DNA from: Phyllobacterium chamaecytisi
Lineage (GTDB): Bacteria; Pseudomonadota; Alphaproteobacteria; Rhizobiales; Rhizobiaceae
Assembly: GCF_020164455.1 (NCBI RefSeq)
Contig: NZ_JAIQWW010000012.1
Span: forward strand, 1 to 64,000
Direction: 5' to 3'
Length of the DNA: 64,000 nt
Shown here piece by piece: positions 1 through 64,000 of this stretch. Made by a program: the position numbers and the translations under genes. Under the pieces are notes generated by a model that saw nothing but the letters and a program-made list of their open reading frames with translations, made no database searches and was not told the DNA's origin. Every line of letters starts with the position of its first letter. Positions within the stretch are counted from its first letter, which is position 1.

Positions 1-9
1 AAACGTTAG

Positions 10-66
10 CGGGCGGTCTTCGGATCGCACTACTTATCTACAAAGACGCGCTTCGACGACCGCCCG
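10..66. repeat. Inverted repeat of unknown role at the window edge
   Basis: A 9-bp perfect inverted repeat (CGGGCGGTC and GACCGCCCG) is separated by about 39 bases; allowing one mismatch the arms extend to 13 bp. It lies downstream of the leftward MotA/OmpA-like gene pair. There is no adjacent T-run, and the loop is long for an intrinsic terminator. Nothing else was recognised in the first 154 bases. Confidence 0.3.
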
Positions 67-154
67 TCTTCCCAACATCCAAACAATGGCCAGACGCGAA
101 AGCGGGCGTGGCAAGGGGAAAGCACACCCGGTTCTTTGACATGATGGGAGCGCT

Positions 155-1186
155 CTAGCGTTCAGTCAATTTCAGCTCAATACGGCGGTTACGGGCTCGT
201 ACTTCCGGTGTGCCACCAGGCTCAAGCGGTTGAAACTCGCCGAAGCCCGCGGCGACGAGGCGGTTTGCCGGAACACCGTTGGCAATCAGGAACTTCACGA
301 CGGAAATGGCGCGTGCGGATGAAAGCTCCCAATTGTCCTTGAACTGGCCAGTCCCGGAAAGAGCGACGTCGTCTGTGTGGCCATCGACGCGCAGAACCCA
401 ATTGATGTCATCAGGGATTTCCTTCTGCAAGTCGATCAAGGCAGCTGCAAGCTTCTTCATCTCCTCGGAACCGGCCGGATTGAGGATCGCTGTTCCTGAT
501 GGAAACAGCACTTCAGACTGGAAGACGAAACGGTCGCCGACTATGCGGATGTTCTCCCTGTCGGAAAGAATTTCCCGCAGACGACCGAAAAAGTCCGAGC
601 GGTAGCGATTAAGCTCCTGCACGCGTTGCGCAAGAGCGACGTTAAGCCGTTTGCCGAGGTCAGCAATCTTGGCATTCGATTCCTTGTCACGCGACTCCGA
701 GGCATTGAGCGCCTCCTCGAGGGCACCGATCTGTTTGCGTAACGCCATGATCTGTTGATTAAGAATTTCGACCTGCGAAAGTGCGCGAGCGCTGATTTGT
801 TTTTCGTTCTCAAGCCCGGTCGACAGCTCGGTGATCTTGCCCTCCGCCGCCGCCCCGGCGCCAGCGCCTTGGGAAAGTAGCGACTGAAGCCGCGACTGCT
901 CATTCTGCGCGCTCGTCAGTGAAGCCTGCAAGTTGGCGATTGTATCCTCGAGATCCTGCTTGTTGCCCTGTTCCAGCGATAATAGTTGTGTAAGCTCATT
1001 GATCTGCGAGTTAAGCCGATTCAGAACCGCATCCTTGCCGGTGATTTCCTGGCTCAAGAGAAACTGTGCAAGGACGAATACCGAGAGCAAGAACATGATC
1101 GACAGGAGCAGCGTCGACAGCGCGTCGACGAAGCCCGGCCAATAATCAACATGGCGAATGGCTTTGCGGTTGCGACCTAGGGCCAT
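155..1186 (-). CDS. MotB/OmpA-family inner-membrane protein with peptidoglycan-binding domain
   Basis: The 343-residue protein has a short cytoplasmic N-terminus, one transmembrane segment (about residues 18-44), a long coiled coil (about 45-190) and a C-terminal OmpA-like domain (about 215-343). The last contains GHTDD, an NWELSSARA helix and RARNRRIEL, typical of peptidoglycan binding. An Asp in the membrane segment (D21, in GFVDALSTLLL) sits where MotB-type proteins carry their proton-channel Asp. Its start overlaps the stop of the upstream MotA/TolQ-like gene by one base (TGATG), so the two are probably co-translated and form one stator-like complex. Such pairs are common in Rhizobiales and are not the flagellar motor itself. 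The cellular role is unknown; an envelope or cell-wall function is inferred. Confidence 0.85.
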   Translation of the reverse strand: MALGRNRKAIRHVDYWPGFVDALSTLLLSIMFLLSVFVLAQFLLSQEITGKDAVLNRLNSQINELTQLLSLEQGNKQDLEDTIANLQASLTSAQNEQSRLQSLLSQGAGAGAAAEGKITELSTGLENEKQISARALSQVEILNQQIMALRKQIGALEEALNASESRDKESNAKIADLGKRLNVALAQRVQELNRYRSDFFGRLREILSDRENIRIVGDRFVFQSEVLFPSGTAILNPAGSEEMKKLAAALIDLQKEIPDDINWVLRVDGHTDDVALSGTGQFKDNWELSSARAISVVKFLIANGVPANRLVAAGFGEFQPLEPGGTPEVRARNRRIELKLTER

Positions 1187-2208
1187 CAGTTTGCCTTGTC
1201 GCGAGCGATAGCATCGCCCAATTTAGCAAGCGTCTGACGTATGGCCTTTTGTTCGTCGGACTGTTTTTCCACCCAATCGCGCATCATCTGCTGCTCGGAC
1301 CGCATGTTCTTCACAAGCCCCTGGATACCTTCGGCAAGGCTTGCCAGAGCGGCCGTTGTGCGCTGGCTCGAGCCGCCGGTCTCCTGAATGTTTTGCAGGC
1401 GTTCCGACAATGCGCGCAGTTCATCGGAGGCACCACTGCTGGCGGCATCGAGCGCGTGCAGGTCGGAGCCAAGATCCGTGACGCTTGATAGCCAGTTTTC
1501 CAACTCGGTGTAGAAGCGGTTTTGAGCCCGACCCGCCTGCAAATCGAGAAAACCCAATATGAGCGATCCGGAAAGGCCGAAGAGGGAGGAGGAGAACGCC
1601 GTACCCATACCGCGGAGCGGGGACTGGAGACCGGCCTTCAGCGAGTCGAGGACGCTATTGGCATCGCCCGCCCGCGGGTCGAGGGACTGGATGGTCTGGC
1701 CGATGGAGCCGATCGTTTCGAGAAGTCCCCAAAAGGTTCCCAGGAGACCGAGAAACACCAGGAGGCCGATGAGATAACGGGAGATATCACGGGTTTCATC
1801 AAGCCGTGCAGCGATGGAATCAAGCATGGAACGCATCGCGCTGGTTGAAAGCGCCATGGATTGGCGTCGTCCGATGAGGGCGCGCATCGGCGCGAGCATG
1901 ATTGGCTTGGCATTCGGATCATTGTTGCCCTTCCGGAAAGAATTGACCCAGCGAACCTCGGGAAACAACCGAATTACCTGGCCAAACCCAAGGAGGATAC
2001 CCACGACAAGAACGCCGACGATCAAGCCATTGAGACCGGGATTGGTGGTGAAGAAGACCGATATCTGGCGAAATAGAATGGCGGCAAGAAAGGCAACGAT
2101 TGCCAGAAAGATCGCCATCGATAAAAGCACGAACCGCGGGCTGGAGAGCCGGTAAGGATCAAAATCATCGCCGTCCATACCCTGGCGGGTCGAACTGAAA
2201 TCAGCCAT
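1186..2208 (-). CDS. MotA/TolQ/ExbB-like proton channel family membrane protein
   Basis: Hydrophobic segments lie near residues 25-45 and 58-78, and again around 145-170 and 205-225. The third contains an LGLLGTFWGLLETIGSIG stretch, typical of the MotA/TolQ/ExbB core. The C-terminus (about 255-340) is a predicted soluble helical tail. I chose the ATG at 2208 (MADFSS) because GGAGA lies 8-12 bases upstream. A TTG 21 bases further upstream stays in frame but has no ribosome binding site. It overlaps the downstream MotB/OmpA-like gene by one base. By family, MotA-like subunits surround a MotB-like dimer to use the proton gradient for mechanical or transport work. What this pair drives is not known from sequence. 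Confidence 0.8.
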   Translation of the reverse strand: MADFSSTRQGMDGDDFDPYRLSSPRFVLLSMAIFLAIVAFLAAILFRQISVFFTTNPGLNGLIVGVLVVGILLGFGQVIRLFPEVRWVNSFRKGNNDPNAKPIMLAPMRALIGRRQSMALSTSAMRSMLDSIAARLDETRDISRYLIGLLVFLGLLGTFWGLLETIGSIGQTIQSLDPRAGDANSVLDSLKAGLQSPLRGMGTAFSSSLFGLSGSLILGFLDLQAGRAQNRFYTELENWLSSVTDLGSDLHALDAASSGASDELRALSERLQNIQETGGSSQRTTAALASLAEGIQGLVKNMRSEQQMMRDWVEKQSDEQKAIRQTLAKLGDAIARDKAN

Positions 2209-2230
2209 CGTGTCGTCTCCGCATCGCAAT

Positions 2231-2252
2231 CCGGTGCACCTAACCGGTGCAC
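2231..2252. repeat. Tandem CCGGTGCAC repeat upstream of the MotA-like gene
   Basis: CCGGTGCAC occurs twice, 13 bases apart (2231 and 2244), and each copy carries the palindrome GTGCAC. It lies 23-44 bases ahead of the MotA-like start, so it is either an operator-like element or in the mRNA leader. No known regulator is assigned. Confidence 0.4.
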
Positions 2253-2417
2253 AATGAACATAAAATCACTTTGCCTGCACGCTTTTCGCGCAAGTCAAAT
2301 CGATTTCTGCGACCCTAACCGAAATTATGGTGAAATTGAAAGGTGCCCGAAAGACTGAATTTGCTCTTGTTTGAGCAAAACTTCGTTGTTGTTCCGGACA
2401 TGCAACAAATGCAGCGA

Positions 2418-3209
2418 TTAGATTGGTTTTTTCAAGGTCTTTAGAAGAGCGCGCTGAATTGCCTCATTACCCGCAATAATAGCTTTACTTTCGATCACAT
2501 CTTGCTCGCCATGGAAATTTGTGACGAAGCCTCCGGCCTCACGGATCATGATGATACCGGCGCCAATATCCCACGGTGAAAGACCTTCTTCCCAGAAACC
2601 GTCGAGGCGGCCTGCTGCTACATAGGCCAGATCGAGAGCGGCCGCGCCCATGCGGCGGATACCGGATACTTCGGCCATGACATTGCGCATCTGCAAGAGG
2701 TAGTTGCCGTGATCGCCGCGACCTAGGTGGGGAACGCCGGTACCTATGACAGAGTCGACCAGCTTGCTGCGCCCCGAAACGCGAAGGCGGCGGTCGTTGA
2801 GAAATGCGCCACCGCCACGCTCCGCTGTATAAAGCTCGTCCATGGCTGGATTGAAAATAACGCCGGCCACAATCTGGCCCTGGCGCTCAAGTGCAATCGA
2901 AACGGCAAAAATCGGAATGCCATGCAGGAAATTGGTGGTGCCGTCGAGCGGATCGACCAGCCATCTGTGTTGGCCGTCAGTGCCCTCGACAACGCCCGAT
3001 TCTTCCATCAGGAAGCTGTAGTCGGGACGAGCCCGGCGCAGTTCGTTGTAGACGATTTCTTCGGCTTTCTTGTCGGCCTGGCTGACATAATCGCCAGGTC
3101 CTTTCAACGAGACCTGCAGGTTCTGTACTTCGCCAAAATCGCGAGCGAGCGAGCGGCCGGCTTTCATAGCAGCCTGCACCATTACGTTGAGAATCGCTGA
3201 ACGCGCCAT
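2418..3209 (-). CDS. suhB: Inositol-1-monophosphatase family protein
   Basis: This is a Mg2+-dependent sugar-phosphate phosphatase of the IMPase/FIG superfamily, 263 residues against a usual 260-270. The metal-binding motifs are present: EESG near residue 69, the diagnostic WLVDPLDGTTNF near 83-94, and PWDIGAGIIMIREAGG near 214-229. By family it releases phosphate from myo-inositol-1-phosphate; SuhB of enterobacteria also acts with the transcription machinery, which cannot be judged here. It follows efp by 33 bases on the same strand, so the two may form an operon. The start is an ATG at 3209 preceded by a somewhat distant GGAG. Confidence 0.9.
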   Translation of the reverse strand: MARSAILNVMVQAAMKAGRSLARDFGEVQNLQVSLKGPGDYVSQADKKAEEIVYNELRRARPDYSFLMEESGVVEGTDGQHRWLVDPLDGTTNFLHGIPIFAVSIALERQGQIVAGVIFNPAMDELYTAERGGGAFLNDRRLRVSGRSKLVDSVIGTGVPHLGRGDHGNYLLQMRNVMAEVSGIRRMGAAALDLAYVAAGRLDGFWEEGLSPWDIGAGIIMIREAGGFVTNFHGEQDVIESKAIIAGNEAIQRALLKTLKKPI

Positions 3210-3242
3210 TTCGGGTTATTTCTCCGTCAATTCAAAATTTGC

Positions 3243-3806
3243 TTAGTCGGCGCGACGAACATAAGTCAGTTCGTTTGTATCAACGACGATACGTTCGCCC
3301 GACGAGATAAAGGGGGGCACAAGAACGCGAATGCCGTTTTCCAGGACTGCCGGTTTATAGGAAGACGCCGCTGTCTGACCCTTGACGACCGGATCGGCCT
3401 CGGTGATTGCCAGCGTTACATAGTCCGGAAGCGAAATGCCGATCGGGCGCTCATCATAAAGCTCGACCGTCACCATCATACCGTCCTGAAGGAAGGCGGC
3501 GCGGTCACCAACAAAATCTTTTTGCAGTTCGAGCTGTTCGTAACTGTCGGTGTCCATGAAAATCAACGCTTCGCCCTGCTCATAGAGGAAGGAGAAATCC
3601 TTCTGCTCAAGACGAACCTTCTCAACGGTCTCCGCAGAGCGGAAACGCTCATTCAGCTTCGTACCATTGATGAGGTTTTTCAGTTCGACCTGATTGTAAG
3701 CACCACCCTTGCCGGGTTTGACATGATTGGTCCTGACAGCAACCCAGAGGCCGCCATCATGTTCAATCACGTTGCCGGTGCGGATTTCATTGCCGTTGAT
3801 TTTCAT
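3243..3806 (-). CDS. efp: Translation elongation factor P
   Basis: EF-P binds the ribosome between P and E sites and relieves stalling at polyproline. The 187-residue protein begins [11 protein letters not shown] and shows the KOW-like N-domain, two OB domains and the C-terminal [15 protein letters not shown] tail. The loop PGKGG (Lys33) holds the lysine that is post-translationally modified in many bacteria; no modifying enzyme (EpmA/EpmB) is seen in this window. The longer frame adds 18 residues that do not fit the family, so the ATG at 3806 was chosen. Several products in this window are Pro-rich (TolA, the 32-33.6 kb protein) and are plausible clients, but that is inference. Confidence 0.95.
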
Positions 3807-3951
3807 TTGTCTACTCGGATTTGTGTTGGATATCCGCGCCAGTCCTGCGGCGGCGGTCAAGAATGGCGCTCCAAGACCACAAATTCGTCAAATAGGCAAG
3901 AGTGGGCACGAAAACAGCCATAAGGCGTTCTTCCGATTTTTACCCGCGAGC

Positions 3952-5115
3952 TCAGGCGGCCAACGCCGTTTCCGCCAATGATACCCAGTAACTGATGCCA
4001 TAAGGAATTGCATCATCGTTAAAGTCATAGGCTGAATTATGCAGGCTCGCGGTATCGCCATTGCCGATAAAAACAAAGGCGCCGGGCCGTTTCTCCAGCA
4101 TATAGGAGAAATCCTCAGCGCCCATCACGGGCGGCATGTCCGTCGTCACTGCAGCGTTGCCGACAATCGTCTGGGCGACGCTGACCGCGAACTCGGTTTC
4201 CCGCTCATGGTTGAACGTTACGGGATAACCTTGATGATATTTGACTTCTGCCTTGCCGCCAAAGACCGCAGCAGTCGATTCAGCGACTTCGGTCAGCCGT
4301 TGTTGCGCGAACGCTCGAACCTCCGGCGAAAGGGTCCTTACTGTACCGCCAAGCTTAATGATATCCGGGATGACATTGGATGCGTCGCCCCCGTTGAGCT
4401 GTGTCACGGATATGACCAGTGAATTCAGAGGATCTGTCTCACGGGACACGACCGACTGCAGGGCGAGAATGATATGGGCGGAAATCACCACGGGATCGAT
4501 CGCCGATTGAGGCTTTGCCGCGTGGCCGCCGCGACCAGTTACCGTTATCTCGAACTCGTTCGTCGCCGCCATGATCGAACCCTTGCGGGTAGCGAATTGA
4601 CCAATTGGCAGGCCGGGGGCGTTGTGCATGCCATAAACTTCGCTGATCCCGAAACGCTCCATCAAACCATCGTCGATCATGGCAAGCGCGCCCGCGCCGC
4701 CTTCTTCGGCAGGCTGAAAAATGACAGCGATCGTACCTTTGAAGTTACGGGTTTCGGCAAGATATTGTGCTGCACCAAGTAGCATTGCGGTGTGGCCATC
4801 ATGGCCGCACGCGTGCATCTTTCCGGGTATATTGGATGTCCAGGATTTTCCGCTCGCTTCGGTTATCGGCAGAGCGTCCATGTCCGCGCGAAACCCGATC
4901 ACTGGCCCATCGCCATGACGCCCACGAATAATGCCGACCAGGCCGGTCTTGCCAATGCCGGTCTCGACGCTGTCGCAGCCGAAGTCGCGCAGTTTCTCGG
5001 CGGCAAACCGCGACGTTTCATGCACGTCATACATGAGCTCCGGATTCTCGTGCAGGTGCCGGCGCCATTCCGCGACGTGTTGCTGCATCTCGTGAGCGCG
5101 GTTGATCAACGGCAT
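3952..5115 (-). CDS. M20 family metallo-amidohydrolase (hippurate-hydrolase type), copy 1
   Basis: The 387-residue di-metal peptidase/amidohydrolase has the M20D pattern. HACGHDGHTAM around residue 101 gives the Cys/His metal ligands, FQPAEEGG near 133 the catalytic and bridging Glu, MHN near 162 the next His, and a C-terminal MGAEDFSYM block the remaining ligand. Family members hydrolyse N-acyl amino acids or aminoacyl amides (hippurate, IAA-amino acid conjugates, N-acetyl-diaminopimelate); the substrate here is unknown. GGGA lies upstream of the ATG. A close paralogue lies on the same strand at 49455-50624, with the same start (MPLxNRAxEMQ) and nearly the same C-terminal half. The gene stands alone between efp and the Sel1-repeat gene. 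Confidence 0.9.
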   Translation of the reverse strand: MPLINRAHEMQQHVAEWRRHLHENPELMYDVHETSRFAAEKLRDFGCDSVETGIGKTGLVGIIRGRHGDGPVIGFRADMDALPITEASGKSWTSNIPGKMHACGHDGHTAMLLGAAQYLAETRNFKGTIAVIFQPAEEGGAGALAMIDDGLMERFGISEVYGMHNAPGLPIGQFATRKGSIMAATNEFEITVTGRGGHAAKPQSAIDPVVISAHIILALQSVVSRETDPLNSLVISVTQLNGGDASNVIPDIIKLGGTVRTLSPEVRAFAQQRLTEVAESTAAVFGGKAEVKYHQGYPVTFNHERETEFAVSVAQTIVGNAAVTTDMPPVMGAEDFSYMLEKRPGAFVFIGNGDTASLHNSAYDFNDDAIPYGISYWVSLAETALAA

Positions 5116-5208
5116 TTTTGGATTCCCATCGGCTGGTTGCAGTGTCGGTACGTTCCGAAATCTATTGCGTCGATGATCAGCGCGTCAACGTCTTGGATCA
5201 AGGCCAGT

Positions 5209-6267
5209 TCACTGCAATTTATTTGCTTCCGTGATTGCGGCTTGGGTCTGACTATCATCAAGTCCGGCCATGAATGATTCAAGCTCGGGATCATTCAGCC
5301 CCGCACGCTTGGCCACGATGTACCATGCAGCAGCCTTGATGAAATCGCCCTCGACGCCAATGCCGTCGCGGTAAAGTTTGGCGAGACGCGCTTGCGCTGC
5401 GACATTGCCGCCCGTTGCCGCGCGCAACATCCAGCCGAACCCAGCTTTATAGTTTTTTGCTCCGCCACGACCTGTAACGAGCCAGCTCCCGAGGTCGAGT
5501 TGAGCCGTGTCGTATCCCTTCACAGCGGCTTTCGCCAGGTACTGCCGCGCCTTGGCGTCATCGCGCGGAATAGTCAGTGTGCCGTTGGCGAGAATCTGGC
5601 TGAGCGCATATTCGCCATCGGGAAGCCCCTTGTCTGCAGCTTTCTGGAACCAGGGATAAGCGTTTTCGACGCCTGTGGCGCCTGGTCGCTCTTGCAGCAA
5701 GATTTGACCGAAATTGAACTCTGCGGGAGCATTTCCAGCGTCTGCGGCGGCTTTCATCAATTCCTTGGCCCTCTTGGGGTCCTTTGGAGCATATTTCCCC
5801 TGGAGCAGAATTACCGCGTAGCGGAATTGAGCTTCTGGCAATCCCTGATCGGCGGCTTTACCATACCAGTCTGCGGATTCCTGCATGTTAATCGGGACAC
5901 CAAGACCACGGGCCAGAATTTCTGCAAGCAAGACCTGGGCGTTTGGATCGCCGGCCTCCGCCCGCGGCAAAGCCAGGTTGTAAGCCGTTTTGTAGAGACC
6001 GCGTTGGTAGGCGCCAAAGGCGTCATCTTCCGGACCTTTGCCAAACCGCGTCGGGTTGATCGTATCGAGAGCGGGATCATTGGGTGATTTAGGCTTGGCT
6101 TGCTTCGGAGTCGTTTCGGGCGAGGCCGGCGTGGCGGGTGCAGGAGTCGTCGTCGGTTCCACCGCAGGTGTTTGAGAGGTTTGGGCAAGGCCTCCCGCGA
6201 CAAAAACCGGCATGGCCATCAGTGCGGCCGCAGCAGAACAGACGAGCTTTCCTGATCTTGCTCCCAT
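5209..6267 (-). CDS. Exported Sel1-repeat (TPR-like) protein
   Basis: The chosen start (ATG at 6267, preceded by GAGGAA) gives 352 residues with a signal peptide ending around GGLAQ. A Pro/Thr/Ala-rich linker of about 50 residues follows, then an array of Sel1-like repeats (signature GDPNAQVLLAEI..G and A..WY.KAA...LPEAQF). Sel1 arrays form helical scaffolds for protein contacts; in Rhizobiales they occur in exopolysaccharide and envelope regulators. Its start lies four bases beyond the stop of the ThiE-like gene, so the two are probably co-transcribed. A longer in-frame extension overlaps the upstream gene and lacks a ribosome site. The partner is unknown. Confidence 0.85.
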   Translation of the reverse strand: MGARSGKLVCSAAAALMAMPVFVAGGLAQTSQTPAVEPTTTPAPATPASPETTPKQAKPKSPNDPALDTINPTRFGKGPEDDAFGAYQRGLYKTAYNLALPRAEAGDPNAQVLLAEILARGLGVPINMQESADWYGKAADQGLPEAQFRYAVILLQGKYAPKDPKRAKELMKAAADAGNAPAEFNFGQILLQERPGATGVENAYPWFQKAADKGLPDGEYALSQILANGTLTIPRDDAKARQYLAKAAVKGYDTAQLDLGSWLVTGRGGAKNYKAGFGWMLRAATGGNVAAQARLAKLYRDGIGVEGDFIKAAAWYIVAKRAGLNDPELESFMAGLDDSQTQAAITEANKLQ

Positions 6268-6271
6268 AGAA

Positions 6272-6928
6272 TTATTCCTCAAATTTAGGCGCGTGCTCGT
6301 CAAGAAGCCGGTTGGCCTCCCGGACAGCCCCTGCCGGATCTGCACCATCAAAAACGGCCGAACCAAGAGCGATGAATTCCGCACCTGTTGCTACGGCATC
6401 GGCGATACTGTCGAGGGTGTTGCCCGCCTGAATGATACAAGGAATTTCAACCATGGAAGCCCACCAGTCGGCAAGATCGATGTTGCGCGGGTGCGCTTCC
6501 GGCTTGTTGTCAGCGCCAATTTTGCCGAACAGAACATAGTCCGGTTGAGCTTCACCGATTTCCAGTGCGGTGTGACGATTCTTGATATTGCCGGTCCCGA
6601 CGATCATTTTGGGCGAAAAGCGCGTCACATTGGCTGCAATGTCAGCTGCCGGACCCTCGATATGCAGACCATCTGCCTTAACCCGGCCAGCGATCTGGGT
6701 GTTGCCGACGATAATTGCTGCTACACCGGCGTTCTGGATGATCGGAACGGCAATTTCAGCCAGGGTCTGGAACAAAGCCTCATCCGCTTCATAGGCGGGC
6801 AACAATACCGAAGCAACATCTCCGCCGGAAAGCGCATCGTCAAGTAGCGTGGCAAGTTCATCCCCGCTTGCAGCCGGAGGGGCGATCAAAACGATACGGC
6901 AGCGTCGAGGTGTCGGTTCGATGTTCAT
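6272..6928 (-). CDS. Thiamine-phosphate synthase family protein (ThiE/TenI-like)
   Basis: The 218-residue TIM barrel resembles ThiE/TenI. It has ADGLHIEGP (near 85), DYVLFGKIG (near 130) and a C-terminal phosphate-binding stretch, QAGNTLDSIADAVATGAEFI. The motifs are degenerate compared with classical ThiE: the family's VG.DD and GFGPIF blocks are altered. It is therefore unclear whether it condenses HMP-PP with thiazole phosphate or acts like TenI. No other thi gene and no THI-box (TPP riboswitch) is visible in the 219-base upstream region. It is followed at once by the Sel1-repeat gene. In related genomes such proteins are annotated as thiamine phosphate synthase; I regard the activity as uncertain. 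Confidence 0.7.
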   Translation of the reverse strand: MNIEPTPRRCRIVLIAPPAASGDELATLLDDALSGGDVASVLLPAYEADEALFQTLAEIAVPIIQNAGVAAIIVGNTQIAGRVKADGLHIEGPAADIAANVTRFSPKMIVGTGNIKNRHTALEIGEAQPDYVLFGKIGADNKPEAHPRNIDLADWWASMVEIPCIIQAGNTLDSIADAVATGAEFIALGSAVFDGADPAGAVREANRLLDEHAPKFEE

Positions 6929-7147
6929 GGGTTGCGACCTTACAATCGTTCTTCATAGACCGGGCAATCGTGATGGAATTCGGGCATAGAGGATGGCGGA
7001 TGGTTTGAACAGACCCAAAGGTTTCGATTTGCCTTGTTGCAAATTCAACATCTTATGTACCAAATCGGAGCATATTTCCAAAAAAGCATTTTTCAATCGT
7101 CATGAGCAGCGTTAAAGGGAGAAGTACTTCCTGCCGGATTCCCCGCC

Positions 7148-7921
7148 ATGCCCGACCTTCTGATGAACCCGTGGTTCTATGCTGCTGCTGTCCCGGCCAC
7201 GGTTCTGATCGGGCTTTCCAAAGGTGGGCTTGGTGGTGCTATGGGACAGGTCGGTGTCCCGCTCATGGCGTTGGTTATGCCGCCAGTTCAGGCCGCGGCG
7301 ATCATGCTACCCATTCTGATCATCATGGATGTTGCAAGCCTTTGGTCGTGGCGCGGCTATCGTGACATGACCACATTGAAACTGATGTTGCCCGGCGGTC
7401 TGCTCGGCGTCGGTATTGGCTGGCTCACGGCTTCCATCGTGACGGACGACATGGTGAAGCTGATCGTTGGACTCGTTGCGATCATTTTCTTTGCGCGTTA
7501 TGTCTTCGCAAGCGCAACGCAGCGCGCGACCGCACAATCCCACAACGGCGCCTCGGCCACGCTTTGGTCGACGATTGCCGGATTCACGAGTTTTGTTGCC
7601 CATGCTGGTGGCCCGCCCTACCAGGTTTATACCCTTCCGCTGCGACAGGATCCGAAGATTTATAATGGCACCAGTGTTATTTTCTTTGCCGTTATCAATG
7701 CGATCAAGGTCATTCCCTACTTTGCTCTTGGACAATTTGACGCGACGAATTTGAAAGCGTCCGCTGTGCTCGTACCCCTTGCGCCCCTTGCGACATTTGC
7801 TGGCGCCTGGATCGTCAAGCGCATGCGACCGGAGGTATTTTATCCATTCATGTATGCAATGATTTTGCTGATGGGCCTGAAGCTCACCTATGACGGAATT
7901 GCCCACTTGTCATATTTTTGA
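7148..7921 (+). CDS. TauE/SafE family membrane permease
   Basis: This 257-residue protein is hydrophobic throughout, with about eight membrane spans arranged as two similar halves. Near the N-terminus it has GLSKGGLGGAMGQVGVPL, the glycine-rich first repeat of the TauE/SafE (DUF81) family, and FVAHAGGPPYQVYTLP opens the second. Family members export sulfite, sulfoacetate or other small organosulfur anions, but substrates cannot be read from sequence. The gene runs divergently from the ThiE-like gene and may be transcribed with opgC downstream. The ATG was chosen because translation upstream does not fit the family. Confidence 0.85.
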   Translation: MPDLLMNPWFYAAAVPATVLIGLSKGGLGGAMGQVGVPLMALVMPPVQAAAIMLPILIIMDVASLWSWRGYRDMTTLKLMLPGGLLGVGIGWLTASIVTDDMVKLIVGLVAIIFFARYVFASATQRATAQSHNGASATLWSTIAGFTSFVAHAGGPPYQVYTLPLRQDPKIYNGTSVIFFAVINAIKVIPYFALGQFDATNLKASAVLVPLAPLATFAGAWIVKRMRPEVFYPFMYAMILLMGLKLTYDGIAHLSYF

Positions 7922-8018
7922 ACGAAAGTTGATCGGCGCAACCGCAACTTTTGCCCTATGTCAACATTATCAATCACAGCCTCCCAGGCGAGTCGCTTCC
8001 ATCGAGGCCGGAAGCGGA

Positions 8019-9248
8019 ATGACCGTGCATGACAGGATATTGGTGAACGCTATGACACAGAACCAGCTCAAACAGCGGGACACCCGTATCGACGTTTTCA
8101 GAGCTTTGGCTCTTCTGACGATCTTCATCAATCATATTCCGGGGACGGTCTATGAGAACCTCACTCACAAGAATTTTGGATTTTCCGACTCCGCCGAGGC
8201 GTTCGTATTGATCTCCGGTATCGCGGTCGGTCTGGCCTATGGTTCGAAGTTCAAATCGGGCAGTCGCCTTCTGATAACGCTCAAGGCCTGGCGGCGGGCT
8301 ACAACCCTCTACTGCGCTCACATTCTCACGACAATCGCTACGCTGGCGATTTTCTGTGCTGCAGGCATTTATCTGAAACGCCCCGACTTCATGTCGTTCA
8401 TCAATATAGGTCCGCTGATGGACCAGCCGGCAAAGGCGCTCATCGGCATTGCGACGATGGGCCATCAGATCGGCTATAATAATATCCTGTCAATGTATGG
8501 CGTATTGTTGCTGATGCTCCCAATATTCCTGATAATCGCAAGAATCAGCATTTCTGCCATGGTTGTGCTCTCAGGGACGCTGTGGCTGGTTTCTGGCGTG
8601 TACCAAATTGCCCCGCCAAACTATCCAACTAATGGTGTGTGGTTTCTCAATCCCCTGTCGTGGCAGTTCCTGTTCGTTATCGGGATAGCAGGAATCATGC
8701 ATGTGCGCCGAGGCGGTACCATTGGGTTCAACAAGTATTTGTTCGGGCTTTCCGTGGCTTATATCCTGATTGCACTGGTTTGGGTGCGTTGGCCGTTATG
8801 GGGTGTCGATACGTCCTTGGGCCTGCCGGCGGTCTTAACGGGCTTCGACAAAACGTTCCTGTCGTTGACCCGATTGGCCCATGTCCTGTCACTCGCCTAT
8901 GTGATTGTCTCCGTGCCGGCGATCTCCAATCTCGCCCGTCGCGCCCCAGATCATCCGCTGGCCATTCTAGGTAAACATTCGCTGCCGGTTTTTGTCGCCG
9001 GTACGATCCTTGCTATGGTGGCACAGGTCGTCAAGGTCCTGAATCCAGGTGGTTTGCTGGACGATACGCTTCTGATCGCGAGCGGGATCATGGCGCAATT
9101 TGCCTTGGCCTACTATCTCGAATGGCTGCCGCGCATCGGTTGGGGCGGGCGTCCGTTGCAAAAGCCGGTCAAGCCTCAAATTGCGGTTGCCGGCAAGGTG
9201 AGGGAAGGGACAATGAAGCCGGCGACGAGAGCGGTTGCCTCGCGATAA
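8019..9248 (+). CDS. opgC: OpgC-type acyltransferase membrane protein (glucan succinylation)
   Basis: About ten membrane spans follow a short N-terminus. The segment RDTRIDVFRALALLTIFINH, with a conserved Arg-Asp pair and His, matches the OpgC/acyltransferase-3 family; E. coli OpgC succinylates osmoregulated periplasmic glucans. In Rhizobiales such proteins are linked to modification of cyclic glucans. The start is uncertain: ATG at 8019 (with GAGG/GGAAG upstream) and ATG at 8052 are both possible, and a longer frame overlapping the permease gene is unlikely. With the 8019 start it has 409 residues. The C-terminal 40 residues are basic and look cytoplasmic. Its end is followed by the intergenic sRNA candidate. 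Confidence 0.8.
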   Translation: MTVHDRILVNAMTQNQLKQRDTRIDVFRALALLTIFINHIPGTVYENLTHKNFGFSDSAEAFVLISGIAVGLAYGSKFKSGSRLLITLKAWRRATTLYCAHILTTIATLAIFCAAGIYLKRPDFMSFINIGPLMDQPAKALIGIATMGHQIGYNNILSMYGVLLLMLPIFLIIARISISAMVVLSGTLWLVSGVYQIAPPNYPTNGVWFLNPLSWQFLFVIGIAGIMHVRRGGTIGFNKYLFGLSVAYILIALVWVRWPLWGVDTSLGLPAVLTGFDKTFLSLTRLAHVLSLAYVIVSVPAISNLARRAPDHPLAILGKHSLPVFVAGTILAMVAQVVKVLNPGGLLDDTLLIASGIMAQFALAYYLEWLPRIGWGGRPLQKPVKPQIAVAGKVREGTMKPATRAVASR

Positions 9249-9268
9249 ACTCAAGTTTCTTGTTGTCG

Positions 9269-9299
9269 TTAACCAGTCGTTAAGCATTACAATCTATAA
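9269..9299 (+). promoter_or_regulatory. CtrA-type box overlapping a promoter for the sRNA candidate
   Basis: TTAA-N7-TTAA (TTAACCAGTCGTTAA, 9269-9283) is an exact match to the alphaproteobacterial CtrA recognition core. Ten bases further on is CTATAA (9294-9299), which resembles the rhizobial -10 element CTATAT, with no good sigma-70 -35. This is the geometry of a CtrA-activated promoter, with the box replacing the -35. It would start RNA near 9306, just before three hairpins. The box upstream of the Omp25-like gene has nearly the same spacing to its -10. Confidence 0.55.
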
Positions 9300-9305
9300 A
9301 TTGAT

Positions 9306-9405
9306 CATCCAGTTTTCTGGATTCTTACCAAGTGGTTTGGCCACTTTGTTTGACGCCTCCCTGTTAGACTCCTGAGAGCCGCCTCGTTTTTGCGGCTCTT
9401 TTTTT
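9306..9405 (+). ncRNA. Candidate trans-acting sRNA with three hairpins
   Basis: Three consecutive stem-loops occupy about 100 bases. The first is ATCCAG-TTTT-CTGGAT (9307-9322). The second is AAGTGG-TTTGG-CCACTT (9330-9346). After a linker of about 28 bases comes a terminator, AGAGCCGC/GCGGCTCT (9375-9399) plus a T-run. The linker contains GCCTCCCTG and ACTCCTG, unpaired pyrimidine motifs complementary to Shine-Dalgarno sequences. This resembles the AbcR and other alpha-r sRNA families of Rhizobiales, but I cannot assign a family by eye. No open reading frame of note lies here. The promoter is described at 9269-9299. Confidence 0.6.
9375..9405 (+). terminator. Rho-independent terminator
   Basis: An 8-bp perfect stem (AGAGCCGC / GCGGCTCT) with a 9-base loop is followed by seven T residues. 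It serves the sRNA candidate and would also stop read-through from opgC. Confidence 0.85.
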
Positions 9406-9422
9406 ATGTTCATATCCAAAGT

Positions 9423-9449
9423 TTAACCCTGCCGTTAACCCTTTATTAA
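9423..9449. promoter_or_regulatory. Triple TTAA CtrA-type site upstream of the DUF1465 gene
   Basis: TTAA occurs three times with spacings of 8 and then 7 bases (TTAA-N8-TTAA-N7-TTAA). The last pair (9435-9449) matches the CtrA core. The same 27-bp layout is found upstream of pal at 18244-18270. It lies 151 bases before the DUF1465 start. Regulation by CtrA is inferred. Confidence 0.5.
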
Positions 9450-9599
9450 GGATAAACTTGCGCTCCTGTGAGGATGCAGGCAGGTTGCTGGGGACTACTG
9501 CTAGCCGACCGTTGTGATACCTCGCTTGCTGTTCCAGTAAGGGAGCACTGCTTTGGAAAAATCGCGGATCGTGGCAGCGCATTTTAGGTAACAGGGCAT

Positions 9600-10133
9600 A
9601 TGATGACCGAACAGGAATTCCACGTAGACAACACGATAAGACTTGCAGAGCGCATGGTCCGCTCGGGGAGTTTCAATCATCTCTACGATGAAGGCATGAG
9701 CCTTGTGGAAGAAGCGGCTTTCTACCTTGATGGCGAGGGCCGCGAGGAGGCCAAACGTCTGTCGCGCATAGCGGCGACGCTTTATGCGGCTGAATCAATG
9801 CGGTTGACGACGCGTCTGATGCAGGTGGCATCGTGGCTGCTTTTGCAACGGGCGTCGCGTAGCGGTGAGATGACACTCGAACAGGTACTTTCAGAAAAAG
9901 CCAAAGTTCGGCTTGATACGGATTCGGCGCCTGAAACAGTTGTTGGCTGGGATGAAATTCCGCTGTCCTATTGCGATATCGTGCACCGCTCATTGCGCCT
10001 GCAGGCGCGCGTTCGCCAAATGGACGATGAAATTTACAATGATGGTGCTGGTACCGAGCAAAAGCGGGTCCTCTCAATCAATCCTGTATCCGATCAGATC
10101 AGTTTGTTGGCGACCGCGTTCGGCCATCGCTAA
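9600..10133 (+). CDS. DUF1465 family protein
   Basis: This 177-residue, largely helical soluble protein contains the conserved core of the alphaproteobacterial DUF1465 family: LYDEGMSLVEEAAFYLDG, AAESMRLTTRLMQVASWLLLQ and DIVHRSLRLQARVRQMD. No catalytic motif, signal peptide or membrane segment is visible, and the function is unknown. The family is almost confined to Alphaproteobacteria. Here it follows a triple TTAA (CtrA-like) site, which fits a cell-cycle or envelope role, though that is only inference. The start could be either of two adjacent ATGs (9600 or 9603). ruvC follows after 74 bases. Confidence 0.8.
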   Translation: MMTEQEFHVDNTIRLAERMVRSGSFNHLYDEGMSLVEEAAFYLDGEGREEAKRLSRIAATLYAAESMRLTTRLMQVASWLLLQRASRSGEMTLEQVLSEKAKVRLDTDSAPETVVGWDEIPLSYCDIVHRSLRLQARVRQMDDEIYNDGAGTEQKRVLSINPVSDQISLLATAFGHR

Positions 10134-10207
10134 CAACGCACAGATTCGTTTCTCTTTTGTTCACCTTTCTGCTGTCAAGATGAGCGACACATGGATAAGG
10201 TTCGGGC

Positions 10208-10735
10208 ATGAAAGAAGCGATTCGTATTATCGGAATTGACCCAGGCCTCCGGCGGACAGGCTGGGGTATTATCGAGACGCTGGGGAATTCACTACGTTTT
10301 GTTGCAGCAGGCACCGTTCTTTCAGACGCAAAGCTCGACCTCGCCTCTCGTCTCTGTCAACTGCATGATGGGCTCGCGGGTGTGATTCACGCGATGATGC
10401 CGCATGAATCAGCCGTAGAACATACCTTCGTCAACAAGGATGCCACGGCGACGCTCAAGCTCGGTCAAGCTCGCGGGATCGCACTGCTCGTACCTGCGCT
10501 TGCCGGGCTCCATGTTGCCGAGTATGCGCCTAATGCAGTCAAGAAAGCTGTTATCGGTGTCGGGCACGGGGAGAAAAAACAGATTCACATGATGGTGAAA
10601 GTGCTGATGCCGAAGGCTATATTCGACACCGACGATGCCGCAGATGCACTGGCAGTTGCCATTTGCCACGCACATCATCGGCAAAGCGCAATCGGGCGTA
10701 TTGCCATCGAACAGAAACTGGCGGCACTCGGATGA
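10208..10735 (+). CDS. ruvC: Holliday junction endonuclease RuvC
   Basis: RuvC resolves four-way DNA junctions together with RuvAB. The 175-residue protein has the RNase H-like fold and all four acidic catalytic residues: D11 ([12 protein letters not shown]), E71 (VEHTFVNKD), and D143 and D146 ([11 protein letters not shown]). Length matches the usual 165-180. Its last four bases overlap the ruvA start (ATGA), so the two are translationally coupled. The ruvC-ruvA-ruvB order is the usual one in Alphaproteobacteria. Confidence 0.97.
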
Positions 10736-11349
10736 TCGGAAAGCTCAAAGGTACTGTCGACGAAATCGGCGAGGACCATGTGATCGTCGATGTGCACGGA
10801 GTCTGTTACGTCGCCTTTTGCTCGGCTCGGACACTTTCCAACATGCCGGGGCAAGGCGAGGCAGTCGTCTTGCTTATTGAAACATATGTGCGCGAAGATT
10901 TGATACGTCTGTTCGGGTTTGGCACTGCGCTTGAGCGCGAGTGGTTCCGACTGTTGCAGGGCGTTCAGGGTATTGGCGCAAAGGTGGCCTTGAGCGTGCT
11001 GGGTACGTTAACGCCATCCGACCTCGCTAATGCCATAGCGCTGCGCGATATCGCCATGGTCAGCCGGGCGCCGGGCGTTGGCAAGCGGGTCGCGGAACGC
11101 ATCGTAACGGAACTGAAGAACAAGGCGCCAGCCTTTGCCGGTGAGGCGATGGGGACGATTGGGCTCAAACAGGAATTGGGCGAGGGCGTTGCTCCCGCTC
11201 CGGTGACGGACGCAGTGTCGGCTTTGACTAATCTCGGTTATTCGCGCGATCAGGCGGCCAATGCCATTGCCGCTGCGATGAAGGATGCCGGAGAGGGGGC
11301 CGATTCCACCAAGTTGATCCGACTTGGCCTGAAGGAGTTGTCACGCTAA
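10732..11349 (+). CDS. ruvA: Holliday junction branch-migration protein RuvA
   Basis: RuvA binds the four-way junction as a tetramer and loads the RuvB motor. The chosen ATG at 10732 ([11 protein letters not shown]) is the canonical start and overlaps ruvC by four bases. An earlier in-frame start lies inside ruvC. The 205 residues comprise an N-terminal OB fold, a helix-hairpin-helix domain ([18 protein letters not shown] and [17 protein letters not shown]) and a C-terminal domain III ([12 protein letters not shown]) that contacts RuvB. Confidence 0.97.
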
Positions 11350-11389
11350 TGCGGTTGTGTGAACAAGCGGCCTATGCCAAGACACGCGA

Positions 11390-12430
11390 ATGAGTGATGC
11401 CAGCCGCCTTATTTCGCCGGACAAGCGCGGCGAGGATCTCGATACCTCTCTGCGGCCGCAGACCCTTGCCGATTTTGTTGGCCAGGCGGCGGCACGCGCA
11501 AATCTGAAGGTGTTCATTGAAGCAGCAAAGTCGCGTGGCGAAGCACTCGACCATGTCTTGTTCGTCGGGCCCCCTGGACTTGGCAAAACCACCTTGGCGC
11601 AGATCATGGCCAAGGAACTGGGCGTCAACTTTCGCTCGACCTCGGGACCGGTTATTGCAAAGGCTGGCGATCTCGCCGCGCTTTTGACCAATCTCGAAGA
11701 GAACGATGTTCTCTTTATCGATGAAATCCACCGTCTCAATCCGGCTATCGAAGAAATTCTCTATCCGGCAATGGAAGACTATCAGCTCGATCTGATCATC
11801 GGTGAGGGACCTGCGGCCCGTTCAGTAAAAATTGATCTCGCCAAATTTACGCTGGTTGCAGCGACAACAAGGCTGGGGCTTTTGACCACGCCGTTGCGAG
11901 ATCGCTTCGGTATCCCTATCCGGCTCAATTTCTATACGGTCGAAGAACTGGAACATATCGTGCGGCGCGGGGCACGGATCATGGGTATTGGCGTCACCGA
12001 TGACGGAGCGCTGGAAGTCGCTCGCCGTGCACGCGGCACACCCCGTATCGCCGGACGTCTTCTACGCCGCGTGCGGGACTTCGCTATTGTCGACGGCAAG
12101 GACAAGATCGACCGCGAAACGGCGGATTCCGCACTGTTGCGCCTCGAGGTCGATTCGCTCGGGCTGGACCAGCTCGACCGGCGTTATCTTGCGATGATAG
12201 CGCACAATTTCGGCGGCGGGCCGGTTGGTATCGAAACGATTGCCGCCGGGCTTTCGGAACCTCGTGATGCGATCGAAGACATCATCGAGCCGTATCTGAT
12301 CCAGCAGGGATTTATTCAGCGTACTCCACGCGGGCGAGTTCTGACCGCCAATGCCTGGAAACACCTTGGCCTTAACGCTCCGGCAGATATTATCCAGCAG
12401 CAGATCAACCTTTTCCAGGAAGACAGCTGA
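11390..12430 (+). CDS. ruvB: Holliday junction branch-migration ATPase RuvB
   Basis: RuvB is the AAA+ motor of the RuvABC resolvasome; its 346 residues are typical. Walker A is GPPGLGKTT (residues 60-68), Walker B is [10 protein letters not shown] (near 110), the sensor-1 region is [10 protein letters not shown], and the sensor-2 arginine lies in [21 protein letters not shown]-terminal winged helix ([18 protein letters not shown]) binds DNA. It ends one base before the stop of the convergent GH5 gene, with no terminator visible between them. Confidence 0.97.
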
Positions 12431-13672
12431 TTACTGGGCCTTTAGCCCCAAACCTTTCAGAATAACCGGATCGAGCGCTCGCTGCTTGTCATCGAGTGTA
12501 ATGCCGAAAGCACCCCCCCATGACCACACTGACCAGGGGAAGCCGCGTTTGTGCGCAGCGTCGGTCATATCTTTCATATAAGAAGCGCGCCAGTCTGACG
12601 GCATGCGAAACTTTTTTTGATACTCCCTGCGTATCATGCCGAACTCACCCAGGAAAATGCGCTCGGGGGGGATGTTGTTGTTCTTTCCCCACGCTGCCGC
12701 CTTTTCGAATGGTTCATCCAAGGCGGCGAGAACTTGTTTATAGGTAGTCACGCCGCCAGCCATTTCATTGAACCCGACGAGCAGTTCCTCCCGACGCTCC
12801 TTGGGGGCTTTGGTCTCGATTGTTTTCCGAATCGCTGCAAGGCGCTCTTCAAATGCTTTTTCGCCCATCAGATCCGGCGGATAGGGCAGGCCTTCCACAT
12901 AGCTCATTGAATCTCCTGTCCAGTCGGCACCCTGATGCGTCAGGACATAAGGTTCATAGGAATGAAAGGTCCAGATGACATTGTCATCGCCGATGGGAGC
13001 GGGATCAACCTTTTCCAGCCCGTAAGCACTCGACCAGCAGCCGCCAGACAAGATCAATGTATGGTTTGGCGCCGCGCTACGAGCAGCCGCATGCAATTGC
13101 ATCAACATCGCGGGCCATTTAGGGAAAAGTGTGGGGTCGCAGTCGATCACCGGCTCATTGAACGGTTCAAACGCAGTGGTTGCCGCATCCGTTTCGGATA
13201 GCGCTCTGCCGAGCCGCCCGACCATCTGCAGGTATCGCGCGAAAAGTGTTTCGTCGGCCAGGATGTGGTTTGTATCGACCTTACGATCGTCGCTCGGAAT
13301 TGAATGAAAATCGACGATCACCTTCAGTCCTGCCTTGTGCAGCATGTCGACTGTTTTGAGCGTTTCCGCGATCAGTTTTTTAACGCGGTTTTCCGACGCA
13401 TCCTCCAGGAAAATGGCGGGATCGATTGGCATGCGGACGAAATCAAAACCCGCCGTTCGGATATGCTCCAGATCGCTGATGGTAGTTCCCTGCCGCCATT
13501 CGGGGAAATTATCGAGGACAGCCGGTTCGTCCCAGCGATCGGGTTTGGGCCATGTGGTCCATAGCTCGAGATTGAGACCGCGCTCCATGGTGAAAGTTGT
13601 GGCTGACCCCGCCGTTGAACTCGCAACCAAACAGAAGAGACAGAGAAGGACGCGCAACAATGTGAAAATCAA
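12431..13672 (-). CDS. Secreted glycoside hydrolase family 5 (cellulase-like) protein
   Basis: This is an endo-beta-glucanase-type TIM-barrel enzyme. The catalytic acid/base is in FEPFNEPVID and the nucleophile in FLGEFGMIRREY; VIVDFHSIP and PWSVWSWGGAFGI are further GH5 strands. The N-terminus is a signal peptide (IFTLLRVLLCLFCLVASSTAGSA), so the enzyme is exported. No ATG fits that signal. I chose the TTG at 13672, preceded by AGGA, giving 413 residues. Longer frames would run over the ybgC start. The substrate could be cellulose or the cell's own beta-glucan. Its position, antisense between ruvB and ybgC, interrupts a conserved block. Confidence 0.8.
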   Translation of the reverse strand: MIFTLLRVLLCLFCLVASSTAGSATTFTMERGLNLELWTTWPKPDRWDEPAVLDNFPEWRQGTTISDLEHIRTAGFDFVRMPIDPAIFLEDASENRVKKLIAETLKTVDMLHKAGLKVIVDFHSIPSDDRKVDTNHILADETLFARYLQMVGRLGRALSETDAATTAFEPFNEPVIDCDPTLFPKWPAMLMQLHAAARSAAPNHTLILSGGCWSSAYGLEKVDPAPIGDDNVIWTFHSYEPYVLTHQGADWTGDSMSYVEGLPYPPDLMGEKAFEERLAAIRKTIETKAPKERREELLVGFNEMAGGVTTYKQVLAALDEPFEKAAAWGKNNNIPPERIFLGEFGMIRREYQKKFRMPSDWRASYMKDMTDAAHKRGFPWSVWSWGGAFGITLDDKQRALDPVILKGLGLKAQ

Positions 13673-13739
13673 TTCTTCGCATCCTATTTCGTGGGGGCTA
13701 TGGACAAAATGCCTACCAAGCCTGCAAAAAGGAAGGGCC

Positions 13740-14213
13740 ATGGTCGAAAACAATTCTTCATCATTAATAGCCACTGGACTGGCCGGGGAAATTACCTATA
13801 CCGGCCACCGTTTGCTGGCGCGCGTTTACTATGCCGATACGGATTTTTCCGGCGTTGTGTATCACGCACGTTATCTTGAATTTCTGGAACGGGGCCGTAC
13901 CGATTACCTGCGCCTTCTTGGCGTTCACCACTCAGAGCTTGTTGACGGGAAACTCGGCGAAAGCATCGTTTGGGTAGTCCGGCGCATGGAAATAGACTTC
14001 AAATCTGCGGCAAGGATCGATGATGTGTTGACGATCGAGACGCGAACAGCGGAAATATCTGGCGCAAGGGTGCGGATGGCGCAGGCCATAAAACGGGGAG
14101 ACGATCTCCTTATTTCGGCGATGGTAGAGGCGGCGATGATTAACGGTGCCGGCCGGCCACGACGATTCCCGCCGGAGTGGATCAAACTTTTTCAGCCAGC
14201 TTCGAAGAAATAA
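13740..14213 (+). CDS. ybgC: Tol-Pal-associated acyl-CoA thioesterase YbgC
   Basis: This is a hot-dog fold thioesterase of 157 residues. The active-site block YYADTDFSGVVYHARYLEFLERGRT, which I quote here only in part (DTDFSGVVYHARY), carries the catalytic Asp. It hydrolyses short acyl-CoA or acyl-ACP thioesters and is the usual first gene of the tol-pal cluster, with a proposed link to phospholipid metabolism. The start at 13740 has a strong AGGAAGG site. The longer frame runs antisense through the GH5 gene and was rejected. A 235-base gap before tolQ contains only isolated TTAA half-sites. Confidence 0.93.
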   Translation: MVENNSSSLIATGLAGEITYTGHRLLARVYYADTDFSGVVYHARYLEFLERGRTDYLRLLGVHHSELVDGKLGESIVWVVRRMEIDFKSAARIDDVLTIETRTAEISGARVRMAQAIKRGDDLLISAMVEAAMINGAGRPRRFPPEWIKLFQPASKK

Positions 14214-14448
14214 GCGCTGATAATTGCCCGCTGCCCTCAAAACATAAACTCATCCTTAACCATAACAAATCATGAATAAGACGTGCAGACGACAGGTTTC
14301 ACGTTAACGCCTTCGTTTTACCAAAATTAACGTAAAGAAGCCGCGTTATGGTTACTGGAAAATTCCGGTTTTAAGCGTGGCTCATCTGGATTGAGACGAT
14401 TGCGCCCCCGGTCGACACGCCGGGTTTTCGGATTCGAGGATTGTAGAT

Positions 14449-15156
14449 ATGGAAAATTTAGCGGTTGCCGTTCAGACATCGGACATGTCCTTGTGGGGGC
14501 TGTTCTGGCAGGCCGGATTTGTCGTCAAGCTTGTCATGGTGGGTCTGCTCGGCGCATCGATCTGGACCTGGGCGATCATCATAGACAAGATTCTTGGATT
14601 TGGCCGGGCAAAGCGCGCCTTCGACCGGTTTGAGCAAATATTCTGGTCAGGGCAATCCCTTGAAGAGCTCTACCGAAACCTCGGTGATAAACGCACCACC
14701 GGCATGGGTTCAATTTTCATTGCTGCGATGCGGGAATGGAAGAAATCCTTCGAAAAAGGCGCGCGTTCGCCAATCGCACTGCAAATGCGCATCGACAAGG
14801 CGATGGATGTGGCGCTGGCCCGGGAAAGCGACTACCTCGCAGCACGACTGACGTTCCTCGCAACCATCGGCTCGGCTGGACCATTTATCGGTCTATTCGG
14901 CACAGTCATTGGTATCATGACCTCATTCATGGGCATTGCTGGTTCCAAGTCCACCAGCCTTGCCGTAGTCGCGCCGGGTATCGCCGAGGCACTGCTGGCA
15001 ACGGCTATCGGCCTGGTCGCCGCCATTCCGGCGGTCATCGCTTATAACAAGCTTTCGAGCGACGCGGGAAAACTGACCGCGCGCATGGAAGGCTTTGCCG
15101 ACGAGTTCTCCGCCATACTCTCGCGGCAAATCGATGAGAAGCTGCCGCGGACTTGA
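14449..15156 (+). CDS. tolQ: Tol-Pal system proton channel subunit TolQ
   Basis: TolQ is the inner-membrane stator that with TolR uses the proton gradient to energise TolA. The 235-residue protein has three membrane spans (about residues 20-40, 140-160 and 175-195). The second and third carry the family's glycine/threonine-rich signature, with FLATIGSAGPFIGLFGTVIG and APGIAEALLATAIGLVAAIP. The ATG at 14449 has GAGGAT upstream. It is the first gene of a compact tolQ-tolR-tolA-tolB set. Confidence 0.96.
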   Translation: MENLAVAVQTSDMSLWGLFWQAGFVVKLVMVGLLGASIWTWAIIIDKILGFGRAKRAFDRFEQIFWSGQSLEELYRNLGDKRTTGMGSIFIAAMREWKKSFEKGARSPIALQMRIDKAMDVALARESDYLAARLTFLATIGSAGPFIGLFGTVIGIMTSFMGIAGSKSTSLAVVAPGIAEALLATAIGLVAAIPAVIAYNKLSSDAGKLTARMEGFADEFSAILSRQIDEKLPRT

Positions 15157-15201
15157 GGACGCATTTGAGAAACCGATACGTTAATTGCAGGATTTAATGC
15201 C

Positions 15202-15651
15202 ATGGGCATGTCGATAGGTAACAACGGTTCGTCGGGTGGACGGCGGCGACGCGGACGCTCCAGCAAGGGCGTGATGAGCGAGATCAACGTCACACCTCTC
15301 GTCGATGTGATGCTCGTGCTTCTGATCATCTTCATGGTGACGGCGCCGATGATGACGGTCGGCGTTCCCATCGACATGCCAGAGACATCGGCGCAGACCC
15401 TGAACAGCGAATCTGACCCGATCTACGTCACGATCAATCAGCAGGGGCAGATCTACCTGCAGGAAACCGAGATTCCGCTGGAGGAGATCGTTCCGAAACT
15501 TCAGGCAATTGCCAAGACTGGCTACAACGAACGCATTTTCGTCAAGGGTGACAAATCCGCCGACTACGGCACGATCATGAAGGTCATGGCACAGATTTCT
15601 GGTTCGGGTTTCAAAAATATCGGTCTCGTCAGTCTGCCGGAGGTTAACTGA
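15202..15651 (+). CDS. tolR: Tol-Pal system protein TolR
   Basis: This 149-residue ExbD/TolR protein has a basic Gly/Arg-rich cytoplasmic N-terminus and a single membrane span, TPLVDVMLVLLIIFMVTAPM (31-50), with the proton-relay Asp35. A periplasmic domain follows. It works with TolQ as the force-generating unit. It lies 45 bases after tolQ and 6 bases before tolA, with AGGA upstream of the start. Confidence 0.95.
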   Translation: MGMSIGNNGSSGGRRRRGRSSKGVMSEINVTPLVDVMLVLLIIFMVTAPMMTVGVPIDMPETSAQTLNSESDPIYVTINQQGQIYLQETEIPLEEIVPKLQAIAKTGYNERIFVKGDKSADYGTIMKVMAQISGSGFKNIGLVSLPEVN

Positions 15652-15657
15652 TAAACC

Positions 15658-16767
15658 ATGCGGGCTAGCGTCACATCCTCCGCAATTATCCACGCTGTGG
15701 TCATCGGCTGGGGGCTCCTGTCGTTCTCCTCGCCGACGCCCATGGATATGGCGAATTCGGAGTCGATGCCGATCGATATCGTTTCAGATATAAGCCAATT
15801 GCAGAAGGGTGATAAAAAGGCGCCCAAGGCCGAGAAGCCGATGCCTAAGCCCACGCAAAAACCCCAGACGATACCTGACGCTCAAAATGTTGGTGACAGC
15901 GAAACGGATGTGGAAACCAAGCCCACCCCCGAGACGAAACCAAAGCCGGTAGAGGCCGCCGAAGCACCTAAGCCTTCTGAGACGCCTGTCGCCAAACCCG
16001 ATCCGCAGCCAGAACCGAAGCCGGTAGTCCAACCCGAGCCGAAGCCAATCCCGGTACCTGCGACGGAAGTAAAGACTGACCCCGCTCCGAAGGAAGAGGT
16101 AAAGCCGGATCCGGTGGCTGAAGCGATCAACGAGGTCAAATCGGACCCCGCACCGAAAGAGGAAGCGAAGCCTACGCCGACACCCCCGGTGGACAAGCCT
16201 GCTGAGGAAGCGTTCAAACTGCCCGATACAGTGGCAAAGCCTGAGGCCAAGCCGACACCGCCGGCGCAGACAGCGAAGACACCGGATCGCAAGGAGGTCC
16301 AGGAGAAACCGAAGCCGACGCAGACAGCGTCCACTCCTTCGAAGGACAAAGACGGCATCGCTGATCAAGTGGCGGAGCTGCTGAACAAACAAAAGCCTTC
16401 CGCTGGAGGCGCCAAACGATCAAGTGATCAGGCGTCTCGAGGGGCAAACCAAGCCACGGGTGGATCGAAGCTGAGCCAGAGCGAGATGGATGCATTGCGT
16501 GGACTCATCGAAGGAAATTGGAACAAACCGGTTGGCGCCGAGGAAACGCCTGAAATGACAATTGTCGTCAAGTTCAAGCTAACACAGAGCGGCGAGATTG
16601 ACGGCCGGCCAGAGGTGAGCGGGAGCGGGGGCGACACAGCGTTATTGAACGCCGTGAAGAGCAGCGCCCTGCGAGCGGTGATGAAATCAGCGCCGTTTAA
16701 CCTGCCTCAAGATAAATACGACACCTGGTCGAGCGTTGAACTGACGTTCCACCCCGGTGCTACCTGA
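15658..16767 (+). CDS. tolA: Tol-Pal system energy-transducing protein TolA
   Basis: TolA links the inner-membrane TolQR motor to Pal and TolB across the periplasm. The 369-residue protein has a short N-terminal membrane anchor (about residues 5-25), then a very long low-complexity arm rich in Pro, Lys and Glu with imperfect EPKP-type repeats (about 50-240). The C-terminal globular TonB/TolA-like domain (about 265-369) includes [17 protein letters not shown]. The Pro/Lys/Glu arm replaces the Ala/Lys/Glu helical arm of E. coli TolA, as in other Rhizobiales. Its stop abuts an alternative tolB start (TGATG). Confidence 0.93.
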
Positions 16768-16805
16768 TGTCGATTATAGGCCAGCCAAAAGAGGGCCCTG
16801 AACTA

Positions 16806-18122
16806 ATGTTAAAAATACTCCGGACTTTATGTGCAGCTTTCGCGATGGTCATAGCAACTTTGATCGTGGCGACGCTACCTGCGAAAGCCCAGCTGAAACT
16901 CGATATCACCAAGGGTGTTGTCGAGCCTATGCCAATAGCAATTACGGATTTTCTTTCCGGCGATCAATTGGGTACGAATATTTCTAATGTGATTGCTGCC
17001 GATCTTGAGCGATCCGGGTTGTTTGCACCTGTCGACAAAGGGGCTTTCATCGAGAAGATCTCGAATCCCGATGCATCACCCCGCTTTGAGGACTGGAAGG
17101 TTATCAATGCTCAGGCCCTTGTAACGGGCCGCGTTACCAAGCAAGGCGATGGCCGTCTGAAGGCCGAATTCCGCCTTTGGGATACATTCGCCGGGCAGCA
17201 GCTTGATGGCCAACAGTTCTTTACTTCACCCGAAAGCTGGCGCCGTGTTGCCCATATTATTGCAGACGCAATCTATGAGAAGCTTACCGGTGAAAAAGGC
17301 TATTTCGATACACGCGTTGTCTTTGTCGATGAATCCGGTACCAAGGAAAAGCGCATCAAACGCCTCGCGATCATGGATCAGGACGGCGCCAATGTGCGCT
17401 ATCTGACCAATGGCAAGGACCTTGTCCTGACGCCGCGGTTTTCGCCAAGCCGTCAGGAAATCACTTACATGTCTTTCGAGGGCGGCAAGCCACAGATTTA
17501 TCTTCTGCAGCTTGAAACAGGTCAGCGCGAGCTTGTCGGCAATTTTCCGGGTATGACGATTGCGCCGCGCTTTTCGCCAGACGGTCAGAAGGTCGTCATG
17601 AGCCTGTTGCAGGAAGATGGGAGCGCGAATGTCTATACGATGGATCTGCGTAGCCGGACCACGACGCGCCTCACGAGTACATCAGCTATCGACACGGGTG
17701 CATCCTATTCCCCCGATGGGAGCCAGGTGGTGTTCGAGTCGGATCGCGGCGGCCGTCCGCAGATCTACAAGATGGGTGCTGACGGCTCCAACCCGCAGCG
17801 GATTTCTTTCGGAGACGGTTCCTACTCGACGCCGGTATGGTCTCCTCGCGGCGATCTTATCGCCTTCACCAAACAATCCGGTGGCGAGTTCTCCATCGGC
17901 GTGATGAAGACCGATGGATCGGGAGAGCGAATTCTGACCAGCGGCTATCATGATGAGGGTCCAACCTGGGCTCCGAACGGGCGTGTGCTGATGTTCTTCC
18001 GCCTGCCGCCCGGTTCCAATAGCCCCAAGCTGTCGACGGTCGATCTGACTGGTCGAAATCTGCGCCAGATACAAACGCCAAACCTCGCGTCGGATCCTGC
18101 CTGGTCGCCGCTGCTTGAATGA
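16806..18122 (+). CDS. tolB: Tol-Pal system periplasmic beta-propeller protein TolB
   Basis: TolB is a periplasmic partner of Pal and TolA. The ATG at 16806 gives 438 residues with a clean signal peptide ([19 protein letters not shown]... ending PAKAQ) and GAGGG upstream. An earlier ATG at 16767, overlapping the tolA stop, would add 13 polar residues before the signal and is less likely. After an N-terminal alpha/beta domain (about 25-165) comes a six-bladed propeller of WD40-like PD40 repeats, seen as recurring [11 protein letters not shown] and [10 protein letters not shown] blocks. A 230-base gap with a CtrA-like site separates it from pal. Confidence 0.95.
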
Positions 18123-18243
18123 ATCGGTGGATAAACCAATAACAGCTGACAATCGCGTCCGTGTTTCAAGACATTGCCGCGAATGTCGTCTTTCCGCCTC
18201 AATTTGTGCCTCTAGGGTGCAGAACACATTCTGAAATTCGCTG

Positions 18244-18270
18244 TTAATCCTGGTGTTAAGAGTGGATTAA
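18244..18270. promoter_or_regulatory. Triple TTAA CtrA-type site upstream of pal
   Basis: TTAA-N8-TTAA-N7-TTAA occurs 83 bases ahead of the pal start. The N7 pair (TTAAGAGTGGATTAA, 18256-18270) is an exact CtrA core and is followed by C, as in the fuller TTAAC consensus. It suggests that pal has its own cell-cycle-controlled promoter apart from tolQRAB. The identical layout occurs at 9423-9449. Confidence 0.55.
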
Positions 18271-18352
18271 CCCTGTTTCTGAACCGGGCCTTAACCTCGA
18301 TATGGTTACTGCTTGTTCACCGAAACAATTCAATTCTTAAGGAGTCCAGGCT

Positions 18353-18856
18353 ATGCGCCGCTTCGAAATGATCGCCCGCAGTCCAGTTTTCGTTGCACTC
18401 TTCCTGTCTCTCGCCATTGCGGGTTGTGCTTCGAAGAAAAACATGCCCAACAGTGCCGGTGATCTCGGTCTTGCCGGCAGCGCAAAACCTGGTTCCACTC
18501 AAGATTTCACAGTCAACGTTGGCGACCGTATCTTCTTCGACGTTGACTCTTCCGTCATTCGCGCTGATGCACAGCAGACTTTGGCGAAGCAGGCACAGTG
18601 GCTCCAGCGCTATCCAAACTATGCGATCACGGTCGAAGGCCATGCGGACGAGCGCGGCACGCGTGAATACAATCTGGCTCTTGGCCAACGGCGTGCGGCA
18701 GCGACGCGCAACTACCTTGCATCGCAGGGTGTACCTGCAGCGCGCATCAAGACACTTTCCTACGGTAATGAGCGTCCGGTCGCCGTTTGCGATAGCGAAT
18801 CGTGCTGGTCCCAGAATCGTCGCGCCATTACAGTTCTTGGCGGCGCTGGCAGCTAA
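18353..18856 (+). CDS. pal: Peptidoglycan-associated outer-membrane lipoprotein Pal
   Basis: Pal anchors the outer membrane to peptidoglycan and is the outer-membrane end of the Tol-Pal machine. The 167-residue precursor has a signal peptide with lipobox LAIAGC (acylated Cys25), a short linker, and an OmpA-like domain. In the domain, TVEGHADERGTREYNLALG carries the Asp and Arg that bind meso-diaminopimelate. The start has AAGGAG upstream. A separate promoter is suggested by the CtrA-type site in the upstream gap, and a strong terminator follows. Confidence 0.97.
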   Translation: MRRFEMIARSPVFVALFLSLAIAGCASKKNMPNSAGDLGLAGSAKPGSTQDFTVNVGDRIFFDVDSSVIRADAQQTLAKQAQWLQRYPNYAITVEGHADERGTREYNLALGQRRAAATRNYLASQGVPAARIKTLSYGNERPVAVCDSESCWSQNRRAITVLGGAGS

Positions 18857-18880
18857 AAACCCGTTGGTTCTATCCGGGAA

Positions 18881-18905
18881 AAGCGGCTTTCGGGCCGCTT
18901 TTTTT
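18881..18905 (+). terminator. Rho-independent terminator after pal
   Basis: A 7-bp stem (AAGCGGC / GCCGCTT) with a 6-base loop runs into a T-run of seven. It ends the tol-pal transcript before cpoB. Confidence 0.85.
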
Positions 18906-19016
18906 GTTTGGTCTCCGGTCAAAACAAAATTTGGCCGAAGTCACGTTGCTCGTGTTAGATAAGCTGCCGCAAATCCCAGCGGTGTTTCTATTTCCCACAT
19001 CAGGGCGGTAAAAGGA

Positions 19017-20024
19017 ATGAATAAACGACTGAAGAGAATGGTGCTGGCAATGACGGTGCTGCCATTTCTGGCGACCGGCGTGGGCCATGCTTCCAGCGTT
19101 GAGGATGGTTTCCCCTCGCTGACGCCAAAGGCAACCACTATGATGAGCGATGCGCCCGTCCTGATGGCGCAGGCAGGCGATCCGCGTGTCAGCCAGCTGG
19201 AGGAACAGATCAGGCAGCTTACCGGCAAGATCGAGGAACTGAACTTCCAGATTCTGCAAATGCAGGAGCAAATGCGCAAGGTACAGGAAGACAATGAATT
19301 CCGGTTCCAGGAACTGGAAAAGGGCAAGCGCTCCGATGCTGGCGGCAAAAGCGACCGCAATGTTGCCTCTGTAACGCCCTCGCGGAAAACCGGGGAGGCA
19401 TCGACCGATGCCTCCACCAACTCAACTGCGCCCACAATAAACTCGTTGCCCGACGCCACTGATTCCGCTGCCATTGACCCACAAACCGATGCTTCCGGCT
19501 CACCACAGCTTGGCGAGCCGCCACGTCCGCTTGGACAAATCGAGTTTGATGCCAATGGCAACGTAATTGGTGGTTCCAGAAATGATACCCCGGCTGGTCC
19601 GTCTTCAGATAACACGACGGTAGCAGCGCTACCGGACACCGATGATCCAAAGGTGCTCTATAGCCAAGCCTATCAACTGTTCCTGTCTGGAGACTATAAA
19701 AGCGCTGAAGCGGCGTTTCGCAGCCACGTGGATCGTTTCCCGAAAGATCCGGCGGATCCTGATGCGCGATATTGGCTCGGTGAATCGCTTTACAGCCAAG
19801 GGCGTTTCCAGGAGGCCGCCTCAGTCTTCCTCGATAATCACAAGCAATTTCCTGACGCCAAGAAAAGCCCCGAAAATCTTCTGAAGCTTGGCATGACTCT
19901 GGCAAAAATGCAGGATCATGAGGTTGCCTGTGCGACGTTTGCCTCGGTCAATTCCCGCTATCCAAATATTTCTGCAGCGATCAAAGAGCGCGTGAAGAAT
20001 GAACGTGCCGCCAACAAATGCTGA
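19017..20024 (+). CDS. cpoB: Cell division coordinator CpoB (YbgF)
   Basis: This periplasmic protein coordinates outer-membrane constriction with peptidoglycan synthesis through TolA. The 335 residues begin with a signal peptide (ending near GVGHASS). A coiled coil follows (about 60-105, SQLEEQIRQLTGKIEELNFQ), then a Ser/Thr/Asp-rich linker (about 110-205) and C-terminal TPR repeats (about 210-330) starting YSQAYQLFLSGDYKSAEAAF. The layout is that of the YbgF/CpoB family. It overlaps the tilS start by 26 bases. Confidence 0.93.
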   Translation: MNKRLKRMVLAMTVLPFLATGVGHASSVEDGFPSLTPKATTMMSDAPVLMAQAGDPRVSQLEEQIRQLTGKIEELNFQILQMQEQMRKVQEDNEFRFQELEKGKRSDAGGKSDRNVASVTPSRKTGEASTDASTNSTAPTINSLPDATDSAAIDPQTDASGSPQLGEPPRPLGQIEFDANGNVIGGSRNDTPAGPSSDNTTVAALPDTDDPKVLYSQAYQLFLSGDYKSAEAAFRSHVDRFPKDPADPDARYWLGESLYSQGRFQEAASVFLDNHKQFPDAKKSPENLLKLGMTLAKMQDHEVACATFASVNSRYPNISAAIKERVKNERAANKC

Positions 20025-21378
20025 CCAGGATATTGATCCTGCCAGCGTTTTCGACGCGATTGATTTCAGGGAGCTGAGATCTGTCATGGTTGCTGTGTCG
20101 GGTGGAAGTGACTCCTTGGCCTTGTTGTACCTTCTGATCAGCTATCGCGCGGCACAAAGCACCTTTCCAAAAATCATTGCCGTTACGATTGACCATGGAC
20201 TTCGACCTGAATCTGCTGATGAAGCGCATTTTGTCGCAGGACTCTGCAAAACAGCAGGAATTGAACACCGGATCTTGAACTGGGACGGACCCAAACCGGA
20301 TACGGGCCTGTCCGCCAAGGCGCGCGATGTCCGCTATAAACTCCTGTGTCGCGCAGCGCGCGATGCAGGTACCGACGTGATTCTTGCAGGCCATACGCTT
20401 GACGATCAGATTGAGACCTTTGTCATGCGCTCAGCACGAACGGGTGAAGGAGGGAGCGAACGGGGATTGGCCGGTATGGCATTGGTGACCTTGCTTGATC
20501 GCGAGGTTTGGCTCATGCGACCTTTGCTCGATGTCTCACGGGAAGAGTTGCGCGATTATCTCCGCGCCAGAGGAATTGCCTGGCGAGAGGACCCTTCAAA
20601 TGACAACCCAAAATACGAGCGCGTTCGAATTCGCAAGGCGCTGCGGCTCGTGGATTCCCGGGAAATGGTCTGCGAGATCGTTGAAAAAGCAAGCAGAAGA
20701 CGCGCGCTGAACGATAAGGTTGCGGAATTTCTACCGGATTGCGTGACTATTTACCATGGAATCCGCGCTGAGGTCAGCCGCGCAGACTTGGTTTTGCAAG
20801 AGCAGGGCGTCCGACAACTTGTCGTGGCCATACTAATGGCAGCGATGGGCGGGCAATCATATCTGCCGCCGGTCGAAAATTGCGAGAGAGCTCTCGAGCA
20901 TATTTGTTCGCAACGGTTGTCGGGGCGTATCACAATGAACCGTTGCGTTATTCAACTCTGCAAGAACAAAGCTGTCATCTATCGTGAAATGCGCTCTTTG
21001 CCGGACATCGCCATTGAACCAGACGGGATTGCCATTTGGGATGGTCGCTACCGGATCGGCAATCATACCAACAGATTAATCAGGATCAGCGCGACCGGTG
21101 TGTTGGGGCTGAAGTTCCTGGGTGATACCCACCCAGCCAATTTTCACCGACCATCGACTTTGTCGAGCCCTGCCGTATTTCTCGACGGCGACATTGTCGA
21201 CGTTCCGGCTTTCGGTAATCACGCGAAATTGGCTGAAGGAATTTCTTTGACGCGGCACCTTGCCCTGTTCGACCATATTCTTTCGGGCTATGATGAAATC
21301 CTTGCTCAATCCGTTGCAGAAACCTTTCAACTACAGGAGTACAAGCGTTCTCCGGTAAACCAGATTAATAAGAATTGA
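19999..21378 (+). CDS. tilS: tRNA(Ile)-lysidine synthase TilS
   Basis: TilS converts C34 of the CAU anticodon of tRNA-Ile2 to lysidine so that it reads AUA. The ATP-pyrophosphatase P-loop is AVSGGSDSLALLYL (SGGSDS at 34-39), with AGHTLDDQIETFVMR near 130. The 459-residue length fits the family, including the C-terminal domains. The start chosen lies within the end of cpoB (26-base overlap) and implies coupled translation. An internal start would cut into the P-loop domain. Confidence 0.93.
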   Translation: MNVPPTNADQDIDPASVFDAIDFRELRSVMVAVSGGSDSLALLYLLISYRAAQSTFPKIIAVTIDHGLRPESADEAHFVAGLCKTAGIEHRILNWDGPKPDTGLSAKARDVRYKLLCRAARDAGTDVILAGHTLDDQIETFVMRSARTGEGGSERGLAGMALVTLLDREVWLMRPLLDVSREELRDYLRARGIAWREDPSNDNPKYERVRIRKALRLVDSREMVCEIVEKASRRRALNDKVAEFLPDCVTIYHGIRAEVSRADLVLQEQGVRQLVVAILMAAMGGQSYLPPVENCERALEHICSQRLSGRITMNRCVIQLCKNKAVIYREMRSLPDIAIEPDGIAIWDGRYRIGNHTNRLIRISATGVLGLKFLGDTHPANFHRPSTLSSPAVFLDGDIVDVPAFGNHAKLAEGISLTRHLALFDHILSGYDEILAQSVAETFQLQEYKRSPVNQINKN

Positions 21379-21474
21379 CGTGAGTTTGAACGCCAGCCTT
21401 GGCAAGGACATGCTTCGAACCTATGTTACGTATAAATTCCGCGTCCTTGCGGTTATGTTTTGATGGGACCCGAT

Positions 21475-23406
<1,932 letters not shown>

Positions 23407-23423
23407 ATGGGGTATCCAACTTA

Positions 23424-23455
23424 TACAAACGGCCGGTGAAAACCGGCCGTTTGTA
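23424..23455. terminator. 14-bp hairpin after ftsH
   Basis: A perfect 14-bp stem (TACAAACGGCCGGT / ACCGGCCGTTTGTA) is closed by a GAAA tetraloop, 17 bases after the ftsH stop. There is no long T-run beyond the stem, so termination strength or an RNA-stabilising role is uncertain. Confidence 0.6.
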
Positions 23456-23459
23456 CGAA

Positions 23460-23487
23460 TTGTTCATTCATTTGCGTCAAGTATAAT
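23460..23487 (+). promoter_or_regulatory. Possible glmM promoter
   Basis: TATAAT (23482-23487) is a perfect -10; TTGTTC 16 bases upstream is a weak -35. It lies 127 bases ahead of glmM and just after the ftsH hairpin. Confidence 0.35.
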
Positions 23488-23613
23488 CCCCACACAAATT
23501 GTGAGATGCGAAATCGCTGGTCTTCTGCAATAAGCGGAGATCGAGCACGAGCAAACGAGGGCTACTCTTGGCCATACGATAGAGCCAGAGTCCCCAAGCG
23601 TTGGATAATAAAA

Positions 23614-24957
23614 ATGGTTCGCAAGTATTTTGGGACAGATGGTATTCGCGGGCAGGCAAACGCCTATCCGATGACGCCCGATATCGCGATGAAGGTGGGT
23701 ATGGCTGTAGGCCTTGCGTTCAAGCGCGGCCAACATCGCAACCGCGTCGTGATCGGAAAGGACACACGGCTTTCCGGCTATATGATCGAGACGGCTCTTG
23801 TGGCCGGGTTTACCTCGACAGGCATGGATGTATTTCTTCTCGGCCCGATTCCGACGCCGGCTGTCGCCATGCTCTGCAGGTCGTTGCGCGCCGACATTGG
23901 CGTCATGATTTCGGCATCGCATAATCCTTACCATGATAATGGCATCAAACTGTTTGGCCCGGATGGCTTCAAACTCTCCGATGAGATCGAGCTCGAAATT
24001 GAGCGATTGATGGAAGAGAATTTGACAGATCGGCTGTCCAGTTTCGATGCGCTTGGCCGGGCGAAGCGTGTTGACGGCGATATCTATCGCTATATCGAAT
24101 TCGCCAAGCGGACGATGCCAAAGAACATCTCGCTGGCTGGGTTGCGGATTGTGGTCGATTGCGCCAACGGAGCGGCATACAAGGTTGCACCCGCAGCATT
24201 GTGGGAGCTTGGCGCAGACGTCGTTACGATCAACAACGAGCCCAATGGCACGAACATCAACGAGGATTGCGGCTCAACTCATCCTCTAGGCTTGATCAAG
24301 AAAGTGCATGAAGTCAGGGCTGATATCGGCATTGCGCTTGATGGCGACGCCGACCGCGTGCTGATAGTGGATGAGAACGGTGCGATCATCGACGGCGACC
24401 AGCTCATGGCCGTCATCGCCCAATCCTGGCAAGAGTCAAACCGCCTGGTCGGTGGCGGCGTGGTTGCGACAATCATGTCCAATCTCGGCTTTGAGCGCTT
24501 CCTGGTGGATCGTGGTTTGACGCTGGCACGCACGCAGGTAGGTGATCGATATGTAGTCGAGCATATGCGCAGCCATGGCTTCAATATTGGCGGCGAGCAG
24601 TCCGGCCATATCGTGCTGTCCGATTTTTCCACAACCGGCGATGGCCTGGTATCGGCCCTGCAGATCCTTGCGGTGGTCCAGGAACAGAACAGGCCAGTTA
24701 GTGAAGTTTGCCGCAAGTTCGATCCTGTGCCGCAGTTGTTGAAAAACGTTCGAACGACTGGCGGAAAACCGTTGGAGAATAAGAAGGTCAAGAGCGCCAT
24801 CGACGAGGCTCGAGACCGTCTGGGGCAGGCTGGTCGTCTTGTAATCCGGCCATCCGGAACGGAACCCTTGATCCGCGTCATGGCAGAAGGCGACGACCGC
24901 AAACTTGTCGAGACCGTCGTCAACGATATCATTTCAGTGATTTCTTCAGCGGCATAG
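23614..24957 (+). CDS. glmM: Phosphoglucosamine mutase
   Basis: GlmM interconverts glucosamine-6-phosphate and glucosamine-1-phosphate on the way to UDP-GlcNAc for peptidoglycan and LPS. The chosen start ([13 protein letters not shown]) gives 447 residues. The phosphorylated serine is S102 in [13 protein letters not shown], the metal-binding loop is DGDADR, the sugar-binding loop is GGEQSGH, and the phosphate-binding loop is [12 protein letters not shown]. The 36-residue upstream extension of the frame does not resemble the family. A strong palindromic terminator follows. Confidence 0.96.
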
Positions 24958-24973
24958 AGCAGTACTTGCATCT

Positions 24974-25011
24974 AAATACAAAATGGGCCCACTCGGGCCC
25001 ATTTTGTATTT
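24974..25011. terminator. 17-bp perfect-stem bidirectional terminator after glmM
   Basis: AAATACAAAATGGGCCC and its exact complement flank a 4-base ACTC loop, 16 bases after the glmM stop. The A-rich and T-rich outer arms make it read as a terminator on either strand. Confidence 0.8.
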
Positions 25012-25038
25012 GGACAGCAAAGAACGTTGTTTCCAATT

Positions 25039-25052
25039 CATTAACGTTAATG
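25039..25052. promoter_or_regulatory. 14-bp palindrome CATTAACGTTAATG
   Basis: This perfect palindrome lies 21 bases before the CtrA-type box of the Omp25-like gene and contains two TTAA elements only two bases apart. It may be a separate operator; the binding protein is unknown. Confidence 0.35.
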
Positions 25053-25072
25053 GATATGGTGAAGAAATACGG

Positions 25073-25104
25073 TTAAGCGAGATTTAACTTTTCCCCCTCA
25101 TATT
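25073..25104 (+). promoter_or_regulatory. CtrA-type box and -10 upstream of the Omp25-like gene
   Basis: TTAA-N7-TTAAC (25073-25088) exactly matches the CtrA core, and a CATATT element follows 11 bases later (25099-25104). Transcription would begin about 58 bases before the ATG. In Brucella abortus, CtrA is reported to control outer-membrane composition including Omp25, which agrees with this layout. Confidence 0.55.
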
Positions 25105-25168
25105 GGTTTCTAACACCTTAGTAGCATTCGCTGCACTTCAATCATTGGGCTTCGTGAGGGAAACGGAA

Positions 25169-25948
25169 ATGAGCACTTTCAAACATGCTGCCATGAGCGC
25201 AGCGCTTCTGTGCCTGGGCGCTGTCCCGGCATATTCGGCCGACATACAGGATCCGCAGGTAGTGGAAGTCCAACAGTTTGGCGGATGGTACTTGCGCGGC
25301 GACATCGGCATGAGCAACCAGCAGTTCGACGGGTTGGATTATGTGGGCTTCGCGGATCCTGCCGTTCACGGCTGGCACGATGAGGGAGATTTCGATGCCG
25401 GCATAACCGGACAGATAGGTGTCGGATACCAGTTTAACGATTGGTTTCGCGCAGATGTCACGGGCCAGTATCGTGGTAAGACCGAGTTTAGCGCCTTGGA
25501 CTTTTATGACACGGATGGCATTCCGGACAATGGCGATGAGGCAACGAACGAATACCACGCGAAGAAGTCAGAATGGCTGTTCTTGGCCAACGCCTATACC
25601 GACCTTGGCACCTATGCCGGCCTCACACCATACGTCGGTGCAGGCATTGGTGCATCGCGAAATACAATTTCGAATTTCACGGACAATAACGCAATTACCG
25701 GGGGCGGCGGCTTTGCTGGTTCGGATTCCCAGTGGGAATTCGCATGGGCGCTGCATGCCGGTGTGGGCATCAAGGCGACTGACCGCATGACAATAGATCT
25801 CGGTTACAGCTACTTGGATCTTGGAGACGGACAGACAGCTAATGCATCCAACTTCATCCCCTCGCAAACGCGGCCCAACCCGGAACCGTTCAAATTCAAG
25901 GACATTACGTCGCATGACTTCAAGGTTGGCGTGCGCTACGCATTCTGA
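25169..25948 (+). CDS. Outer-membrane beta-barrel protein (Omp25/Omp31-like)
   Basis: The chosen ATG (MSTFKHAAMSAALL) is preceded by GAGGGAAACGGAA and gives 259 residues. A signal peptide ends at AYSA, and an eight-strand opacity-type barrel follows, with alternating aromatic strands (GGWYLRGDIGMS, ITGQIGVGYQFNDWFRADV, HDFKVGVRYAF). The C-terminal Phe is the usual barrel-assembly signal. Proteins of this class are abundant in the outer membrane of Brucella and relatives. The Asp-rich loop segments differ from Brucella Omp25, so I give no gene symbol. The upstream CtrA-type promoter suggests cell-cycle control. Confidence 0.85.
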   Translation: MSTFKHAAMSAALLCLGAVPAYSADIQDPQVVEVQQFGGWYLRGDIGMSNQQFDGLDYVGFADPAVHGWHDEGDFDAGITGQIGVGYQFNDWFRADVTGQYRGKTEFSALDFYDTDGIPDNGDEATNEYHAKKSEWLFLANAYTDLGTYAGLTPYVGAGIGASRNTISNFTDNNAITGGGGFAGSDSQWEFAWALHAGVGIKATDRMTIDLGYSYLDLGDGQTANASNFIPSQTRPNPEPFKFKDITSHDFKVGVRYAF

Positions 25949-26066
25949 TTGATTTTCCAATGGAAATTCGAGCGGCAGGAGGTTTCTCCTGCCGTCGGCG
26001 TTTTGTGTTTTCTTTATTGCCTATACTGTGCTCCGCACAATTTTGATGTCGCGCACAAACATATTT

Positions 26067-26095
26067 CTTGACTGTCAACGACATTTCTCCTAGTT
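26067..26095 (+). promoter_or_regulatory. serC promoter
   Basis: CTTGAC (26067-26072), the rhizobial -35 consensus, is separated by 17 bases from CTAGTT (26090-26095), a fair match to CTATAT. The transcription start would be near 26102, immediately before the two leader hairpins. Confidence 0.55.
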
Positions 26096-26102
26096 CCCGG
26101 AG

Positions 26103-26155
26103 TGGGCCACCTCTCCCCAACGAGAGGCGAGCTATCTGTAAGGATAGGAGAAAAA
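26103..26155 (+). ncRNA. Structured serC leader (serC RNA motif candidate)
   Basis: Two adjacent hairpins fill the short leader. The first is CCTCTC-CCCAAC-GAGAGG (26110-26127). The second is CTATC-TGTAAG-GATAG (26132-26147), whose 3' arm runs into the AGGAG ribosome site (26146-26150). A conserved RNA element named the serC motif has been described upstream of serC in Alphaproteobacteria. This leader fits in position and in having a hairpin touching the Shine-Dalgarno. The ligand or regulator is not known. Confidence 0.6.
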
Positions 26156-27331
26156 ATGACGACGCTATCAAAGCCGGCGCAGCGCCCGGCTAATCCTAAT
26201 TTTTCATCAGGTCCCTGTGCAAAACGTCCCGGATGGTCGCTCGACGCGCTTTCCGGCGCCCCGCTTGGTCGCTCCCATCGCGCCAAGGTCGGCAAGACCA
26301 AGCTGAAACAGGCGATCGATCTCACTCGCGAAATTCTAGAGGTTCCCGCCGATTATCGCATCGGTATCGTGCCGGCCTCGGATACTGGCGCCGTCGAAAT
26401 GGCACTCTGGTCGCTGCTCGGCGAGCGCGGCGTTGATATGGTCGCGTGGGAGAGCTTCGGCTCCGGTTGGGTGACGGATGTTATCAAGCAGCTTAAACTT
26501 GGCGATGCACGCACCATTGAAGCAGGCTATGGCGAGTTACCCGACCTTTCCAAAGTAGATTTCGACCGCGACGTGGTCTTCACCTGGAACGGCACGACCT
26601 CGGGCGTGCGGGTACCGAATGGTGATTTCATTCCCGCTGATCGCAAAGGACTCACCATTTGCGATGCGACGTCCGCGGCTTTTGCGCAGCGACTAAATTT
26701 TGACAAGCTCGACGTTGTGACGTTCTCCTGGCAAAAAGTGCTCGGTGGCGAAGGTGCGCATGGCATGTTGATCCTTAGCCCCCGCGCGGTTGAACGGCTG
26801 CTCACTTACAAGCCCGCGTGGCCTTTGCCGAAGATCTTCCGGCTCACCTCGGGGGGCAAGCTGATCGAAGGCATCTTCGCTGGCGAGACAATCAATACGC
26901 CCTCGATGCTATGCGTTGAAGACTACCTCGATGCATTGGCCTGGGCGAAGTCCATCGGGGGGCTTGATGGACTAGTTGGCCGTGCAGACCAAAATTTTGC
27001 TGTTCTAGATGCTTTTGTCGAGCGGACGCCATGGATTGCCAATCTCGCGAGGGTTCCGGCAACGCGATCCAACACCTCTGTCTGCCTGACGATCGTCGAC
27101 CCGGATATTATCGCTCTTGATGCAGAAGCCCAGGCAAATTTCGCCAAGAACCTTGTGGCGGTGCTGGAGAAAGAGGGCGTCGCCTATGACATTGGCGCCT
27201 ATCGCGATGCGCCGTCGGGCCTACGCATCTGGGCGGGTGCCACTGTCGAGGCGGCTGACCTTGAAGCTTTGACGCTTTGGCTCGACTGGGCTTTCCAGTC
27301 GCAAAAAGCCGCTTTGAAACAGGCGGCCTGA
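26156..27331 (+). CDS. serC: Phosphoserine aminotransferase
   Basis: SerC transaminates 3-phosphohydroxypyruvate to phosphoserine, the second step of serine synthesis, and also serves pyridoxal-phosphate synthesis. The 391-residue class V aminotransferase begins [20 protein letters not shown]. It has the PLP-lysine block [14 protein letters not shown] and belongs to the long alphaproteobacterial SerC type, not the 360-residue enterobacterial type. ATAGGAG precedes the ATG. serA follows after 87 bases on the same strand, so the first two steps of serine synthesis are encoded together. Confidence 0.95.
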
Positions 27332-27418
27332 ATTCCGGCCGATGCGGCCGCAGCATTACGGCCGCCGTCAATCGCATCATTCCGGTTCAACGCTACTTAT
27401 TGAAAGATGGAGGCCATG

Positions 27419-29014
27419 ATGGCACCACGTGTACTCGTATCCGATAAACTCTCTCCTACAGCGGTCCAGATCTTCAAGGACCGCGGTGTCGAAGTCGACT
27501 ATCTTCCAGACCTTGGTCCGGATAAGGAAAAACTGCTCGAAGTGATCGGCCAATACGACGGGCTGGCTATTCGCTCTGCGACCAAGGTCACGGAGAAGCT
27601 GATTGCTGCTGCAAAGAATCTGAAGGTTGTCGGGCGCGCAGGCATTGGCGTTGATAATGTCGATATTCCAGCCGCCTCACGGCGCGGCATTATCGTAATG
27701 AACACACCGTTTGGTAACTCTATAACGACGGCCGAGCATGCCGTTGCCTTGATGTTTGCAGTCGCGCGCGAATTGCCCGAGGCCGATGCGTCCACGCGCG
27801 CAGGCAAATGGGAGAAGAACCGCTTTATGGGTATCGAGATCACGGGCAAGACGCTTGGAATCGTCGGCTGTGGTAATATCGGGTCCATCGTCGCCACACG
27901 TGGTGTCGGCCTCAAAATGCATGTGATTGCCTTCGATCCCTTCCTTTCGGAAGGCCGGGCCGAAGAGCTGGGCGTTGAGAAAGTCGAACTCGATGAGCTG
28001 CTGGCGCGCGCTGATTTCATAACCTTGCATACGCCGATGACCGACAAAACGCGGGGCATCATCAATGCAGAAAATATCGCAAAGATGAAGGATGGCGTGC
28101 GTATCATCAATTGCGCTCGCGGCGGACTCATCGTCGAGAAGGACCTCATTGCCGCATTGAAGTCCGGCAAAGTGGCCGGCGCTGGCATTGATGTATTTGA
28201 GGTGGAACCTGCTACCGAGAATGAATTGTTCCATCTTCCCAACGTTGTCTGCACGCCGCATCTTGGTGCTTCTACCAGCGAAGCACAGGAAAATGTCGCG
28301 CTGCAGGTGGCCGAGCAGATGTCGGACTATTTGATCAAGGGTGCTGTCTCGAACGCGATCAATATGCCATCCATCACTGCAGAAGAGGCGCCGCGATTGA
28401 GGCCATTCGTCAAGCTGGCAGAGGTGCTCGGCGCGTTTGTTGGCCAGGTCACAGAAGATCCTATTCAGGAAGTGGAGGTTCTGTTTGATGGCTCCACTGC
28501 TGCAATGAATACGCGTGCGCTGGTAAGCGCTGCTCTGGCCGGCCTTATTCGTCCTCAGGTGGCCGATGTGAACATGGTCTCGGCGCCGGTCATGGTGAAG
28601 GAGCGTGGTATCGTTCTTTCCGAGGTAAGGCGCGATAAATCCGGCGTATTCGATGGTTATATAAAGCTCACCGTGAAGACTGCATCGTTGACGCGGTCAA
28701 TTGCCGGCACCTGTTTCTCGGATGGCAAGCCACGTTTCATCCAGATCAAGGGTATCAATCTCGATGCCGAAGTCGGTCAGCATATGCTCTACACAACCAA
28801 TAATGACACGCCGGGAATGATTGGCTTGCTCGGTACTATCTGCGGCAACAACAATGTCAATATCGCGAACTTCTCGCTTGGTCGTGACAATCCCGGTGGA
28901 AACGCAATTGCCATGCTCTATCTTGATGAACGGATTCCGGACCATGTTTTGGAGGAATTGCGCGTTAACAAGGCGATCGTTTCCGCAAAACCGTTGGAAT
29001 TCGACATCGGTTGA
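27419..29014 (+). CDS. serA: D-3-phosphoglycerate dehydrogenase (long form)
   Basis: SerA oxidises 3-phosphoglycerate to 3-phosphohydroxypyruvate, the first committed step of serine synthesis. The 531-residue protein has the NAD-binding Rossmann motif VGCGNIGSIVATRG, catalytic Arg and Glu in INCARGGLIVE and FEVEP, and His in CTPHLGASTSEAQENVA. An intervening ASB domain (about 325-450) and a C-terminal ACT domain (about 455-531, DTPGMIGLLGTICGNNNVNI) suggest serine feedback control. Two adjacent ATGs occur; the second (27419) is five bases from GGAGG and was chosen. Confidence 0.95.
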   Translation: MAPRVLVSDKLSPTAVQIFKDRGVEVDYLPDLGPDKEKLLEVIGQYDGLAIRSATKVTEKLIAAAKNLKVVGRAGIGVDNVDIPAASRRGIIVMNTPFGNSITTAEHAVALMFAVARELPEADASTRAGKWEKNRFMGIEITGKTLGIVGCGNIGSIVATRGVGLKMHVIAFDPFLSEGRAEELGVEKVELDELLARADFITLHTPMTDKTRGIINAENIAKMKDGVRIINCARGGLIVEKDLIAALKSGKVAGAGIDVFEVEPATENELFHLPNVVCTPHLGASTSEAQENVALQVAEQMSDYLIKGAVSNAINMPSITAEEAPRLRPFVKLAEVLGAFVGQVTEDPIQEVEVLFDGSTAAMNTRALVSAALAGLIRPQVADVNMVSAPVMVKERGIVLSEVRRDKSGVFDGYIKLTVKTASLTRSIAGTCFSDGKPRFIQIKGINLDAEVGQHMLYTTNNDTPGMIGLLGTICGNNNVNIANFSLGRDNPGGNAIAMLYLDERIPDHVLEELRVNKAIVSAKPLEFDIG

Positions 29015-29032
29015 TCATATGGACGCCCGGCT

Positions 29033-29545
29033 ATGAAGTCCGTCGGAAATGTGCCGCGCTGGCGTTTGATGGAAGCAAGCGATCTTGCTTCTGTCAGCGC
29101 GGTTGCGGCTGAGGTTCATCCCCATTTTCCGGAAGATGACGCGGTTTTTTTCAATCGTTTTTCATTGCACGGGCAAGGTGCATATGTTTTTGAGAACGGG
29201 GCAACCACTCTTGGTTATGCGATCACTCACCCGTGGAAAAGCTTTGACATTCCGCCTCTGAACACGGTGCTCGTGGCTTTGGCGGATTGGCCAGATAATT
29301 ATTATATCCACGACATAGCGTTGGTGAATGAGGGACGGGGCCATGGTGCCGCAAGTGAAATCATAACAACGGTTATCGACCACGCCAGACAGCTCGGCTG
29401 CCAAACGATCTCGCTCGTTGCAGTCAATGGATCATCGGCTTTCTGGAAGAGACACGGATTTGAGACGGTTGATCGACCGGAACTAGTTGAAAAGCTTGCA
29501 ACCTATTCTGATGACGCCTGTTTCATGCTGCGCCAGCTTCGCTAG
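29033..29545 (+). CDS. GNAT family N-acetyltransferase
   Basis: This 170-residue Gcn5-related acetyltransferase has the acetyl-CoA binding loop GRGHGAASEIITTVIDHA (about 101-118) and the following strand/loop with a Phe-Trp-Lys-Arg-His-Gly-Phe element (SSAFWKRHGFETV). The substrate is unknown. It starts 19 bases after serA, so it may be the third gene of that operon. Its last 23 bases overlap the end of the convergent EamA gene. Confidence 0.8.
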   Translation: MKSVGNVPRWRLMEASDLASVSAVAAEVHPHFPEDDAVFFNRFSLHGQGAYVFENGATTLGYAITHPWKSFDIPPLNTVLVALADWPDNYYIHDIALVNEGRGHGAASEIITTVIDHARQLGCQTISLVAVNGSSAFWKRHGFETVDRPELVEKLATYSDDACFMLRQLR

Positions 29546-30434
29546 TACCGGCATGCTTGCGTCCGCTGAGTTCGGCTATCCAGATTCCGCCCAGGACGAG
29601 GACCAAGGCTATACCGTGATAGATTTGGAAGTCCTCACCCAGCAATGCAACTGCGAGCAATGTTCCAAAAATCGGAACTGCATTGATGAATAAGCCCGCG
29701 CGGTTCGCACCGATATATTCGACGCCCTTGATGAAGAGTACCTGTGCCGCGAGCGAAGGAAAGACGGCGGTATAAAGGACAACCATTGTTCCTGTTGGGT
29801 CGGGCGGGGTCATCGTCCCATTCTGCCATTCCCAAATCGTGAACGGAATGGCCGTAACAAAAGCAGAAAAGGTCATTACCGTCATGAGGCTTTGCCAATT
29901 GATGCTTGGTCTAAAGCGTAGCGCAACGGTGTAGCCACTATAGAGAAGTACCGCGAGAAGCATCAGCGCGTCGCCAAAATTGACGTCGAGGCTAGCCAAA
30001 CGTACGAAACTTCCATGGCCGGCTGTCAAGGCGACTCCAACAAGCGAGAGGCTAAACCCAAAAATCTGTCCTGGTTGCACACGTGTGCCAAACAACATTA
30101 AATTTGCTACGAAAATTACCATCGGTATGCCTGCTTGCTCGATCGTGACGTTGATTGCCGAGGTGTAATTTAGTGCGCTGTAGAGGGCCATGTTGAAAAA
30201 TGTGAAGCCGAAAGCGCCTAGTGCGGCCAGCATGGGTAGATTTGGTCGCAACTGTTCCCAGTCTCGCCGAACCTGCTTCAAGCTGAAAACGCTAATAAAA
30301 AGGAAGGCAAGCAGCCAACGCAACAGCGTCAGAAGCATTGGGGAAATATGACCAACAGCGAATTTGCCCGCAACAGCATTGCCGCCCCATAACAGGGCGG
30401 TCGTCAAAAGAAAAACGTAAGCCGTGCGGTTCAT
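29523..30434 (-). CDS. EamA/DMT family transporter
   Basis: This 303-residue membrane protein has ten predicted spans in two EamA repeats (about 5-140 and 150-295), typical of the drug/metabolite transporter superfamily. The first opens with FLLTTALLWGGNAVAGKFA. Such carriers export amino acids, nucleobases or other metabolites; the cargo cannot be assigned. It is convergent with the GNAT gene (23-base overlap). The 263 bases between its start and purA contain no recognisable gene; both genes' promoters must lie there. Confidence 0.85.
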   Translation of the reverse strand: MNRTAYVFLLTTALLWGGNAVAGKFAVGHISPMLLTLLRWLLAFLFISVFSLKQVRRDWEQLRPNLPMLAALGAFGFTFFNMALYSALNYTSAINVTIEQAGIPMVIFVANLMLFGTRVQPGQIFGFSLSLVGVALTAGHGSFVRLASLDVNFGDALMLLAVLLYSGYTVALRFRPSINWQSLMTVMTFSAFVTAIPFTIWEWQNGTMTPPDPTGTMVVLYTAVFPSLAAQVLFIKGVEYIGANRAGLFINAVPIFGTLLAVALLGEDFQIYHGIALVLVLGGIWIAELSGRKHAGTSEAGAA

Positions 30435-30697
30435 AGCTCTGTCGCCTACAATTGATCATCCCGCATGAATCACCGAGACGACAGGTTTAATCGCGCGATA
30501 AAGCCAAATTGGTCGGTTGGCAATCGAAAGAATTGTCGCGCTTTTATGAACCAGCCTGTATAGAAGCACCGCATTTAGCGCATAACCTCAAACGAGAATC
30601 GGTTTTTCGAAGGATTGTGCGCCATTAAGGTGTTGTTGCTGCATCCGAGAGGTAGTCGAGCATAAGCACTACGAGATTGTGACTTGAGGAGTTTTGG

Positions 30698-31990
30698 ATG
30701 GCAAATGTTGTTGTGATCGGTTCCCAGTGGGGTGATGAGGGCAAGGGTAAGATTGTCGATTGGCTTTCAGAACGTGCTGATGTCATTGTTCGCTTTCAGG
30801 GCGGTCACAATGCAGGGCATACGCTGGTGGTTGATGGCGTGACCTATAAATTGTCGCTCCTGCCATCGGGCGTCGTGCGCCAGGGCAAGCTTTCAATTAT
30901 CGGCAATGGTGTAGTATTCGATCCACACGCATTCATCGCTGAAAAGAAGAAACTTGAAGCGCAGGGCGTTGTTATTACGCCCGAAACGCTGAAGATTGCC
31001 GAAAACACGACGCTAATTCTTTCAATTCACGGCGAGCTCGATCGCAGACGCGAAGCTTCCAATTCGGGTACGAAGATCGGAACGACAGGCCGCGGCATCG
31101 GACCGGCCTATGAAGACAAGGTGGGCCGCCGCGCAATCCACGTCCTCGATCTTGCTGATCCGGACACGCTGCCTGCCAAGATCGAACGTTTGCTTGCGCA
31201 TCACAATCCCCTAAGACGCGGTCTCGGCATAGAGGAAGTCGACGGCGCAAGATTGCTTGCTGAACTCAATGAAGCTGCACCACATATCTTGCCATTTATG
31301 GATAGGGTTTGGTATGTGCTCGACCAGAAGAAACGAGCCGGTGAACGCATCCTCTTTGAAGGCGCGCAGGGGACCCTCCTTGATATCGACCACGGCACCT
31401 ACCCATTCGTGACCTCATCGAACACGGTTGCTGGACAGGCGTCAGCCGGGTCCGGGATTGGCCCAGGATCACTGCACTATGTTCTTGGTATTACCAAGGC
31501 TTATACGACGCGCGTTGGAGAGGGTCCTTTCCCGACGGAACAACAAAATGAAGTTGGACAATTTCTCGGCGAACGCGGCCATGAATTTGGGACCGTTACG
31601 GGGCGCAAGCGCCGCTGCGGTTGGTTCGATGCTGTTCTGGTCCGCCAAGCGGTTGCCAATAACGGTATCAGCGGTATCGCTTTGACCAAGCTTGACGTGT
31701 TGGATGGGCTCGATGAGATCAAGGTCTGTACGGGGTATGAGCTCGATGGTGAAGTCATTGACTATCTCCCGGCGGGTCAAGGCCAGCAGGCGAGGGTGAC
31801 GCCGATCTACGAGACACTGGAAGGTTGGAAAGGGACCACGGCCGGTGCCCGCAGCTGGAGCGAACTTCCGGCGCAGGCGATCAAGTACGTGCGTTATGTA
31901 GAAGAGTTGATCGGTGCGCCGATCGCGCTTCTGTCCACCAGCCCTGAACGCGACGATACGATACTTGTTACTGACCCGTTTCATGATTAG
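30698..31990 (+). CDS. purA: Adenylosuccinate synthetase
   Basis: PurA joins IMP and aspartate using GTP, the first step from IMP to AMP. The 430-residue protein shows the N-terminal P-loop [17 protein letters not shown] with catalytic Asp13, the HNAGHT substrate loop, [20 protein letters not shown] and TTTGR-like GTGRK... segments ([13 protein letters not shown]). GAGGAG precedes the ATG. The downstream gene follows after 54 bases in the same direction. Confidence 0.97.
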
Positions 31991-32044
31991 AGTCAGGAGC
32001 GCGTCCTGGAGATAATCTCACAACAAAACCATGGGTTTGGGTGA

Positions 32045-33613
32045 ATGGCAGATTTCGTTGCGGTATTGAGAAAGACAATTGACGGGCTGGCAGACCCAAC
32101 GCCAGCGCTACGGCAGCGTGTGTATGCGAAAGCTCGTGCAACGATTGAGCAGAAGCTTGTAACGCTGAATGCTCCAGAGGCCGTGACCACACGTCAGATA
32201 AAGGCGCTTGAAGACGCCATTGCCGAGGTCGAGTCCGATTTTGCGCCTGCAGTCGAGGATATCATACCCGAGCCCACTCCGGTTTCGTCGCCTCCACCCA
32301 TTCCAACACCTGTATCAGTACCGGCATCGGCAACTTTGGCGCCCGCTGCTTCGACCAAATCTGCTGCGCCCTCCTTTACCAAAGTCGAAACTCAGCCGGA
32401 TGCACTGGAAGACTTTCTGTCAAGCCACGATGCGGGCGGATCAACACGTGGCGAGAAAGACAATCATGACGGCTTTCCCGTAGCCAGGTCGTCTGTGGAT
32501 TCAGGACGCGGTCCTGAGGAACAGGATGATGATCTGCGCATCGCCACCGAGGATCGCTCTTCAGGCGATTATGGTGTCTATACGCGCGGTCCCCTTAAAC
32601 GACCGGCGCAACGACGTTCGCTGGTGCCTCTGCTTGGTATAGCAGCGTTGCTACTGATCATAGCTGGCGCCGGTTATGCGGGCTGGAACTATCGCGACCG
32701 AATTGCTCAAGAGGCGACTGCCTTAAAAACCTACCTGGCCAATCTGACCAACAGGGATACGACGCCGGCCAAGACCGCGACGAACGAGCCAGCCACTCCA
32801 GCATCACCGGCCAAGCCGGCTCAGCCCACGCCTGGTCCGTCATCCAAGCCCGAGACCGGTGAGCCAAAGCCTGAACCAAAGCTTACTCAACGTCTCCTCC
32901 CGGACGGCCAAGAGATTAATCCTGGCCCTGCGAATGACACTCCTTCATTGGGAGAGGGCACTTCCGTAGCCGCGTCGACGCCGGATCAGCCGGCACAGCC
33001 ACCTCAGGCGCAAGGTCAGGAGCAAGCCGCTGGCCAATCACAGCCACCTGCGGCTCTGCCTATCGGCCAGAAAGCCTTCTTCTATGAAGAGCGCTCCGGG
33101 CAGGATGCAGGGACTGCCGATGCAGGCGGTGTAGTCTGGTCTGTTGTTCAAGAATCTCCTGGCAATGATCTTCCGCCGGAGCCGGCCATCAAGGCTGACG
33201 TCGCGATTCCCGACCGGGGTATTAATCTGCGCATGATCATACGGCGCAATGGCGATAAGTCCCTTCCCGCCAGCCATCTGGTGGAGATGATCTTTACCGT
33301 GCCGGAAGGCTTTCCAGGCGGATCGATCGATAATGTCTCGCGCATGACCTTCAAGGACACCGAACAAGCTCCGGGAAGCCCGCTTGTCGCTATTCCGGCC
33401 AAGATCGCCGATAATTTTTTCATCATTGCCATGAACGACGCAAAGACAGCCGTCGACACCAACATGTCACTGATACGGCGCCAATCGTGGATCGACATAC
33501 CTATCGCCTATAAGACGGGTAGGCGCGCCCTGATTACGCTTGAGAAGGGCTTACCTGGTGAGAAAGCGTTTGATGAGGTTTTAAAGTCCTGGGCCGCGAA
33601 GGCCGGAGGCTAA
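32045..33613 (+). CDS. Single-pass membrane protein with Pro-rich linkers, unknown function
   Basis: The function is not recognised. Three parts can be seen in the 522 residues. A conserved-looking helical N-terminus (1-65, MADFVAVLRKTIDGL and RVYAKARATIEQKL) leads into a Pro/Ala/Ser linker (70-190). A membrane span follows at about 193-213 (VPLLGIAALLLIIAGAGYAG), then a second Pro/Gln/Ala-rich stretch (235-340). A folded C-terminal domain (about 345-522) of beta-rich character is presumably periplasmic. It follows purA closely and ends at a strong terminator. Similar proteins appear to be kept next to purA in Rhizobiales. Confidence 0.65.
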   Translation: MADFVAVLRKTIDGLADPTPALRQRVYAKARATIEQKLVTLNAPEAVTTRQIKALEDAIAEVESDFAPAVEDIIPEPTPVSSPPPIPTPVSVPASATLAPAASTKSAAPSFTKVETQPDALEDFLSSHDAGGSTRGEKDNHDGFPVARSSVDSGRGPEEQDDDLRIATEDRSSGDYGVYTRGPLKRPAQRRSLVPLLGIAALLLIIAGAGYAGWNYRDRIAQEATALKTYLANLTNRDTTPAKTATNEPATPASPAKPAQPTPGPSSKPETGEPKPEPKLTQRLLPDGQEINPGPANDTPSLGEGTSVAASTPDQPAQPPQAQGQEQAAGQSQPPAALPIGQKAFFYEERSGQDAGTADAGGVVWSVVQESPGNDLPPEPAIKADVAIPDRGINLRMIIRRNGDKSLPASHLVEMIFTVPEGFPGGSIDNVSRMTFKDTEQAPGSPLVAIPAKIADNFFIIAMNDAKTAVDTNMSLIRRQSWIDIPIAYKTGRRALITLEKGLPGEKAFDEVLKSWAAKAGG

Positions 33614-33623
33614 GCAGACGCAA

Positions 33624-33649
33624 AAAAAGGCCGCCTAGGCGGCCTTTTT
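33624..33649. terminator. Perfectly palindromic bidirectional terminator
   Basis: AAAAAGGCCGCC-TA-GGCGGCCTTTTT is an exact 26-bp palindrome between two convergent genes. It gives a GC-rich stem with a T-run on both strands, so it can end the purA-side transcript and the rpoH transcript. Confidence 0.9.
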
Positions 33650-33665
33650 GAACCGGCAAACCAGT

Positions 33666-34577
33666 TCAGCGCGCGTCAGAACCCGTCGAAACGAGTGCCT
33701 TTTGCTGCCTGATAGCTGCCGCCTTAACGGCGTCCTGCACTTTTTCAAACGCGCGAACTTCGATCTGGCGAACACGTTCGCGGCTGATGCCGAACTCCGT
33801 TGAAAGATCCTCCAGGGTTACAGGATCATCGGCAAGGCGCCGTGCCTGAAAGATGCGACGTTCGCGGTCATTGAGTGACGACATCGCCCCCGTGAGCATC
33901 TCACGGCGATTTTCCAACTCGTCTTGCTCGATCAGCATCGTTTCAGCGCTGTCGTGGTCATCGACAAGCCAATCCTGCCAATCACCACCGGCTTCACCAT
34001 CGGAAGAACGAATTGGCGCATTCAACGACGCGTCGCCAGACAAGCGGCGGTTCATCGAAACCACCTCTTCTTCAGAAACACTGAGACGTGTGGCGATCTC
34101 CTTGACTTGTTCAGGATTGAGATCGCCGTCATCGAGCGCCTGAATTTTGCTCTTCACCTTACGAAGGTTAAAGAAAAGACGCTTCTGGTTTGCGGTCGTG
34201 CCCATTTTGACAAGACTCCACGAACGCAGGACATATTCCTGGATCGAAGCCTTGATCCACCACATCGCGTAGGTGGCAAGACGGAAGCCGCGTTCCGGTT
34301 CGAAGCGTTTTACGGCCTGCATCAGACCTACGTTTCCTTCGGATATAACTTCGCCGATCGGCAGGCCATAGCCGCGATAACCCATTGCAATTTTGGCAAC
34401 GAGACGCAGATGGCTTGTGACAAGCTTGTGCGCCGCTTTCGGATCGGCATGCTCAAGATACCGCTTGGCGAGCATATACTCTTCCTGCGGTTCGAGCATC
34501 GGAAAGCGACGAATTTCTTCTAGGTAACGGGTCAACCCACCGTCACCACCTAAAATACTTGGAAGATTTTGGGCCAC
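33666..34577 (-). CDS. rpoH: RNA polymerase sigma-32 factor RpoH
   Basis: This is the heat-shock sigma factor. With the GTG at 34577 (GAGGAGGGG upstream) it has 303 residues. Region 2 (GYRGYGLPIGEVISEGNVGLMQAV, quoted here in part as LPIGEVISEGNVGLMQAV), the RpoH box QKRLFFNLRKVK, and region 4.2 (FGISRERVRQIEVRAFEKVQ) are clear. The RpoH box distinguishes it from the primary sigma factor and contributes to core binding and FtsH-dependent turnover. Rhizobiales often have two or more RpoH paralogues; which one this is cannot be told here. An upstream extension of 21 residues lacks support. Confidence 0.93.
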   Translation of the reverse strand: MAQNLPSILGGDGGLTRYLEEIRRFPMLEPQEEYMLAKRYLEHADPKAAHKLVTSHLRLVAKIAMGYRGYGLPIGEVISEGNVGLMQAVKRFEPERGFRLATYAMWWIKASIQEYVLRSWSLVKMGTTANQKRLFFNLRKVKSKIQALDDGDLNPEQVKEIATRLSVSEEEVVSMNRRLSGDASLNAPIRSSDGEAGGDWQDWLVDDHDSAETMLIEQDELENRREMLTGAMSSLNDRERRIFQARRLADDPVTLEDLSTEFGISRERVRQIEVRAFEKVQDAVKAAAIRQQKALVSTGSDAR

Positions 34578-34815
34578 TGAGCACCCCTCCTCATTTTGGA
34601 ATAGACCCCCATTATCGGCAGGTCCGCATCGACTGCCCACCCAATAGCTTGGCGCGGACAGATTAGCGCTATCAATATATAGGTATCATTTTGTCAAAAA
34701 CACGGTGCATTAAGCAGCGAAACAATCCGTCACATAAATGTGAACAATAAGGTCAGGTTTTAGCCTCGTTTAACGAACTCCCAACCGCGCCAAAGGTTCC
34801 GTCGCGCCAACTATA

Positions 34816-35817
34816 TCATGTTCTTTCCCGAAAAGCCTTGATCAATTCGGCCATGTCCTGCGGTGCTGGTGCTTCAAACCGCAGAAGCTCGCCGGTCGAT
34901 GGGTGCTCGAAAGCAAGAAGCCTGGCATGCAGTGCCTGCCGGGTGAACCCTTTGACAATGCTTTGCAAGGGTTCGTCGAGCTTGTTGGCCTTGGTTTTGT
35001 AAGAACTGCCATACTCCAGATCGCCTACCAGCGGGTGTCCCGTATGAGCCATGTGGACGCGGATCTGATGCGTTCTGCCGGTCTCCAGGCGGCACTCCAC
35101 GAGCGATGCGAGAGCGGTTGCATCCTCCTTGGCAGCATATCGCTCCTTAACCTCGAAATGCGTCACTGCATGACGGGCGTCCTCGCGTTCTTCATGGACA
35201 ACAGCTTGCTTGGTGCGATCTCGATGTGATCTGCCAAGCGGAGCATCGATCGTACCAGTTGTCCGATCAGGTGTTCCCCAAACAATGGCGAGATATGCGC
35301 GTTCCAGATCGTTTGTGCGTCCGTGATCAGCAAACTGAGCGCTGAGATGGCGATGAGAGAGATCGTTCTTGGCAACGACCATGATGCCGCTGGTTTCTTT
35401 GTCGAGGCGATGTACGATGCCGGGCCGCCTGACGCCGCCGATGCCAGACAGTGTATCGCCGCAATGGTGGATCAACGCATTGACCAAGGTACCAGTCCAA
35501 TTGCCATTTCCGGGATGGACCACAAGGCCGGCAGGTTTGTTGATGACGATGAGGTCTGCGTCCTCGTAGAGTATGTCGAGTGCGATATCTTCGCCCTTGG
35601 GAGCCGCATCTTCAGGCTCGGGAATCTCGATTGTAACGCGAAGACCCTCGCGCAACTTGTGTTTGGTCTCGCGGATTGGTTTACCGTCAATGCTGACCTG
35701 GCCTCCGCTGATGAGCGATTGGATGCGATTGCGGGAAAGATCTGGCGTCAGCTGTGCCGAAAGCCAGGCGTCCAGTCTCTTGCCGCTTGAATCAGTATCG
35801 GTAATTAGCTCTTTCAA
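34816..35817 (-). CDS. RluD-type 23S rRNA pseudouridine synthase (RluA family)
   Basis: This enzyme isomerises uridines of large-subunit rRNA; RluD targets helix 69 (1911/1915/1917 in E. coli). An N-terminal S4 domain (DLSRNRIQSLISGGQVSIDGKP) precedes the catalytic domain, with HRLDKETSGIMVVAKN holding the catalytic Asp and the RTHQIRVHMAHTGHPLVGD motif. No good ATG exists. The TTG at 35817, five bases from GAGG, gives 333 residues. A GTG at 35868 would add 17 residues without a ribosome site. The substrate site is inferred from family resemblance only. Confidence 0.85.
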   Translation of the reverse strand: MKELITDTDSSGKRLDAWLSAQLTPDLSRNRIQSLISGGQVSIDGKPIRETKHKLREGLRVTIEIPEPEDAAPKGEDIALDILYEDADLIVINKPAGLVVHPGNGNWTGTLVNALIHHCGDTLSGIGGVRRPGIVHRLDKETSGIMVVAKNDLSHRHLSAQFADHGRTNDLERAYLAIVWGTPDRTTGTIDAPLGRSHRDRTKQAVVHEEREDARHAVTHFEVKERYAAKEDATALASLVECRLETGRTHQIRVHMAHTGHPLVGDLEYGSSYKTKANKLDEPLQSIVKGFTRQALHARLLAFEHPSTGELLRFEAPAPQDMAELIKAFRERT

Positions 35818-35873
35818 AACCTCGGTCCCTTCGTTACAGGAGGCTTGGTTTGAAACCTCGGAGAACACTATTT

Positions 35874-36272
35874 ATGGCCAACATCAACCCGGACATCGAT
35901 GGGGACGAACAGCCCCTTGATCCGGCAATGGAACGGGTCCGGCGCAAGATGATCCGGCTATTGGCTGTTTCCATCGGTATCATGGTGATCGGTCTTATGG
36001 CGGTGCTGGCGGCCATTGTCTACAAGATTAGCCAGCCGGTTCCTGAAGTCGCTACGGCTGTTCGTTCCGAGGTTCTTGGACAACCTCTCGGTACGGCGCT
36101 GACCGGAGAGGCCATAACGCTCGATCCAGGGACGCGGATACTTTCCCACAATCTAGCAAACAATACGCTTTCTTTGGAAACGAGGTTGGCTGACGGAACA
36201 CGGCAAATCCTTCTCTACGATATTGCAACCAAACGCGTGGTGGCACGAATTTCAGAAGCCGCTGGCAATTGA
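35874..36272 (+). CDS. Small single-span membrane protein (DUF6476-like)
   Basis: The 132-residue protein has an acidic cytoplasmic N-terminus (GDEQPLDPAMERVRRKM), one membrane span (about 28-50) and a C-terminal beta-rich periplasmic domain (about 75-128). It resembles a conserved Rhizobiales protein of unknown function. The start is uncertain: the ATG at 35874 was chosen, but a TTG at 35850 has a better-placed GGAGG. It is divergent from the pseudouridine synthase, with promoters sharing about 55 bases. tRNA-Glu follows 90 bases after its stop. Confidence 0.65.
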   Translation: MANINPDIDGDEQPLDPAMERVRRKMIRLLAVSIGIMVIGLMAVLAAIVYKISQPVPEVATAVRSEVLGQPLGTALTGEAITLDPGTRILSHNLANNTLSLETRLADGTRQILLYDIATKRVVARISEAAGN

Positions 36273-36361
36273 ATGGGCGAGGGGTGAGTTGAAAGCCGAT
36301 GAGAAATCATTATTGCACTTTGCCGTACGCTTGATTATACCCCCTCATAGCTACCTGCGAC

Positions 36362-36436
36362 GCGCCCATCGTCTAGCGGTCAGGACGGCGCCCTCTCACG
36401 GCGCAAACAGGGGTTCGATTCCCCTTGGGCGTACCA
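36362..36436 (+). tRNA. tRNA-Glu (anticodon CTC)
   Basis: This is a complete cloverleaf. The acceptor GCGCCCA/TGGGCGT has a first-position G-U pair. The D-arm begins GTCT, and the anticodon stem GCGCC/GGCGC has loop CTCTCAC, giving anticodon CTC. The T-stem AGGGG/CCCCT closes loop TTCGATT, and CCA is encoded. It decodes GAG. No duplicated 3' end was found downstream that would suggest an attachment site. Confidence 0.97.
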
Positions 36437-36503
36437 GTATATCCGCATATCATTACCTTTGTGCGCGAGGATGTTCGAACCGCATTGTGAAAGGCTGCGC
36501 TTT

Positions 36504-37274
36504 ATGAGGTTGCCTCGGTTTGAAATCCTGACCAAGATCCGGCGGTCTGTGATTTACTGGATTTTGCGACCCCGTGCGCCCACGCATCCGGTTGAATTCG
36601 CGGGACCAGTCGTTGTCGTAGGGTCGGCACCCGTTTCGACGGTTCCCGCCGGCTTCGGCACACAGTTTCATGTGATCACGGTCAACGGTTCGCAAAGCAT
36701 TCTGGACAAGTGGGGAGTTGACGTTCCTGATGCGACCTTCATGCAGTTCAATCAGGTCGAGGGACAAACGACCAACGCTTTGCACGTTCGCAAGGTGCTT
36801 GACGGCAAACGTACGCGGCTCCTCTACGTCGTACGCTGGCCTAAAAGCTTGGACCTGCTTAAACAGGGGCTCGCCGCGTTCAACTATTCTTATGACGACG
36901 TGAAGGTGATCAACCGCTTCAAGCGCATGGCAATGTATGAGGCTGTCATGGGAGGCCTCAATGTCGAAATCGACGATAATATGAAGTTCTCAAATGGGAT
37001 TACGGCAGTCTTTTATGCCATTCTGAGCGGAGCCAAGGTTGTAATCATCAGTGGGATCAATCCCGATTCGTCAGGACATGTTTACAACGACGCTAATCTG
37101 AAACGTTTGCACGCGGGTACCGACAAGCAAATACTACAGATGCTTATCGATCGAGGATATCCGATATACACCGCTGACCACGAAGTCGCCAAAAACTCCG
37201 GCCTTCCCTTATGGACAGACGCGACTTTCAGCAGATTCAATGCGGTAAATGCGGACGCATCGCTTGGCGCTTAG
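36504..37274 (+). CDS. Putative glycosyltransferase (sialyltransferase/GT29-like)
   Basis: The 256 residues from MRLPRFEILTKIRR include a hydrophobic, basic N-terminus that could act as a membrane anchor. A Rossmann-like domain follows, with AGPVVVVGSAPVSTVPAGF near 30-48. The motif FSNGITAVFYAILSGAKVVI near 160, then SGINPDSSGHVY, is reminiscent of GT29/DUF115-type sugar transferases. The assignment is tentative. ATGs 33 and 45 bases upstream stay in frame, but AAGG lies better before 36504. It is the first of three sugar-transferase-like genes next to tRNA-Glu. Confidence 0.55.
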   Translation: MRLPRFEILTKIRRSVIYWILRPRAPTHPVEFAGPVVVVGSAPVSTVPAGFGTQFHVITVNGSQSILDKWGVDVPDATFMQFNQVEGQTTNALHVRKVLDGKRTRLLYVVRWPKSLDLLKQGLAAFNYSYDDVKVINRFKRMAMYEAVMGGLNVEIDDNMKFSNGITAVFYAILSGAKVVIISGINPDSSGHVYNDANLKRLHAGTDKQILQMLIDRGYPIYTADHEVAKNSGLPLWTDATFSRFNAVNADASLGA

Positions 37275-37279
37275 CAGTT

Positions 37280-37308
37280 TAAACCGCGCGCCATATCAAC
37301 GCGGTTTA
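37280..37308. terminator. Hairpin between convergent glycosyltransferase genes
   Basis: A 9-bp stem (TAAACCGCG / CGCGGTTTA) with an 11-base loop is followed by TTATTATT. It lies just after one stop codon and before the convergent one. Confidence 0.55.
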
Positions 37309-37335
37309 TTATTGCAAATCCGGACTATCTGAGAT

Positions 37336-38037
37336 TCAGATCGTTTTCCAATTCGGATCGACCGCGCTGGCGGCCGCGCGCCACTCGTCGGCGTAGTCCA
37401 CATTTTGCCAATCCTTGAACCAAGGTCCGCCATTGGTGAAGTGGACAGCGTTTGGATAACCGTCCGCCGGCTTTTCGTTCCAGCCTTCCAGCCAGTTCCA
37501 TTCAACCGGAACTTCGCCAATTTCGTTGTCTTGCGCCCATTGCATCCGGTGCAGATAAGCACCGCTCTCCCGATTGATAAGTTCCGGGGTGAGTTGGCGT
37601 GTCGACGGGTGATCGCAATTGAATAGCATGAAGGATGACCAGTTTTTGCGCGGATAGCTGGTCTGGACTTTGCCGTCCATCTTCGTGCCTTCCTTCGGCG
37701 TATAGTCGTGCTTGACACAGACCACCGCTTTCGTTTCATCTCGGTATTCGAGCAGTTTCGCCACATCGCCGAAAAACAGGAAATCACAATCGCAGAATAG
37801 TGCCCAACCCCTATAGCCGGCGAGCCAAGGCGTGAAGAAGCGAGAATAGGTGAACTCAGTCGAGGCGAGGGGGTCGATGTCACGCGTATACGCGCTTTTT
37901 TCCACAAGCTCTTCCAACTTGATCGGAATTACTCGAACGGGGATGGTCGCATGTTTCAATACAGTGCTCTTGGCGACCTCATAGGCGATCGGTTCGCGTG
38001 AGTCCCATCCCACATAGATATCAAGTTCATTCTGCAT
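37336..38037 (-). CDS. Putative glycosyltransferase (GT8-like)
   Basis: This 233-residue protein, with ATG at 38037 and GCGAGG upstream, has a GT-A-like fold. It opens with DIYVGWDSREPIAYEV, and the metal-binding DxD is in WALFCDCDFLFFGDVAKLL. Conserved YTRDIDPLASTEFTYSRFF precedes it and W/N-rich EVPVEWNWLEGW follows. It resembles stand-alone transferases of Rhizobiales that take nucleotide sugars; donor and acceptor are unknown. The upstream 30-residue extension of the frame lacks a start signal. It is divergent from the next transferase gene across a 233-base gap containing a TGCCGC/GCGGCA hairpin. Confidence 0.65.
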   Translation of the reverse strand: MQNELDIYVGWDSREPIAYEVAKSTVLKHATIPVRVIPIKLEELVEKSAYTRDIDPLASTEFTYSRFFTPWLAGYRGWALFCDCDFLFFGDVAKLLEYRDETKAVVCVKHDYTPKEGTKMDGKVQTSYPRKNWSSFMLFNCDHPSTRQLTPELINRESGAYLHRMQWAQDNEIGEVPVEWNWLEGWNEKPADGYPNAVHFTNGGPWFKDWQNVDYADEWRAAASAVDPNWKTI

Positions 38038-38270
38038 AATGCCTCGCTTTATATTCTGAGAGTCAGGGTAGGGTTTTAAACCAAATGCGGAAAAGGAAAA
38101 CCCCTCATTGCCGCCAAATTGCGGCACACATTCCGGCTTTCAAGTCAGTAATGCCGGGCGCCGGCGCTCATCTGGCTGCACTTGACCTTCCACACGCGCA
38201 AGTTTAATCGGTCGGCCTCCTGGGGTCACACTCACCAAAGAACTGACTCTCGTTCAAGGCGGAACCACTG

Positions 38271-39332
38271 TTGAAACGACACCAATCTTTCTTGTTTCCA
38301 AGACCGGAAATTCCCTTTCCATACCGTCCTGACAGTCCAGTCGCTTTCCCGAGCAGTCGAAGCCAGTCCTTGCTCACGCGTTGGCGCAACTTCAATGTAA
38401 AGAAGCGTCATGACCCGGTTCAACTATTGTCTTTAAGGAAAGGCGACATCCGCCGGCTTGGGCCGAAAGACATACCACTCATCTTTCTGACGCATAACAG
38501 CATTCAGTTTCTGCCGTCGTTCCTCGCACACTACCGCAAATTGGGAATAACGCGATTTTTGTGCGTGGATGACCAATCGACAGATGGTACTCGAGAAAAA
38601 CTGCTCGACGAAAATGATGTCGATCTCTTTGGTTCGAATATCCGGTATCGCCAGGCAAACGGCGGCAATCTTTGGCGTGAGGCTCTGGTCCGGATTTATG
38701 GGACCAAGCGCTGGTACATGAATGTCGATTGCGACGAGTACTTTATTTACGACGAGTGTGAGACGAAAAAGTTGCCCGAGCTAATTGCGGGATTGCAAGC
38801 AAAGGGAGTGCTGCATTGCCCGGCACCGATGATCGATTGCTATCCATCGGCCTCGCTCAAGTCTGCGGTCTTCGACGGCTCCTCGGACGTCATGCCTTGG
38901 GAGATCGCCAACACCTTCGACCGGCAAGGGTATCGGCTGTTCCGCACCAACTCGGCCATGTCGATGATGGGAGGGCCAAGAGAGCGGTTGTTGGACTATC
39001 CCGAACACTACGATGAATTGATGAAATACCCGCTGCTCTACGTGGAACATGACATCGCGTTTACCATCAGCATCCACAAGCCATGGCCATTCCACCGCAA
39101 CTTTTCTCCCATCTACGGCTCACTGCTGCATTTCAAATTCTTCAGTGAAACAGAAGAGTTCGTAAAAAAGGCGATAGAAGGCGGCCAATACTTCAAGGGT
39201 TCTCGCGCTTACAAGACCATGCTGGAGGCAATCACGGCTGGCAGGCTCGACAACCTTACTTCGGATGTCTCCGTAAAGTTCGAGAACTCGAAGCAGTTGT
39301 CCGGTCTTGGCTTCTTCAAAAGCGTGTTTTAG
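38271..39332 (+). CDS. Glycosyltransferase family 2-like protein
   Basis: This 353-residue protein has a GT2-type catalytic domain. IPLIFLTHNSIQFLPSFLAHY precedes FLCVDDQSTDGTREKLL, and the metal-binding motif is WYMNVDCDEYFIYDE; this is the pattern of the Glyco_tranf_2_4 group. No in-frame ATG precedes the domain. The TTG at 38271, after AAGGCGGA, is the best start, though the first 65 residues are poorly conserved-looking. It may act on surface polysaccharide with the neighbouring transferases. It stops three bases before the stop of the convergent dehydrogenase gene. Confidence 0.7.
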   Translation: MKRHQSFLFPRPEIPFPYRPDSPVAFPSSRSQSLLTRWRNFNVKKRHDPVQLLSLRKGDIRRLGPKDIPLIFLTHNSIQFLPSFLAHYRKLGITRFLCVDDQSTDGTREKLLDENDVDLFGSNIRYRQANGGNLWREALVRIYGTKRWYMNVDCDEYFIYDECETKKLPELIAGLQAKGVLHCPAPMIDCYPSASLKSAVFDGSSDVMPWEIANTFDRQGYRLFRTNSAMSMMGGPRERLLDYPEHYDELMKYPLLYVEHDIAFTISIHKPWPFHRNFSPIYGSLLHFKFFSETEEFVKKAIEGGQYFKGSRAYKTMLEAITAGRLDNLTSDVSVKFENSKQLSGLGFFKSVF

Positions 39333-39335
39333 ATT

Positions 39336-40538
39336 TCACGCGTCGGCTGTGCGGGCGCGCTTCTTCCTCACCTCGGCCATTCGGGGTTTTGTTTCGAGCC
39401 CGCTCTTGTAGAGATTGTTTCGGTCGAGAACCTTGACGTCGCGCTCACCGCATAGGGCCATCGTAATATCGAGCTCCTTGCGGATGATCTCCAATGCCTC
39501 GGTGACGCCTCTTTTTCCGCCGGCACCCAGACCATAAAGAAAGGCTCGACCGATATATGTGCCCTTGGCCCCGATGGCGAGCGCCTTCAACACGTCCTGT
39601 CCAGATCTGATACCGCCGTCGAAGTGCACTTCAATCTTGTCGCCAACGGCGTCGACGATATCTGCAAGAACCGATATGGACGAGGGTGCACCATCAAGCT
39701 GGCGGCCACCATGATTGGATACGATTATCGCATCGGCTCCAGTCGCCGCCGCCATTTTCGCATCTTCGACATCGAGAATGCCTTTGATGATAAGTTTGCC
39801 ACCCCACCGTTCCTTTATCCAGGTGACATCGTTCCAGGAGAGGCGAGGATCGAACTGTTCGGTTGTCCAGACTGACAGGGATGACAAATCGCCCACGCCT
39901 TTCGCGTGGCCGACGATATTGCCGAATGTACGCCGATTGGTCCTGAGCATCTCCATACACCATTGTGGACGAGTGGCCATTTGCCAGATGTGTTTCGGTG
40001 TAAACTTGGGGGGTGCAGAAAGACCGTTACGCAAATCCTTGTGGCGCTGACCCAGAATCTGCAGATCAAGCGTCAGAACCAGGGCCGAGCACTTGGCAGC
40101 TTTGGCGCGGTCGATCAAATTATAGATAAAGTCGCGGTCGCGCATCACATAGAGCTGGAACCAGAAAGGTTTGGTTGTAACCGATGCGACATCCTCGATT
40201 GAACAGATGCTCATTGTTGAGAGCGTGAACGGAACGCCGAATTCTTCGGCCGCCTGCGCCGCCAGCATCTCGCCATTTGCATGCTGCATACCCGTCAAGC
40301 CGGTTGGTGCGAGAGCGACAGGCATGGAAACTTTCTGACCGACCATCGTACTTTCGAGGGTACGGTCGGTCATGTCGACCGCAACACGCTGGCGCAACTG
40401 GATCTTGCGGAAATCCTCTTCGTTCGCGCGATAGGTGCTTTCCGTCCATGCACCGGAATCGGCGTAGTCGAAGAACATTTTTGGTACGCGCCGCTTGGCG
40501 ATTTCTTTCAGATCGGCAATTTCAACTGTCTTTATCAT
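39336..40538 (-). CDS. lldD: FMN-dependent alpha-hydroxy-acid dehydrogenase (L-lactate dehydrogenase type)
   Basis: This FMN-dependent enzyme oxidises L-2-hydroxyacids, most likely lactate, and passes electrons to the quinone pool. The chosen ATG (MIKTVEIADLKEIAKRRVP) gives 400 residues. FMN and substrate contacts are visible in PVALAPTGLTGMQHANGE, FQLYVMRDRD and the catalytic His-Arg motif IVSNHGGRQLDGAPSS, followed by DGGIRSGQDVLKALAIGA. The 35-residue upstream extension was rejected because GGGACGGA precedes this ATG. It is divergent from a D-2-hydroxyacid dehydrogenase, so both stereoisomer types are handled side by side. Confidence 0.85.
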   Translation of the reverse strand: MIKTVEIADLKEIAKRRVPKMFFDYADSGAWTESTYRANEEDFRKIQLRQRVAVDMTDRTLESTMVGQKVSMPVALAPTGLTGMQHANGEMLAAQAAEEFGVPFTLSTMSICSIEDVASVTTKPFWFQLYVMRDRDFIYNLIDRAKAAKCSALVLTLDLQILGQRHKDLRNGLSAPPKFTPKHIWQMATRPQWCMEMLRTNRRTFGNIVGHAKGVGDLSSLSVWTTEQFDPRLSWNDVTWIKERWGGKLIIKGILDVEDAKMAAATGADAIIVSNHGGRQLDGAPSSISVLADIVDAVGDKIEVHFDGGIRSGQDVLKALAIGAKGTYIGRAFLYGLGAGGKRGVTEALEIIRKELDITMALCGERDVKVLDRNNLYKSGLETKPRMAEVRKKRARTADA

Positions 40539-40717
40539 GTTCCGTCCCGCAGCAATGGTGCGATGGTTTTCACACCAATGCATCCAAAAAGGCAAGCGCC
40601 AACTCACGAAATGACCACAGATAAAGGCATACTTCATAAGCAAATGGTTTGTCTTTAATGCCCGAGTATAGCTATTGTCCTAACTCGGTCTGGAAGCACT
40701 CGACAGGATACGATTTG

Positions 40718-41641
40718 ATGGAAAAACAACCTCTCCTCTTGCTTGGCCCTCTCATGCCTTACCTGACGGAGGAGTTGGAGAAGCGATACGCAATTGAAAA
40801 GCTCTATGAGGAAACAGACGCTCTGGGCTTTCTGCAGCAAAATGCAGAACGCTTTCGCGCGGCGGTCACGAGTACGTTCACTGGCCTCAAGGCGGATATG
40901 ATCGATTTGCTGCCTGCACTCGAGATCGTTTCTTCGTTTGGTGTCGGCACGGATTCGCTCGATATTGCATACGCAGAGACCAAGGGAATAAAGATTGCCA
41001 ACACGCCGGATGTTCTTAACGAAGACACGGCAAATATGGCGATCACGCTTCTGTTGGCTGCGACCCGCGACATCGTTGCAAATGATCGGTTCGTTCGGGA
41101 GGGACGCTGGGCAAGAGGGGAAACACCACCCCTGGCGTTGGGAATCGAAGGCAAGAAGATCGGACTGGTGGGGCTCGGCCGGATTGGTAGCGTCATCGCA
41201 AGAAAGTTGACTGCTTTTGGTTGCGAGGTCGTCTACCACACGCGCAACAAGAAACACGACGTCTCATACGAGCACTACAGCGATTTGGTCGAAATGGCCC
41301 GCAGGTGTTCTGCCTTGATCGCAATTTTGCCCGGCGGGGATGCAACGAAAGGTGTCATTTCGCGCGAGGTCCTGCAGGCGCTTGGCTCCGAGGGAACCTT
41401 TGTCAATATCGCACGCGGCACCGTCGTCGATGAAACTGCCTTGGTCGAGCTTTTGCAATCGGGAGAACTGGGGCGCGCGGGCCTCGACGTGTTCGTCGAC
41501 GAACCGAACGTTCCCGAGGCACTGTTTGCACTGAATAATGTGGTGCTGCAGCCGCATATGGGAAGTGCCACGGTCGAAACGCGCAAGGCGATGGCCGACC
41601 GTGTCGTTTCCAATCTGGACAACTACTTTTCAGCCAGGTGA
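40718..41641 (+). CDS. NAD(P)-dependent D-2-hydroxyacid dehydrogenase
   Basis: The 307-residue oxidoreductase reduces 2-keto acids such as hydroxypyruvate or glyoxylate. The nucleotide motif is GLVGLGRIGSVIA; the catalytic Arg, Glu and His are in NIARGTVVDE, DVFVDEPNVP and LQPHMGSATVETR. Length and motifs fit the hydroxypyruvate/glyoxylate reductase subgroup of the D-isomer family; the precise substrate is unknown. The ATG at 40718 follows AGGA. An earlier in-frame start lies within the divergent promoter region. The stop is 12 bases from the convergent purU stop. Confidence 0.85.
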   Translation: MEKQPLLLLGPLMPYLTEELEKRYAIEKLYEETDALGFLQQNAERFRAAVTSTFTGLKADMIDLLPALEIVSSFGVGTDSLDIAYAETKGIKIANTPDVLNEDTANMAITLLLAATRDIVANDRFVREGRWARGETPPLALGIEGKKIGLVGLGRIGSVIARKLTAFGCEVVYHTRNKKHDVSYEHYSDLVEMARRCSALIAILPGGDATKGVISREVLQALGSEGTFVNIARGTVVDETALVELLQSGELGRAGLDVFVDEPNVPEALFALNNVVLQPHMGSATVETRKAMADRVVSNLDNYFSAR

Positions 41642-41653
41642 AGCCGCTGGCGA

Positions 41654-42508
41654 TTATCCGAATACAACCGTCTTGTGACCGTTGAGCATGACGCGCGATT
41701 CAAGATGTTTCTTTACTGCCCGCGCCAGCACGCGGCTTTCGATGTCGCGGCCAGTGGCGACAAAGTCCTCGGCGCTCATGGCATGGGTAACGCGTTCGGT
41801 CTCCTGCTCGATGATGGGACCCTCATCGAGGTCAGGCGTCACATAATGCGCTGTCGCACCAATAAGCTTCACGCCGCGCTCGAAAGCTTGGTGATAGGGC
41901 TTGGCACCCTTGAAGCTCGGCAGGAACGAATGGTGGATATTGATGACTTTGCCGAACAACCGTTTCGACAAATTGTCTGACAGGACCTGCATGTAGCGGG
42001 CCAGAACAACGAGGTCTGCGCCCGTGTCTTTGACGATCTTGAGCAGAGCCTCTTCCTGCTCGATCTTGTTGTCCTTGGAGACCGGCAGGACGTGATAAGG
42101 GATGCTCTCATGTTCGGCAAAGCGACGGCTGTCCTCATGGTTGGAGACGATCGCAGCAACATCGGCGTCCAGCCAGCCAACCTTGATCTGGTAGAACAGA
42201 TGCAACAACGCATGGTCGAACCTGGATACCATGATGATGATCTTCGGCTTTTTCGATTGGTCAACAAGGCTGGTTTTCATGTCGAAGCGCTGAATGGCGG
42301 GTTTCAAAGCCCGTTCGACATCATCCTTGGTTGTGCCTTCGGCCGCCGTGAAGGCGATGCGCATGAAGAAGCGGTTCGTCTGTCTGTCCCAGAACTGATT
42401 GCTCTCGGCAATATTCGCGTCCATGCCGGCAAGCTCCGTCGTTACCGACGCAACGATACCCGGTCGATCTTCACAGGAAAGGGTAAGAACATAATTTTTG
42501 TCTGGCAT
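41654..42508 (-). CDS. purU: Formyltetrahydrofolate deformylase
   Basis: PurU hydrolyses 10-formyl-THF to THF and formate, balancing one-carbon pools and feeding formate-dependent purine synthesis. The 284 residues combine an N-terminal ACT domain (YVLTLSCEDRPGIVASVTTEL at 6-26, quoted in part: SCEDRPGIVASVT) and a formyltransferase-like domain with the catalytic Asn/His/Asp set in VINIHHSFLPSFKGAKPYH and HYVTPDLDEGPIIEQE. The start is an ATG at 42508. A 132-base gap separates it from cobJ upstream, without a recognisable feature. Confidence 0.95.
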   Translation of the reverse strand: MPDKNYVLTLSCEDRPGIVASVTTELAGMDANIAESNQFWDRQTNRFFMRIAFTAAEGTTKDDVERALKPAIQRFDMKTSLVDQSKKPKIIIMVSRFDHALLHLFYQIKVGWLDADVAAIVSNHEDSRRFAEHESIPYHVLPVSKDNKIEQEEALLKIVKDTGADLVVLARYMQVLSDNLSKRLFGKVINIHHSFLPSFKGAKPYHQAFERGVKLIGATAHYVTPDLDEGPIIEQETERVTHAMSAEDFVATGRDIESRVLARAVKKHLESRVMLNGHKTVVFG

Positions 42509-42640
42509 GATAACTCCGGGTGCAGGCGATCTGATCTTGCAGGATCATAGTGAGCGGCATTGAAAGGCGTCGATACAAAAGCGAAGCGCTCAGTCCTTTT
42601 TCCGGCATGGACCCCAGTCGGATAATGAACGGCTTTCTGT

Positions 42641-44089
42641 TCAACTTTCGGGCTTGGTTCCATACCAGCGGGGCGTATAGACCCATTTGCCGCCGTCCCT
42701 GCGTTCAAAACTGCGCGTGAGCGATGATCCGACGATGATCACCGTTCGCATGTCCACCTGATCGGGGGTTAGCTCGGCAAGCGTGATGACACGCAAGGTT
42801 TCCGCAGGCCGGCCGATATCACGGCCAAGGACGATAGGGGTATCAACATTCCGGTACTTGCGCAGGATATCGATGGCGCGTGGCAATTGCCAGGGACGAT
42901 GCCTTGAAATCGGATTGTAGAAAGCCATCGCAAGGTCCGCTTCGGCCGCCAATGAAATGCGTTTTTCAATGATCTCCCAGGGCTTCAGATTGTCGGAAAG
43001 CGAAAGAACACAGAAATCGTGACCGAGCGGTGCGCCGCTGCGACTGGCTGCCGCCAGCGCAGCGGAAACTCCGGGCAGGATTTCCAGCTCCACCGCGTGC
43101 CAGGAAGCATCGACAGATTCGTGCAATGCCTCGACCACCGCAGTAGCCATGGCAAAAATACCTGGATCACCGGAAGAAACCATCACGACGGACCGGCCCG
43201 TTGCGGCGAGCTCGAAAGCGCGTCGCGCGCGCTGCATTTCCTCGCGATTGTCGGTCATATGCAAGGTTTGGTCTGAGCGGAAAGGTCCCGCCATGCGGAC
43301 GTAGGTTTCGTAGCCAAGCACATCGTCGGCGTTGTTCAATACGCGTTTGACCGCCGGAATCATGAAATCGGGGTTCCCTGGCCCTAGACCGACCACTGCG
43401 AGTCGCCCATGCTTGTGGCCAGCAAGGGTGGTAGCTTCCGCGGAGGACACGCTCTTGGTATCTGTCGGCTTGCGTTGAAAAACCAGATCGCCTTTGTGGG
43501 GTGCAACATCCGAAGACGTCACCAGAATGCGCAGTTCCGCGTCGTCATCCAGAGGAAGGTTAGCGTCCTGAAGCCAGGGCGCGTCCCCCTCTATTCTAAC
43601 AGTTTTGCCTCCAAGCAAATCAGCAATGAATGTCTTGGCGTCCTCGGGATTTTTCAATTCGAAGCCCGGGGGAGGATTGAGCAGACAAGTGCCGAACCGC
43701 AGTTCACCTGATGTCGTTATTGCTGGTGAGACCTCGAGAATAGCTGCAATCTGCCGGGCAAGAACGTTCACGCCCGTTGTGCCACCCAAGAGGGGAACAA
43801 CCGCACTGCCATCGTCGGCTATCGCCAGAACGGGCGGTTCGGCTCCCTTGTCACCAAGAACCCGGGCGAGGGAGCGGATAGTAATGCCGGCGGCGCAGAG
43901 AGCGATGACTGCATGACCGTTCTGATAGAGCTGTCGGACTGTTTCGCCGAAGTTCGTGTAGGAGAAATCGGCGCCTTCGACACGGGCTTCCAGCCCATAA
44001 ATAGTTACTTCTGGCATGCTCGCTTTGATTCGCAATGCGGTTTTCATGCCGAGCGCCGAAAGGACCAATATGGCTATTGGATATGTCAT
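42641..44089 (-). CDS. cobJ: CbiG(N/mid)-CobJ fusion: precorrin-3B C17-methyltransferase
   Basis: The C-terminal half (about 225-482) is an SAM-dependent tetrapyrrole methyltransferase, with [35 protein letters not shown] and [16 protein letters not shown], of the CobJ/CbiH type; it methylates C17 and contracts the ring. The N-terminal half (about 1-210) resembles CbiG. It has an N-domain with [19 protein letters not shown] and [17 protein letters not shown], then a mid domain ([19 protein letters not shown]). The C-terminal CobE-like domain of CbiG is absent. The start overlaps the cobI stop by four bases (ATGA). CbiG belongs to the anaerobic route, whereas neighbouring cobG marks the aerobic one. 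Confidence 0.88.
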
Positions 44090-44826
44090 CCGGCGCTACC
44101 CGCCCATTTTTCTCCCGGCACGAGAATCAATGAGAAATAGGGCGAGGATTCCGGATCGACTTCAGCCAGTGGAATGATGCGTTGTGCCTCCATCGTTGCC
44201 CGTTCGACATAAAGCGCCCGATCGAGCAGGCCAAGATCCTCGATTACACCGCGCACTTTCGCGAGGTTTTTACCAAGCTTCATGATCGCTGCGGCTTCGG
44301 TGGCGGCGAGCCGGGTCTTCAAATCTTGTGCAGAAAGCACTCCGGAAAGAACGGTAAGCGTCTGATTACGATAAACTAGGGGTGCACCAAGCACGGCGGC
44401 TCCGCCCAGGATGGAACAGACACCTGGCACGACTTCGGTTTCGTAGTCTTCAGCCAGTCTGTCATGGATGTACATGAAGGAGCCGTAGAAGAATGGATCC
44501 CCCTCGGCGATGACCGCGACATCCGTTCCCGCGTCGAGATGGGTACGCAAAAGCGTAGTTATCTCGCCGTAGAAATCGCTGACGATAGCATCGTAATTCA
44601 TATGAGCGGGTAGTATCTCCGTCGTGACTGGATAAATCAGCGGGACGAGGAGTTGCTTGTTATCGAGATAGCGCTCGACGATAGCTAGGGCGTTGCCCTT
44701 CTTGCCTTTGGCTGCATGATAAGCGACCACGGGGGCAGCCTGAAGCAGACGCAACGCCTTCAATGTAATGAGTTCAGGATCGCCGGGACCAACGCCCAGT
44801 CCAAAAAGTCGCCCGGGATTCGGCAT
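44086..44826 (-). CDS. cobI: Precorrin-2 C20-methyltransferase
   Basis: CobI methylates C20 of precorrin-2 to give precorrin-3A. The 246-residue enzyme starts [22 protein letters not shown] and carries the SAM-binding GVGPGDPE loop, [15 protein letters not shown] and [18 protein letters not shown]. The ATG overlaps the cobH stop by one base (TAATG), and its stop overlaps the cobJ start. A longer reading frame upstream runs inside cobH and was rejected. Confidence 0.94.
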
Positions 44827-45452
44827 TATTCTTTCTCCGAAGCGAGAGCATTGATGGCTGCAGCAGCCATAGCACTGCCGCCGCGGCGGCCGTGCACGAC
44901 GACATAGGGAATCCCACGACTGTCCTCGGCAAGCGCCGCCTTGGATTCCATCGCGCCGACAAAGCCGACTGGAAAGCCGAGAATCAGCGCCGGTTTTGCA
45001 GAACCTTCGTCGATCATTTCGAGCAATCGGAAAAGGGCAGTGGGCGCATTGCCGAAGGCAACAACTGCGCCCGGTAGGTATGGGCGCCATAGTTCCAACG
45101 CTGCGGCGGAGCGGGTATTTCCCATGTCGAGCGCCAATTTGGCAACCGAGGGATCTCCTAGCGTGCAAATCACCTGATTTCCGGCCGGCAGACGCGACCG
45201 TGTGACACCCTCCGCAACCATACGTGCGTCACACAAAATCGGTGCGCCGCTCAGTAATGCATTGCGACCAGCCGCTGCGGCACCCTCGGAAAACGCCAGA
45301 TCCTGTATCACATCGACCATGCCGCAAGCATGGGCGACGCGCACGGCCAGCTTTTCCAGATCGGCTGGAATGCCCTTCAAATCGGCTTCGGAACGAATGA
45401 TAGCGAACGAGCGATCATAGATCGCCTGACCATCGCGGATATAGTCAAGCAT
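44826..45452 (-). CDS. cobH: Precorrin-8X methylmutase
   Basis: CobH moves the C11 methyl to C12, forming hydrogenobyrinic acid. The 208-residue protein from [16 protein letters not shown] has the catalytic His in [19 protein letters not shown] and the conserved [14 protein letters not shown] and [16 protein letters not shown] blocks. Its start lies eight bases inside the end of cobG, so the two are coupled. Ten extra in-frame residues upstream lack a ribosome site. Confidence 0.95.
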
Positions 45453-46827
45453 ATAGTGGCCCCCCGGAGCCGGAATTCTCACCGATCAATTCGGCAGCTT
45501 CGTCGATAGTGACATTGGCAGCCAATAGCTTGCCAAAACGCGACGGTCCATTGGTCGCGCACAGAAAGATGTCGTAACGTCCGGCCGCAGTTGCCACGAG
45601 CGTGATGGGTTTTGCCGAGGGCGACGCACAGGATTTGCTGCAACCACTCATATGGATTGGCGGAACTGCCGGACTACTCTGTAATAGTGACGCCAGCTTC
45701 AGCCCGTCTGACTGGGTGGCCGCCAAAGCCGAACCGCATCCCGCCGACCCCGAACAGCTGATCATCGTCGCAAGAACCTTTTTAGGATTGGTGACAAGTC
45801 CGAGTGCTTCGAGCGCAGCGAGCGTAGTTTTTGCATCGTCGATTGAAACTTGCGGCAAGAGAACGCTTTGCCAGGGCGTCATGCGTAGTTTTCCGTTGCC
45901 ATACTTGGCGGCAAGTTCCGCAAGCGATTGCAAAAGGTACGGATCAAGGCGGCCGAGTAGAGGCATGGCGCCCACGAAACAGTTTGAGTTGTCCACTTCC
46001 GGCCAGAGCCCAAGATGGCCATTTTCCCGGGCAGGGGCTCTGCGCCAGTTCGCAATCTTCTCACTTCGCAACGGAGCTCCGAGGCGCAGTTCGAGCTGGT
46101 CTACGAGATAGTCTGCCCCCGTCTCGCCTATCATATGACGCAGGCGCGAAGCTTGCGGGTGTGCACGGCGCCATTCGATGAAGATATCGAGAATGCCAGT
46201 GATAAGCCCCAATGCTTGCCCGGTTGCAACGCTGCCTAGAGCAGGCTGAGCATCGGCTTGTGTGGGCGGCACACCTGCAACGCCGAAGGCGAAGCGCGGC
46301 GCACTACTTTCCAGATCGATAGGACTGAGCCAAAGATCATGGGGGTGATCAACCATCGCAACGCTTTCGCCTCCATCAATGAGAATGGAAAACTTAGGCG
46401 AAAGAGTCTGGTAGAGCAGATTCGTCTGCAGGATCGTCAGCACGCGCAAGGCCAATGGCCGCACGTCCAGCCTCGTCCGGTCAAATCCGGCAAACGGGCT
46501 GATCATGACATTGCGAACGTCATCGCCTCGGTCGTTCAATGGGCCGAGCCCTGCTTCCAGCAAAGCCGTGATTAACGATTCTTCCATTTCCGGACGCACA
46601 CCGCGAATTTGCAGATTGGCGCGATTGGTGATTTCGATCGTGCCGTTGCCGCAACGCTGTGCCGCATCGGCGACGCACCGCGCCTGCACTGCGCTCAGAT
46701 CGCCAAAGGTCAGTTTCAAACGGCAGATACCGCCGTCGAGGGCCTTTGCCATGCGGAACAACCCCGGGCAGGCAGAGCGCCGCGCCTCGACGGTTGATCG
46801 TTGGATAGTGGTTGTCAGATGGCTCAT
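45445..46827 (-). CDS. cobG: Precorrin-3B synthase (aerobic pathway)
   Basis: CobG is the oxygen-dependent iron-sulfur monooxygenase that makes precorrin-3B; its presence marks the aerobic cobalamin route. The 460-residue protein belongs to the sulfite/nitrite reductase-like family. The 4Fe-4S cysteines appear in CSGSAGCGSALAATQSDG and HMSGCSKSCASPSAKP near the C-terminus. An N-terminal ferredoxin-like repeat includes CPGLFRMAKALDGGICRLKL. The ATG at 46827 was chosen because upstream extension enters the divergent cobL promoter region. It is the first gene of cobG-cobH-cobI-cobJ. Confidence 0.92.
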   Translation of the reverse strand: MSHLTTTIQRSTVEARRSACPGLFRMAKALDGGICRLKLTFGDLSAVQARCVADAAQRCGNGTIEITNRANLQIRGVRPEMEESLITALLEAGLGPLNDRGDDVRNVMISPFAGFDRTRLDVRPLALRVLTILQTNLLYQTLSPKFSILIDGGESVAMVDHPHDLWLSPIDLESSAPRFAFGVAGVPPTQADAQPALGSVATGQALGLITGILDIFIEWRRAHPQASRLRHMIGETGADYLVDQLELRLGAPLRSEKIANWRRAPARENGHLGLWPEVDNSNCFVGAMPLLGRLDPYLLQSLAELAAKYGNGKLRMTPWQSVLLPQVSIDDAKTTLAALEALGLVTNPKKVLATMISCSGSAGCGSALAATQSDGLKLASLLQSSPAVPPIHMSGCSKSCASPSAKPITLVATAAGRYDIFLCATNGPSRFGKLLAANVTIDEAAELIGENSGSGGPLYA

Positions 46828-46944
46828 GGCGTTGTCGGTTTTACAGGATGCCTCGGGGCGTGCCAACCTTTCTCGTAGCGCCCCGCTTCGTTGACCCATC
46901 AAGCGGTTTGGGGCATGCATGGTGGGCACAAAAGGATGGAATGT
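46828..46944. promoter_or_regulatory. Divergent cobG/cobL control region
   Basis: These 117 bases must hold both divergent promoters. A GGGGCG/CGCCCC hairpin (46855-46884) is present. No cobalamin-riboswitch consensus was recognised on either strand, and the region is too short to hold a full cobalamin riboswitch plus two promoters. Confidence 0.4.
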
Positions 46945-48162
46945 ATGATAGCGCGGTGGCTGACGATTATCGGGATCGGCGAGGATGGATATAGTGGTCT
47001 CGGTCAGAACGCCCGTGATGCACTGGCAGGGGCCGTAACGATTTTCGGCGGCAAGCGCCATCTGGATTTGCTGCCCAAAGGGCTGACTGGTGAACGCATC
47101 GCATGGCCCAGCCCATTCTCAGATGCGTACCCCATGCTCCTTGCCTCGCGCGGCCAGCCTGTCGCTGTGTTGGCCAGCGGCGATCCGATGCATTTCGGCA
47201 TGGGCGCCACTCTGACGAGATATCTCGCGGCCGATGAGATGCGAATAATTCCGGCTCCTTCATCATTCTCGCTGGCGGCCGCTGCCATGGGCTGGCCGAT
47301 ACAGGAAACACAACTGCTGAGTGTTCATGGCAGGCCAATCGAGACGTTGTTCAAGGCGTTCGCGCCAGGGGCAAAGTTGCTCATTCTCAGCAATGATGGC
47401 GGCACACCTGCCCAGGTTGCGCAGATGCTGAGCGACGCTGGGTTCGGCTCAGCGCGATTAACCGTGCTGGAGCATCTGGCGGGTGCGACGGAGCGGCGAA
47501 TTGACGGGACTGCAAATGCCTGGAACCATCCTCGCTGTGCCGATCTCAATGTGCTTGCTGTGGATTGTGGCAAAGCGATGCCACCAGCCCGGCTTTATCC
47601 TATGCTTGCCGGTCTGCCCGACGAAGCGTTCGAACATGACGGACAATTGACCAAACGGGATATCCGCGCCATTACTCTGGCGCGTCTTGCGCCGCTCCCG
47701 GGCGAACTCTTATGGGATGTCGGGGCGGGTTGTGGCTCGATCGGCATTGAGTGGATGCGCGCACACAACTCGTGCCAGACCTTGGCAATTGAAGCCAATG
47801 ACAAGCGGCAGGATTTGATCCTGCGCAACAGCCGGGCATTGGGTGTGCCGGACCTTCAACTTGTACGCGGTGAAGCACCGGCGGCTTTGCAGGGGCTTGC
47901 AGAACCCGACGCCGTTTTCATCGGTGGCGGCGTTACCGATGAGGGGGTAATGGAGGCGTGCTGGGAGGGCCTCAAGCCAGGTGGGCGCCTGGTTGCCAAT
48001 GCTGTGACAATTCAGAGTGAAATGGCAATCGTTGGCTGGCGCTCCGCCCATGGCGGCGAACTCACAAAGCTTGCTGTTTCGTACGCGCAACCTCTCGGTG
48101 GTTTCGATGCTTGGCGTTCTGCCCTGCCAGTTACTGTCTATGCGGTTCGCAAGCCGATGTGA
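46945..48162 (+). CDS. cobL: Precorrin-6Y C5,15-methyltransferase (decarboxylating)
   Basis: CobL methylates C5 and C15 and removes the C12 acetate carboxyl. The 405-residue protein is the usual fusion. The N-terminal CbiE-like methyltransferase (about 1-200) has [18 protein letters not shown] and [13 protein letters not shown]. The C-terminal CbiT-like methyltransferase (about 210-405) has [19 protein letters not shown], the SAM-binding GAGCG loop. ATG at 46945 follows AAAGGA at a good distance. It is divergent from cobG. cobK, cobM and cobF, often adjacent in relatives, are not in this window. Confidence 0.93.
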
Positions 48163-48275
48163 TTGCGCGTTCAATGCAGGAAACATTACGAGTATTTACT
48201 GGCGTTTTGCCTTCAATAGGGGAACCAACATCGCAGTTTTAAGGTTGGTGTTTTCTTGCCGGAAAGGAATCTCTC

Positions 48276-49085
48276 ATGGAACTTGATCCTCAGAACGCGT
48301 TTTCCGCAATTCAGACTGGTATTCGCGAGGCAAGCGCCCTTGTTGTTGCTTACGCGTTCTCGGTAATTGGCGCGGTTCTCTTGCTGATTATCGGATTCGT
48401 CGTTGCAGGTCTCGTCGAGCGTTGGGTCTATGCCGGGCTTGGGCAAGTCGGCGGCTTCGACCTGACATTACGCCGCTTTTTTTCCAAGATCGCGCGCTAT
48501 GTGGTGCTCGGCCTTGTCGTGGTTATGGTGCTCGGTCAATTCGGCATCCAGACGGCCTCGGTTATTGCCGCCATCGGTGCCGTTGGCTTAGCAATCGGGC
48601 TGGCTTTACAGGGAACTCTGCAGAATATCGCCGCAGGCATCATGCTGTTGGCGCTCCGTCCCCTTCGCATTGGCGAATATGTGGAGGTGGGCAGCATAAG
48701 CGGTACAGTCGAAGAAATTGGACTCTTTGCGACGCGATTGCGTGCGGCGGATGGCATATACATCCTTGCGCCAAATTCGACGCTTTGGACCTTGCCCGTG
48801 AAAAACTTTACCCGAAACGGTATTCGTCGCAATGACATCACAATTACTGTTTCCAACGAGGATGATTTGGACCAGGTGCAGAAATCCTTGATTGAGCTGA
48901 CTGAAGCCGACAAGCGAGTCAAGAAAGACCCGACTCCTTCAGCCTTTGTGGCCGAGTTGGGTGATGCAACCGCAGCAATAACATTACGCTACTGGACTTC
49001 AGTCAACGAATATCAGTCTGCCAAAGCCGATCTTAACAAAAGCGTGCGGGCTACGATGGCAGCTAAAGCAGAGTCGAATCGCTAA
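48276..49085 (+). CDS. MscS family small-conductance mechanosensitive channel
   Basis: This channel opens under membrane tension to release solutes. The 269-residue protein has three membrane helices. The pore helix is glycine/alanine-rich (ASVIAAIGAVGLAIGLALQG), followed by the LQNIAAGIMLLALRPLRIGEYVEV beta-domain entry (quoted in part: ALRPLRIGEYVEV). The soluble vestibule includes IYILAPNSTLW. The size and pattern match E. coli MscS. The 214 bases downstream hold a hairpin that serves the tRNA on the opposite strand. Confidence 0.9.
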   Translation: MELDPQNAFSAIQTGIREASALVVAYAFSVIGAVLLLIIGFVVAGLVERWVYAGLGQVGGFDLTLRRFFSKIARYVVLGLVVVMVLGQFGIQTASVIAAIGAVGLAIGLALQGTLQNIAAGIMLLALRPLRIGEYVEVGSISGTVEEIGLFATRLRAADGIYILAPNSTLWTLPVKNFTRNGIRRNDITITVSNEDDLDQVQKSLIELTEADKRVKKDPTPSAFVAELGDATAAITLRYWTSVNEYQSAKADLNKSVRATMAAKAESNR

Positions 49086-49130
49086 TTTGGCGAACAACCA
49101 GACAACAACGCCTCGTTGACCCCGGACATC

Positions 49131-49166
49131 AAAAAAGGACCGCTTCGACTACAGATCGAAGCGGCC
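49131..49166 (-). terminator. Terminator of the tRNA-Arg transcript
   Basis: Read on the minus strand, a 9-bp stem (CCGCTTCGA / TCGAAGCGG) with a 7-base loop runs into six T residues. It lies downstream of tRNA-Arg. Confidence 0.75.
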
Positions 49167-49299
49167 ATAAACTTAGTATAGGGCATATCACTACACGATA
49201 TTGCATTTGCTTTGCAACTGCAAGTACCGCTTTCGAATGAATACAGCACGGACGCTTTCTGGATCGTTCCTTGACCGAAAAATGTGGTGGAAGGCAGTA

Positions 49300-49376
49300 T
49301 GGTGATCCCGACTGGATTCGAACCAGTGGCCTACAGATTAGGAATCTGTCGCTCTATCCTACTGAGCTACGGGACC
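49300..49376 (-). tRNA. tRNA-Arg (anticodon CCT)
   Basis: This is a complete cloverleaf on the minus strand. Acceptor GGTCCCG pairs with CGGGATC (one G-U). Anticodon stem ACAGA/TCTGT has loop TTCCTAA, giving anticodon CCT, and the T-arm loop is TTCGAAT. CCA is encoded. It reads AGG codons. Confidence 0.97.
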
Positions 49377-49454
49377 AACTGACCTGACATACTGTTTTTC
49401 GCGGCGGTCGCCAAGTCTCAAGATCAGTGGAAATTTCCAGCAGTCCGGTGCCAA

Positions 49455-50624
49455 TCAGGATGACGGGGGGAGAGCTGCTTCGGCCAGCTGCACCCAGTAA
49501 CTGATGCCGTGCGGGATTGCATCGTCGTTGAAATCATAGGAGGGATTGTGCAGCGAGGCGCTTTCACCATTGCCTATGAAAATAAACGCGCCTGGACGTG
49601 CTTCCAGCATGTAGGAGAAATCCTCGCCGGCCATCATGGGCGCGACTTCCTCGTTGACCGCATCATTTCCAGCGACCCTGCGAGCGGTATTAGCCGCGAA
49701 GTCGGTTTCTCGAGCATGGTTGAACGTTACTGGATAGTTGCGGGCATAATTGACAGTTGCGGTTGCGCCCAAAGCTCCGGCAACGCCTTCAGCGACCTCG
49801 ATCAGGCGCTTTTCGGCAAAGTCGCGCATTTCTGGGCGCAAGGTGCGAACGGTGCCAGCGAGTTCGGCCCGTTGAGGAATAATGTTATGGGCATCGCCGG
49901 CATGAAACTTGGTGACGGACAGAACGACAGAATCAAGTGGGTCTGTACCGCGCGAGACGATGGTTTGCAGGGCATTGACCAATTGAGCGCCGATGACGAC
50001 GGGGTCAATCGTCCGGTGCGGCTGCGCTGCATGGCCGCCGCGACCTTCGACAATGATGGTGAACTCATCCGTTGCTGCCATTATCGGGCCCTTGCGAATG
50101 GCAAACTGACCAATGGCAAGTCCGGGAATATTGTGCATGCCATAGACTTCCGATATGGAGAAGCGCTCCATCAAGCCGTCCTTGACCATTTCACGGCCAC
50201 CGCCACCGCCTTCTTCCGCGGGCTGGAAGATAACCGCGATTGAACCACCAAAGTTACGGGTCTCGGCCAGATATTGCGCGGCACCCAAGAGCATTGCGGT
50301 GTGGCCATCATGTCCGCAGGCGTGCATTTTGCCGTCCGTACGGGATGCCCAGGGCTTTCCGGTAATTTCAGTGAGTGGCAGCGCATCCATATCGGAGCGC
50401 AAGCCCACAGTCGGACCTTCGCCATGACGCCCGCGAATGATTCCTACGACACCGGTACGCCCAATGCCGGTCTCCACCTCGTCGCAACCGAATTGTCGCA
50501 GCTTTTCTGCAACGAACCGCGCTGTCTCGTGCACATCGAACATTATTTCTGGGTTCTCATGCAGATGACGCCTCCACGCGGAAACCTCGTCCTGCATTTC
50601 GATCGCGCGATTGAGCAAAGGCAT
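49455..50624 (-). CDS. M20 family metallo-amidohydrolase, copy 2
   Basis: This 389-residue paralogue of the gene at 3952-5115 shares long identical stretches, among them GKMHACGHDGHTAMLLGAAQ and the C-terminal AGEDFSYM and YDFNDDAIP blocks. Metal ligands are conserved (CGHDGH; PAEEGG), so it should be active. A glycine-rich replacement (EEGGGGGREMVKDG) follows the catalytic Glu. The substrate is probably an N-acyl amino acid. It sits alone behind tRNA-Arg, on the opposite strand to the neighbouring D,D-carboxypeptidase. The 162 bases upstream hold no recognisable operator. Confidence 0.9.
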   Translation of the reverse strand: MPLLNRAIEMQDEVSAWRRHLHENPEIMFDVHETARFVAEKLRQFGCDEVETGIGRTGVVGIIRGRHGEGPTVGLRSDMDALPLTEITGKPWASRTDGKMHACGHDGHTAMLLGAAQYLAETRNFGGSIAVIFQPAEEGGGGGREMVKDGLMERFSISEVYGMHNIPGLAIGQFAIRKGPIMAATDEFTIIVEGRGGHAAQPHRTIDPVVIGAQLVNALQTIVSRGTDPLDSVVLSVTKFHAGDAHNIIPQRAELAGTVRTLRPEMRDFAEKRLIEVAEGVAGALGATATVNYARNYPVTFNHARETDFAANTARRVAGNDAVNEEVAPMMAGEDFSYMLEARPGAFIFIGNGESASLHNPSYDFNDDAIPHGISYWVQLAEAALPPSS

Positions 50625-50786
50625 TCGAGGGCAACTCCAAAATCCAGGTCTGACATTTCAGTGAACAGAATAAAGGTGTTTTGCCTTTTGCCTGCCACAT
50701 AAGATAGATAAGGGCATTGCAGCCCGGTGTGAAGCGCGGCTTAACGCCTTTCCAGGTTGTTTATATAGACAGGTCGGATTTCAGGA

Positions 50787-51899
50787 ATGCGGAAAACTGT
50801 AGCGCTCTTTCTTTCGTGTTGCGTGATATCGATGACCGCTGCATCGGCGGCCCTTGCTGGTGCGAACATTACAGTCGATGCCGGCAGCGGCGAAATCCTC
50901 TCGCAAGAGGACGCTTTCCAGCGCTGGTATCCCGCGTCTTTGACCAAATTGATGACCGTTTACGTGGTGTTCCGGATGATTGAATCGGGCCAGGTTACCC
51001 TGGATACGCCAATCAAGATCACTGCGCTTGCCGCCAAACAGCCTCCAAGCAAGATGGGTTACAAAGTTGGCTCCGAGCTGACATTGGACAATGCGCTCAA
51101 GATCATGATGGTCAAGTCCGCCAACGATATCGCCATGGCGGTGGGTGAGACGTTGGGCGGTTCTTCCGACAAGTTTGCTGTGCTCATGAACGCCGAAGCC
51201 AAACGTCTCGGCATGACAGGTTCGCATTTCGTTAATCCAAACGGTCTTCACTCGGATGACCATTATACGACTGCGCGGGATCTCGCGATCCTGACACTGC
51301 AGCTGCGCCGTGAATTTCCGCAGTACGCGCATTATTTCGATATTGAAGCCATCGACTATGGCGGCAAGAAGCTTCAGCCCAATCTGAACGCGCTTATCGG
51401 TCGGTTTGAGGGTGCGGATGGCATGAAGACCGGATTTGTTTGCCCCTCAGGCTACAATCTGATCGGCTCTGCAACTCGCAACGGCAGGACGATTATCACG
51501 GTGGTGCTGGGCGAATTAAAGCTAACAACGCGGGCTACGAAGGCAGCGGAACTTCTTGCCAAAGGTTTCGAGACTCAGAGCAGTGGCACGACGATCGATA
51601 CATTGCAGCCCTATGGTGCACCTACACGCGACGTGGCTGTCAACATGCGGCCGAGTGTTTGTTCGAAGGAGGCATCGGGGTCCGATACCTGGGATGGCAA
51701 GGACCTCGAAGGGCACATCGTTCAGGGGTCACCTTATATGAAAAGGATGGAACATGAACCGGCAGTGGAAAAAGTTGCGCTGCTGCCGGCGAAGATCAAT
51801 TCATTGGGGATGGAGTTGAACCGGGTTCCTGTTCCGATGCCGCGGCCAGATCGCTCGTCGGTGACGGATGCAAGCGAGGCCTTGAAGGCAGTGAATTAA
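50787..51899 (+). CDS. D-alanyl-D-alanine carboxypeptidase (penicillin-binding protein 5/6 family)
   Basis: This enzyme trims the terminal D-Ala of peptidoglycan stem peptides in the periplasm. The 370-residue precursor has a signal peptide (to ASAALA), the active-site SLTK (residues 51-54), SAN (near 112) and KTG (near 213). The C-terminal beta domain is followed by a basic Pro-rich tail rather than a clear amphipathic anchor. The stop overlaps the start of the next gene by one base (TAATG), so this carboxypeptidase and a COG0523 GTPase are translationally coupled. Many such peptidases bind Zn2+; that hint at a metal link is inference. Confidence 0.9.
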   Translation: MRKTVALFLSCCVISMTAASAALAGANITVDAGSGEILSQEDAFQRWYPASLTKLMTVYVVFRMIESGQVTLDTPIKITALAAKQPPSKMGYKVGSELTLDNALKIMMVKSANDIAMAVGETLGGSSDKFAVLMNAEAKRLGMTGSHFVNPNGLHSDDHYTTARDLAILTLQLRREFPQYAHYFDIEAIDYGGKKLQPNLNALIGRFEGADGMKTGFVCPSGYNLIGSATRNGRTIITVVLGELKLTTRATKAAELLAKGFETQSSGTTIDTLQPYGAPTRDVAVNMRPSVCSKEASGSDTWDGKDLEGHIVQGSPYMKRMEHEPAVEKVALLPAKINSLGMELNRVPVPMPRPDRSSVTDASEALKAVN

Positions 51900-53038
51900 T
51901 GGTCGACGCTCCCATACCGGTCTCGGTACTAACCGGCTTTCTAGGGTCGGGAAAGACGACGTTGCTCAACCGGCTGCTGAAGGATCCGGCTCTCTCCGAT
52001 ACGGCGGTGATTATCAATGAATTCGGTGATGTGGGCATTGATCATCTACTTGTCGAGAAAGCCACAGACGGCATCATAGAGCTTTCCGATGGCTGTCTGT
52101 GTTGTACCGTACGCGGAGACCTGGTCGACACGCTTTCAGATCTGATCGACCGATTGCAGACGGGCAAATTGCAGCGATTGAAACGGGTCATAATCGAGAC
52201 GACCGGGCTTGCCGATCCCGCACCGGTTCTGCATGCCGTCATGGGACATCCGGTGTTGTTGCAGGCCTTTCGCGTTGATGGCGTGATCACCACCGTCGAC
52301 GCGATCAATGGCATGGCAACGCTCGACGCGCACGAGGAAGCGATAAAGCAGGCTGCTGTTGCCGATCGCATCGTTATAACCAAGACAGATTTGCCGGAAG
52401 CACAAGAAGGCCTCCCAGTTCTGCGCGCAAGGCTCGCTGCGTTAAATCCAGGGGCCGACCTGATCGATGTCGCTAACCCGCGCACCGGATACGCGGCGTT
52501 GTTCGAATGCGGCGTCTATAATCCAGAAACCAAGACCGTCGATGTTCAGCGTTGGCTAAAGGCGGAAGCCTACCGTGATCGCGAGTATGAACACGCCAAG
52601 ATCGATCATGGGCACCACCATGACCACGGCGAGGACCATCATCACGACGTCAACAGGCACGACGCGAATATCCGGTCATTCTCGTTGAAACACGATACCC
52701 CGATACCGCTGGCCAGCTTCGACATGTTCCTTGACCTGTTGCGTTCGGCCCATGGTGAAAAATTGCTGCGGGTAAAGGGTATCGTGCAGTTGGAGGACAA
52801 TCCGGAACGGCCGCTTGTCATACACGGCGTACAGCAGATTTTTCATCCACCGGCGCGGCTGGCAGCGTGGCCGGATGGCGTTCGCGAAACACGCCTGGTG
52901 ATGATCGTCAAGGATTTGCCCGAGAGCTATGTCAGCCAGCTCTTCAACGCATTTCTTGATCGGCCACAGGTCGATATGCCGGACCGTGCTGCGCTCTTTG
53001 ACAATCCCTTGGCAATTTCTGGTGTAAAACTAGGCTAA
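51899..53038 (+). CDS. CobW/COG0523-family GTP-binding metallochaperone
   Basis: This G3E-family GTPase has Walker A GFLGSGKTT near residue 13, the metal-binding CxCC in DGCLCCTVRGDL, and the G4 motif TKTD. A His-rich insert (about 238-258: DHGHHHDHGEDHHHD) probably holds zinc or another divalent metal, and a C-terminal CobW domain follows. Although cob genes lie within 5 kb, this one is not in their operon. The His-rich type is more often linked with zinc supply. It is coupled to the upstream carboxypeptidase and ends one base before the convergent TusA-like gene. Confidence 0.85.
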   Translation: MVDAPIPVSVLTGFLGSGKTTLLNRLLKDPALSDTAVIINEFGDVGIDHLLVEKATDGIIELSDGCLCCTVRGDLVDTLSDLIDRLQTGKLQRLKRVIIETTGLADPAPVLHAVMGHPVLLQAFRVDGVITTVDAINGMATLDAHEEAIKQAAVADRIVITKTDLPEAQEGLPVLRARLAALNPGADLIDVANPRTGYAALFECGVYNPETKTVDVQRWLKAEAYRDREYEHAKIDHGHHHDHGEDHHHDVNRHDANIRSFSLKHDTPIPLASFDMFLDLLRSAHGEKLLRVKGIVQLEDNPERPLVIHGVQQIFHPPARLAAWPDGVRETRLVMIVKDLPESYVSQLFNAFLDRPQVDMPDRAALFDNPLAISGVKLG

Positions 53039-53039
53039 A

Positions 53040-53282
53040 TCAGCCGCATTCGATGTGGAATCGGTGGCCACCGTCGACGCTGAGTGTTTCGATCAGCCTA
53101 TGACCCTCGGTCAGACAAAAATTAGGCATGTCGATGACAGCCAGCGGGTCGCTTGTTTCAACCCATAGGCGGCTGCCGGCAACCATATCGCCAAGCTTCC
53201 TGCGGGTTTTGAGCACCGGCAAGGGGCAATTCAAGCCGCGAAGGTCATATATCGCGGCATTCATGATTGCTTTTTCCGGCAT
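53040..53282 (-). CDS. TusA-like sulfurtransferase
   Basis: This 80-residue SirA/TusA-fold protein has the sulfur-carrying Cys in LRGLNCPLPVLKTRRKL (CPxP motif). Related proteins relay persulfide sulfur for tRNA thiolation or molybdenum cofactor synthesis; the exact role here is unknown. ATG at 53282 or 53264 (six residues shorter, with GGAA upstream) could start it. It probably forms one transcript with the L,D-transpeptidase gene whose stop is 17 bases upstream. Confidence 0.75.
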   Translation of the reverse strand: MPEKAIMNAAIYDLRGLNCPLPVLKTRRKLGDMVAGSRLWVETSDPLAVIDMPNFCLTEGHRLIETLSVDGGHRFHIECG

Positions 53283-53299
53283 GATCACTTTTCTGGTCG

Positions 53300-54571
53300 C
53301 TAGTTGCCGATAATCTTCCACCAGGCCTTCTTCGCCGGCGCCGGCTGCTCGACGGCAGCAGCAGGGGCTTCCGGTGCAACAGCGGCAGTGGTTTGCGGGG
53401 CAGGCGTCAATTGTTGGGTGGCTGCTGGAGTTGATGGAGCTGATGGCTGTGCGAGGGTGATGGGTGCTGGCGCAGCGGAGGCCATGCTCTTTCCCATTCG
53501 CGTTCTTTTAGAAGCGTCACGCTCCTCACGTGCCTTGTCCGCTGCGACGGCGGAAGCCAGCCGAACCATGACCTGTGGCTTGGTTGCAGAGTCCTTGTCC
53601 TGCGGCGAAAGAGACGGCGGTTCTTGCGTCACGCGCTCACCCCGAGCACGGCGAGCGCTCCAGTCAGCAATGATCTTGGCTTCTGCAATGCCCTGGATGG
53701 AGCGGCTGGGTGGTGTGATCTTGCCTTTGCCGACCATTGTAGAGAACGCTGTCTCGTAGCTGGTTTGATACGACTGATACGCCATTTTTAGCGATTCTGG
53801 CTGATCGGAAGGCGGACAGGTTGCGGTCGCTGCAATCGGCGCGTTAGGATCGGACGTGTGGTTGAAGACATATTTCTTCTCGCAGACATCCACCTTAGGG
53901 GGCACCTTGGTAATTTCGAAGTGGTCGTAACCTTCTTTCAGGTTTTTCCAGAAGGTGTAATTCGGATCATCCTTGTAGCGCGCCATATTGGCTGCGGTCA
54001 TACGGAAAGGATAGGCCTGAAGCTGGATAGATTCCTGACCGCCCTTAAATGCATCCCGGGCAAAAGCATAAATCTGCGCGACCTGTGCATCAGTCATTGA
54101 GTAGCAACCTGATGACGAGCACGCGCCATGGACCATCAAATTGGCACCGGTTCGGCCAAGGGCGCGGTCCAATGCATTGGGAAAGCCAGTGTTGAAAGAG
54201 AGATAATAGCTCGATTTCGGATTCATCTGCGCCGGTCGAACTGCGTAGAATCCTTCAGGTGCCTGACGGTCACCCTCGATGAACTTGGGGCCAAGCTTTC
54301 CGGACCATTTGCAAATCTGGTAGTTCGTGACCATGTCGTAACGGCCATTGTCCTTGCGTTTCCACACTTCAAGGACGTTTTCTTCCTTGAATATGCGAAA
54401 CATGACGGGCGATGTAAGGCTCATGCCCTTCGCCTTCATGCTGCGGACGAGTTTCTCCGGCAACTGCGTTCCGGCACCATTAGGAGACAGGTCGTCGATC
54501 GACGAGTTTTGGCAACCCGCAACAAGCAGGGTTAGCATGAATGCCGCAAGGATATGTGCCAGTGTCTTCAT
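53300..54571 (-). CDS. L,D-transpeptidase (YafK/YkuD-type) lipoprotein
   Basis: The enzyme would cut or form LD-crosslinks in peptidoglycan, or attach proteins to it. The 423-residue precursor has a lipoprotein signal (MKTLAHILAAFMLTLLVAGC), so it is membrane-tethered. The YkuD-type catalytic motif is LMVHGACSSSGCYSMTD, with its His and Cys. Beyond the catalytic domain the last 130 residues form a Lys/Arg- then Pro/Ala/Thr-rich tail ending AKKAWWKIIGN, which is unusual for the family. Longer in-frame starts upstream were rejected because they bury the lipobox. A 17-bp palindrome lies 116 bases upstream. Confidence 0.8.
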   Translation of the reverse strand: MKTLAHILAAFMLTLLVAGCQNSSIDDLSPNGAGTQLPEKLVRSMKAKGMSLTSPVMFRIFKEENVLEVWKRKDNGRYDMVTNYQICKWSGKLGPKFIEGDRQAPEGFYAVRPAQMNPKSSYYLSFNTGFPNALDRALGRTGANLMVHGACSSSGCYSMTDAQVAQIYAFARDAFKGGQESIQLQAYPFRMTAANMARYKDDPNYTFWKNLKEGYDHFEITKVPPKVDVCEKKYVFNHTSDPNAPIAATATCPPSDQPESLKMAYQSYQTSYETAFSTMVGKGKITPPSRSIQGIAEAKIIADWSARRARGERVTQEPPSLSPQDKDSATKPQVMVRLASAVAADKAREERDASKRTRMGKSMASAAPAPITLAQPSAPSTPAATQQLTPAPQTTAAVAPEAPAAAVEQPAPAKKAWWKIIGN

Positions 54572-54686
54572 TATTGCAGCTGTTGCCAGTCCATCAATTG
54601 TGTTCGCGAGGGCCCCTAAAACGTACGGATCTCTGGTCCGCCACATCATAAATGCATCTGTTATAGTTGATAAAGCCTTACTTCGC

Positions 54687-54703
54687 TTGAGCAAATTGCT
54701 CAA
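54687..54703. promoter_or_regulatory. 17-bp perfect palindrome (operator-like) upstream of the L,D-transpeptidase gene
   Basis: TTGAGCAAATTGCTCAA is fully symmetric about its central A. It lies 116 bases ahead of the L,D-transpeptidase start in an otherwise empty 276-base gap. Symmetric sites of this length and AT-rich centre are typical of MarR- or TetR-type dimers. The regulator is unknown. Confidence 0.45.
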
Positions 54704-54796
54704 TTGCACATACGTGACCTGCAACGAAGACAGGGCGGATTTATGGCGAAGCGCTGTGTTCCTAAATCCCGTGATGTGCCTTGGCCCGAGTTGAAC

Positions 54797-54829
54797 AAAA
54801 AAGGCGGCGCACCTGCACCGCCTTTTTTT
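54797..54829. terminator. Bidirectional terminator after the HU gene
   Basis: AAAAAAGGCGG pairs with CCGCCTTTTTT around a small inner GC/GC helix with an ACCT loop. It lies 19 bases past the HU stop on the minus strand. Confidence 0.85.
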
Positions 54830-54847
54830 GAATTTACGACGAACGAA

Positions 54848-55123
54848 TTAGCCGTTCAACGCGTCCTTCAGGGCCTTTGCAGGCTGGAAAGCAACTTTCT
54901 TGGACGCTGCGATTTTGATCGTTGCGCCCGTAGCAGGGTTACGGCCTTCGCGAGCGGCGCGCGACTGGACCTTGAACTTGCCAAAGCCAGGCAGCGAAAC
55001 TTCATCGCCGGCTACGACGGAATCAGTGATACCCTTAAGAACGCTATCAACAATCGCCTTGGACTGAACTTTTGTAAGACCCTGATCAGCGACGAGCTTT
55101 TCAATGAGATCGGACGTATTCAT
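54848..55123 (-). CDS. hup: DNA-binding protein HU
   Basis: HU is a histone-like nucleoid protein that bends DNA as a dimer. The 91-residue protein begins MNTSDLIEKLVADQG. It has the dimerisation helices, the GFGKFKVQSRAAREGRNPAT strand with the beta-arm and its Pro (NPATGATIKI), and ends KALKDALNG. GAGGAAA precedes the ATG. A 68-residue in-frame extension is not part of the protein. It ends at a strong terminator. Confidence 0.96.
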   Translation of the reverse strand: MNTSDLIEKLVADQGLTKVQSKAIVDSVLKGITDSVVAGDEVSLPGFGKFKVQSRAAREGRNPATGATIKIAASKKVAFQPAKALKDALNG

Positions 55124-55327
55124 TTTGGCGGTTTCCTCAGTATATTCGTTGATCGGAGGCGTCTGTATGGCACGCGATTCCCGCTCTGTCATCAGTAAGA
55201 ACGCCCAAAAAGCGGGTTTATACCCAGTGTTTACAGGGTTTTTTTCAAAACCGGCTATGAAATTCAAGATTACGCTCTGAAGAGGCTCGCAAACCGCGCC
55301 AAGTGATTCGCAGAGTGTGGGCTTCAA

Positions 55328-56269
55328 TTAGGGCCGTTCAGCATGGAAAGGATCCATCATTTGCCAGATGGGCGGGTCGCCGATATGGCGCACAAGGTGG
55401 TCTACAAACGCTCGAACCTTGGCCGCGACATGCCGTGTAGGCGGATACACCGCATATATTTTGTAGGGAACTGGCGTCACATCTGGCAGCGCCGGAATGA
55501 GAGTACCCGCTCGCAGGGCGTCGGCGGCAATGAACATTGGAAGTAGGACCAGCCCCAGACCGGCAATTGCCATGTCGCGCATGGCTTCGCCATTATTGGC
55601 GACGATGCGGCCATGCATGGCCACCGAGATCGGATCATTGGGAGAAGCCGGGTTTTCGAATTGCCATAGCTGGCTGGTATTAACGTTTGAGTAGTCGATG
55701 CAGGCGAAAGAGCTCAGTTCTTCGAGTCGCTTTGGCAAGCCATTGGCTGCGGCGAAAGCCGGGCTGCAGCAAATAACCCGGGCGTCCGTGCAAAGCTTGC
55801 GGGCAATAAGGCTTGAATCCTTGAGGATGCCGATACGGATGCCGACATCATAACCACCACGCACCAGATCAACCATGCGGTCCTCAAGTTCTACCGCGAC
55901 TTCCAGATCAGGATATTGTCTGGCGAAATCGGCAATCATTCGTCCAAGATAAAGAGTGCCGAATGACATCGGAGCGGCAATCCTCAAACTGCCCCTGATG
56001 GCGCTATGTCGCTCACCAACGGTATCGGCGGCCTCAACGATCTCCCTAACCAAGGGCCTGATACGCTCGACAAAGTCGCGGGCGTGGTCAGATGCGAGTA
56101 ACTTGCGTGGCGAACGTTGAAACAGTTCTATACCCAGTGCGCCTTCAAGATCAGAAATGCGCTTGCTCACTACTGATTTCGAAAGGTTGAGGCGCGCGGC
56201 AGTCGCGGTGACGCTGCCGGTTTCCATTACGTCGAGAAAAGTGAGAAGATCATCAAAGCGCCATTTCAT
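55328..56269 (-). CDS. LysR-family transcriptional regulator
   Basis: The 313-residue regulator has an N-terminal winged helix-turn-helix (MKWRFDDLLTFLDVMETGSV, TATAARLNLSKSVVSKRI) and a C-terminal two-lobe effector domain. It resembles the CrgA/DsdC-like subgroup that often responds to aromatic or redox-active compounds. It is divergent from the VOC dioxygenase gene with 167 bases between starts, the usual arrangement for a LysR regulator and its target. That target is inferred. Confidence 0.88.
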   Translation of the reverse strand: MKWRFDDLLTFLDVMETGSVTATAARLNLSKSVVSKRISDLEGALGIELFQRSPRKLLASDHARDFVERIRPLVREIVEAADTVGERHSAIRGSLRIAAPMSFGTLYLGRMIADFARQYPDLEVAVELEDRMVDLVRGGYDVGIRIGILKDSSLIARKLCTDARVICCSPAFAAANGLPKRLEELSSFACIDYSNVNTSQLWQFENPASPNDPISVAMHGRIVANNGEAMRDMAIAGLGLVLLPMFIAADALRAGTLIPALPDVTPVPYKIYAVYPPTRHVAAKVRAFVDHLVRHIGDPPIWQMMDPFHAERP

Positions 56270-56436
56270 TGTTTGGTTATAGTGGACGTTAGGCCGATTT
56301 AAAACACCTGTATCCCTCCTTGGTTCGTTTCTGTCGAACACAAGTTGCAGAGATCCGCTCTTTATCGGCCTCTACACAACGCAGATATTGAGGCCAACGG
56401 CGATTATGCCCGAACGAACCAATTCAGGAGGCTTCG

Positions 56437-57390
56437 ATGACCTTACAACTGACAGGTATTCATCATTTGACTGCTGTAACGGCGAATGCGCCGGAAAATC
56501 TGCGGTTCTATACGCAAACGCTTGGCCTGCGACTGGTCAAGAAAACCGTCAATCAAGACGACACCAGCGCCTATCACCTCTTCTATGCAGATGGAGAGGC
56601 AACGCCTGGCACCGATCTCACGTTCTTCGACTGGCCGGTTGGACCCGAAAGTCGCGGTACGCACAGCATTTCGCGTACGGGTTTGCGTGTGGCCAGCAAA
56701 GCAAGTCTGGTTTGGTGGAAAGCTCGCTTTACCGAACTCGGCGTAAAGTCCGGTGATATTGCCGAAATTGGTGGCTATGACTCGCTCGATTTTGAAGATG
56801 GCGAAGGACAACGGTTCCGGCTCATCAATGATGGCGGCACCGGAGCGTCGCACCCGTGGGACAGAAGCCCTGTTCCGGCCGAGCATCAGATCCGCGGGCT
56901 CGGTCCAATCACCCTCAGCGTGCCCGATATTACCAACACGGAAGCGATCCTTCTTCATGTGATGAATATGCGCAAGGTCAACACTTACCCATCTCCGGAC
57001 GGTGCAGGGCATGTTCATGTGTTTGCAATGGGCGAGGGTGGTCCTGCTGCTGAATTGCACGTGGCCGTTCAACCGGATCTTCCGGCTGCAAGGCAGGGTG
57101 CTGGTGCTGTGCATCACGTCGCATTTCGCGCGCCGGACGTGCAGCAATTGCATGAATGGACCGAACGCCTGAACGAATTCCGGATGCCGTCAAGCGGTGA
57201 GGTGGAACGCTACTACTTCCGCTCGCTGTACTTCCGCGAACCGAACGGCATTTTGTTCGAAATCGCCACAGATGGTCCGGGCTTCACGGTCGATGAGCCC
57301 TTGGAGACTCTCGGGGAGGGCTTGTCGTTGCCGCCATTCCTTGAAGGCAAGCGCGCTTCGATCGAAGCCGGGCTCAAGCCTCTGTCGTAG
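56437..57390 (+). CDS. VOC-family ring-cleaving dioxygenase (hydroquinone dioxygenase-like)
   Basis: The 317-residue vicinal-oxygen-chelate protein has two repeated modules: an N-terminal one opening [25 protein letters not shown] (quoted in part: [19 protein letters not shown]) and a C-terminal one with [13 protein letters not shown] and [18 protein letters not shown]. Metal ligands are the His of the first strand, the second-module His and the final Glu. The closest familiar proteins are the MhqO/PcpA-type extradiol enzymes that open para-hydroquinone rings. The substrate is unproved. It faces a LysR gene upstream and a related fused gene downstream. Confidence 0.85.
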
Positions 57391-57397
57391 TGAAATT

Positions 57398-57426
57398 GAA
57401 CAGGCCGGAGAAACTTCGGCCTGTTC
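57398..57426. terminator. Terminator between the two convergent VOC genes
   Basis: A 10-bp perfect stem (GAACAGGCCG / CGGCCTGTTC) with a 9-base loop is followed by CTTT. It lies seven bases after one stop and two before the other. Confidence 0.75.
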
Positions 57427-57428
57427 CT

Positions 57429-58976
57429 TTATGGGGTCAACCATTGCTGAACCGCGTCAATGTCGTGCGTTCCGATTTCATGATCGGCGGACACTGCCTT
57501 GACGGTGATATCAGCTCCGGCGCCCCGCAGTTCCGCCTCAAGCGCGAGCGCATGCGCTCCAAACAGATCGTGGTCGCCGGTGATTGCAAGGACTTTCGTC
57601 TCAAGAAGATCAGCCTTTGGCGTCTCTTCCAGCACTTTTGTTGCGCGCAACAAAACTGCATTGCGGACAATGCCCGGATGCAGTTCCATCATTGCAGCAA
57701 TAAGGTTTGCGCCATTGGAATAGCCGAGAAAAGTAGTTCGTTGGAGATCCAGATCGTAGGCATCAACCGCGCCCTCTATAAACGCGGCAAGTGCTTCGGC
57801 CTCCGATCGAATGTCCTTTTGATCAAAACTCAGCGGTCCAAAGCGCCGGAACCAACGGGCCGAACCCTCTTCCGTGCTGCGTCCGCGCAGACCAATCAGG
57901 GTGGCATGCGGGGCAACCTTCGAAGCAAACGGCATGAGACTGGTCTCGTTGCCCCCCGTCCCGTGCAGAAGGATCAGAGTTTGCCCAAAGGTGATTTCCG
58001 GGATGTAGACCCGGTGAATGAACGGAAGTTCGCGATAGACGAAACGCTCCTCTTTCGGCAAGCCGAATTGCGGCAGCATTACTTTCAGGTTTTCGGCCTC
58101 CTCAGCGAAATGCGGTGGGATGAACAGCCGGGTGCCGAGCTTCTCTGGTGTTTCGTCGATCAGCATGCCGGGACCGTCGGTGGCCATTTCGAGCAGAGTG
58201 CCACCAGGCTCTCGCACGTAGATCGAGTGGAAATATTTCCGGTCATGCAGTGCCGTTGCAGTCATTCCATGCGCGACCAAGCGATCATAAGTTCCCGTTA
58301 CAGTGGGAATGTCCGCAGCCCGAAACGCGATATGATCTATCGTTCCGGTTCCAGGTGCCGAGCTCCAGAAGCCAGTTGCATCGCGAACGTCGATGCAATC
58401 GCCGGACGCTGAAACCATTCTTGTGATCGTTTCGGTTTGCTCGCCTGAAATGTAAGAAAAATAATCTGCAAGGAATGTGCAAGTTCCCTGCGGCTTTTCG
58501 GTCAGAATTGTTGCGCCGCGGATACGTTTTATCGTATCTGATGCAGGAATTTCGCCACCGACCCAAAGATCGCCGGTCTTTACGGCTTGGGTTCCCACGA
58601 GCTTCACGATCACGCCGTCGGGGTCATGCAAACGCAGCACCGGTTCGCCGAATTCCTGTGCTGGTCCTGACGTAGCGATGTTGAATTGCAGAGCACGTGT
58701 CAGCCAGAATCCGATACTATCGGGAGCAATAGCGAGCGAGATTTCGCTTGGCTGCCCATAGCCGACGCGGCCCGGTGAACCATCTTCCCATACGAGAAAG
58801 GTAATCAGAGAGCCTGGATTGCCTGATGCATCCCCATAAAGGAGATGGAGCTGGGTTGCGTCTTCATAACCGCCCGTGCGCTTGACGAGGCGCAGACCGA
58901 GGAAGCCGGCATAAAAATCGACATTTGCCTGAACCTTCCGCGTGATCAGGGTGATGTGGTGAATGCCGCCTGTCAT
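57429..58976 (-). CDS. VOC dioxygenase-esterase fusion protein
   Basis: Two enzymes are joined in 515 residues. Residues 1-about 290 form a two-module VOC dioxygenase like the convergent neighbour (GGIHHITLITRKVQANVDFY, IDHIAFRAADIPTV, YVREPGGTLLEMATDGPGML). After a linker, residues about 315-515 form an alpha/beta-hydrolase of the phospholipase/carboxylesterase type: oxyanion region LILLHGTGGNE, nucleophile elbow LGYSNGANLI, and Asp and His in AITGDHDLFG and SADHEIGTHD. GGGAG precedes the ATG at 58976. In Bacillus, separate mhqO and mhqD genes encode a dioxygenase and a hydrolase acting on quinone compounds; this fusion suggests successive steps. Confidence 0.85.
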   Translation of the reverse strand: MTGGIHHITLITRKVQANVDFYAGFLGLRLVKRTGGYEDATQLHLLYGDASGNPGSLITFLVWEDGSPGRVGYGQPSEISLAIAPDSIGFWLTRALQFNIATSGPAQEFGEPVLRLHDPDGVIVKLVGTQAVKTGDLWVGGEIPASDTIKRIRGATILTEKPQGTCTFLADYFSYISGEQTETITRMVSASGDCIDVRDATGFWSSAPGTGTIDHIAFRAADIPTVTGTYDRLVAHGMTATALHDRKYFHSIYVREPGGTLLEMATDGPGMLIDETPEKLGTRLFIPPHFAEEAENLKVMLPQFGLPKEERFVYRELPFIHRVYIPEITFGQTLILLHGTGGNETSLMPFASKVAPHATLIGLRGRSTEEGSARWFRRFGPLSFDQKDIRSEAEALAAFIEGAVDAYDLDLQRTTFLGYSNGANLIAAMMELHPGIVRNAVLLRATKVLEETPKADLLETKVLAITGDHDLFGAHALALEAELRGAGADITVKAVSADHEIGTHDIDAVQQWLTP

Positions 58977-59052
58977 GAGTATCTCCCGGCCTGTCAATAG
59001 TCGACTGTTACGGGGTAGAAAGCAGGGATGCAACGCTTGGAAGAACATCTCC

Positions 59053-59088
59053 AAAAAACAACACCCACCGCGGGAGGAGCGGTGGGTG
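59053..59088 (-). terminator. Terminator of the DUF1127/RNA transcript
   Basis: A 10-bp perfect stem (CACCCACCGC / GCGGTGGGTG) with loop TCCTCCC is followed on the minus strand by TTG and six T residues. Confidence 0.85.
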
Positions 59089-59176
59089 CTATTTGTAAAG
59101 ATCAGCTGGGAGGAGACTGATCTCTAGACCATCCGTGACTTGGGAGGAGAACGCCCCGGAGGTTAATCGAATTTGC
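59053..59176 (-). ncRNA. Cuckoo/CcsR-like RNA with three CUCCUCCC motifs, downstream of DUF1127
   Basis: Read leftward from the DUF1127 stop, CTCCTCCC (anti-Shine-Dalgarno) occurs three times: at 59142-59149, 59108-59115 and 59072-59079. The second lies in the loop of a 7-bp hairpin (AGATCAG/CTGATCT, 59099-59123), and the third in the loop of the 10-bp terminator hairpin. The first lies in a weaker pairing. In Rhodobacter, CcsR RNAs with CCUCCUCCC loops are co-transcribed with a DUF1127 gene. The order here is the same: coding micro-gene, then loops, then terminator. Confidence 0.7.
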
Positions 59177-59326
59177 TTACTGAGCCGAAGCGGCCTTCTT
59201 GGCGACGAAAGAAATGTCGCCGCGGGAAATGCCGAGGTCATTCAGTTCACGTGCGGACAGGCGGTTCAGTTCCGTGACAGTGTCACGATAGCGGCGCCAA
59301 TTATTGTAAGAGCGGATCAGGTTCAT
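59177..59326 (-). CDS. DUF1127 (YjiS-like) small basic protein
   Basis: This 49-residue protein begins MNLIRSYNNWRRYRDTVTEL and has the diagnostic DUF1127 core LNRLSARELNDLGISRGDI. The basic, aromatic-rich single helix followed by a DIG-type turn suggests nucleic-acid or membrane contact; in Rhodobacter a family member (CcaF1) binds RNA. An AAGGTGAG site precedes the ATG. A longer in-frame region of 42 residues was rejected. It heads the transcript that continues into the CUCCUCCC-loop RNA. Confidence 0.85.
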   Translation of the reverse strand: MNLIRSYNNWRRYRDTVTELNRLSARELNDLGISRGDISFVAKKAASAQ

Positions 59327-59380
59327 TTCACTCACCTTGTAAGTTCTTGTTTGTTTGATCATTTTTCGATCATGCTGCTC

Positions 59381-59420
59381 ATATAGTAGACAGCCTGCCA
59401 AACTTGCAGTGACAAGTTTG
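59381..59420 (-). promoter_or_regulatory. DUF1127 promoter with overlapping dyad operator
   Basis: On the minus strand CTATAT, a perfect rhizobial -10, lies at 59386-59381. Its expected -35 position is covered by CAAACTTG-CAGTGA-CAAGTTTG (59399-59420), an 8-bp inverted repeat. This suggests that an activator or repressor dimer controls the DUF1127/RNA transcript. An obvious RpoH-type -35 was not found. Confidence 0.5.
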
Positions 59421-59505
59421 CATAGCTGCTTTGCAACGAAATGATGGATCACCTCCGTGCGAAACGCCAGGCGCTGAAGGTCGATTTGACATTCTTGCTT
59501 ACTGA

Positions 59506-59946
59506 TCAGGCTCGGACTCTTGCCTTGGACGTTCTCGCAGGCGAGCGACGGTTAGTTGACTGGTTTGCAGCTTCTTCCGCCAACACCTTGTCAGCCTTTT
59601 TGGCAGCGGCTTCGCATTGCTTGCGGAATTTCTCGACCTCTTCTTCGGTCAGATGCTCGATGCCTATAAAGGCGTTCTTGGCCTCGCTCACGCGCACCAA
59701 TTCGTCGAGTTTTGCCTGAATCGCAACGCCATCGCGGTTTTGCGTATTCTGGATAAGGAAGACCATAAGAAATGTAATGATGGTCGTGCCGGTATTGATG
59801 ATCAATTGCCAGGTGTCGGAAAAGCCAAAAATTGGGCCGGTCACGCCCCAAACGACAACGACCAAGCAACAGAGTATGAAGGTAAGCGGCTTGCCGGCAG
59901 CCAGTGCAACGTCGTTGGCGATCCGCGTAAACAATTTGCCAAACAT
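59506..59946 (-). CDS. Low-affinity iron permease family small membrane protein
   Basis: The 146-residue protein matches the bacterial low-affinity iron permease (PF04120-type) family. It has two membrane spans (about 20-40 and 50-68) and the TGPIFGFSDTWQLIINTGTT and FLIQNTQNRDGVAIQAKLDEL segments. A charged C-terminal helix follows. Transport of iron by bacterial members is not well shown, so the role is uncertain. It is monocistronic, with its start in the 428-base gap before the sugar transporter. Confidence 0.75.
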   Translation of the reverse strand: MFGKLFTRIANDVALAAGKPLTFILCCLVVVVWGVTGPIFGFSDTWQLIINTGTTIITFLMVFLIQNTQNRDGVAIQAKLDELVRVSEAKNAFIGIEHLTEEEVEKFRKQCEAAAKKADKVLAEEAANQSTNRRSPARTSKARVRA

Positions 59947-60374
59947 GGTGTCGTCCTCCCGACAAGCAGCGAGGAGATAACTTGGTGCGGCGCGAAATGT
60001 TCCACGAGGCGCTGCAAGCTACCCAGGGCTGTTGGATCGTGAGACTGTGGGGAAATGGCGCGCCCGAGGATGCGAACCTCTGGCGATTCGTAGTCTGGCT
60101 ATCGTGCAGCAGTGCGCGCCACCATGCGAAGCAGCCATCGTTTGTTTGGCTCCCTTCGACCATGGATTGTAGACGACTAAGCTCCAATCGAAACCCGGAG
60201 GGCATAGTGCGTGAATTATAATTCATGTACTGAATTATATTGACAAAGATTTTCTTTTAGGCTTGATTGCTCCGACAGCATTTCGAGGAGGATTGCTGGA
60301 CTTCACAACGAATAGTGGCGGCTTGCGAGGCACCACGAAACCAATGGGAGGGGCTTCGGCCTCGAGGAGGACAC
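59947..60374. other. Intergenic region before the sugar ABC operon
   Basis: This 428-base stretch holds no gene I can support. A 79-codon frame at 59982-60221 has no ribosome site and no recognisable protein. The right part contains the palindrome and promoter listed at 60212-60268, then a leader of about 105 bases to the TTG start. The left part must hold the promoter of the iron-permease-like gene. Confidence 0.6.
60212..60268 (+). promoter_or_regulatory. Sugar ABC operon promoter with palindromic operator
   Basis: TGAATTATAATTCA (60212-60225) is a perfect 14-bp palindrome. Its left half TGAATTATA is repeated directly at 60231-60239, 19 bases on. TTGACA, a perfect -35, follows immediately (60240-60245), with a weak -10 TTGATT at 60263-60268 (17-base spacer). 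The layout suggests a sugar-responsive repressor or activator bound just upstream of the polymerase. Confidence 0.5.
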
Positions 60375-61403
60375 TTGCGCACTTTTTTAAGCACAACTGC
60401 CATGGCAGTCCTGGTCATGGCGTATTCCGCAGCCCCCGCCAAAGCTGCCGAAGAATCGCCGTTTCGCTGCGAGCCAGGCGAAAAATACGTCATGAACGTC
60501 ATGGTTTCTGGCGTTGAATACTGGTTCCCTGTCTATGAAATGTTCAAGCAGGCGGGAAAGCAGCTCGGTTGCGAAACTGCCTATACCGGAACACCGGAAT
60601 ATGACGTCAACAAGCAGATCGCCAGCTTCGACCAGGCACTCGCGCAGAATCCTGCCGGCATTCTCGTTCACCCGATGAACTCGGATCCATTCATAGAGCC
60701 GATCAACCGGGCGATCGGTCAAGGCACGGCAGTTGTTACATTCGCGGCCGATTCGCCGCTTTCCAAGCGAATTTCCTTCATCACGTCCGACAATATACGC
60801 GAGGGCACCTATGCTGCCGACGCCATCGCCACGAAGCTCGGAGGCAAGGGCGAATATGCCGTCCTCGAGAATCCCGGGCAGGATAACCACGACAAGCGCG
60901 TCACGGCTTTTATCGACCGTATGAAGGCAAAGTGGCCCGACATGAAGCTCGTTGGCAGAGCAGCCTCAAACCAGGATCCGACGAAGGCCTATCAGGGCTT
61001 GATGAGTATCGTTCAGGCCAATCCTAATCTCGCGGCCGTCTTCATGCCGGAGGCGAACTCGGCCATCGGCGCCGCCCAGGCTAACAAGGAAAGCGGTGGC
61101 AAGATTCTCGTCATGTGTGCGGACGTCAACGCCAACATCCTTGACATGATCAAGGCCGGTGAAGTCTTCGGCTCGATCAACCCCAATCAGGGCATGCAGG
61201 GCTACATGGGCTTCATGCTGCTCTGGCTGGCCAAGCATCCGGAACTGATCGATCCCATGAACGACGCCAAGCGTGCAGGATTCAACCCGATGAGCATTCC
61301 CTTCGTGGACAACGGGCTTTCCATTGTCACCGCCGAGAATGCGGACGATTTCTTCTGGGACAAATACCTCAAGCGTCGTGGCACCAAAGGCATTGAGGAA
61401 TAA
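60375..61403 (+). CDS. Sugar ABC transporter periplasmic binding protein
   Basis: This is a ribose/galactose-type (Peripla_BP_4) substrate-binding protein. No ATG fits the signal peptide well; the TTG at 60375, four bases after GGAGGA, gives [19 protein letters not shown] with cleavage after AKA and 342 residues. The mature protein has the two-lobe fold, including [19 protein letters not shown], the interdomain [11 protein letters not shown] stretch and [13 protein letters not shown]. The sugar is unknown. It heads an operon with a double ATPase and a permease. Confidence 0.85.
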
Positions 61404-61474
61404 GCCATTGCAGCCGGCTATCCGGACGGCAAGTCCGGGTAGCCACCTTGCGAAGCCAGTTGGAAGAGTGCGTC

Positions 61475-63016
61475 ATGCGAAATCCGGTTCTGAATATCCG
61501 CAACGTCACAAAACATTTCGGTGCAGTGAAGGCGCTGACGAACGTGAGCTTCTCCCTTAGCCGTGGTGAGATTCATGCGCTTTGCGGTGAAAACGGCGCC
61601 GGCAAGTCAACGTTGATGAACATCATCGCAGGTGTTCTGCAACCAGATGAGGGAGAGATTGTATTGGAAGGCAAGACGGTGAAGATCGGATCGCCCGCCG
61701 CTGCACAATCTCTAGGCCTGGGATTAGTCCACCAGGAAATTGCGCTTTGCCCGGACGCCAGCGTTGCGGAAAACATCTTCATGGCAACCACCAGCCGGCA
61801 GCGCTCGCTGCTGATGAACTACCGCAAGCTGGAACGCGAGGCACAAGACGTAATGAACCGGCTCGCGCCAATCGACGTTCGCCGCAAGGCGGGTGATCTG
61901 CCAATCTCCAGCCAACAGCTCGTGGAGATCGCCAAGGCCCTGACGCTCGACTGCCGTGTCCTCATTTTCGATGAGCCGACCGCCGCACTGACTGAAGCGG
62001 AAACGCGCATACTTTTTGAGATCATCCGCGGTTTGAAGACCAACGGGATATCGATCATTTATATCAGCCACCGCATGGCCGAGATATTCGACCTTTGCGA
62101 CCGGGTGACTGTTCTGCGTGACGGCCACCATGTGTCGACAGAGCCCGTTGCCGATCTTAAACCTGACGACGTTGTACGCCTTATGGTCGGACGCGAGATT
62201 ACGCAACTCTATCCACCCAAGCAACAGGTCGGGGAACGATCGCATGAGGTGGTTCTTTCGGTTCGCGCCCTTGGCGACGATCACCGTTTTGATTGTGTAA
62301 ACATCGAGCTTATGAAGGGTGAAATCCTTGGCATCGGTGGTCTCATTGGCTCCGGCCGCACGGAAATCGCGGAAGGGATCTGCGGCTTGCGAGCCACTAC
62401 GAGCGGCGAAATCCTGCTCCATGGCAAGCCGCAGGCGATAAGAAACTATGCGGACGCGGTGAACGCAGGTCTCGTTTATCTGTCGGAAGACCGCAAGGGC
62501 TCCGGCGTATTCCTGGACCTTTCGATAGCCCAGAATATCTCGGTTCTCAACCTGGACGCGCTTACCGGGGGCCTTGGGTTGATCGACGCGGGGGCAGAAG
62601 CAAAGCTGGCCGGCGACTTTGCCAGGAAACTGAATATTCGCATGGGCAGTGTCGATGCACCGGTGTCCTCGCTCAGCGGCGGTAACCAGCAGAAGGTTGC
62701 GATTGCCAAACAGCTCGCCGTCCAGCCCAAGGTGATAGTGATGGACGAACCGACGCGTGGCATAGACGTTGGGGCGAAGTCCGAAATCCACACGCTGCTG
62801 CGCGAACTCGCCAGCTCCGGAATTGGCATCATCGTCATTTCTTCCGAACTCCCCGAACTGCTAGGGCTGTGTGATCGGGTGATCGTCATCCGCGAAGGCA
62901 CGGTGGCTGGTGAACTGGATGCGGAAGCGATGAGCGAAGAAGCGGTTATCCGGCTCGCGTCAGGCGTCAATGCGCAAACTGCACAAAACCGGCTGGCATC
63001 AGAACATGCCGCCTGA
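61475..63016 (+). CDS. Sugar ABC transporter ATP-binding protein (RbsA/MglA/XylG family)
   Basis: This 513-residue protein has two ABC domains. The first has Walker [10 protein letters not shown] (38-46) and Walker [16 protein letters not shown]. The second has the degenerate Walker A-like [14 protein letters not shown] and an intact signature [15 protein letters not shown], with [18 protein letters not shown]. This two-domain pattern is that of the monosaccharide importers of the CUT2 group. ATG at 61475 was chosen; nine extra in-frame residues lie upstream. The permease begins 23 bases after its stop. Confidence 0.93.
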
Positions 63017-63038
63017 GAAAAGTATGGGAGACGAGAAA

Positions 63039-64000
63039 ATGCTGGCTGAGACGATGGGGACAAAGGCCGTGCGGGCCCCGTCATGGAAAAGACTGGGCTC
63101 CATGCGGGAGGCAGGGCTGATCGCAATCATTCTCGCACTTTGCATAGCCATGAGCTTTGCATCACCGCATTTTCTGACACTCGGAAACTTCCGCGCGATG
63201 CTGATGAGCTTTTCCGTGGAAGGCATCGTTGTCGTCGGGATGACGATCCTGCTTATTGTCGGCGGCATTGACCTTGCTGTAGGCTCCGTCGTCTGTTTCG
63301 CGATGGTCCTGTCGGGCTCGCTGTTCCTCGCGGGGCTCGATCCATGGAGCGCTTCGCTCATCGGCATTCTCGCAAGCGCGCTGATTGGCGCCGTCATGGG
63401 CTTTTTCGTCACCGTAGTCGGGCTCAATCACTTTATTACGTCGCTCGCCGGCATGGTCATCGTGCGCGGCCTGTGCCTTATCATCACCAAGGGAACGCCG
63501 CTCTCCCTCTTTACCCTGCCTCCCGCGTTCAAGGCAGTCGGGCAGGGCAGTTTCCACGGTCTCCCCTATGTCATCATCATCTTCGTCGCCGTTGTCGTGC
63601 TGTTCGACTTCCTGCTCAGGCGCGCAACGGCGCTGCGCAAGGTTTTCTATACGGGCAGTAACGAGAAAGCCGCGCTCTATTCCGGCATCAGGACAAACCA
63701 TGTGAAATTCTGGGTGACCGTGCTCTGCTCGACGCTCGCGGGTTTTGCCGGCGTCATCTACATGTCGCGTTTTGGCGCTGCTACGCCGACGTTCGGTGTC
63801 GGGATGGAGCTCAACATTATAGCCGCTGCGGTCATTGGTGGCGCATCGCTCAATGGCGGGTCGGGGACGATACTTGGTGCCATTCTTGGGATAGCATTGT
63901 TGTCGGTGGTGACCAGTTCTCTGGTCCTGCTCAATGTATCGGTCTACTGGCAGGACATGATAAAGGGGTGCATTCTGCTTGGTGCCGTCTCAATCGATCA
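63039..64000 (+). CDS. Sugar ABC transporter permease (partial, cut by the window end)
   Basis: This RbsC-type membrane permease is open at the right end, with about 320 codons seen. It has many hydrophobic segments, including GIVVVGMTILLIVGGIDLAV, which contains the CUT2-typical GGIDLAVGS, and LNIIAAAVIGGASLNGGSGT, the coupling-helix signature of this family. ATG at 63039 follows GGGAG; an in-frame ATG at 63024 is an alternative. The stop lies beyond the window. Confidence 0.85.
   Translation, partial: MLAETMGTKAVRAPSWKRLGSMREAGLIAIILALCIAMSFASPHFLTLGNFRAMLMSFSVEGIVVVGMTILLIVGGIDLAVGSVVCFAMVLSGSLFLAGLDPWSASLIGILASALIGAVMGFFVTVVGLNHFITSLAGMVIVRGLCLIITKGTPLSLFTLPPAFKAVGQGSFHGLPYVIIIFVAVVVLFDFLLRRATALRKVFYTGSNEKAALYSGIRTNHVKFWVTVLCSTLAGFAGVIYMSRFGAATPTFGVGMELNIIAAAVIGGASLNGGSGTILGAILGIALLSVVTSSLVLLNVSVYWQDMIKGCILLGAVSID

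What the first reader, a model, noticed from the sequence alone, without database searches (positions are those of the whole stretch)
59053..59326. DUF1127 gene followed by a cuckoo/CcsR-type RNA with three CUCCUCCC motifs
Seen: a 49-codon DUF1127 gene, then on the same strand three copies of CTCCTCCC (59142-59149, 59108-59115, 59072-59079). Two sit in hairpin loops and the last is inside the terminator hairpin. Known: in Rhodobacter, CcsR RNAs with CCUCCUCCC loops follow and share transcripts with a DUF1127 gene, and such cuckoo RNAs have been proposed across Alphaproteobacteria. Inference: the mRNA 3' part is processed into a sponge or anti-Shine-Dalgarno RNA, and the protein may affect its processing.
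Basis: partly seen in the sequence, partly recalled or inferred. Interest (0 to 1): 0.75.

Follow-up and report, generated by a model that had tools for sequence, protein, structure and literature searches.

The report
DUF1127 mRNA carrying an ar14 sRNA
A tiny-protein gene in a plant-associated soil bacterium is followed, apparently in the same transcript, by a known type of small regulatory RNA whose three loops can block ribosome-binding sites, and the promoter in front carries a conserved site resembling that of a regulator already known to switch such RNAs on.

Summary
On the minus strand a 49-codon DUF1127 gene (59177-59326) is followed after 8 nt by an ar14 RNA (Rfam RF02344, 59056-59168, 65.1 bits, cut-off 58.8), of the αr14/NfeR1 "cuckoo" family. 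Its three hairpins each expose CUCCUCCC; the last is the terminator. The source is a Phyllobacterium or close relative.

The arrangement is conserved: CTCCTCCC lies within 260 nt after the stop in 79 of 80 related DUF1127 loci (controls 0 of 79, 0 of 80). Stems covary, loops are kept.

What I add: the conserved promoter lies upstream of the gene and carries the published LsrB/VtlR box (GCAT-N3-TG-N3-T), exact in 66 of 80 loci (controls 3 and 1 of 80), at a fixed distance from a CTATAT-like -10. VtlR is known to activate such a gene (atu1667) in Agrobacterium, where the authors left open whether it encodes a protein or acts as an sRNA; LsrB binds the promoter of the stand-alone ar14 RNA NfeR1. 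Here both seem to be one transcript, and the protein is under purifying selection. A new member of a known kind with a testable regulatory link; no expression data.

The parts
59419..59435 (-). LsrB/VtlR-type box TGCAAAGCAGCTATGCA; contains A-N3-CA-N3-ATGC, the reverse complement of the published GCAT-N3-TG-N3-T
   Evidence: 0.96 majority identity in 18 orthologues against 0.44 in the flank; consensus quoted in PMC7486931 and PMC8844928; exact within 150 nt upstream in 66 of 80 loci
59381..59386 (-). -10 element CTATAT
   Evidence: identical in all 18 orthologues; box to first -10-like hexamer 33 or 35 nt in the 66 loci with an exact box. Not listed by the E. coli-type promoter scan
59327..59380 (-). 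5' leader with AAGGTGAG before the start codon
   Evidence: 0.87 majority identity in 18 orthologues; function inferred
59177..59326 (-). DUF1127 gene, 49 aa, arginine-rich
   Evidence: PF06568 59.1 bits; 1684 synonymous against 387 nonsynonymous codon differences over all pairs of 18 orthologues
59056..59168 (-). ar14 (NfeR1/cuckoo) RNA, the apparent 3' part of the same transcript
   Evidence: RF02344 65.1 bits, gathering 58.8
59128..59163 (-). hairpin 1, loop with CUCCUCCC at 59142-59149
   Evidence: fold; 6 of 9 pairs with changes on both sides
59096..59126 (-). hairpin 2, loop with CUCCUCCC at 59108-59115
   Evidence: fold; 4 of 9 pairs with changes on both sides
59053..59094 (-). hairpin 3: intrinsic terminator, loop UCCUCCC (motif 59072-59079), followed by a T run
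   Evidence: fold; terminator scan

Best explanation
One promoter (-10 at 55-60 nt, box at 93-109 nt upstream of the start codon), probably activated by LsrB/VtlR, makes a transcript of roughly 320 nt. It encodes a 49-aa DUF1127 protein and ends in an ar14 RNA. The 3' part is probably cut off (RNase E is the known nuclease in the Rhodobacter counterpart) and kept as a ~110-120-nt sRNA. Each of its three loops can pair with a GGGAGGA-type Shine-Dalgarno sequence, lowering translation of uptake and catabolic mRNAs as NfeR1 does in Sinorhizobium. Shown here: family membership by Rfam score, paired stems with conserved exposed loops, conserved linkage, selection on the protein, conserved box and -10. 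Inferred: co-transcription, cleavage, LsrB binding, target repression, any cooperation between protein and RNA.
For: ar14 hit. CTCCTCCC within 260 nt after the stop in 79 of 80 loci chosen only by DUF1127 similarity; controls 0 of 79 and 0 of 80. ar14 above cut-off behind DUF1127 in 46 of the 53 loci scanned, of 80. In 41 genomes of the family 34 of 114 ar14 lie within 150 nt after a DUF1127 domain, chance about 0.007. Compensatory changes in 10 of 30 pairs, reached by 1 of 500 shuffles. 237 motifs: mean unpaired probability 0.97 against 0.65 with the surroundings shuffled. Published box exact upstream in 66 of 80, controls 3 and 1 of 80, shuffles 66 of 1600. A LysR regulator in the genome matches 9HH1 (A. 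tumefaciens LsrB) with 482 bits and sits beside an AbcR gene with an exact box. Published: LsrB binds PnfeR1; VtlR directly activates atu1667; NfeR1's three motifs silence ABC-transporter mRNAs.
Against: No transcript data. The box alone is not specific: the 13-mer occurs 16 times in the window against 11.4 expected. 14 of 80 loci lack an exact box. Within the genome, two of six ar14 copies (L002, L006) have no exact box and L004's exact match is at another place. The window copy scores fifth of the genome's six and lacks the full nonamer. Target evidence is weak (6 of 20 transport proteins against 3 of 40, p 0.03, small convenience samples). In the five plasmid-collection records read (Sinorhizobium, Rhizobium, Ensifer) none has an ar14 directly behind DUF1127, so the fusion is not universal. 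13 of 40 ar14-bearing genomes have no unit by the strict rule.
Confidence: 0.7

Rival explanations
1. The hairpins are only a stable 3' UTR and terminator protecting the DUF1127 mRNA; nothing acts in trans.
For: It lies directly behind the stop and ends in a terminator; the terminator stem is the best conserved stem.
Against: Loops are kept while stems drift with compensation; the same RNA apparently stands alone in three of six copies of this genome (L002, L003, L004); the founding member NfeR1 silences targets through these loops.
Confidence: 0.12
2. The ar14 RNA is made from its own promoter inside the DUF1127 gene, not from the shared transcript.
For: Stand-alone ar14 copies have promoter-like sequence of their own (published for NfeR1). 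The ORF itself is conserved (0.93), so a promoter inside it could not be told apart by conservation.
Against: Only 8 nt separate stop and RNA; the stop-to-hairpin stretch is poorly conserved (0.63) while the upstream box and -10 are at 0.96-1.00; the promoter scan found one weak site only, across the start codon of the gene, but it also missed the CTATAT site.
Confidence: 0.12
3. The box is bound by another LysR-type regulator and LsrB is not involved.
For: The box is short and of the generic T-N11-A type; it is not specific by itself.
Against: It matches the LsrB/VtlR consensus exactly, VtlR is known to bind the promoter of a DUF1127-type gene and LsrB an ar14 promoter, and the genome has an LsrB-like regulator next to an AbcR gene with an exact box.
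Confidence: 0.2
4. The DUF1127 protein works elsewhere (for example on a sensor kinase) and only shares regulation with the RNA.
For: Agrobacterium DUF1127 proteins act on PhoR and no RNA binding was found for Salmonella YjiS (PMC12501420, passages); DUF1127 genes without ar14 exist.
Against: CcaF1 of Rhodobacter binds RNA and aids maturation of its downstream CcsR RNAs; the linkage is retained in many genera.
Confidence: 0.45

Closest known systems
αr14 / NfeR1 (RF02344, Smr14C2) of Sinorhizobium meliloti
   Same: Rfam score above cut-off, three hairpins with exposed anti-Shine-Dalgarno loops, terminator as last hairpin here, LsrB-type box upstream
   Different: NfeR1 is described with its own σ70 promoter; here the RNA is the apparent 3' part of a DUF1127 mRNA, and the loops lack the first C of the nonamer
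ccaF1-CcsR1-4 of Rhodobacter sphaeroides (CIN1 locus)
   Same: DUF1127 gene followed in one operon by CcsR RNAs, which belong to the cuckoo type
   Different: 71-aa protein, four RNAs, RpoHI/RpoHII promoter there; here 49 aa, one three-hairpin RNA, LsrB-like box and CTATAT -10
VtlR-activated small genes atu1667 (Agrobacterium) and BAB1_0914/BAB2_0512 (Brucella; named DUF1127 in PMC12595884)
   Same: short gene of this kind with a VtlR consensus upstream
   Different: the authors leave open whether atu1667 is a protein gene or an sRNA and list it as a putative sRNA in their model; whether an ar14 RNA follows those exact genes was not checked here
AbcR (ar15)
   Same: LsrB/VtlR-controlled, anti-SD loops, shares the target SMc03121 with NfeR1
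   Different: another RNA family, Hfq-bound; it is described as a stand-alone sRNA gene
6C RNA (RF01066)
   Same: C-rich loops; weak hit 34.2 bits
   Different: below its cut-off of 47

Membership tests
ar14 (RF02344) | covariance-model score at or above 58.8 bits | tested here: met
   65.1 bits, full length 1-123
ar14 (RF02344) | three hairpins, anti-SD core CUCCUCCC unpaired in each (7 of 8 nt in the third) | tested here: met
ar14 (RF02344) | full nonamer CCUCCUCCC in every loop (how the literature describes the family; not Rfam's criterion) | tested here: not met
   UCUCCUCCC, UCUCCUCCC, GCUCCUCCC in the window; nonamer in 209 of 237 motifs of the related loci and in loops of many orthologues, so it reads as a diverged orthologue of full members
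ar14 (RF02344) | acts in trans at ribosome-binding sites | not testable with these tools
   165 GGGAGGA-N4-10-ATG sites in the genome against 19 for the reversed pattern show possible targets only
CIN1 / CcaF1-CcsR type locus | DUF1127 gene directly followed by cuckoo-type RNA on the same strand | tested here: met
CIN1 / CcaF1-CcsR type locus | RNase E- and DUF1127-dependent maturation of the RNA | not testable with these tools
   published for Rhodobacter only, as far as seen
LsrB/VtlR regulon | GCAT-N3-TG-N3-T box in the promoter | tested here: met
   59419-59435; exact in 66 of 80 loci
LsrB/VtlR regulon | direct binding and activation | not testable with these tools
   none for this locus
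6C RNA (RF01066) | score at or above 47 bits | tested here: not met
   34.2 bits

The most novel reading that the evidence does not exclude
The short DUF1127 genes that LsrB/VtlR switches on are dual transcripts in many Rhizobiales: a small protein plus a cuckoo sRNA in the 3' UTR. The RNA, not only the protein, would then carry part of the regulator's effect, which would help explain why the known direct targets do not account for the size of the LsrB/VtlR regulon. It would answer the open question whether the atu1667 type of transcript is an mRNA or an sRNA with 'both'.
Probability: 0.5. Interest if true: 0.7.

Novelty: new member of a known kind. Interest (0 to 1): 0.5.

Why it matters
Two literatures describe halves of what looks like one unit: the LsrB/VtlR work sees a small gene of unclear function, and the sRNA work sees αr14/cuckoo RNAs. 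If they are one LsrB-controlled transcript, deletions of 'the small protein gene' may or may not have removed the sRNA, and the gap between VtlR's three directly bound promoters and its more than 250 affected genes (PMC7486931) becomes testable. I found no paper joining the two among the listings and passages seen in searches of the held library; Reinkensmeier and Giegerich 2015 and Grützner 2021 are not held, and Kraus 2020 and Robledo 2017 were not looked up, so it may be in print there.

Tried and rejected
Sponge role: no evidence either way; the relatives act as antisense RNAs. 6C membership: below cut-off. The published 15-mer VtlR box with 2 mismatches as a genome-wide predictor: 44 sites (reversed-pattern control 6), too many to predict targets. 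The pattern TGCA-N9,10-TGCA-N28-34-CTAWMT gave exactly 3 genome sites, all at ar14 units (reversed control 1), but it was written after seeing those promoters, so it shows specificity only. Target enrichment: weak. Only 20 of 165 sites were scanned, from the first contigs; 10 of 30 fetched sites had ORFs under 60 aa and were dropped; the transport counts were read off the Pfam tables by eye, of which only the first 25 families are printed (of 38 for the targets, 66 for the background). LysR gene beside the ar15-DUF1127-ar14 cluster of L136: none recognised by eye in the ORF list. In one search I used 114 ar14 rows at or above cut-off and 130 DUF1127 rows (123 listed down to 32.3 bits, plus 7); weaker and unlisted DUF1127 rows were dropped, so the association is a lower bound. 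One search's tandem joining missed one chain interrupted by a below-cut-off ar14. The structure counted was derived from the same alignment, which favours it over its slid versions. My note 4 says 10 of 15; the right count is 9 of 15.

Full report
What is there. On the minus strand, in order: a TGCA-N9-TGCA box (59435-59419), a CTATAT -10 (59386-59381), a leader, a 49-codon DUF1127 gene (59326-59177; PF06568 59.1 bits), 8 nt, and an Rfam ar14 RNA (RF02344, 59168-59056, 65.1 bits against a gathering score of 58.8). The RNA folds into three hairpins (59163-59128, 59126-59096, 59094-59056), each with CUCCUCCC in the loop (7 of 8 nt in the third), at -50.2 kcal/mol, z -7.0, 0 of 200 shuffles as stable. 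The last hairpin is the intrinsic terminator.

More than chance. CTCCTCCC occurs five times in the window (mean 1.67 in shuffles), three of them in 78 nt here. A search with DUF1127 proteins alone (window and L001), blind to RNA and promoter, gave 80 loci (the best 80 of 237). CTCCTCCC lies within 260 nt after the stop in 79 of 80 (miss: L095), and in 0 of 79 and 0 of 80 control stretches. Rfam, run on 53 of the 80, finds ar14 behind the gene in 46 (misses L063, L070, L094, L095, L111, L116, L118). Most of the 80 loci come from Phyllobacterium and the Brucella/Ochrobactrum/Pseudochrobactrum group, so they are not independent. In a separate draw of 41 genomes of the family, ar14 is over the cut-off in 40 of 41 and DUF1127 in 39 of the 40 others. 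34 of 114 ar14 copies lie within 150 nt after a DUF1127 domain on the same strand (48 with tandem copies), against about 0.007 expected, taking 4.5 Mb per genome; 27 of the 40 ar14-bearing genomes have such a unit by this strict rule, 13 do not. All 20 genomes of the genus searched have ar14.

Structure and loops. In 18 Phyllobacterium-type orthologues 10 of 30 pairs have changes on both sides, 31 cells against 8.2 in shuffles, and sliding the partners destroys the pairing (95.7% of cells against 35-51%; the structure was derived from the same alignment, which favours it in the sliding test). Loops have 0.99, 0.95 and 0.92 majority identity; arms of hairpins 1 and 2 have 0.69-0.88; the terminator arms 0.94-0.98. 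Over the related loci all 237 motifs within 280 nt after the stop have an unpaired probability above 0.6, mean 0.97, against 0.65 for the same motifs with the surroundings shuffled and 0.65 for other pyrimidine-rich 8-mers. The window copy itself is somewhat worn: none of its loops has the full nonamer (209 of 237 motifs in relatives do), and its third loop is 3 nt shorter than in several other Phyllobacterium species.

The gene is a real protein gene: among 18 orthologues codon differences are 1684 synonymous and 387 nonsynonymous over all pairs, while random single changes would be 110 synonymous to 331 nonsynonymous. So the transcript appears to carry both a protein and an RNA.

The promoter. 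Upstream of the gene the alignment is diverged (0.44) except for the box (0.96), the stretch to the -10 (0.81) and the -10 (1.00); between stop and hairpin 1 it is 0.63. That favours one shared promoter, though a promoter inside the conserved ORF could not be seen this way. The box is an exact match, read on the other strand, to the LsrB/VtlR consensus GCAT-N3-TG-N3-T quoted in PMC7486931 (passages; there called confirmed in B. abortus and hypothesised in A. tumefaciens) and PMC8844928 (passages). As a test fixed by the literature, an exact match lies within 150 nt upstream of the gene in 66 of 80 loci, against 3 and 1 of 80 in two control stretches and 66 of 1600 shuffles. Its distance to the first -10-like hexamer is 33 nt in 49 and 35 nt in 17. 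The Brucella box quoted in PMC12595884 is found with at most 3 mismatches in 54 of 80, controls 4 and 1 of 80. The 13-mer is not specific on its own (16 in the window, 11.4 expected). The genome has a LysR regulator (L204 406-1302) that matches PDB 9HH1 with 482 bits; PMC11975290 (passages) names 9HH1 as its LsrB structure. It lies about 200 nt upstream of an AbcR/ar15 gene that has an exact box; the other four of five ar15 copies have none within 150 nt.

Paralogues. The genome has six ar14 above cut-off: two behind DUF1127 (window and L001), one behind a phasin gene (L006; PF09361), three apparently standing alone (L002-L004), one of these 0.9 kb from a chaperonin gene (L004). TGCA-N9,10-TGCA boxes lie upstream of five of the six, not of the phasin copy; exact LsrB consensus at the expected place in three (L001, L003, window), at another place in L004, none in L002 and L006. 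So a similar box serves fused and stand-alone copies.

Fused versus split. In a Sinorhizobium meliloti record (L167) two ar14, two DUF1127 genes and trmFO are neighbours but apparently separate units. In Rhizobium sp. SU303 (L169) the DUF1127 gene has its own terminator-like hairpin with TTCCTCCC in the loop, followed about 200 nt on by a separate four-motif ar14 with its own exact box. L168, L170 and L171 have DUF1127 and no ar14 in the 3.1 kb read. Four of these five have an exact box within 300 nt upstream of DUF1127. I infer that fusion and splitting of two members of one regulon have both happened; the direction is not determined.

Function. Published: NfeR1's three loops are redundant and silence ABC-transporter mRNAs (PMC7143759, PMC8844928, passages); LsrB binds its promoter (PMC10746234 section 5); VtlR directly activates atu1667, an orthologue of BAB1_0914 and BAB2_0512 (DUF1127 genes, PMC12595884 passages), and the authors write that it is unknown whether it encodes a protein or acts as an sRNA (PMC7486931); CcaF1 binds RNA and helps CcsR maturation (PMC10253847 passages), while other DUF1127 proteins act on sensor kinases (PMC12501420 passages). 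In this genome GGGAGGA lies 4-10 nt before an ATG 165 times, the reversed pattern 19 times; one such site is the neighbouring iron-permease gene. Of 20 such genes scanned about 6 are transport proteins against 3 of 40 others, p 0.03: suggestive only.

Verdict. The finding is real and its family is known: a diverged ar14/cuckoo RNA in a CIN1-like DUF1127 unit. The added point, a conserved LsrB/VtlR-type box on what looks like a shared promoter, joins two published lines of work and makes an open question testable. I had no expression, binding or target experiment for this locus.

Noticed in passing
window 9260-9405 (+): A second Rfam sRNA in the window, BjrC1505 (RF02356, 76.6 bits, cut-off 50); its consensus structure puts CCUCCC in a hairpin loop, another CU-rich anti-SD-like stretch.
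   Followed up: partly
L006 (own genome C8:151814-151930, -): An ar14 copy lies directly behind a phasin gene instead of DUF1127; its third loop motif is degenerate and no LsrB-type box was found upstream.
   Followed up: partly
G027:C45:28034-28528; also G036, G037, G040, and G020 (one of its four below cut-off): Tandem runs of three or four ar14 RNAs behind one DUF1127 gene, i.e. by inference arrays of about nine to twelve anti-SD hairpins.
   Followed up: no
L136 2131-2243 and L137 2144-2256: An AbcR-type RNA (ar15) sits about 250 nt upstream of the DUF1127-ar14 unit in Paramesorhizobium deserti and Mesorhizobium sp. RMAD-H1, putting two sRNA types tied to LsrB elsewhere side by side.
   Followed up: partly
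L104, L115 (titled Bacillus subtilis SK6B4), L092 (titled Xylophilus MAG): These records carry Pseudochrobactrum- or Brucella-like DUF1127-ar14 loci; the labels look wrong or the assemblies contaminated.
   Followed up: no
window 59944-59960 (-): The low-affinity iron permease gene just upstream of the unit starts with GGGAGGACGACACCATG, a 7-nt complement of the sRNA loop core and so a candidate target.
   Followed up: no
L094, L111, L114-L118: A second Pseudochrobactrum-type DUF1127 locus keeps a box-like sequence (CAGAGGAGCTATGCA) and hairpin-like repeats but has only one or two intact motifs; decaying or differently tuned arrays.
   Followed up: no
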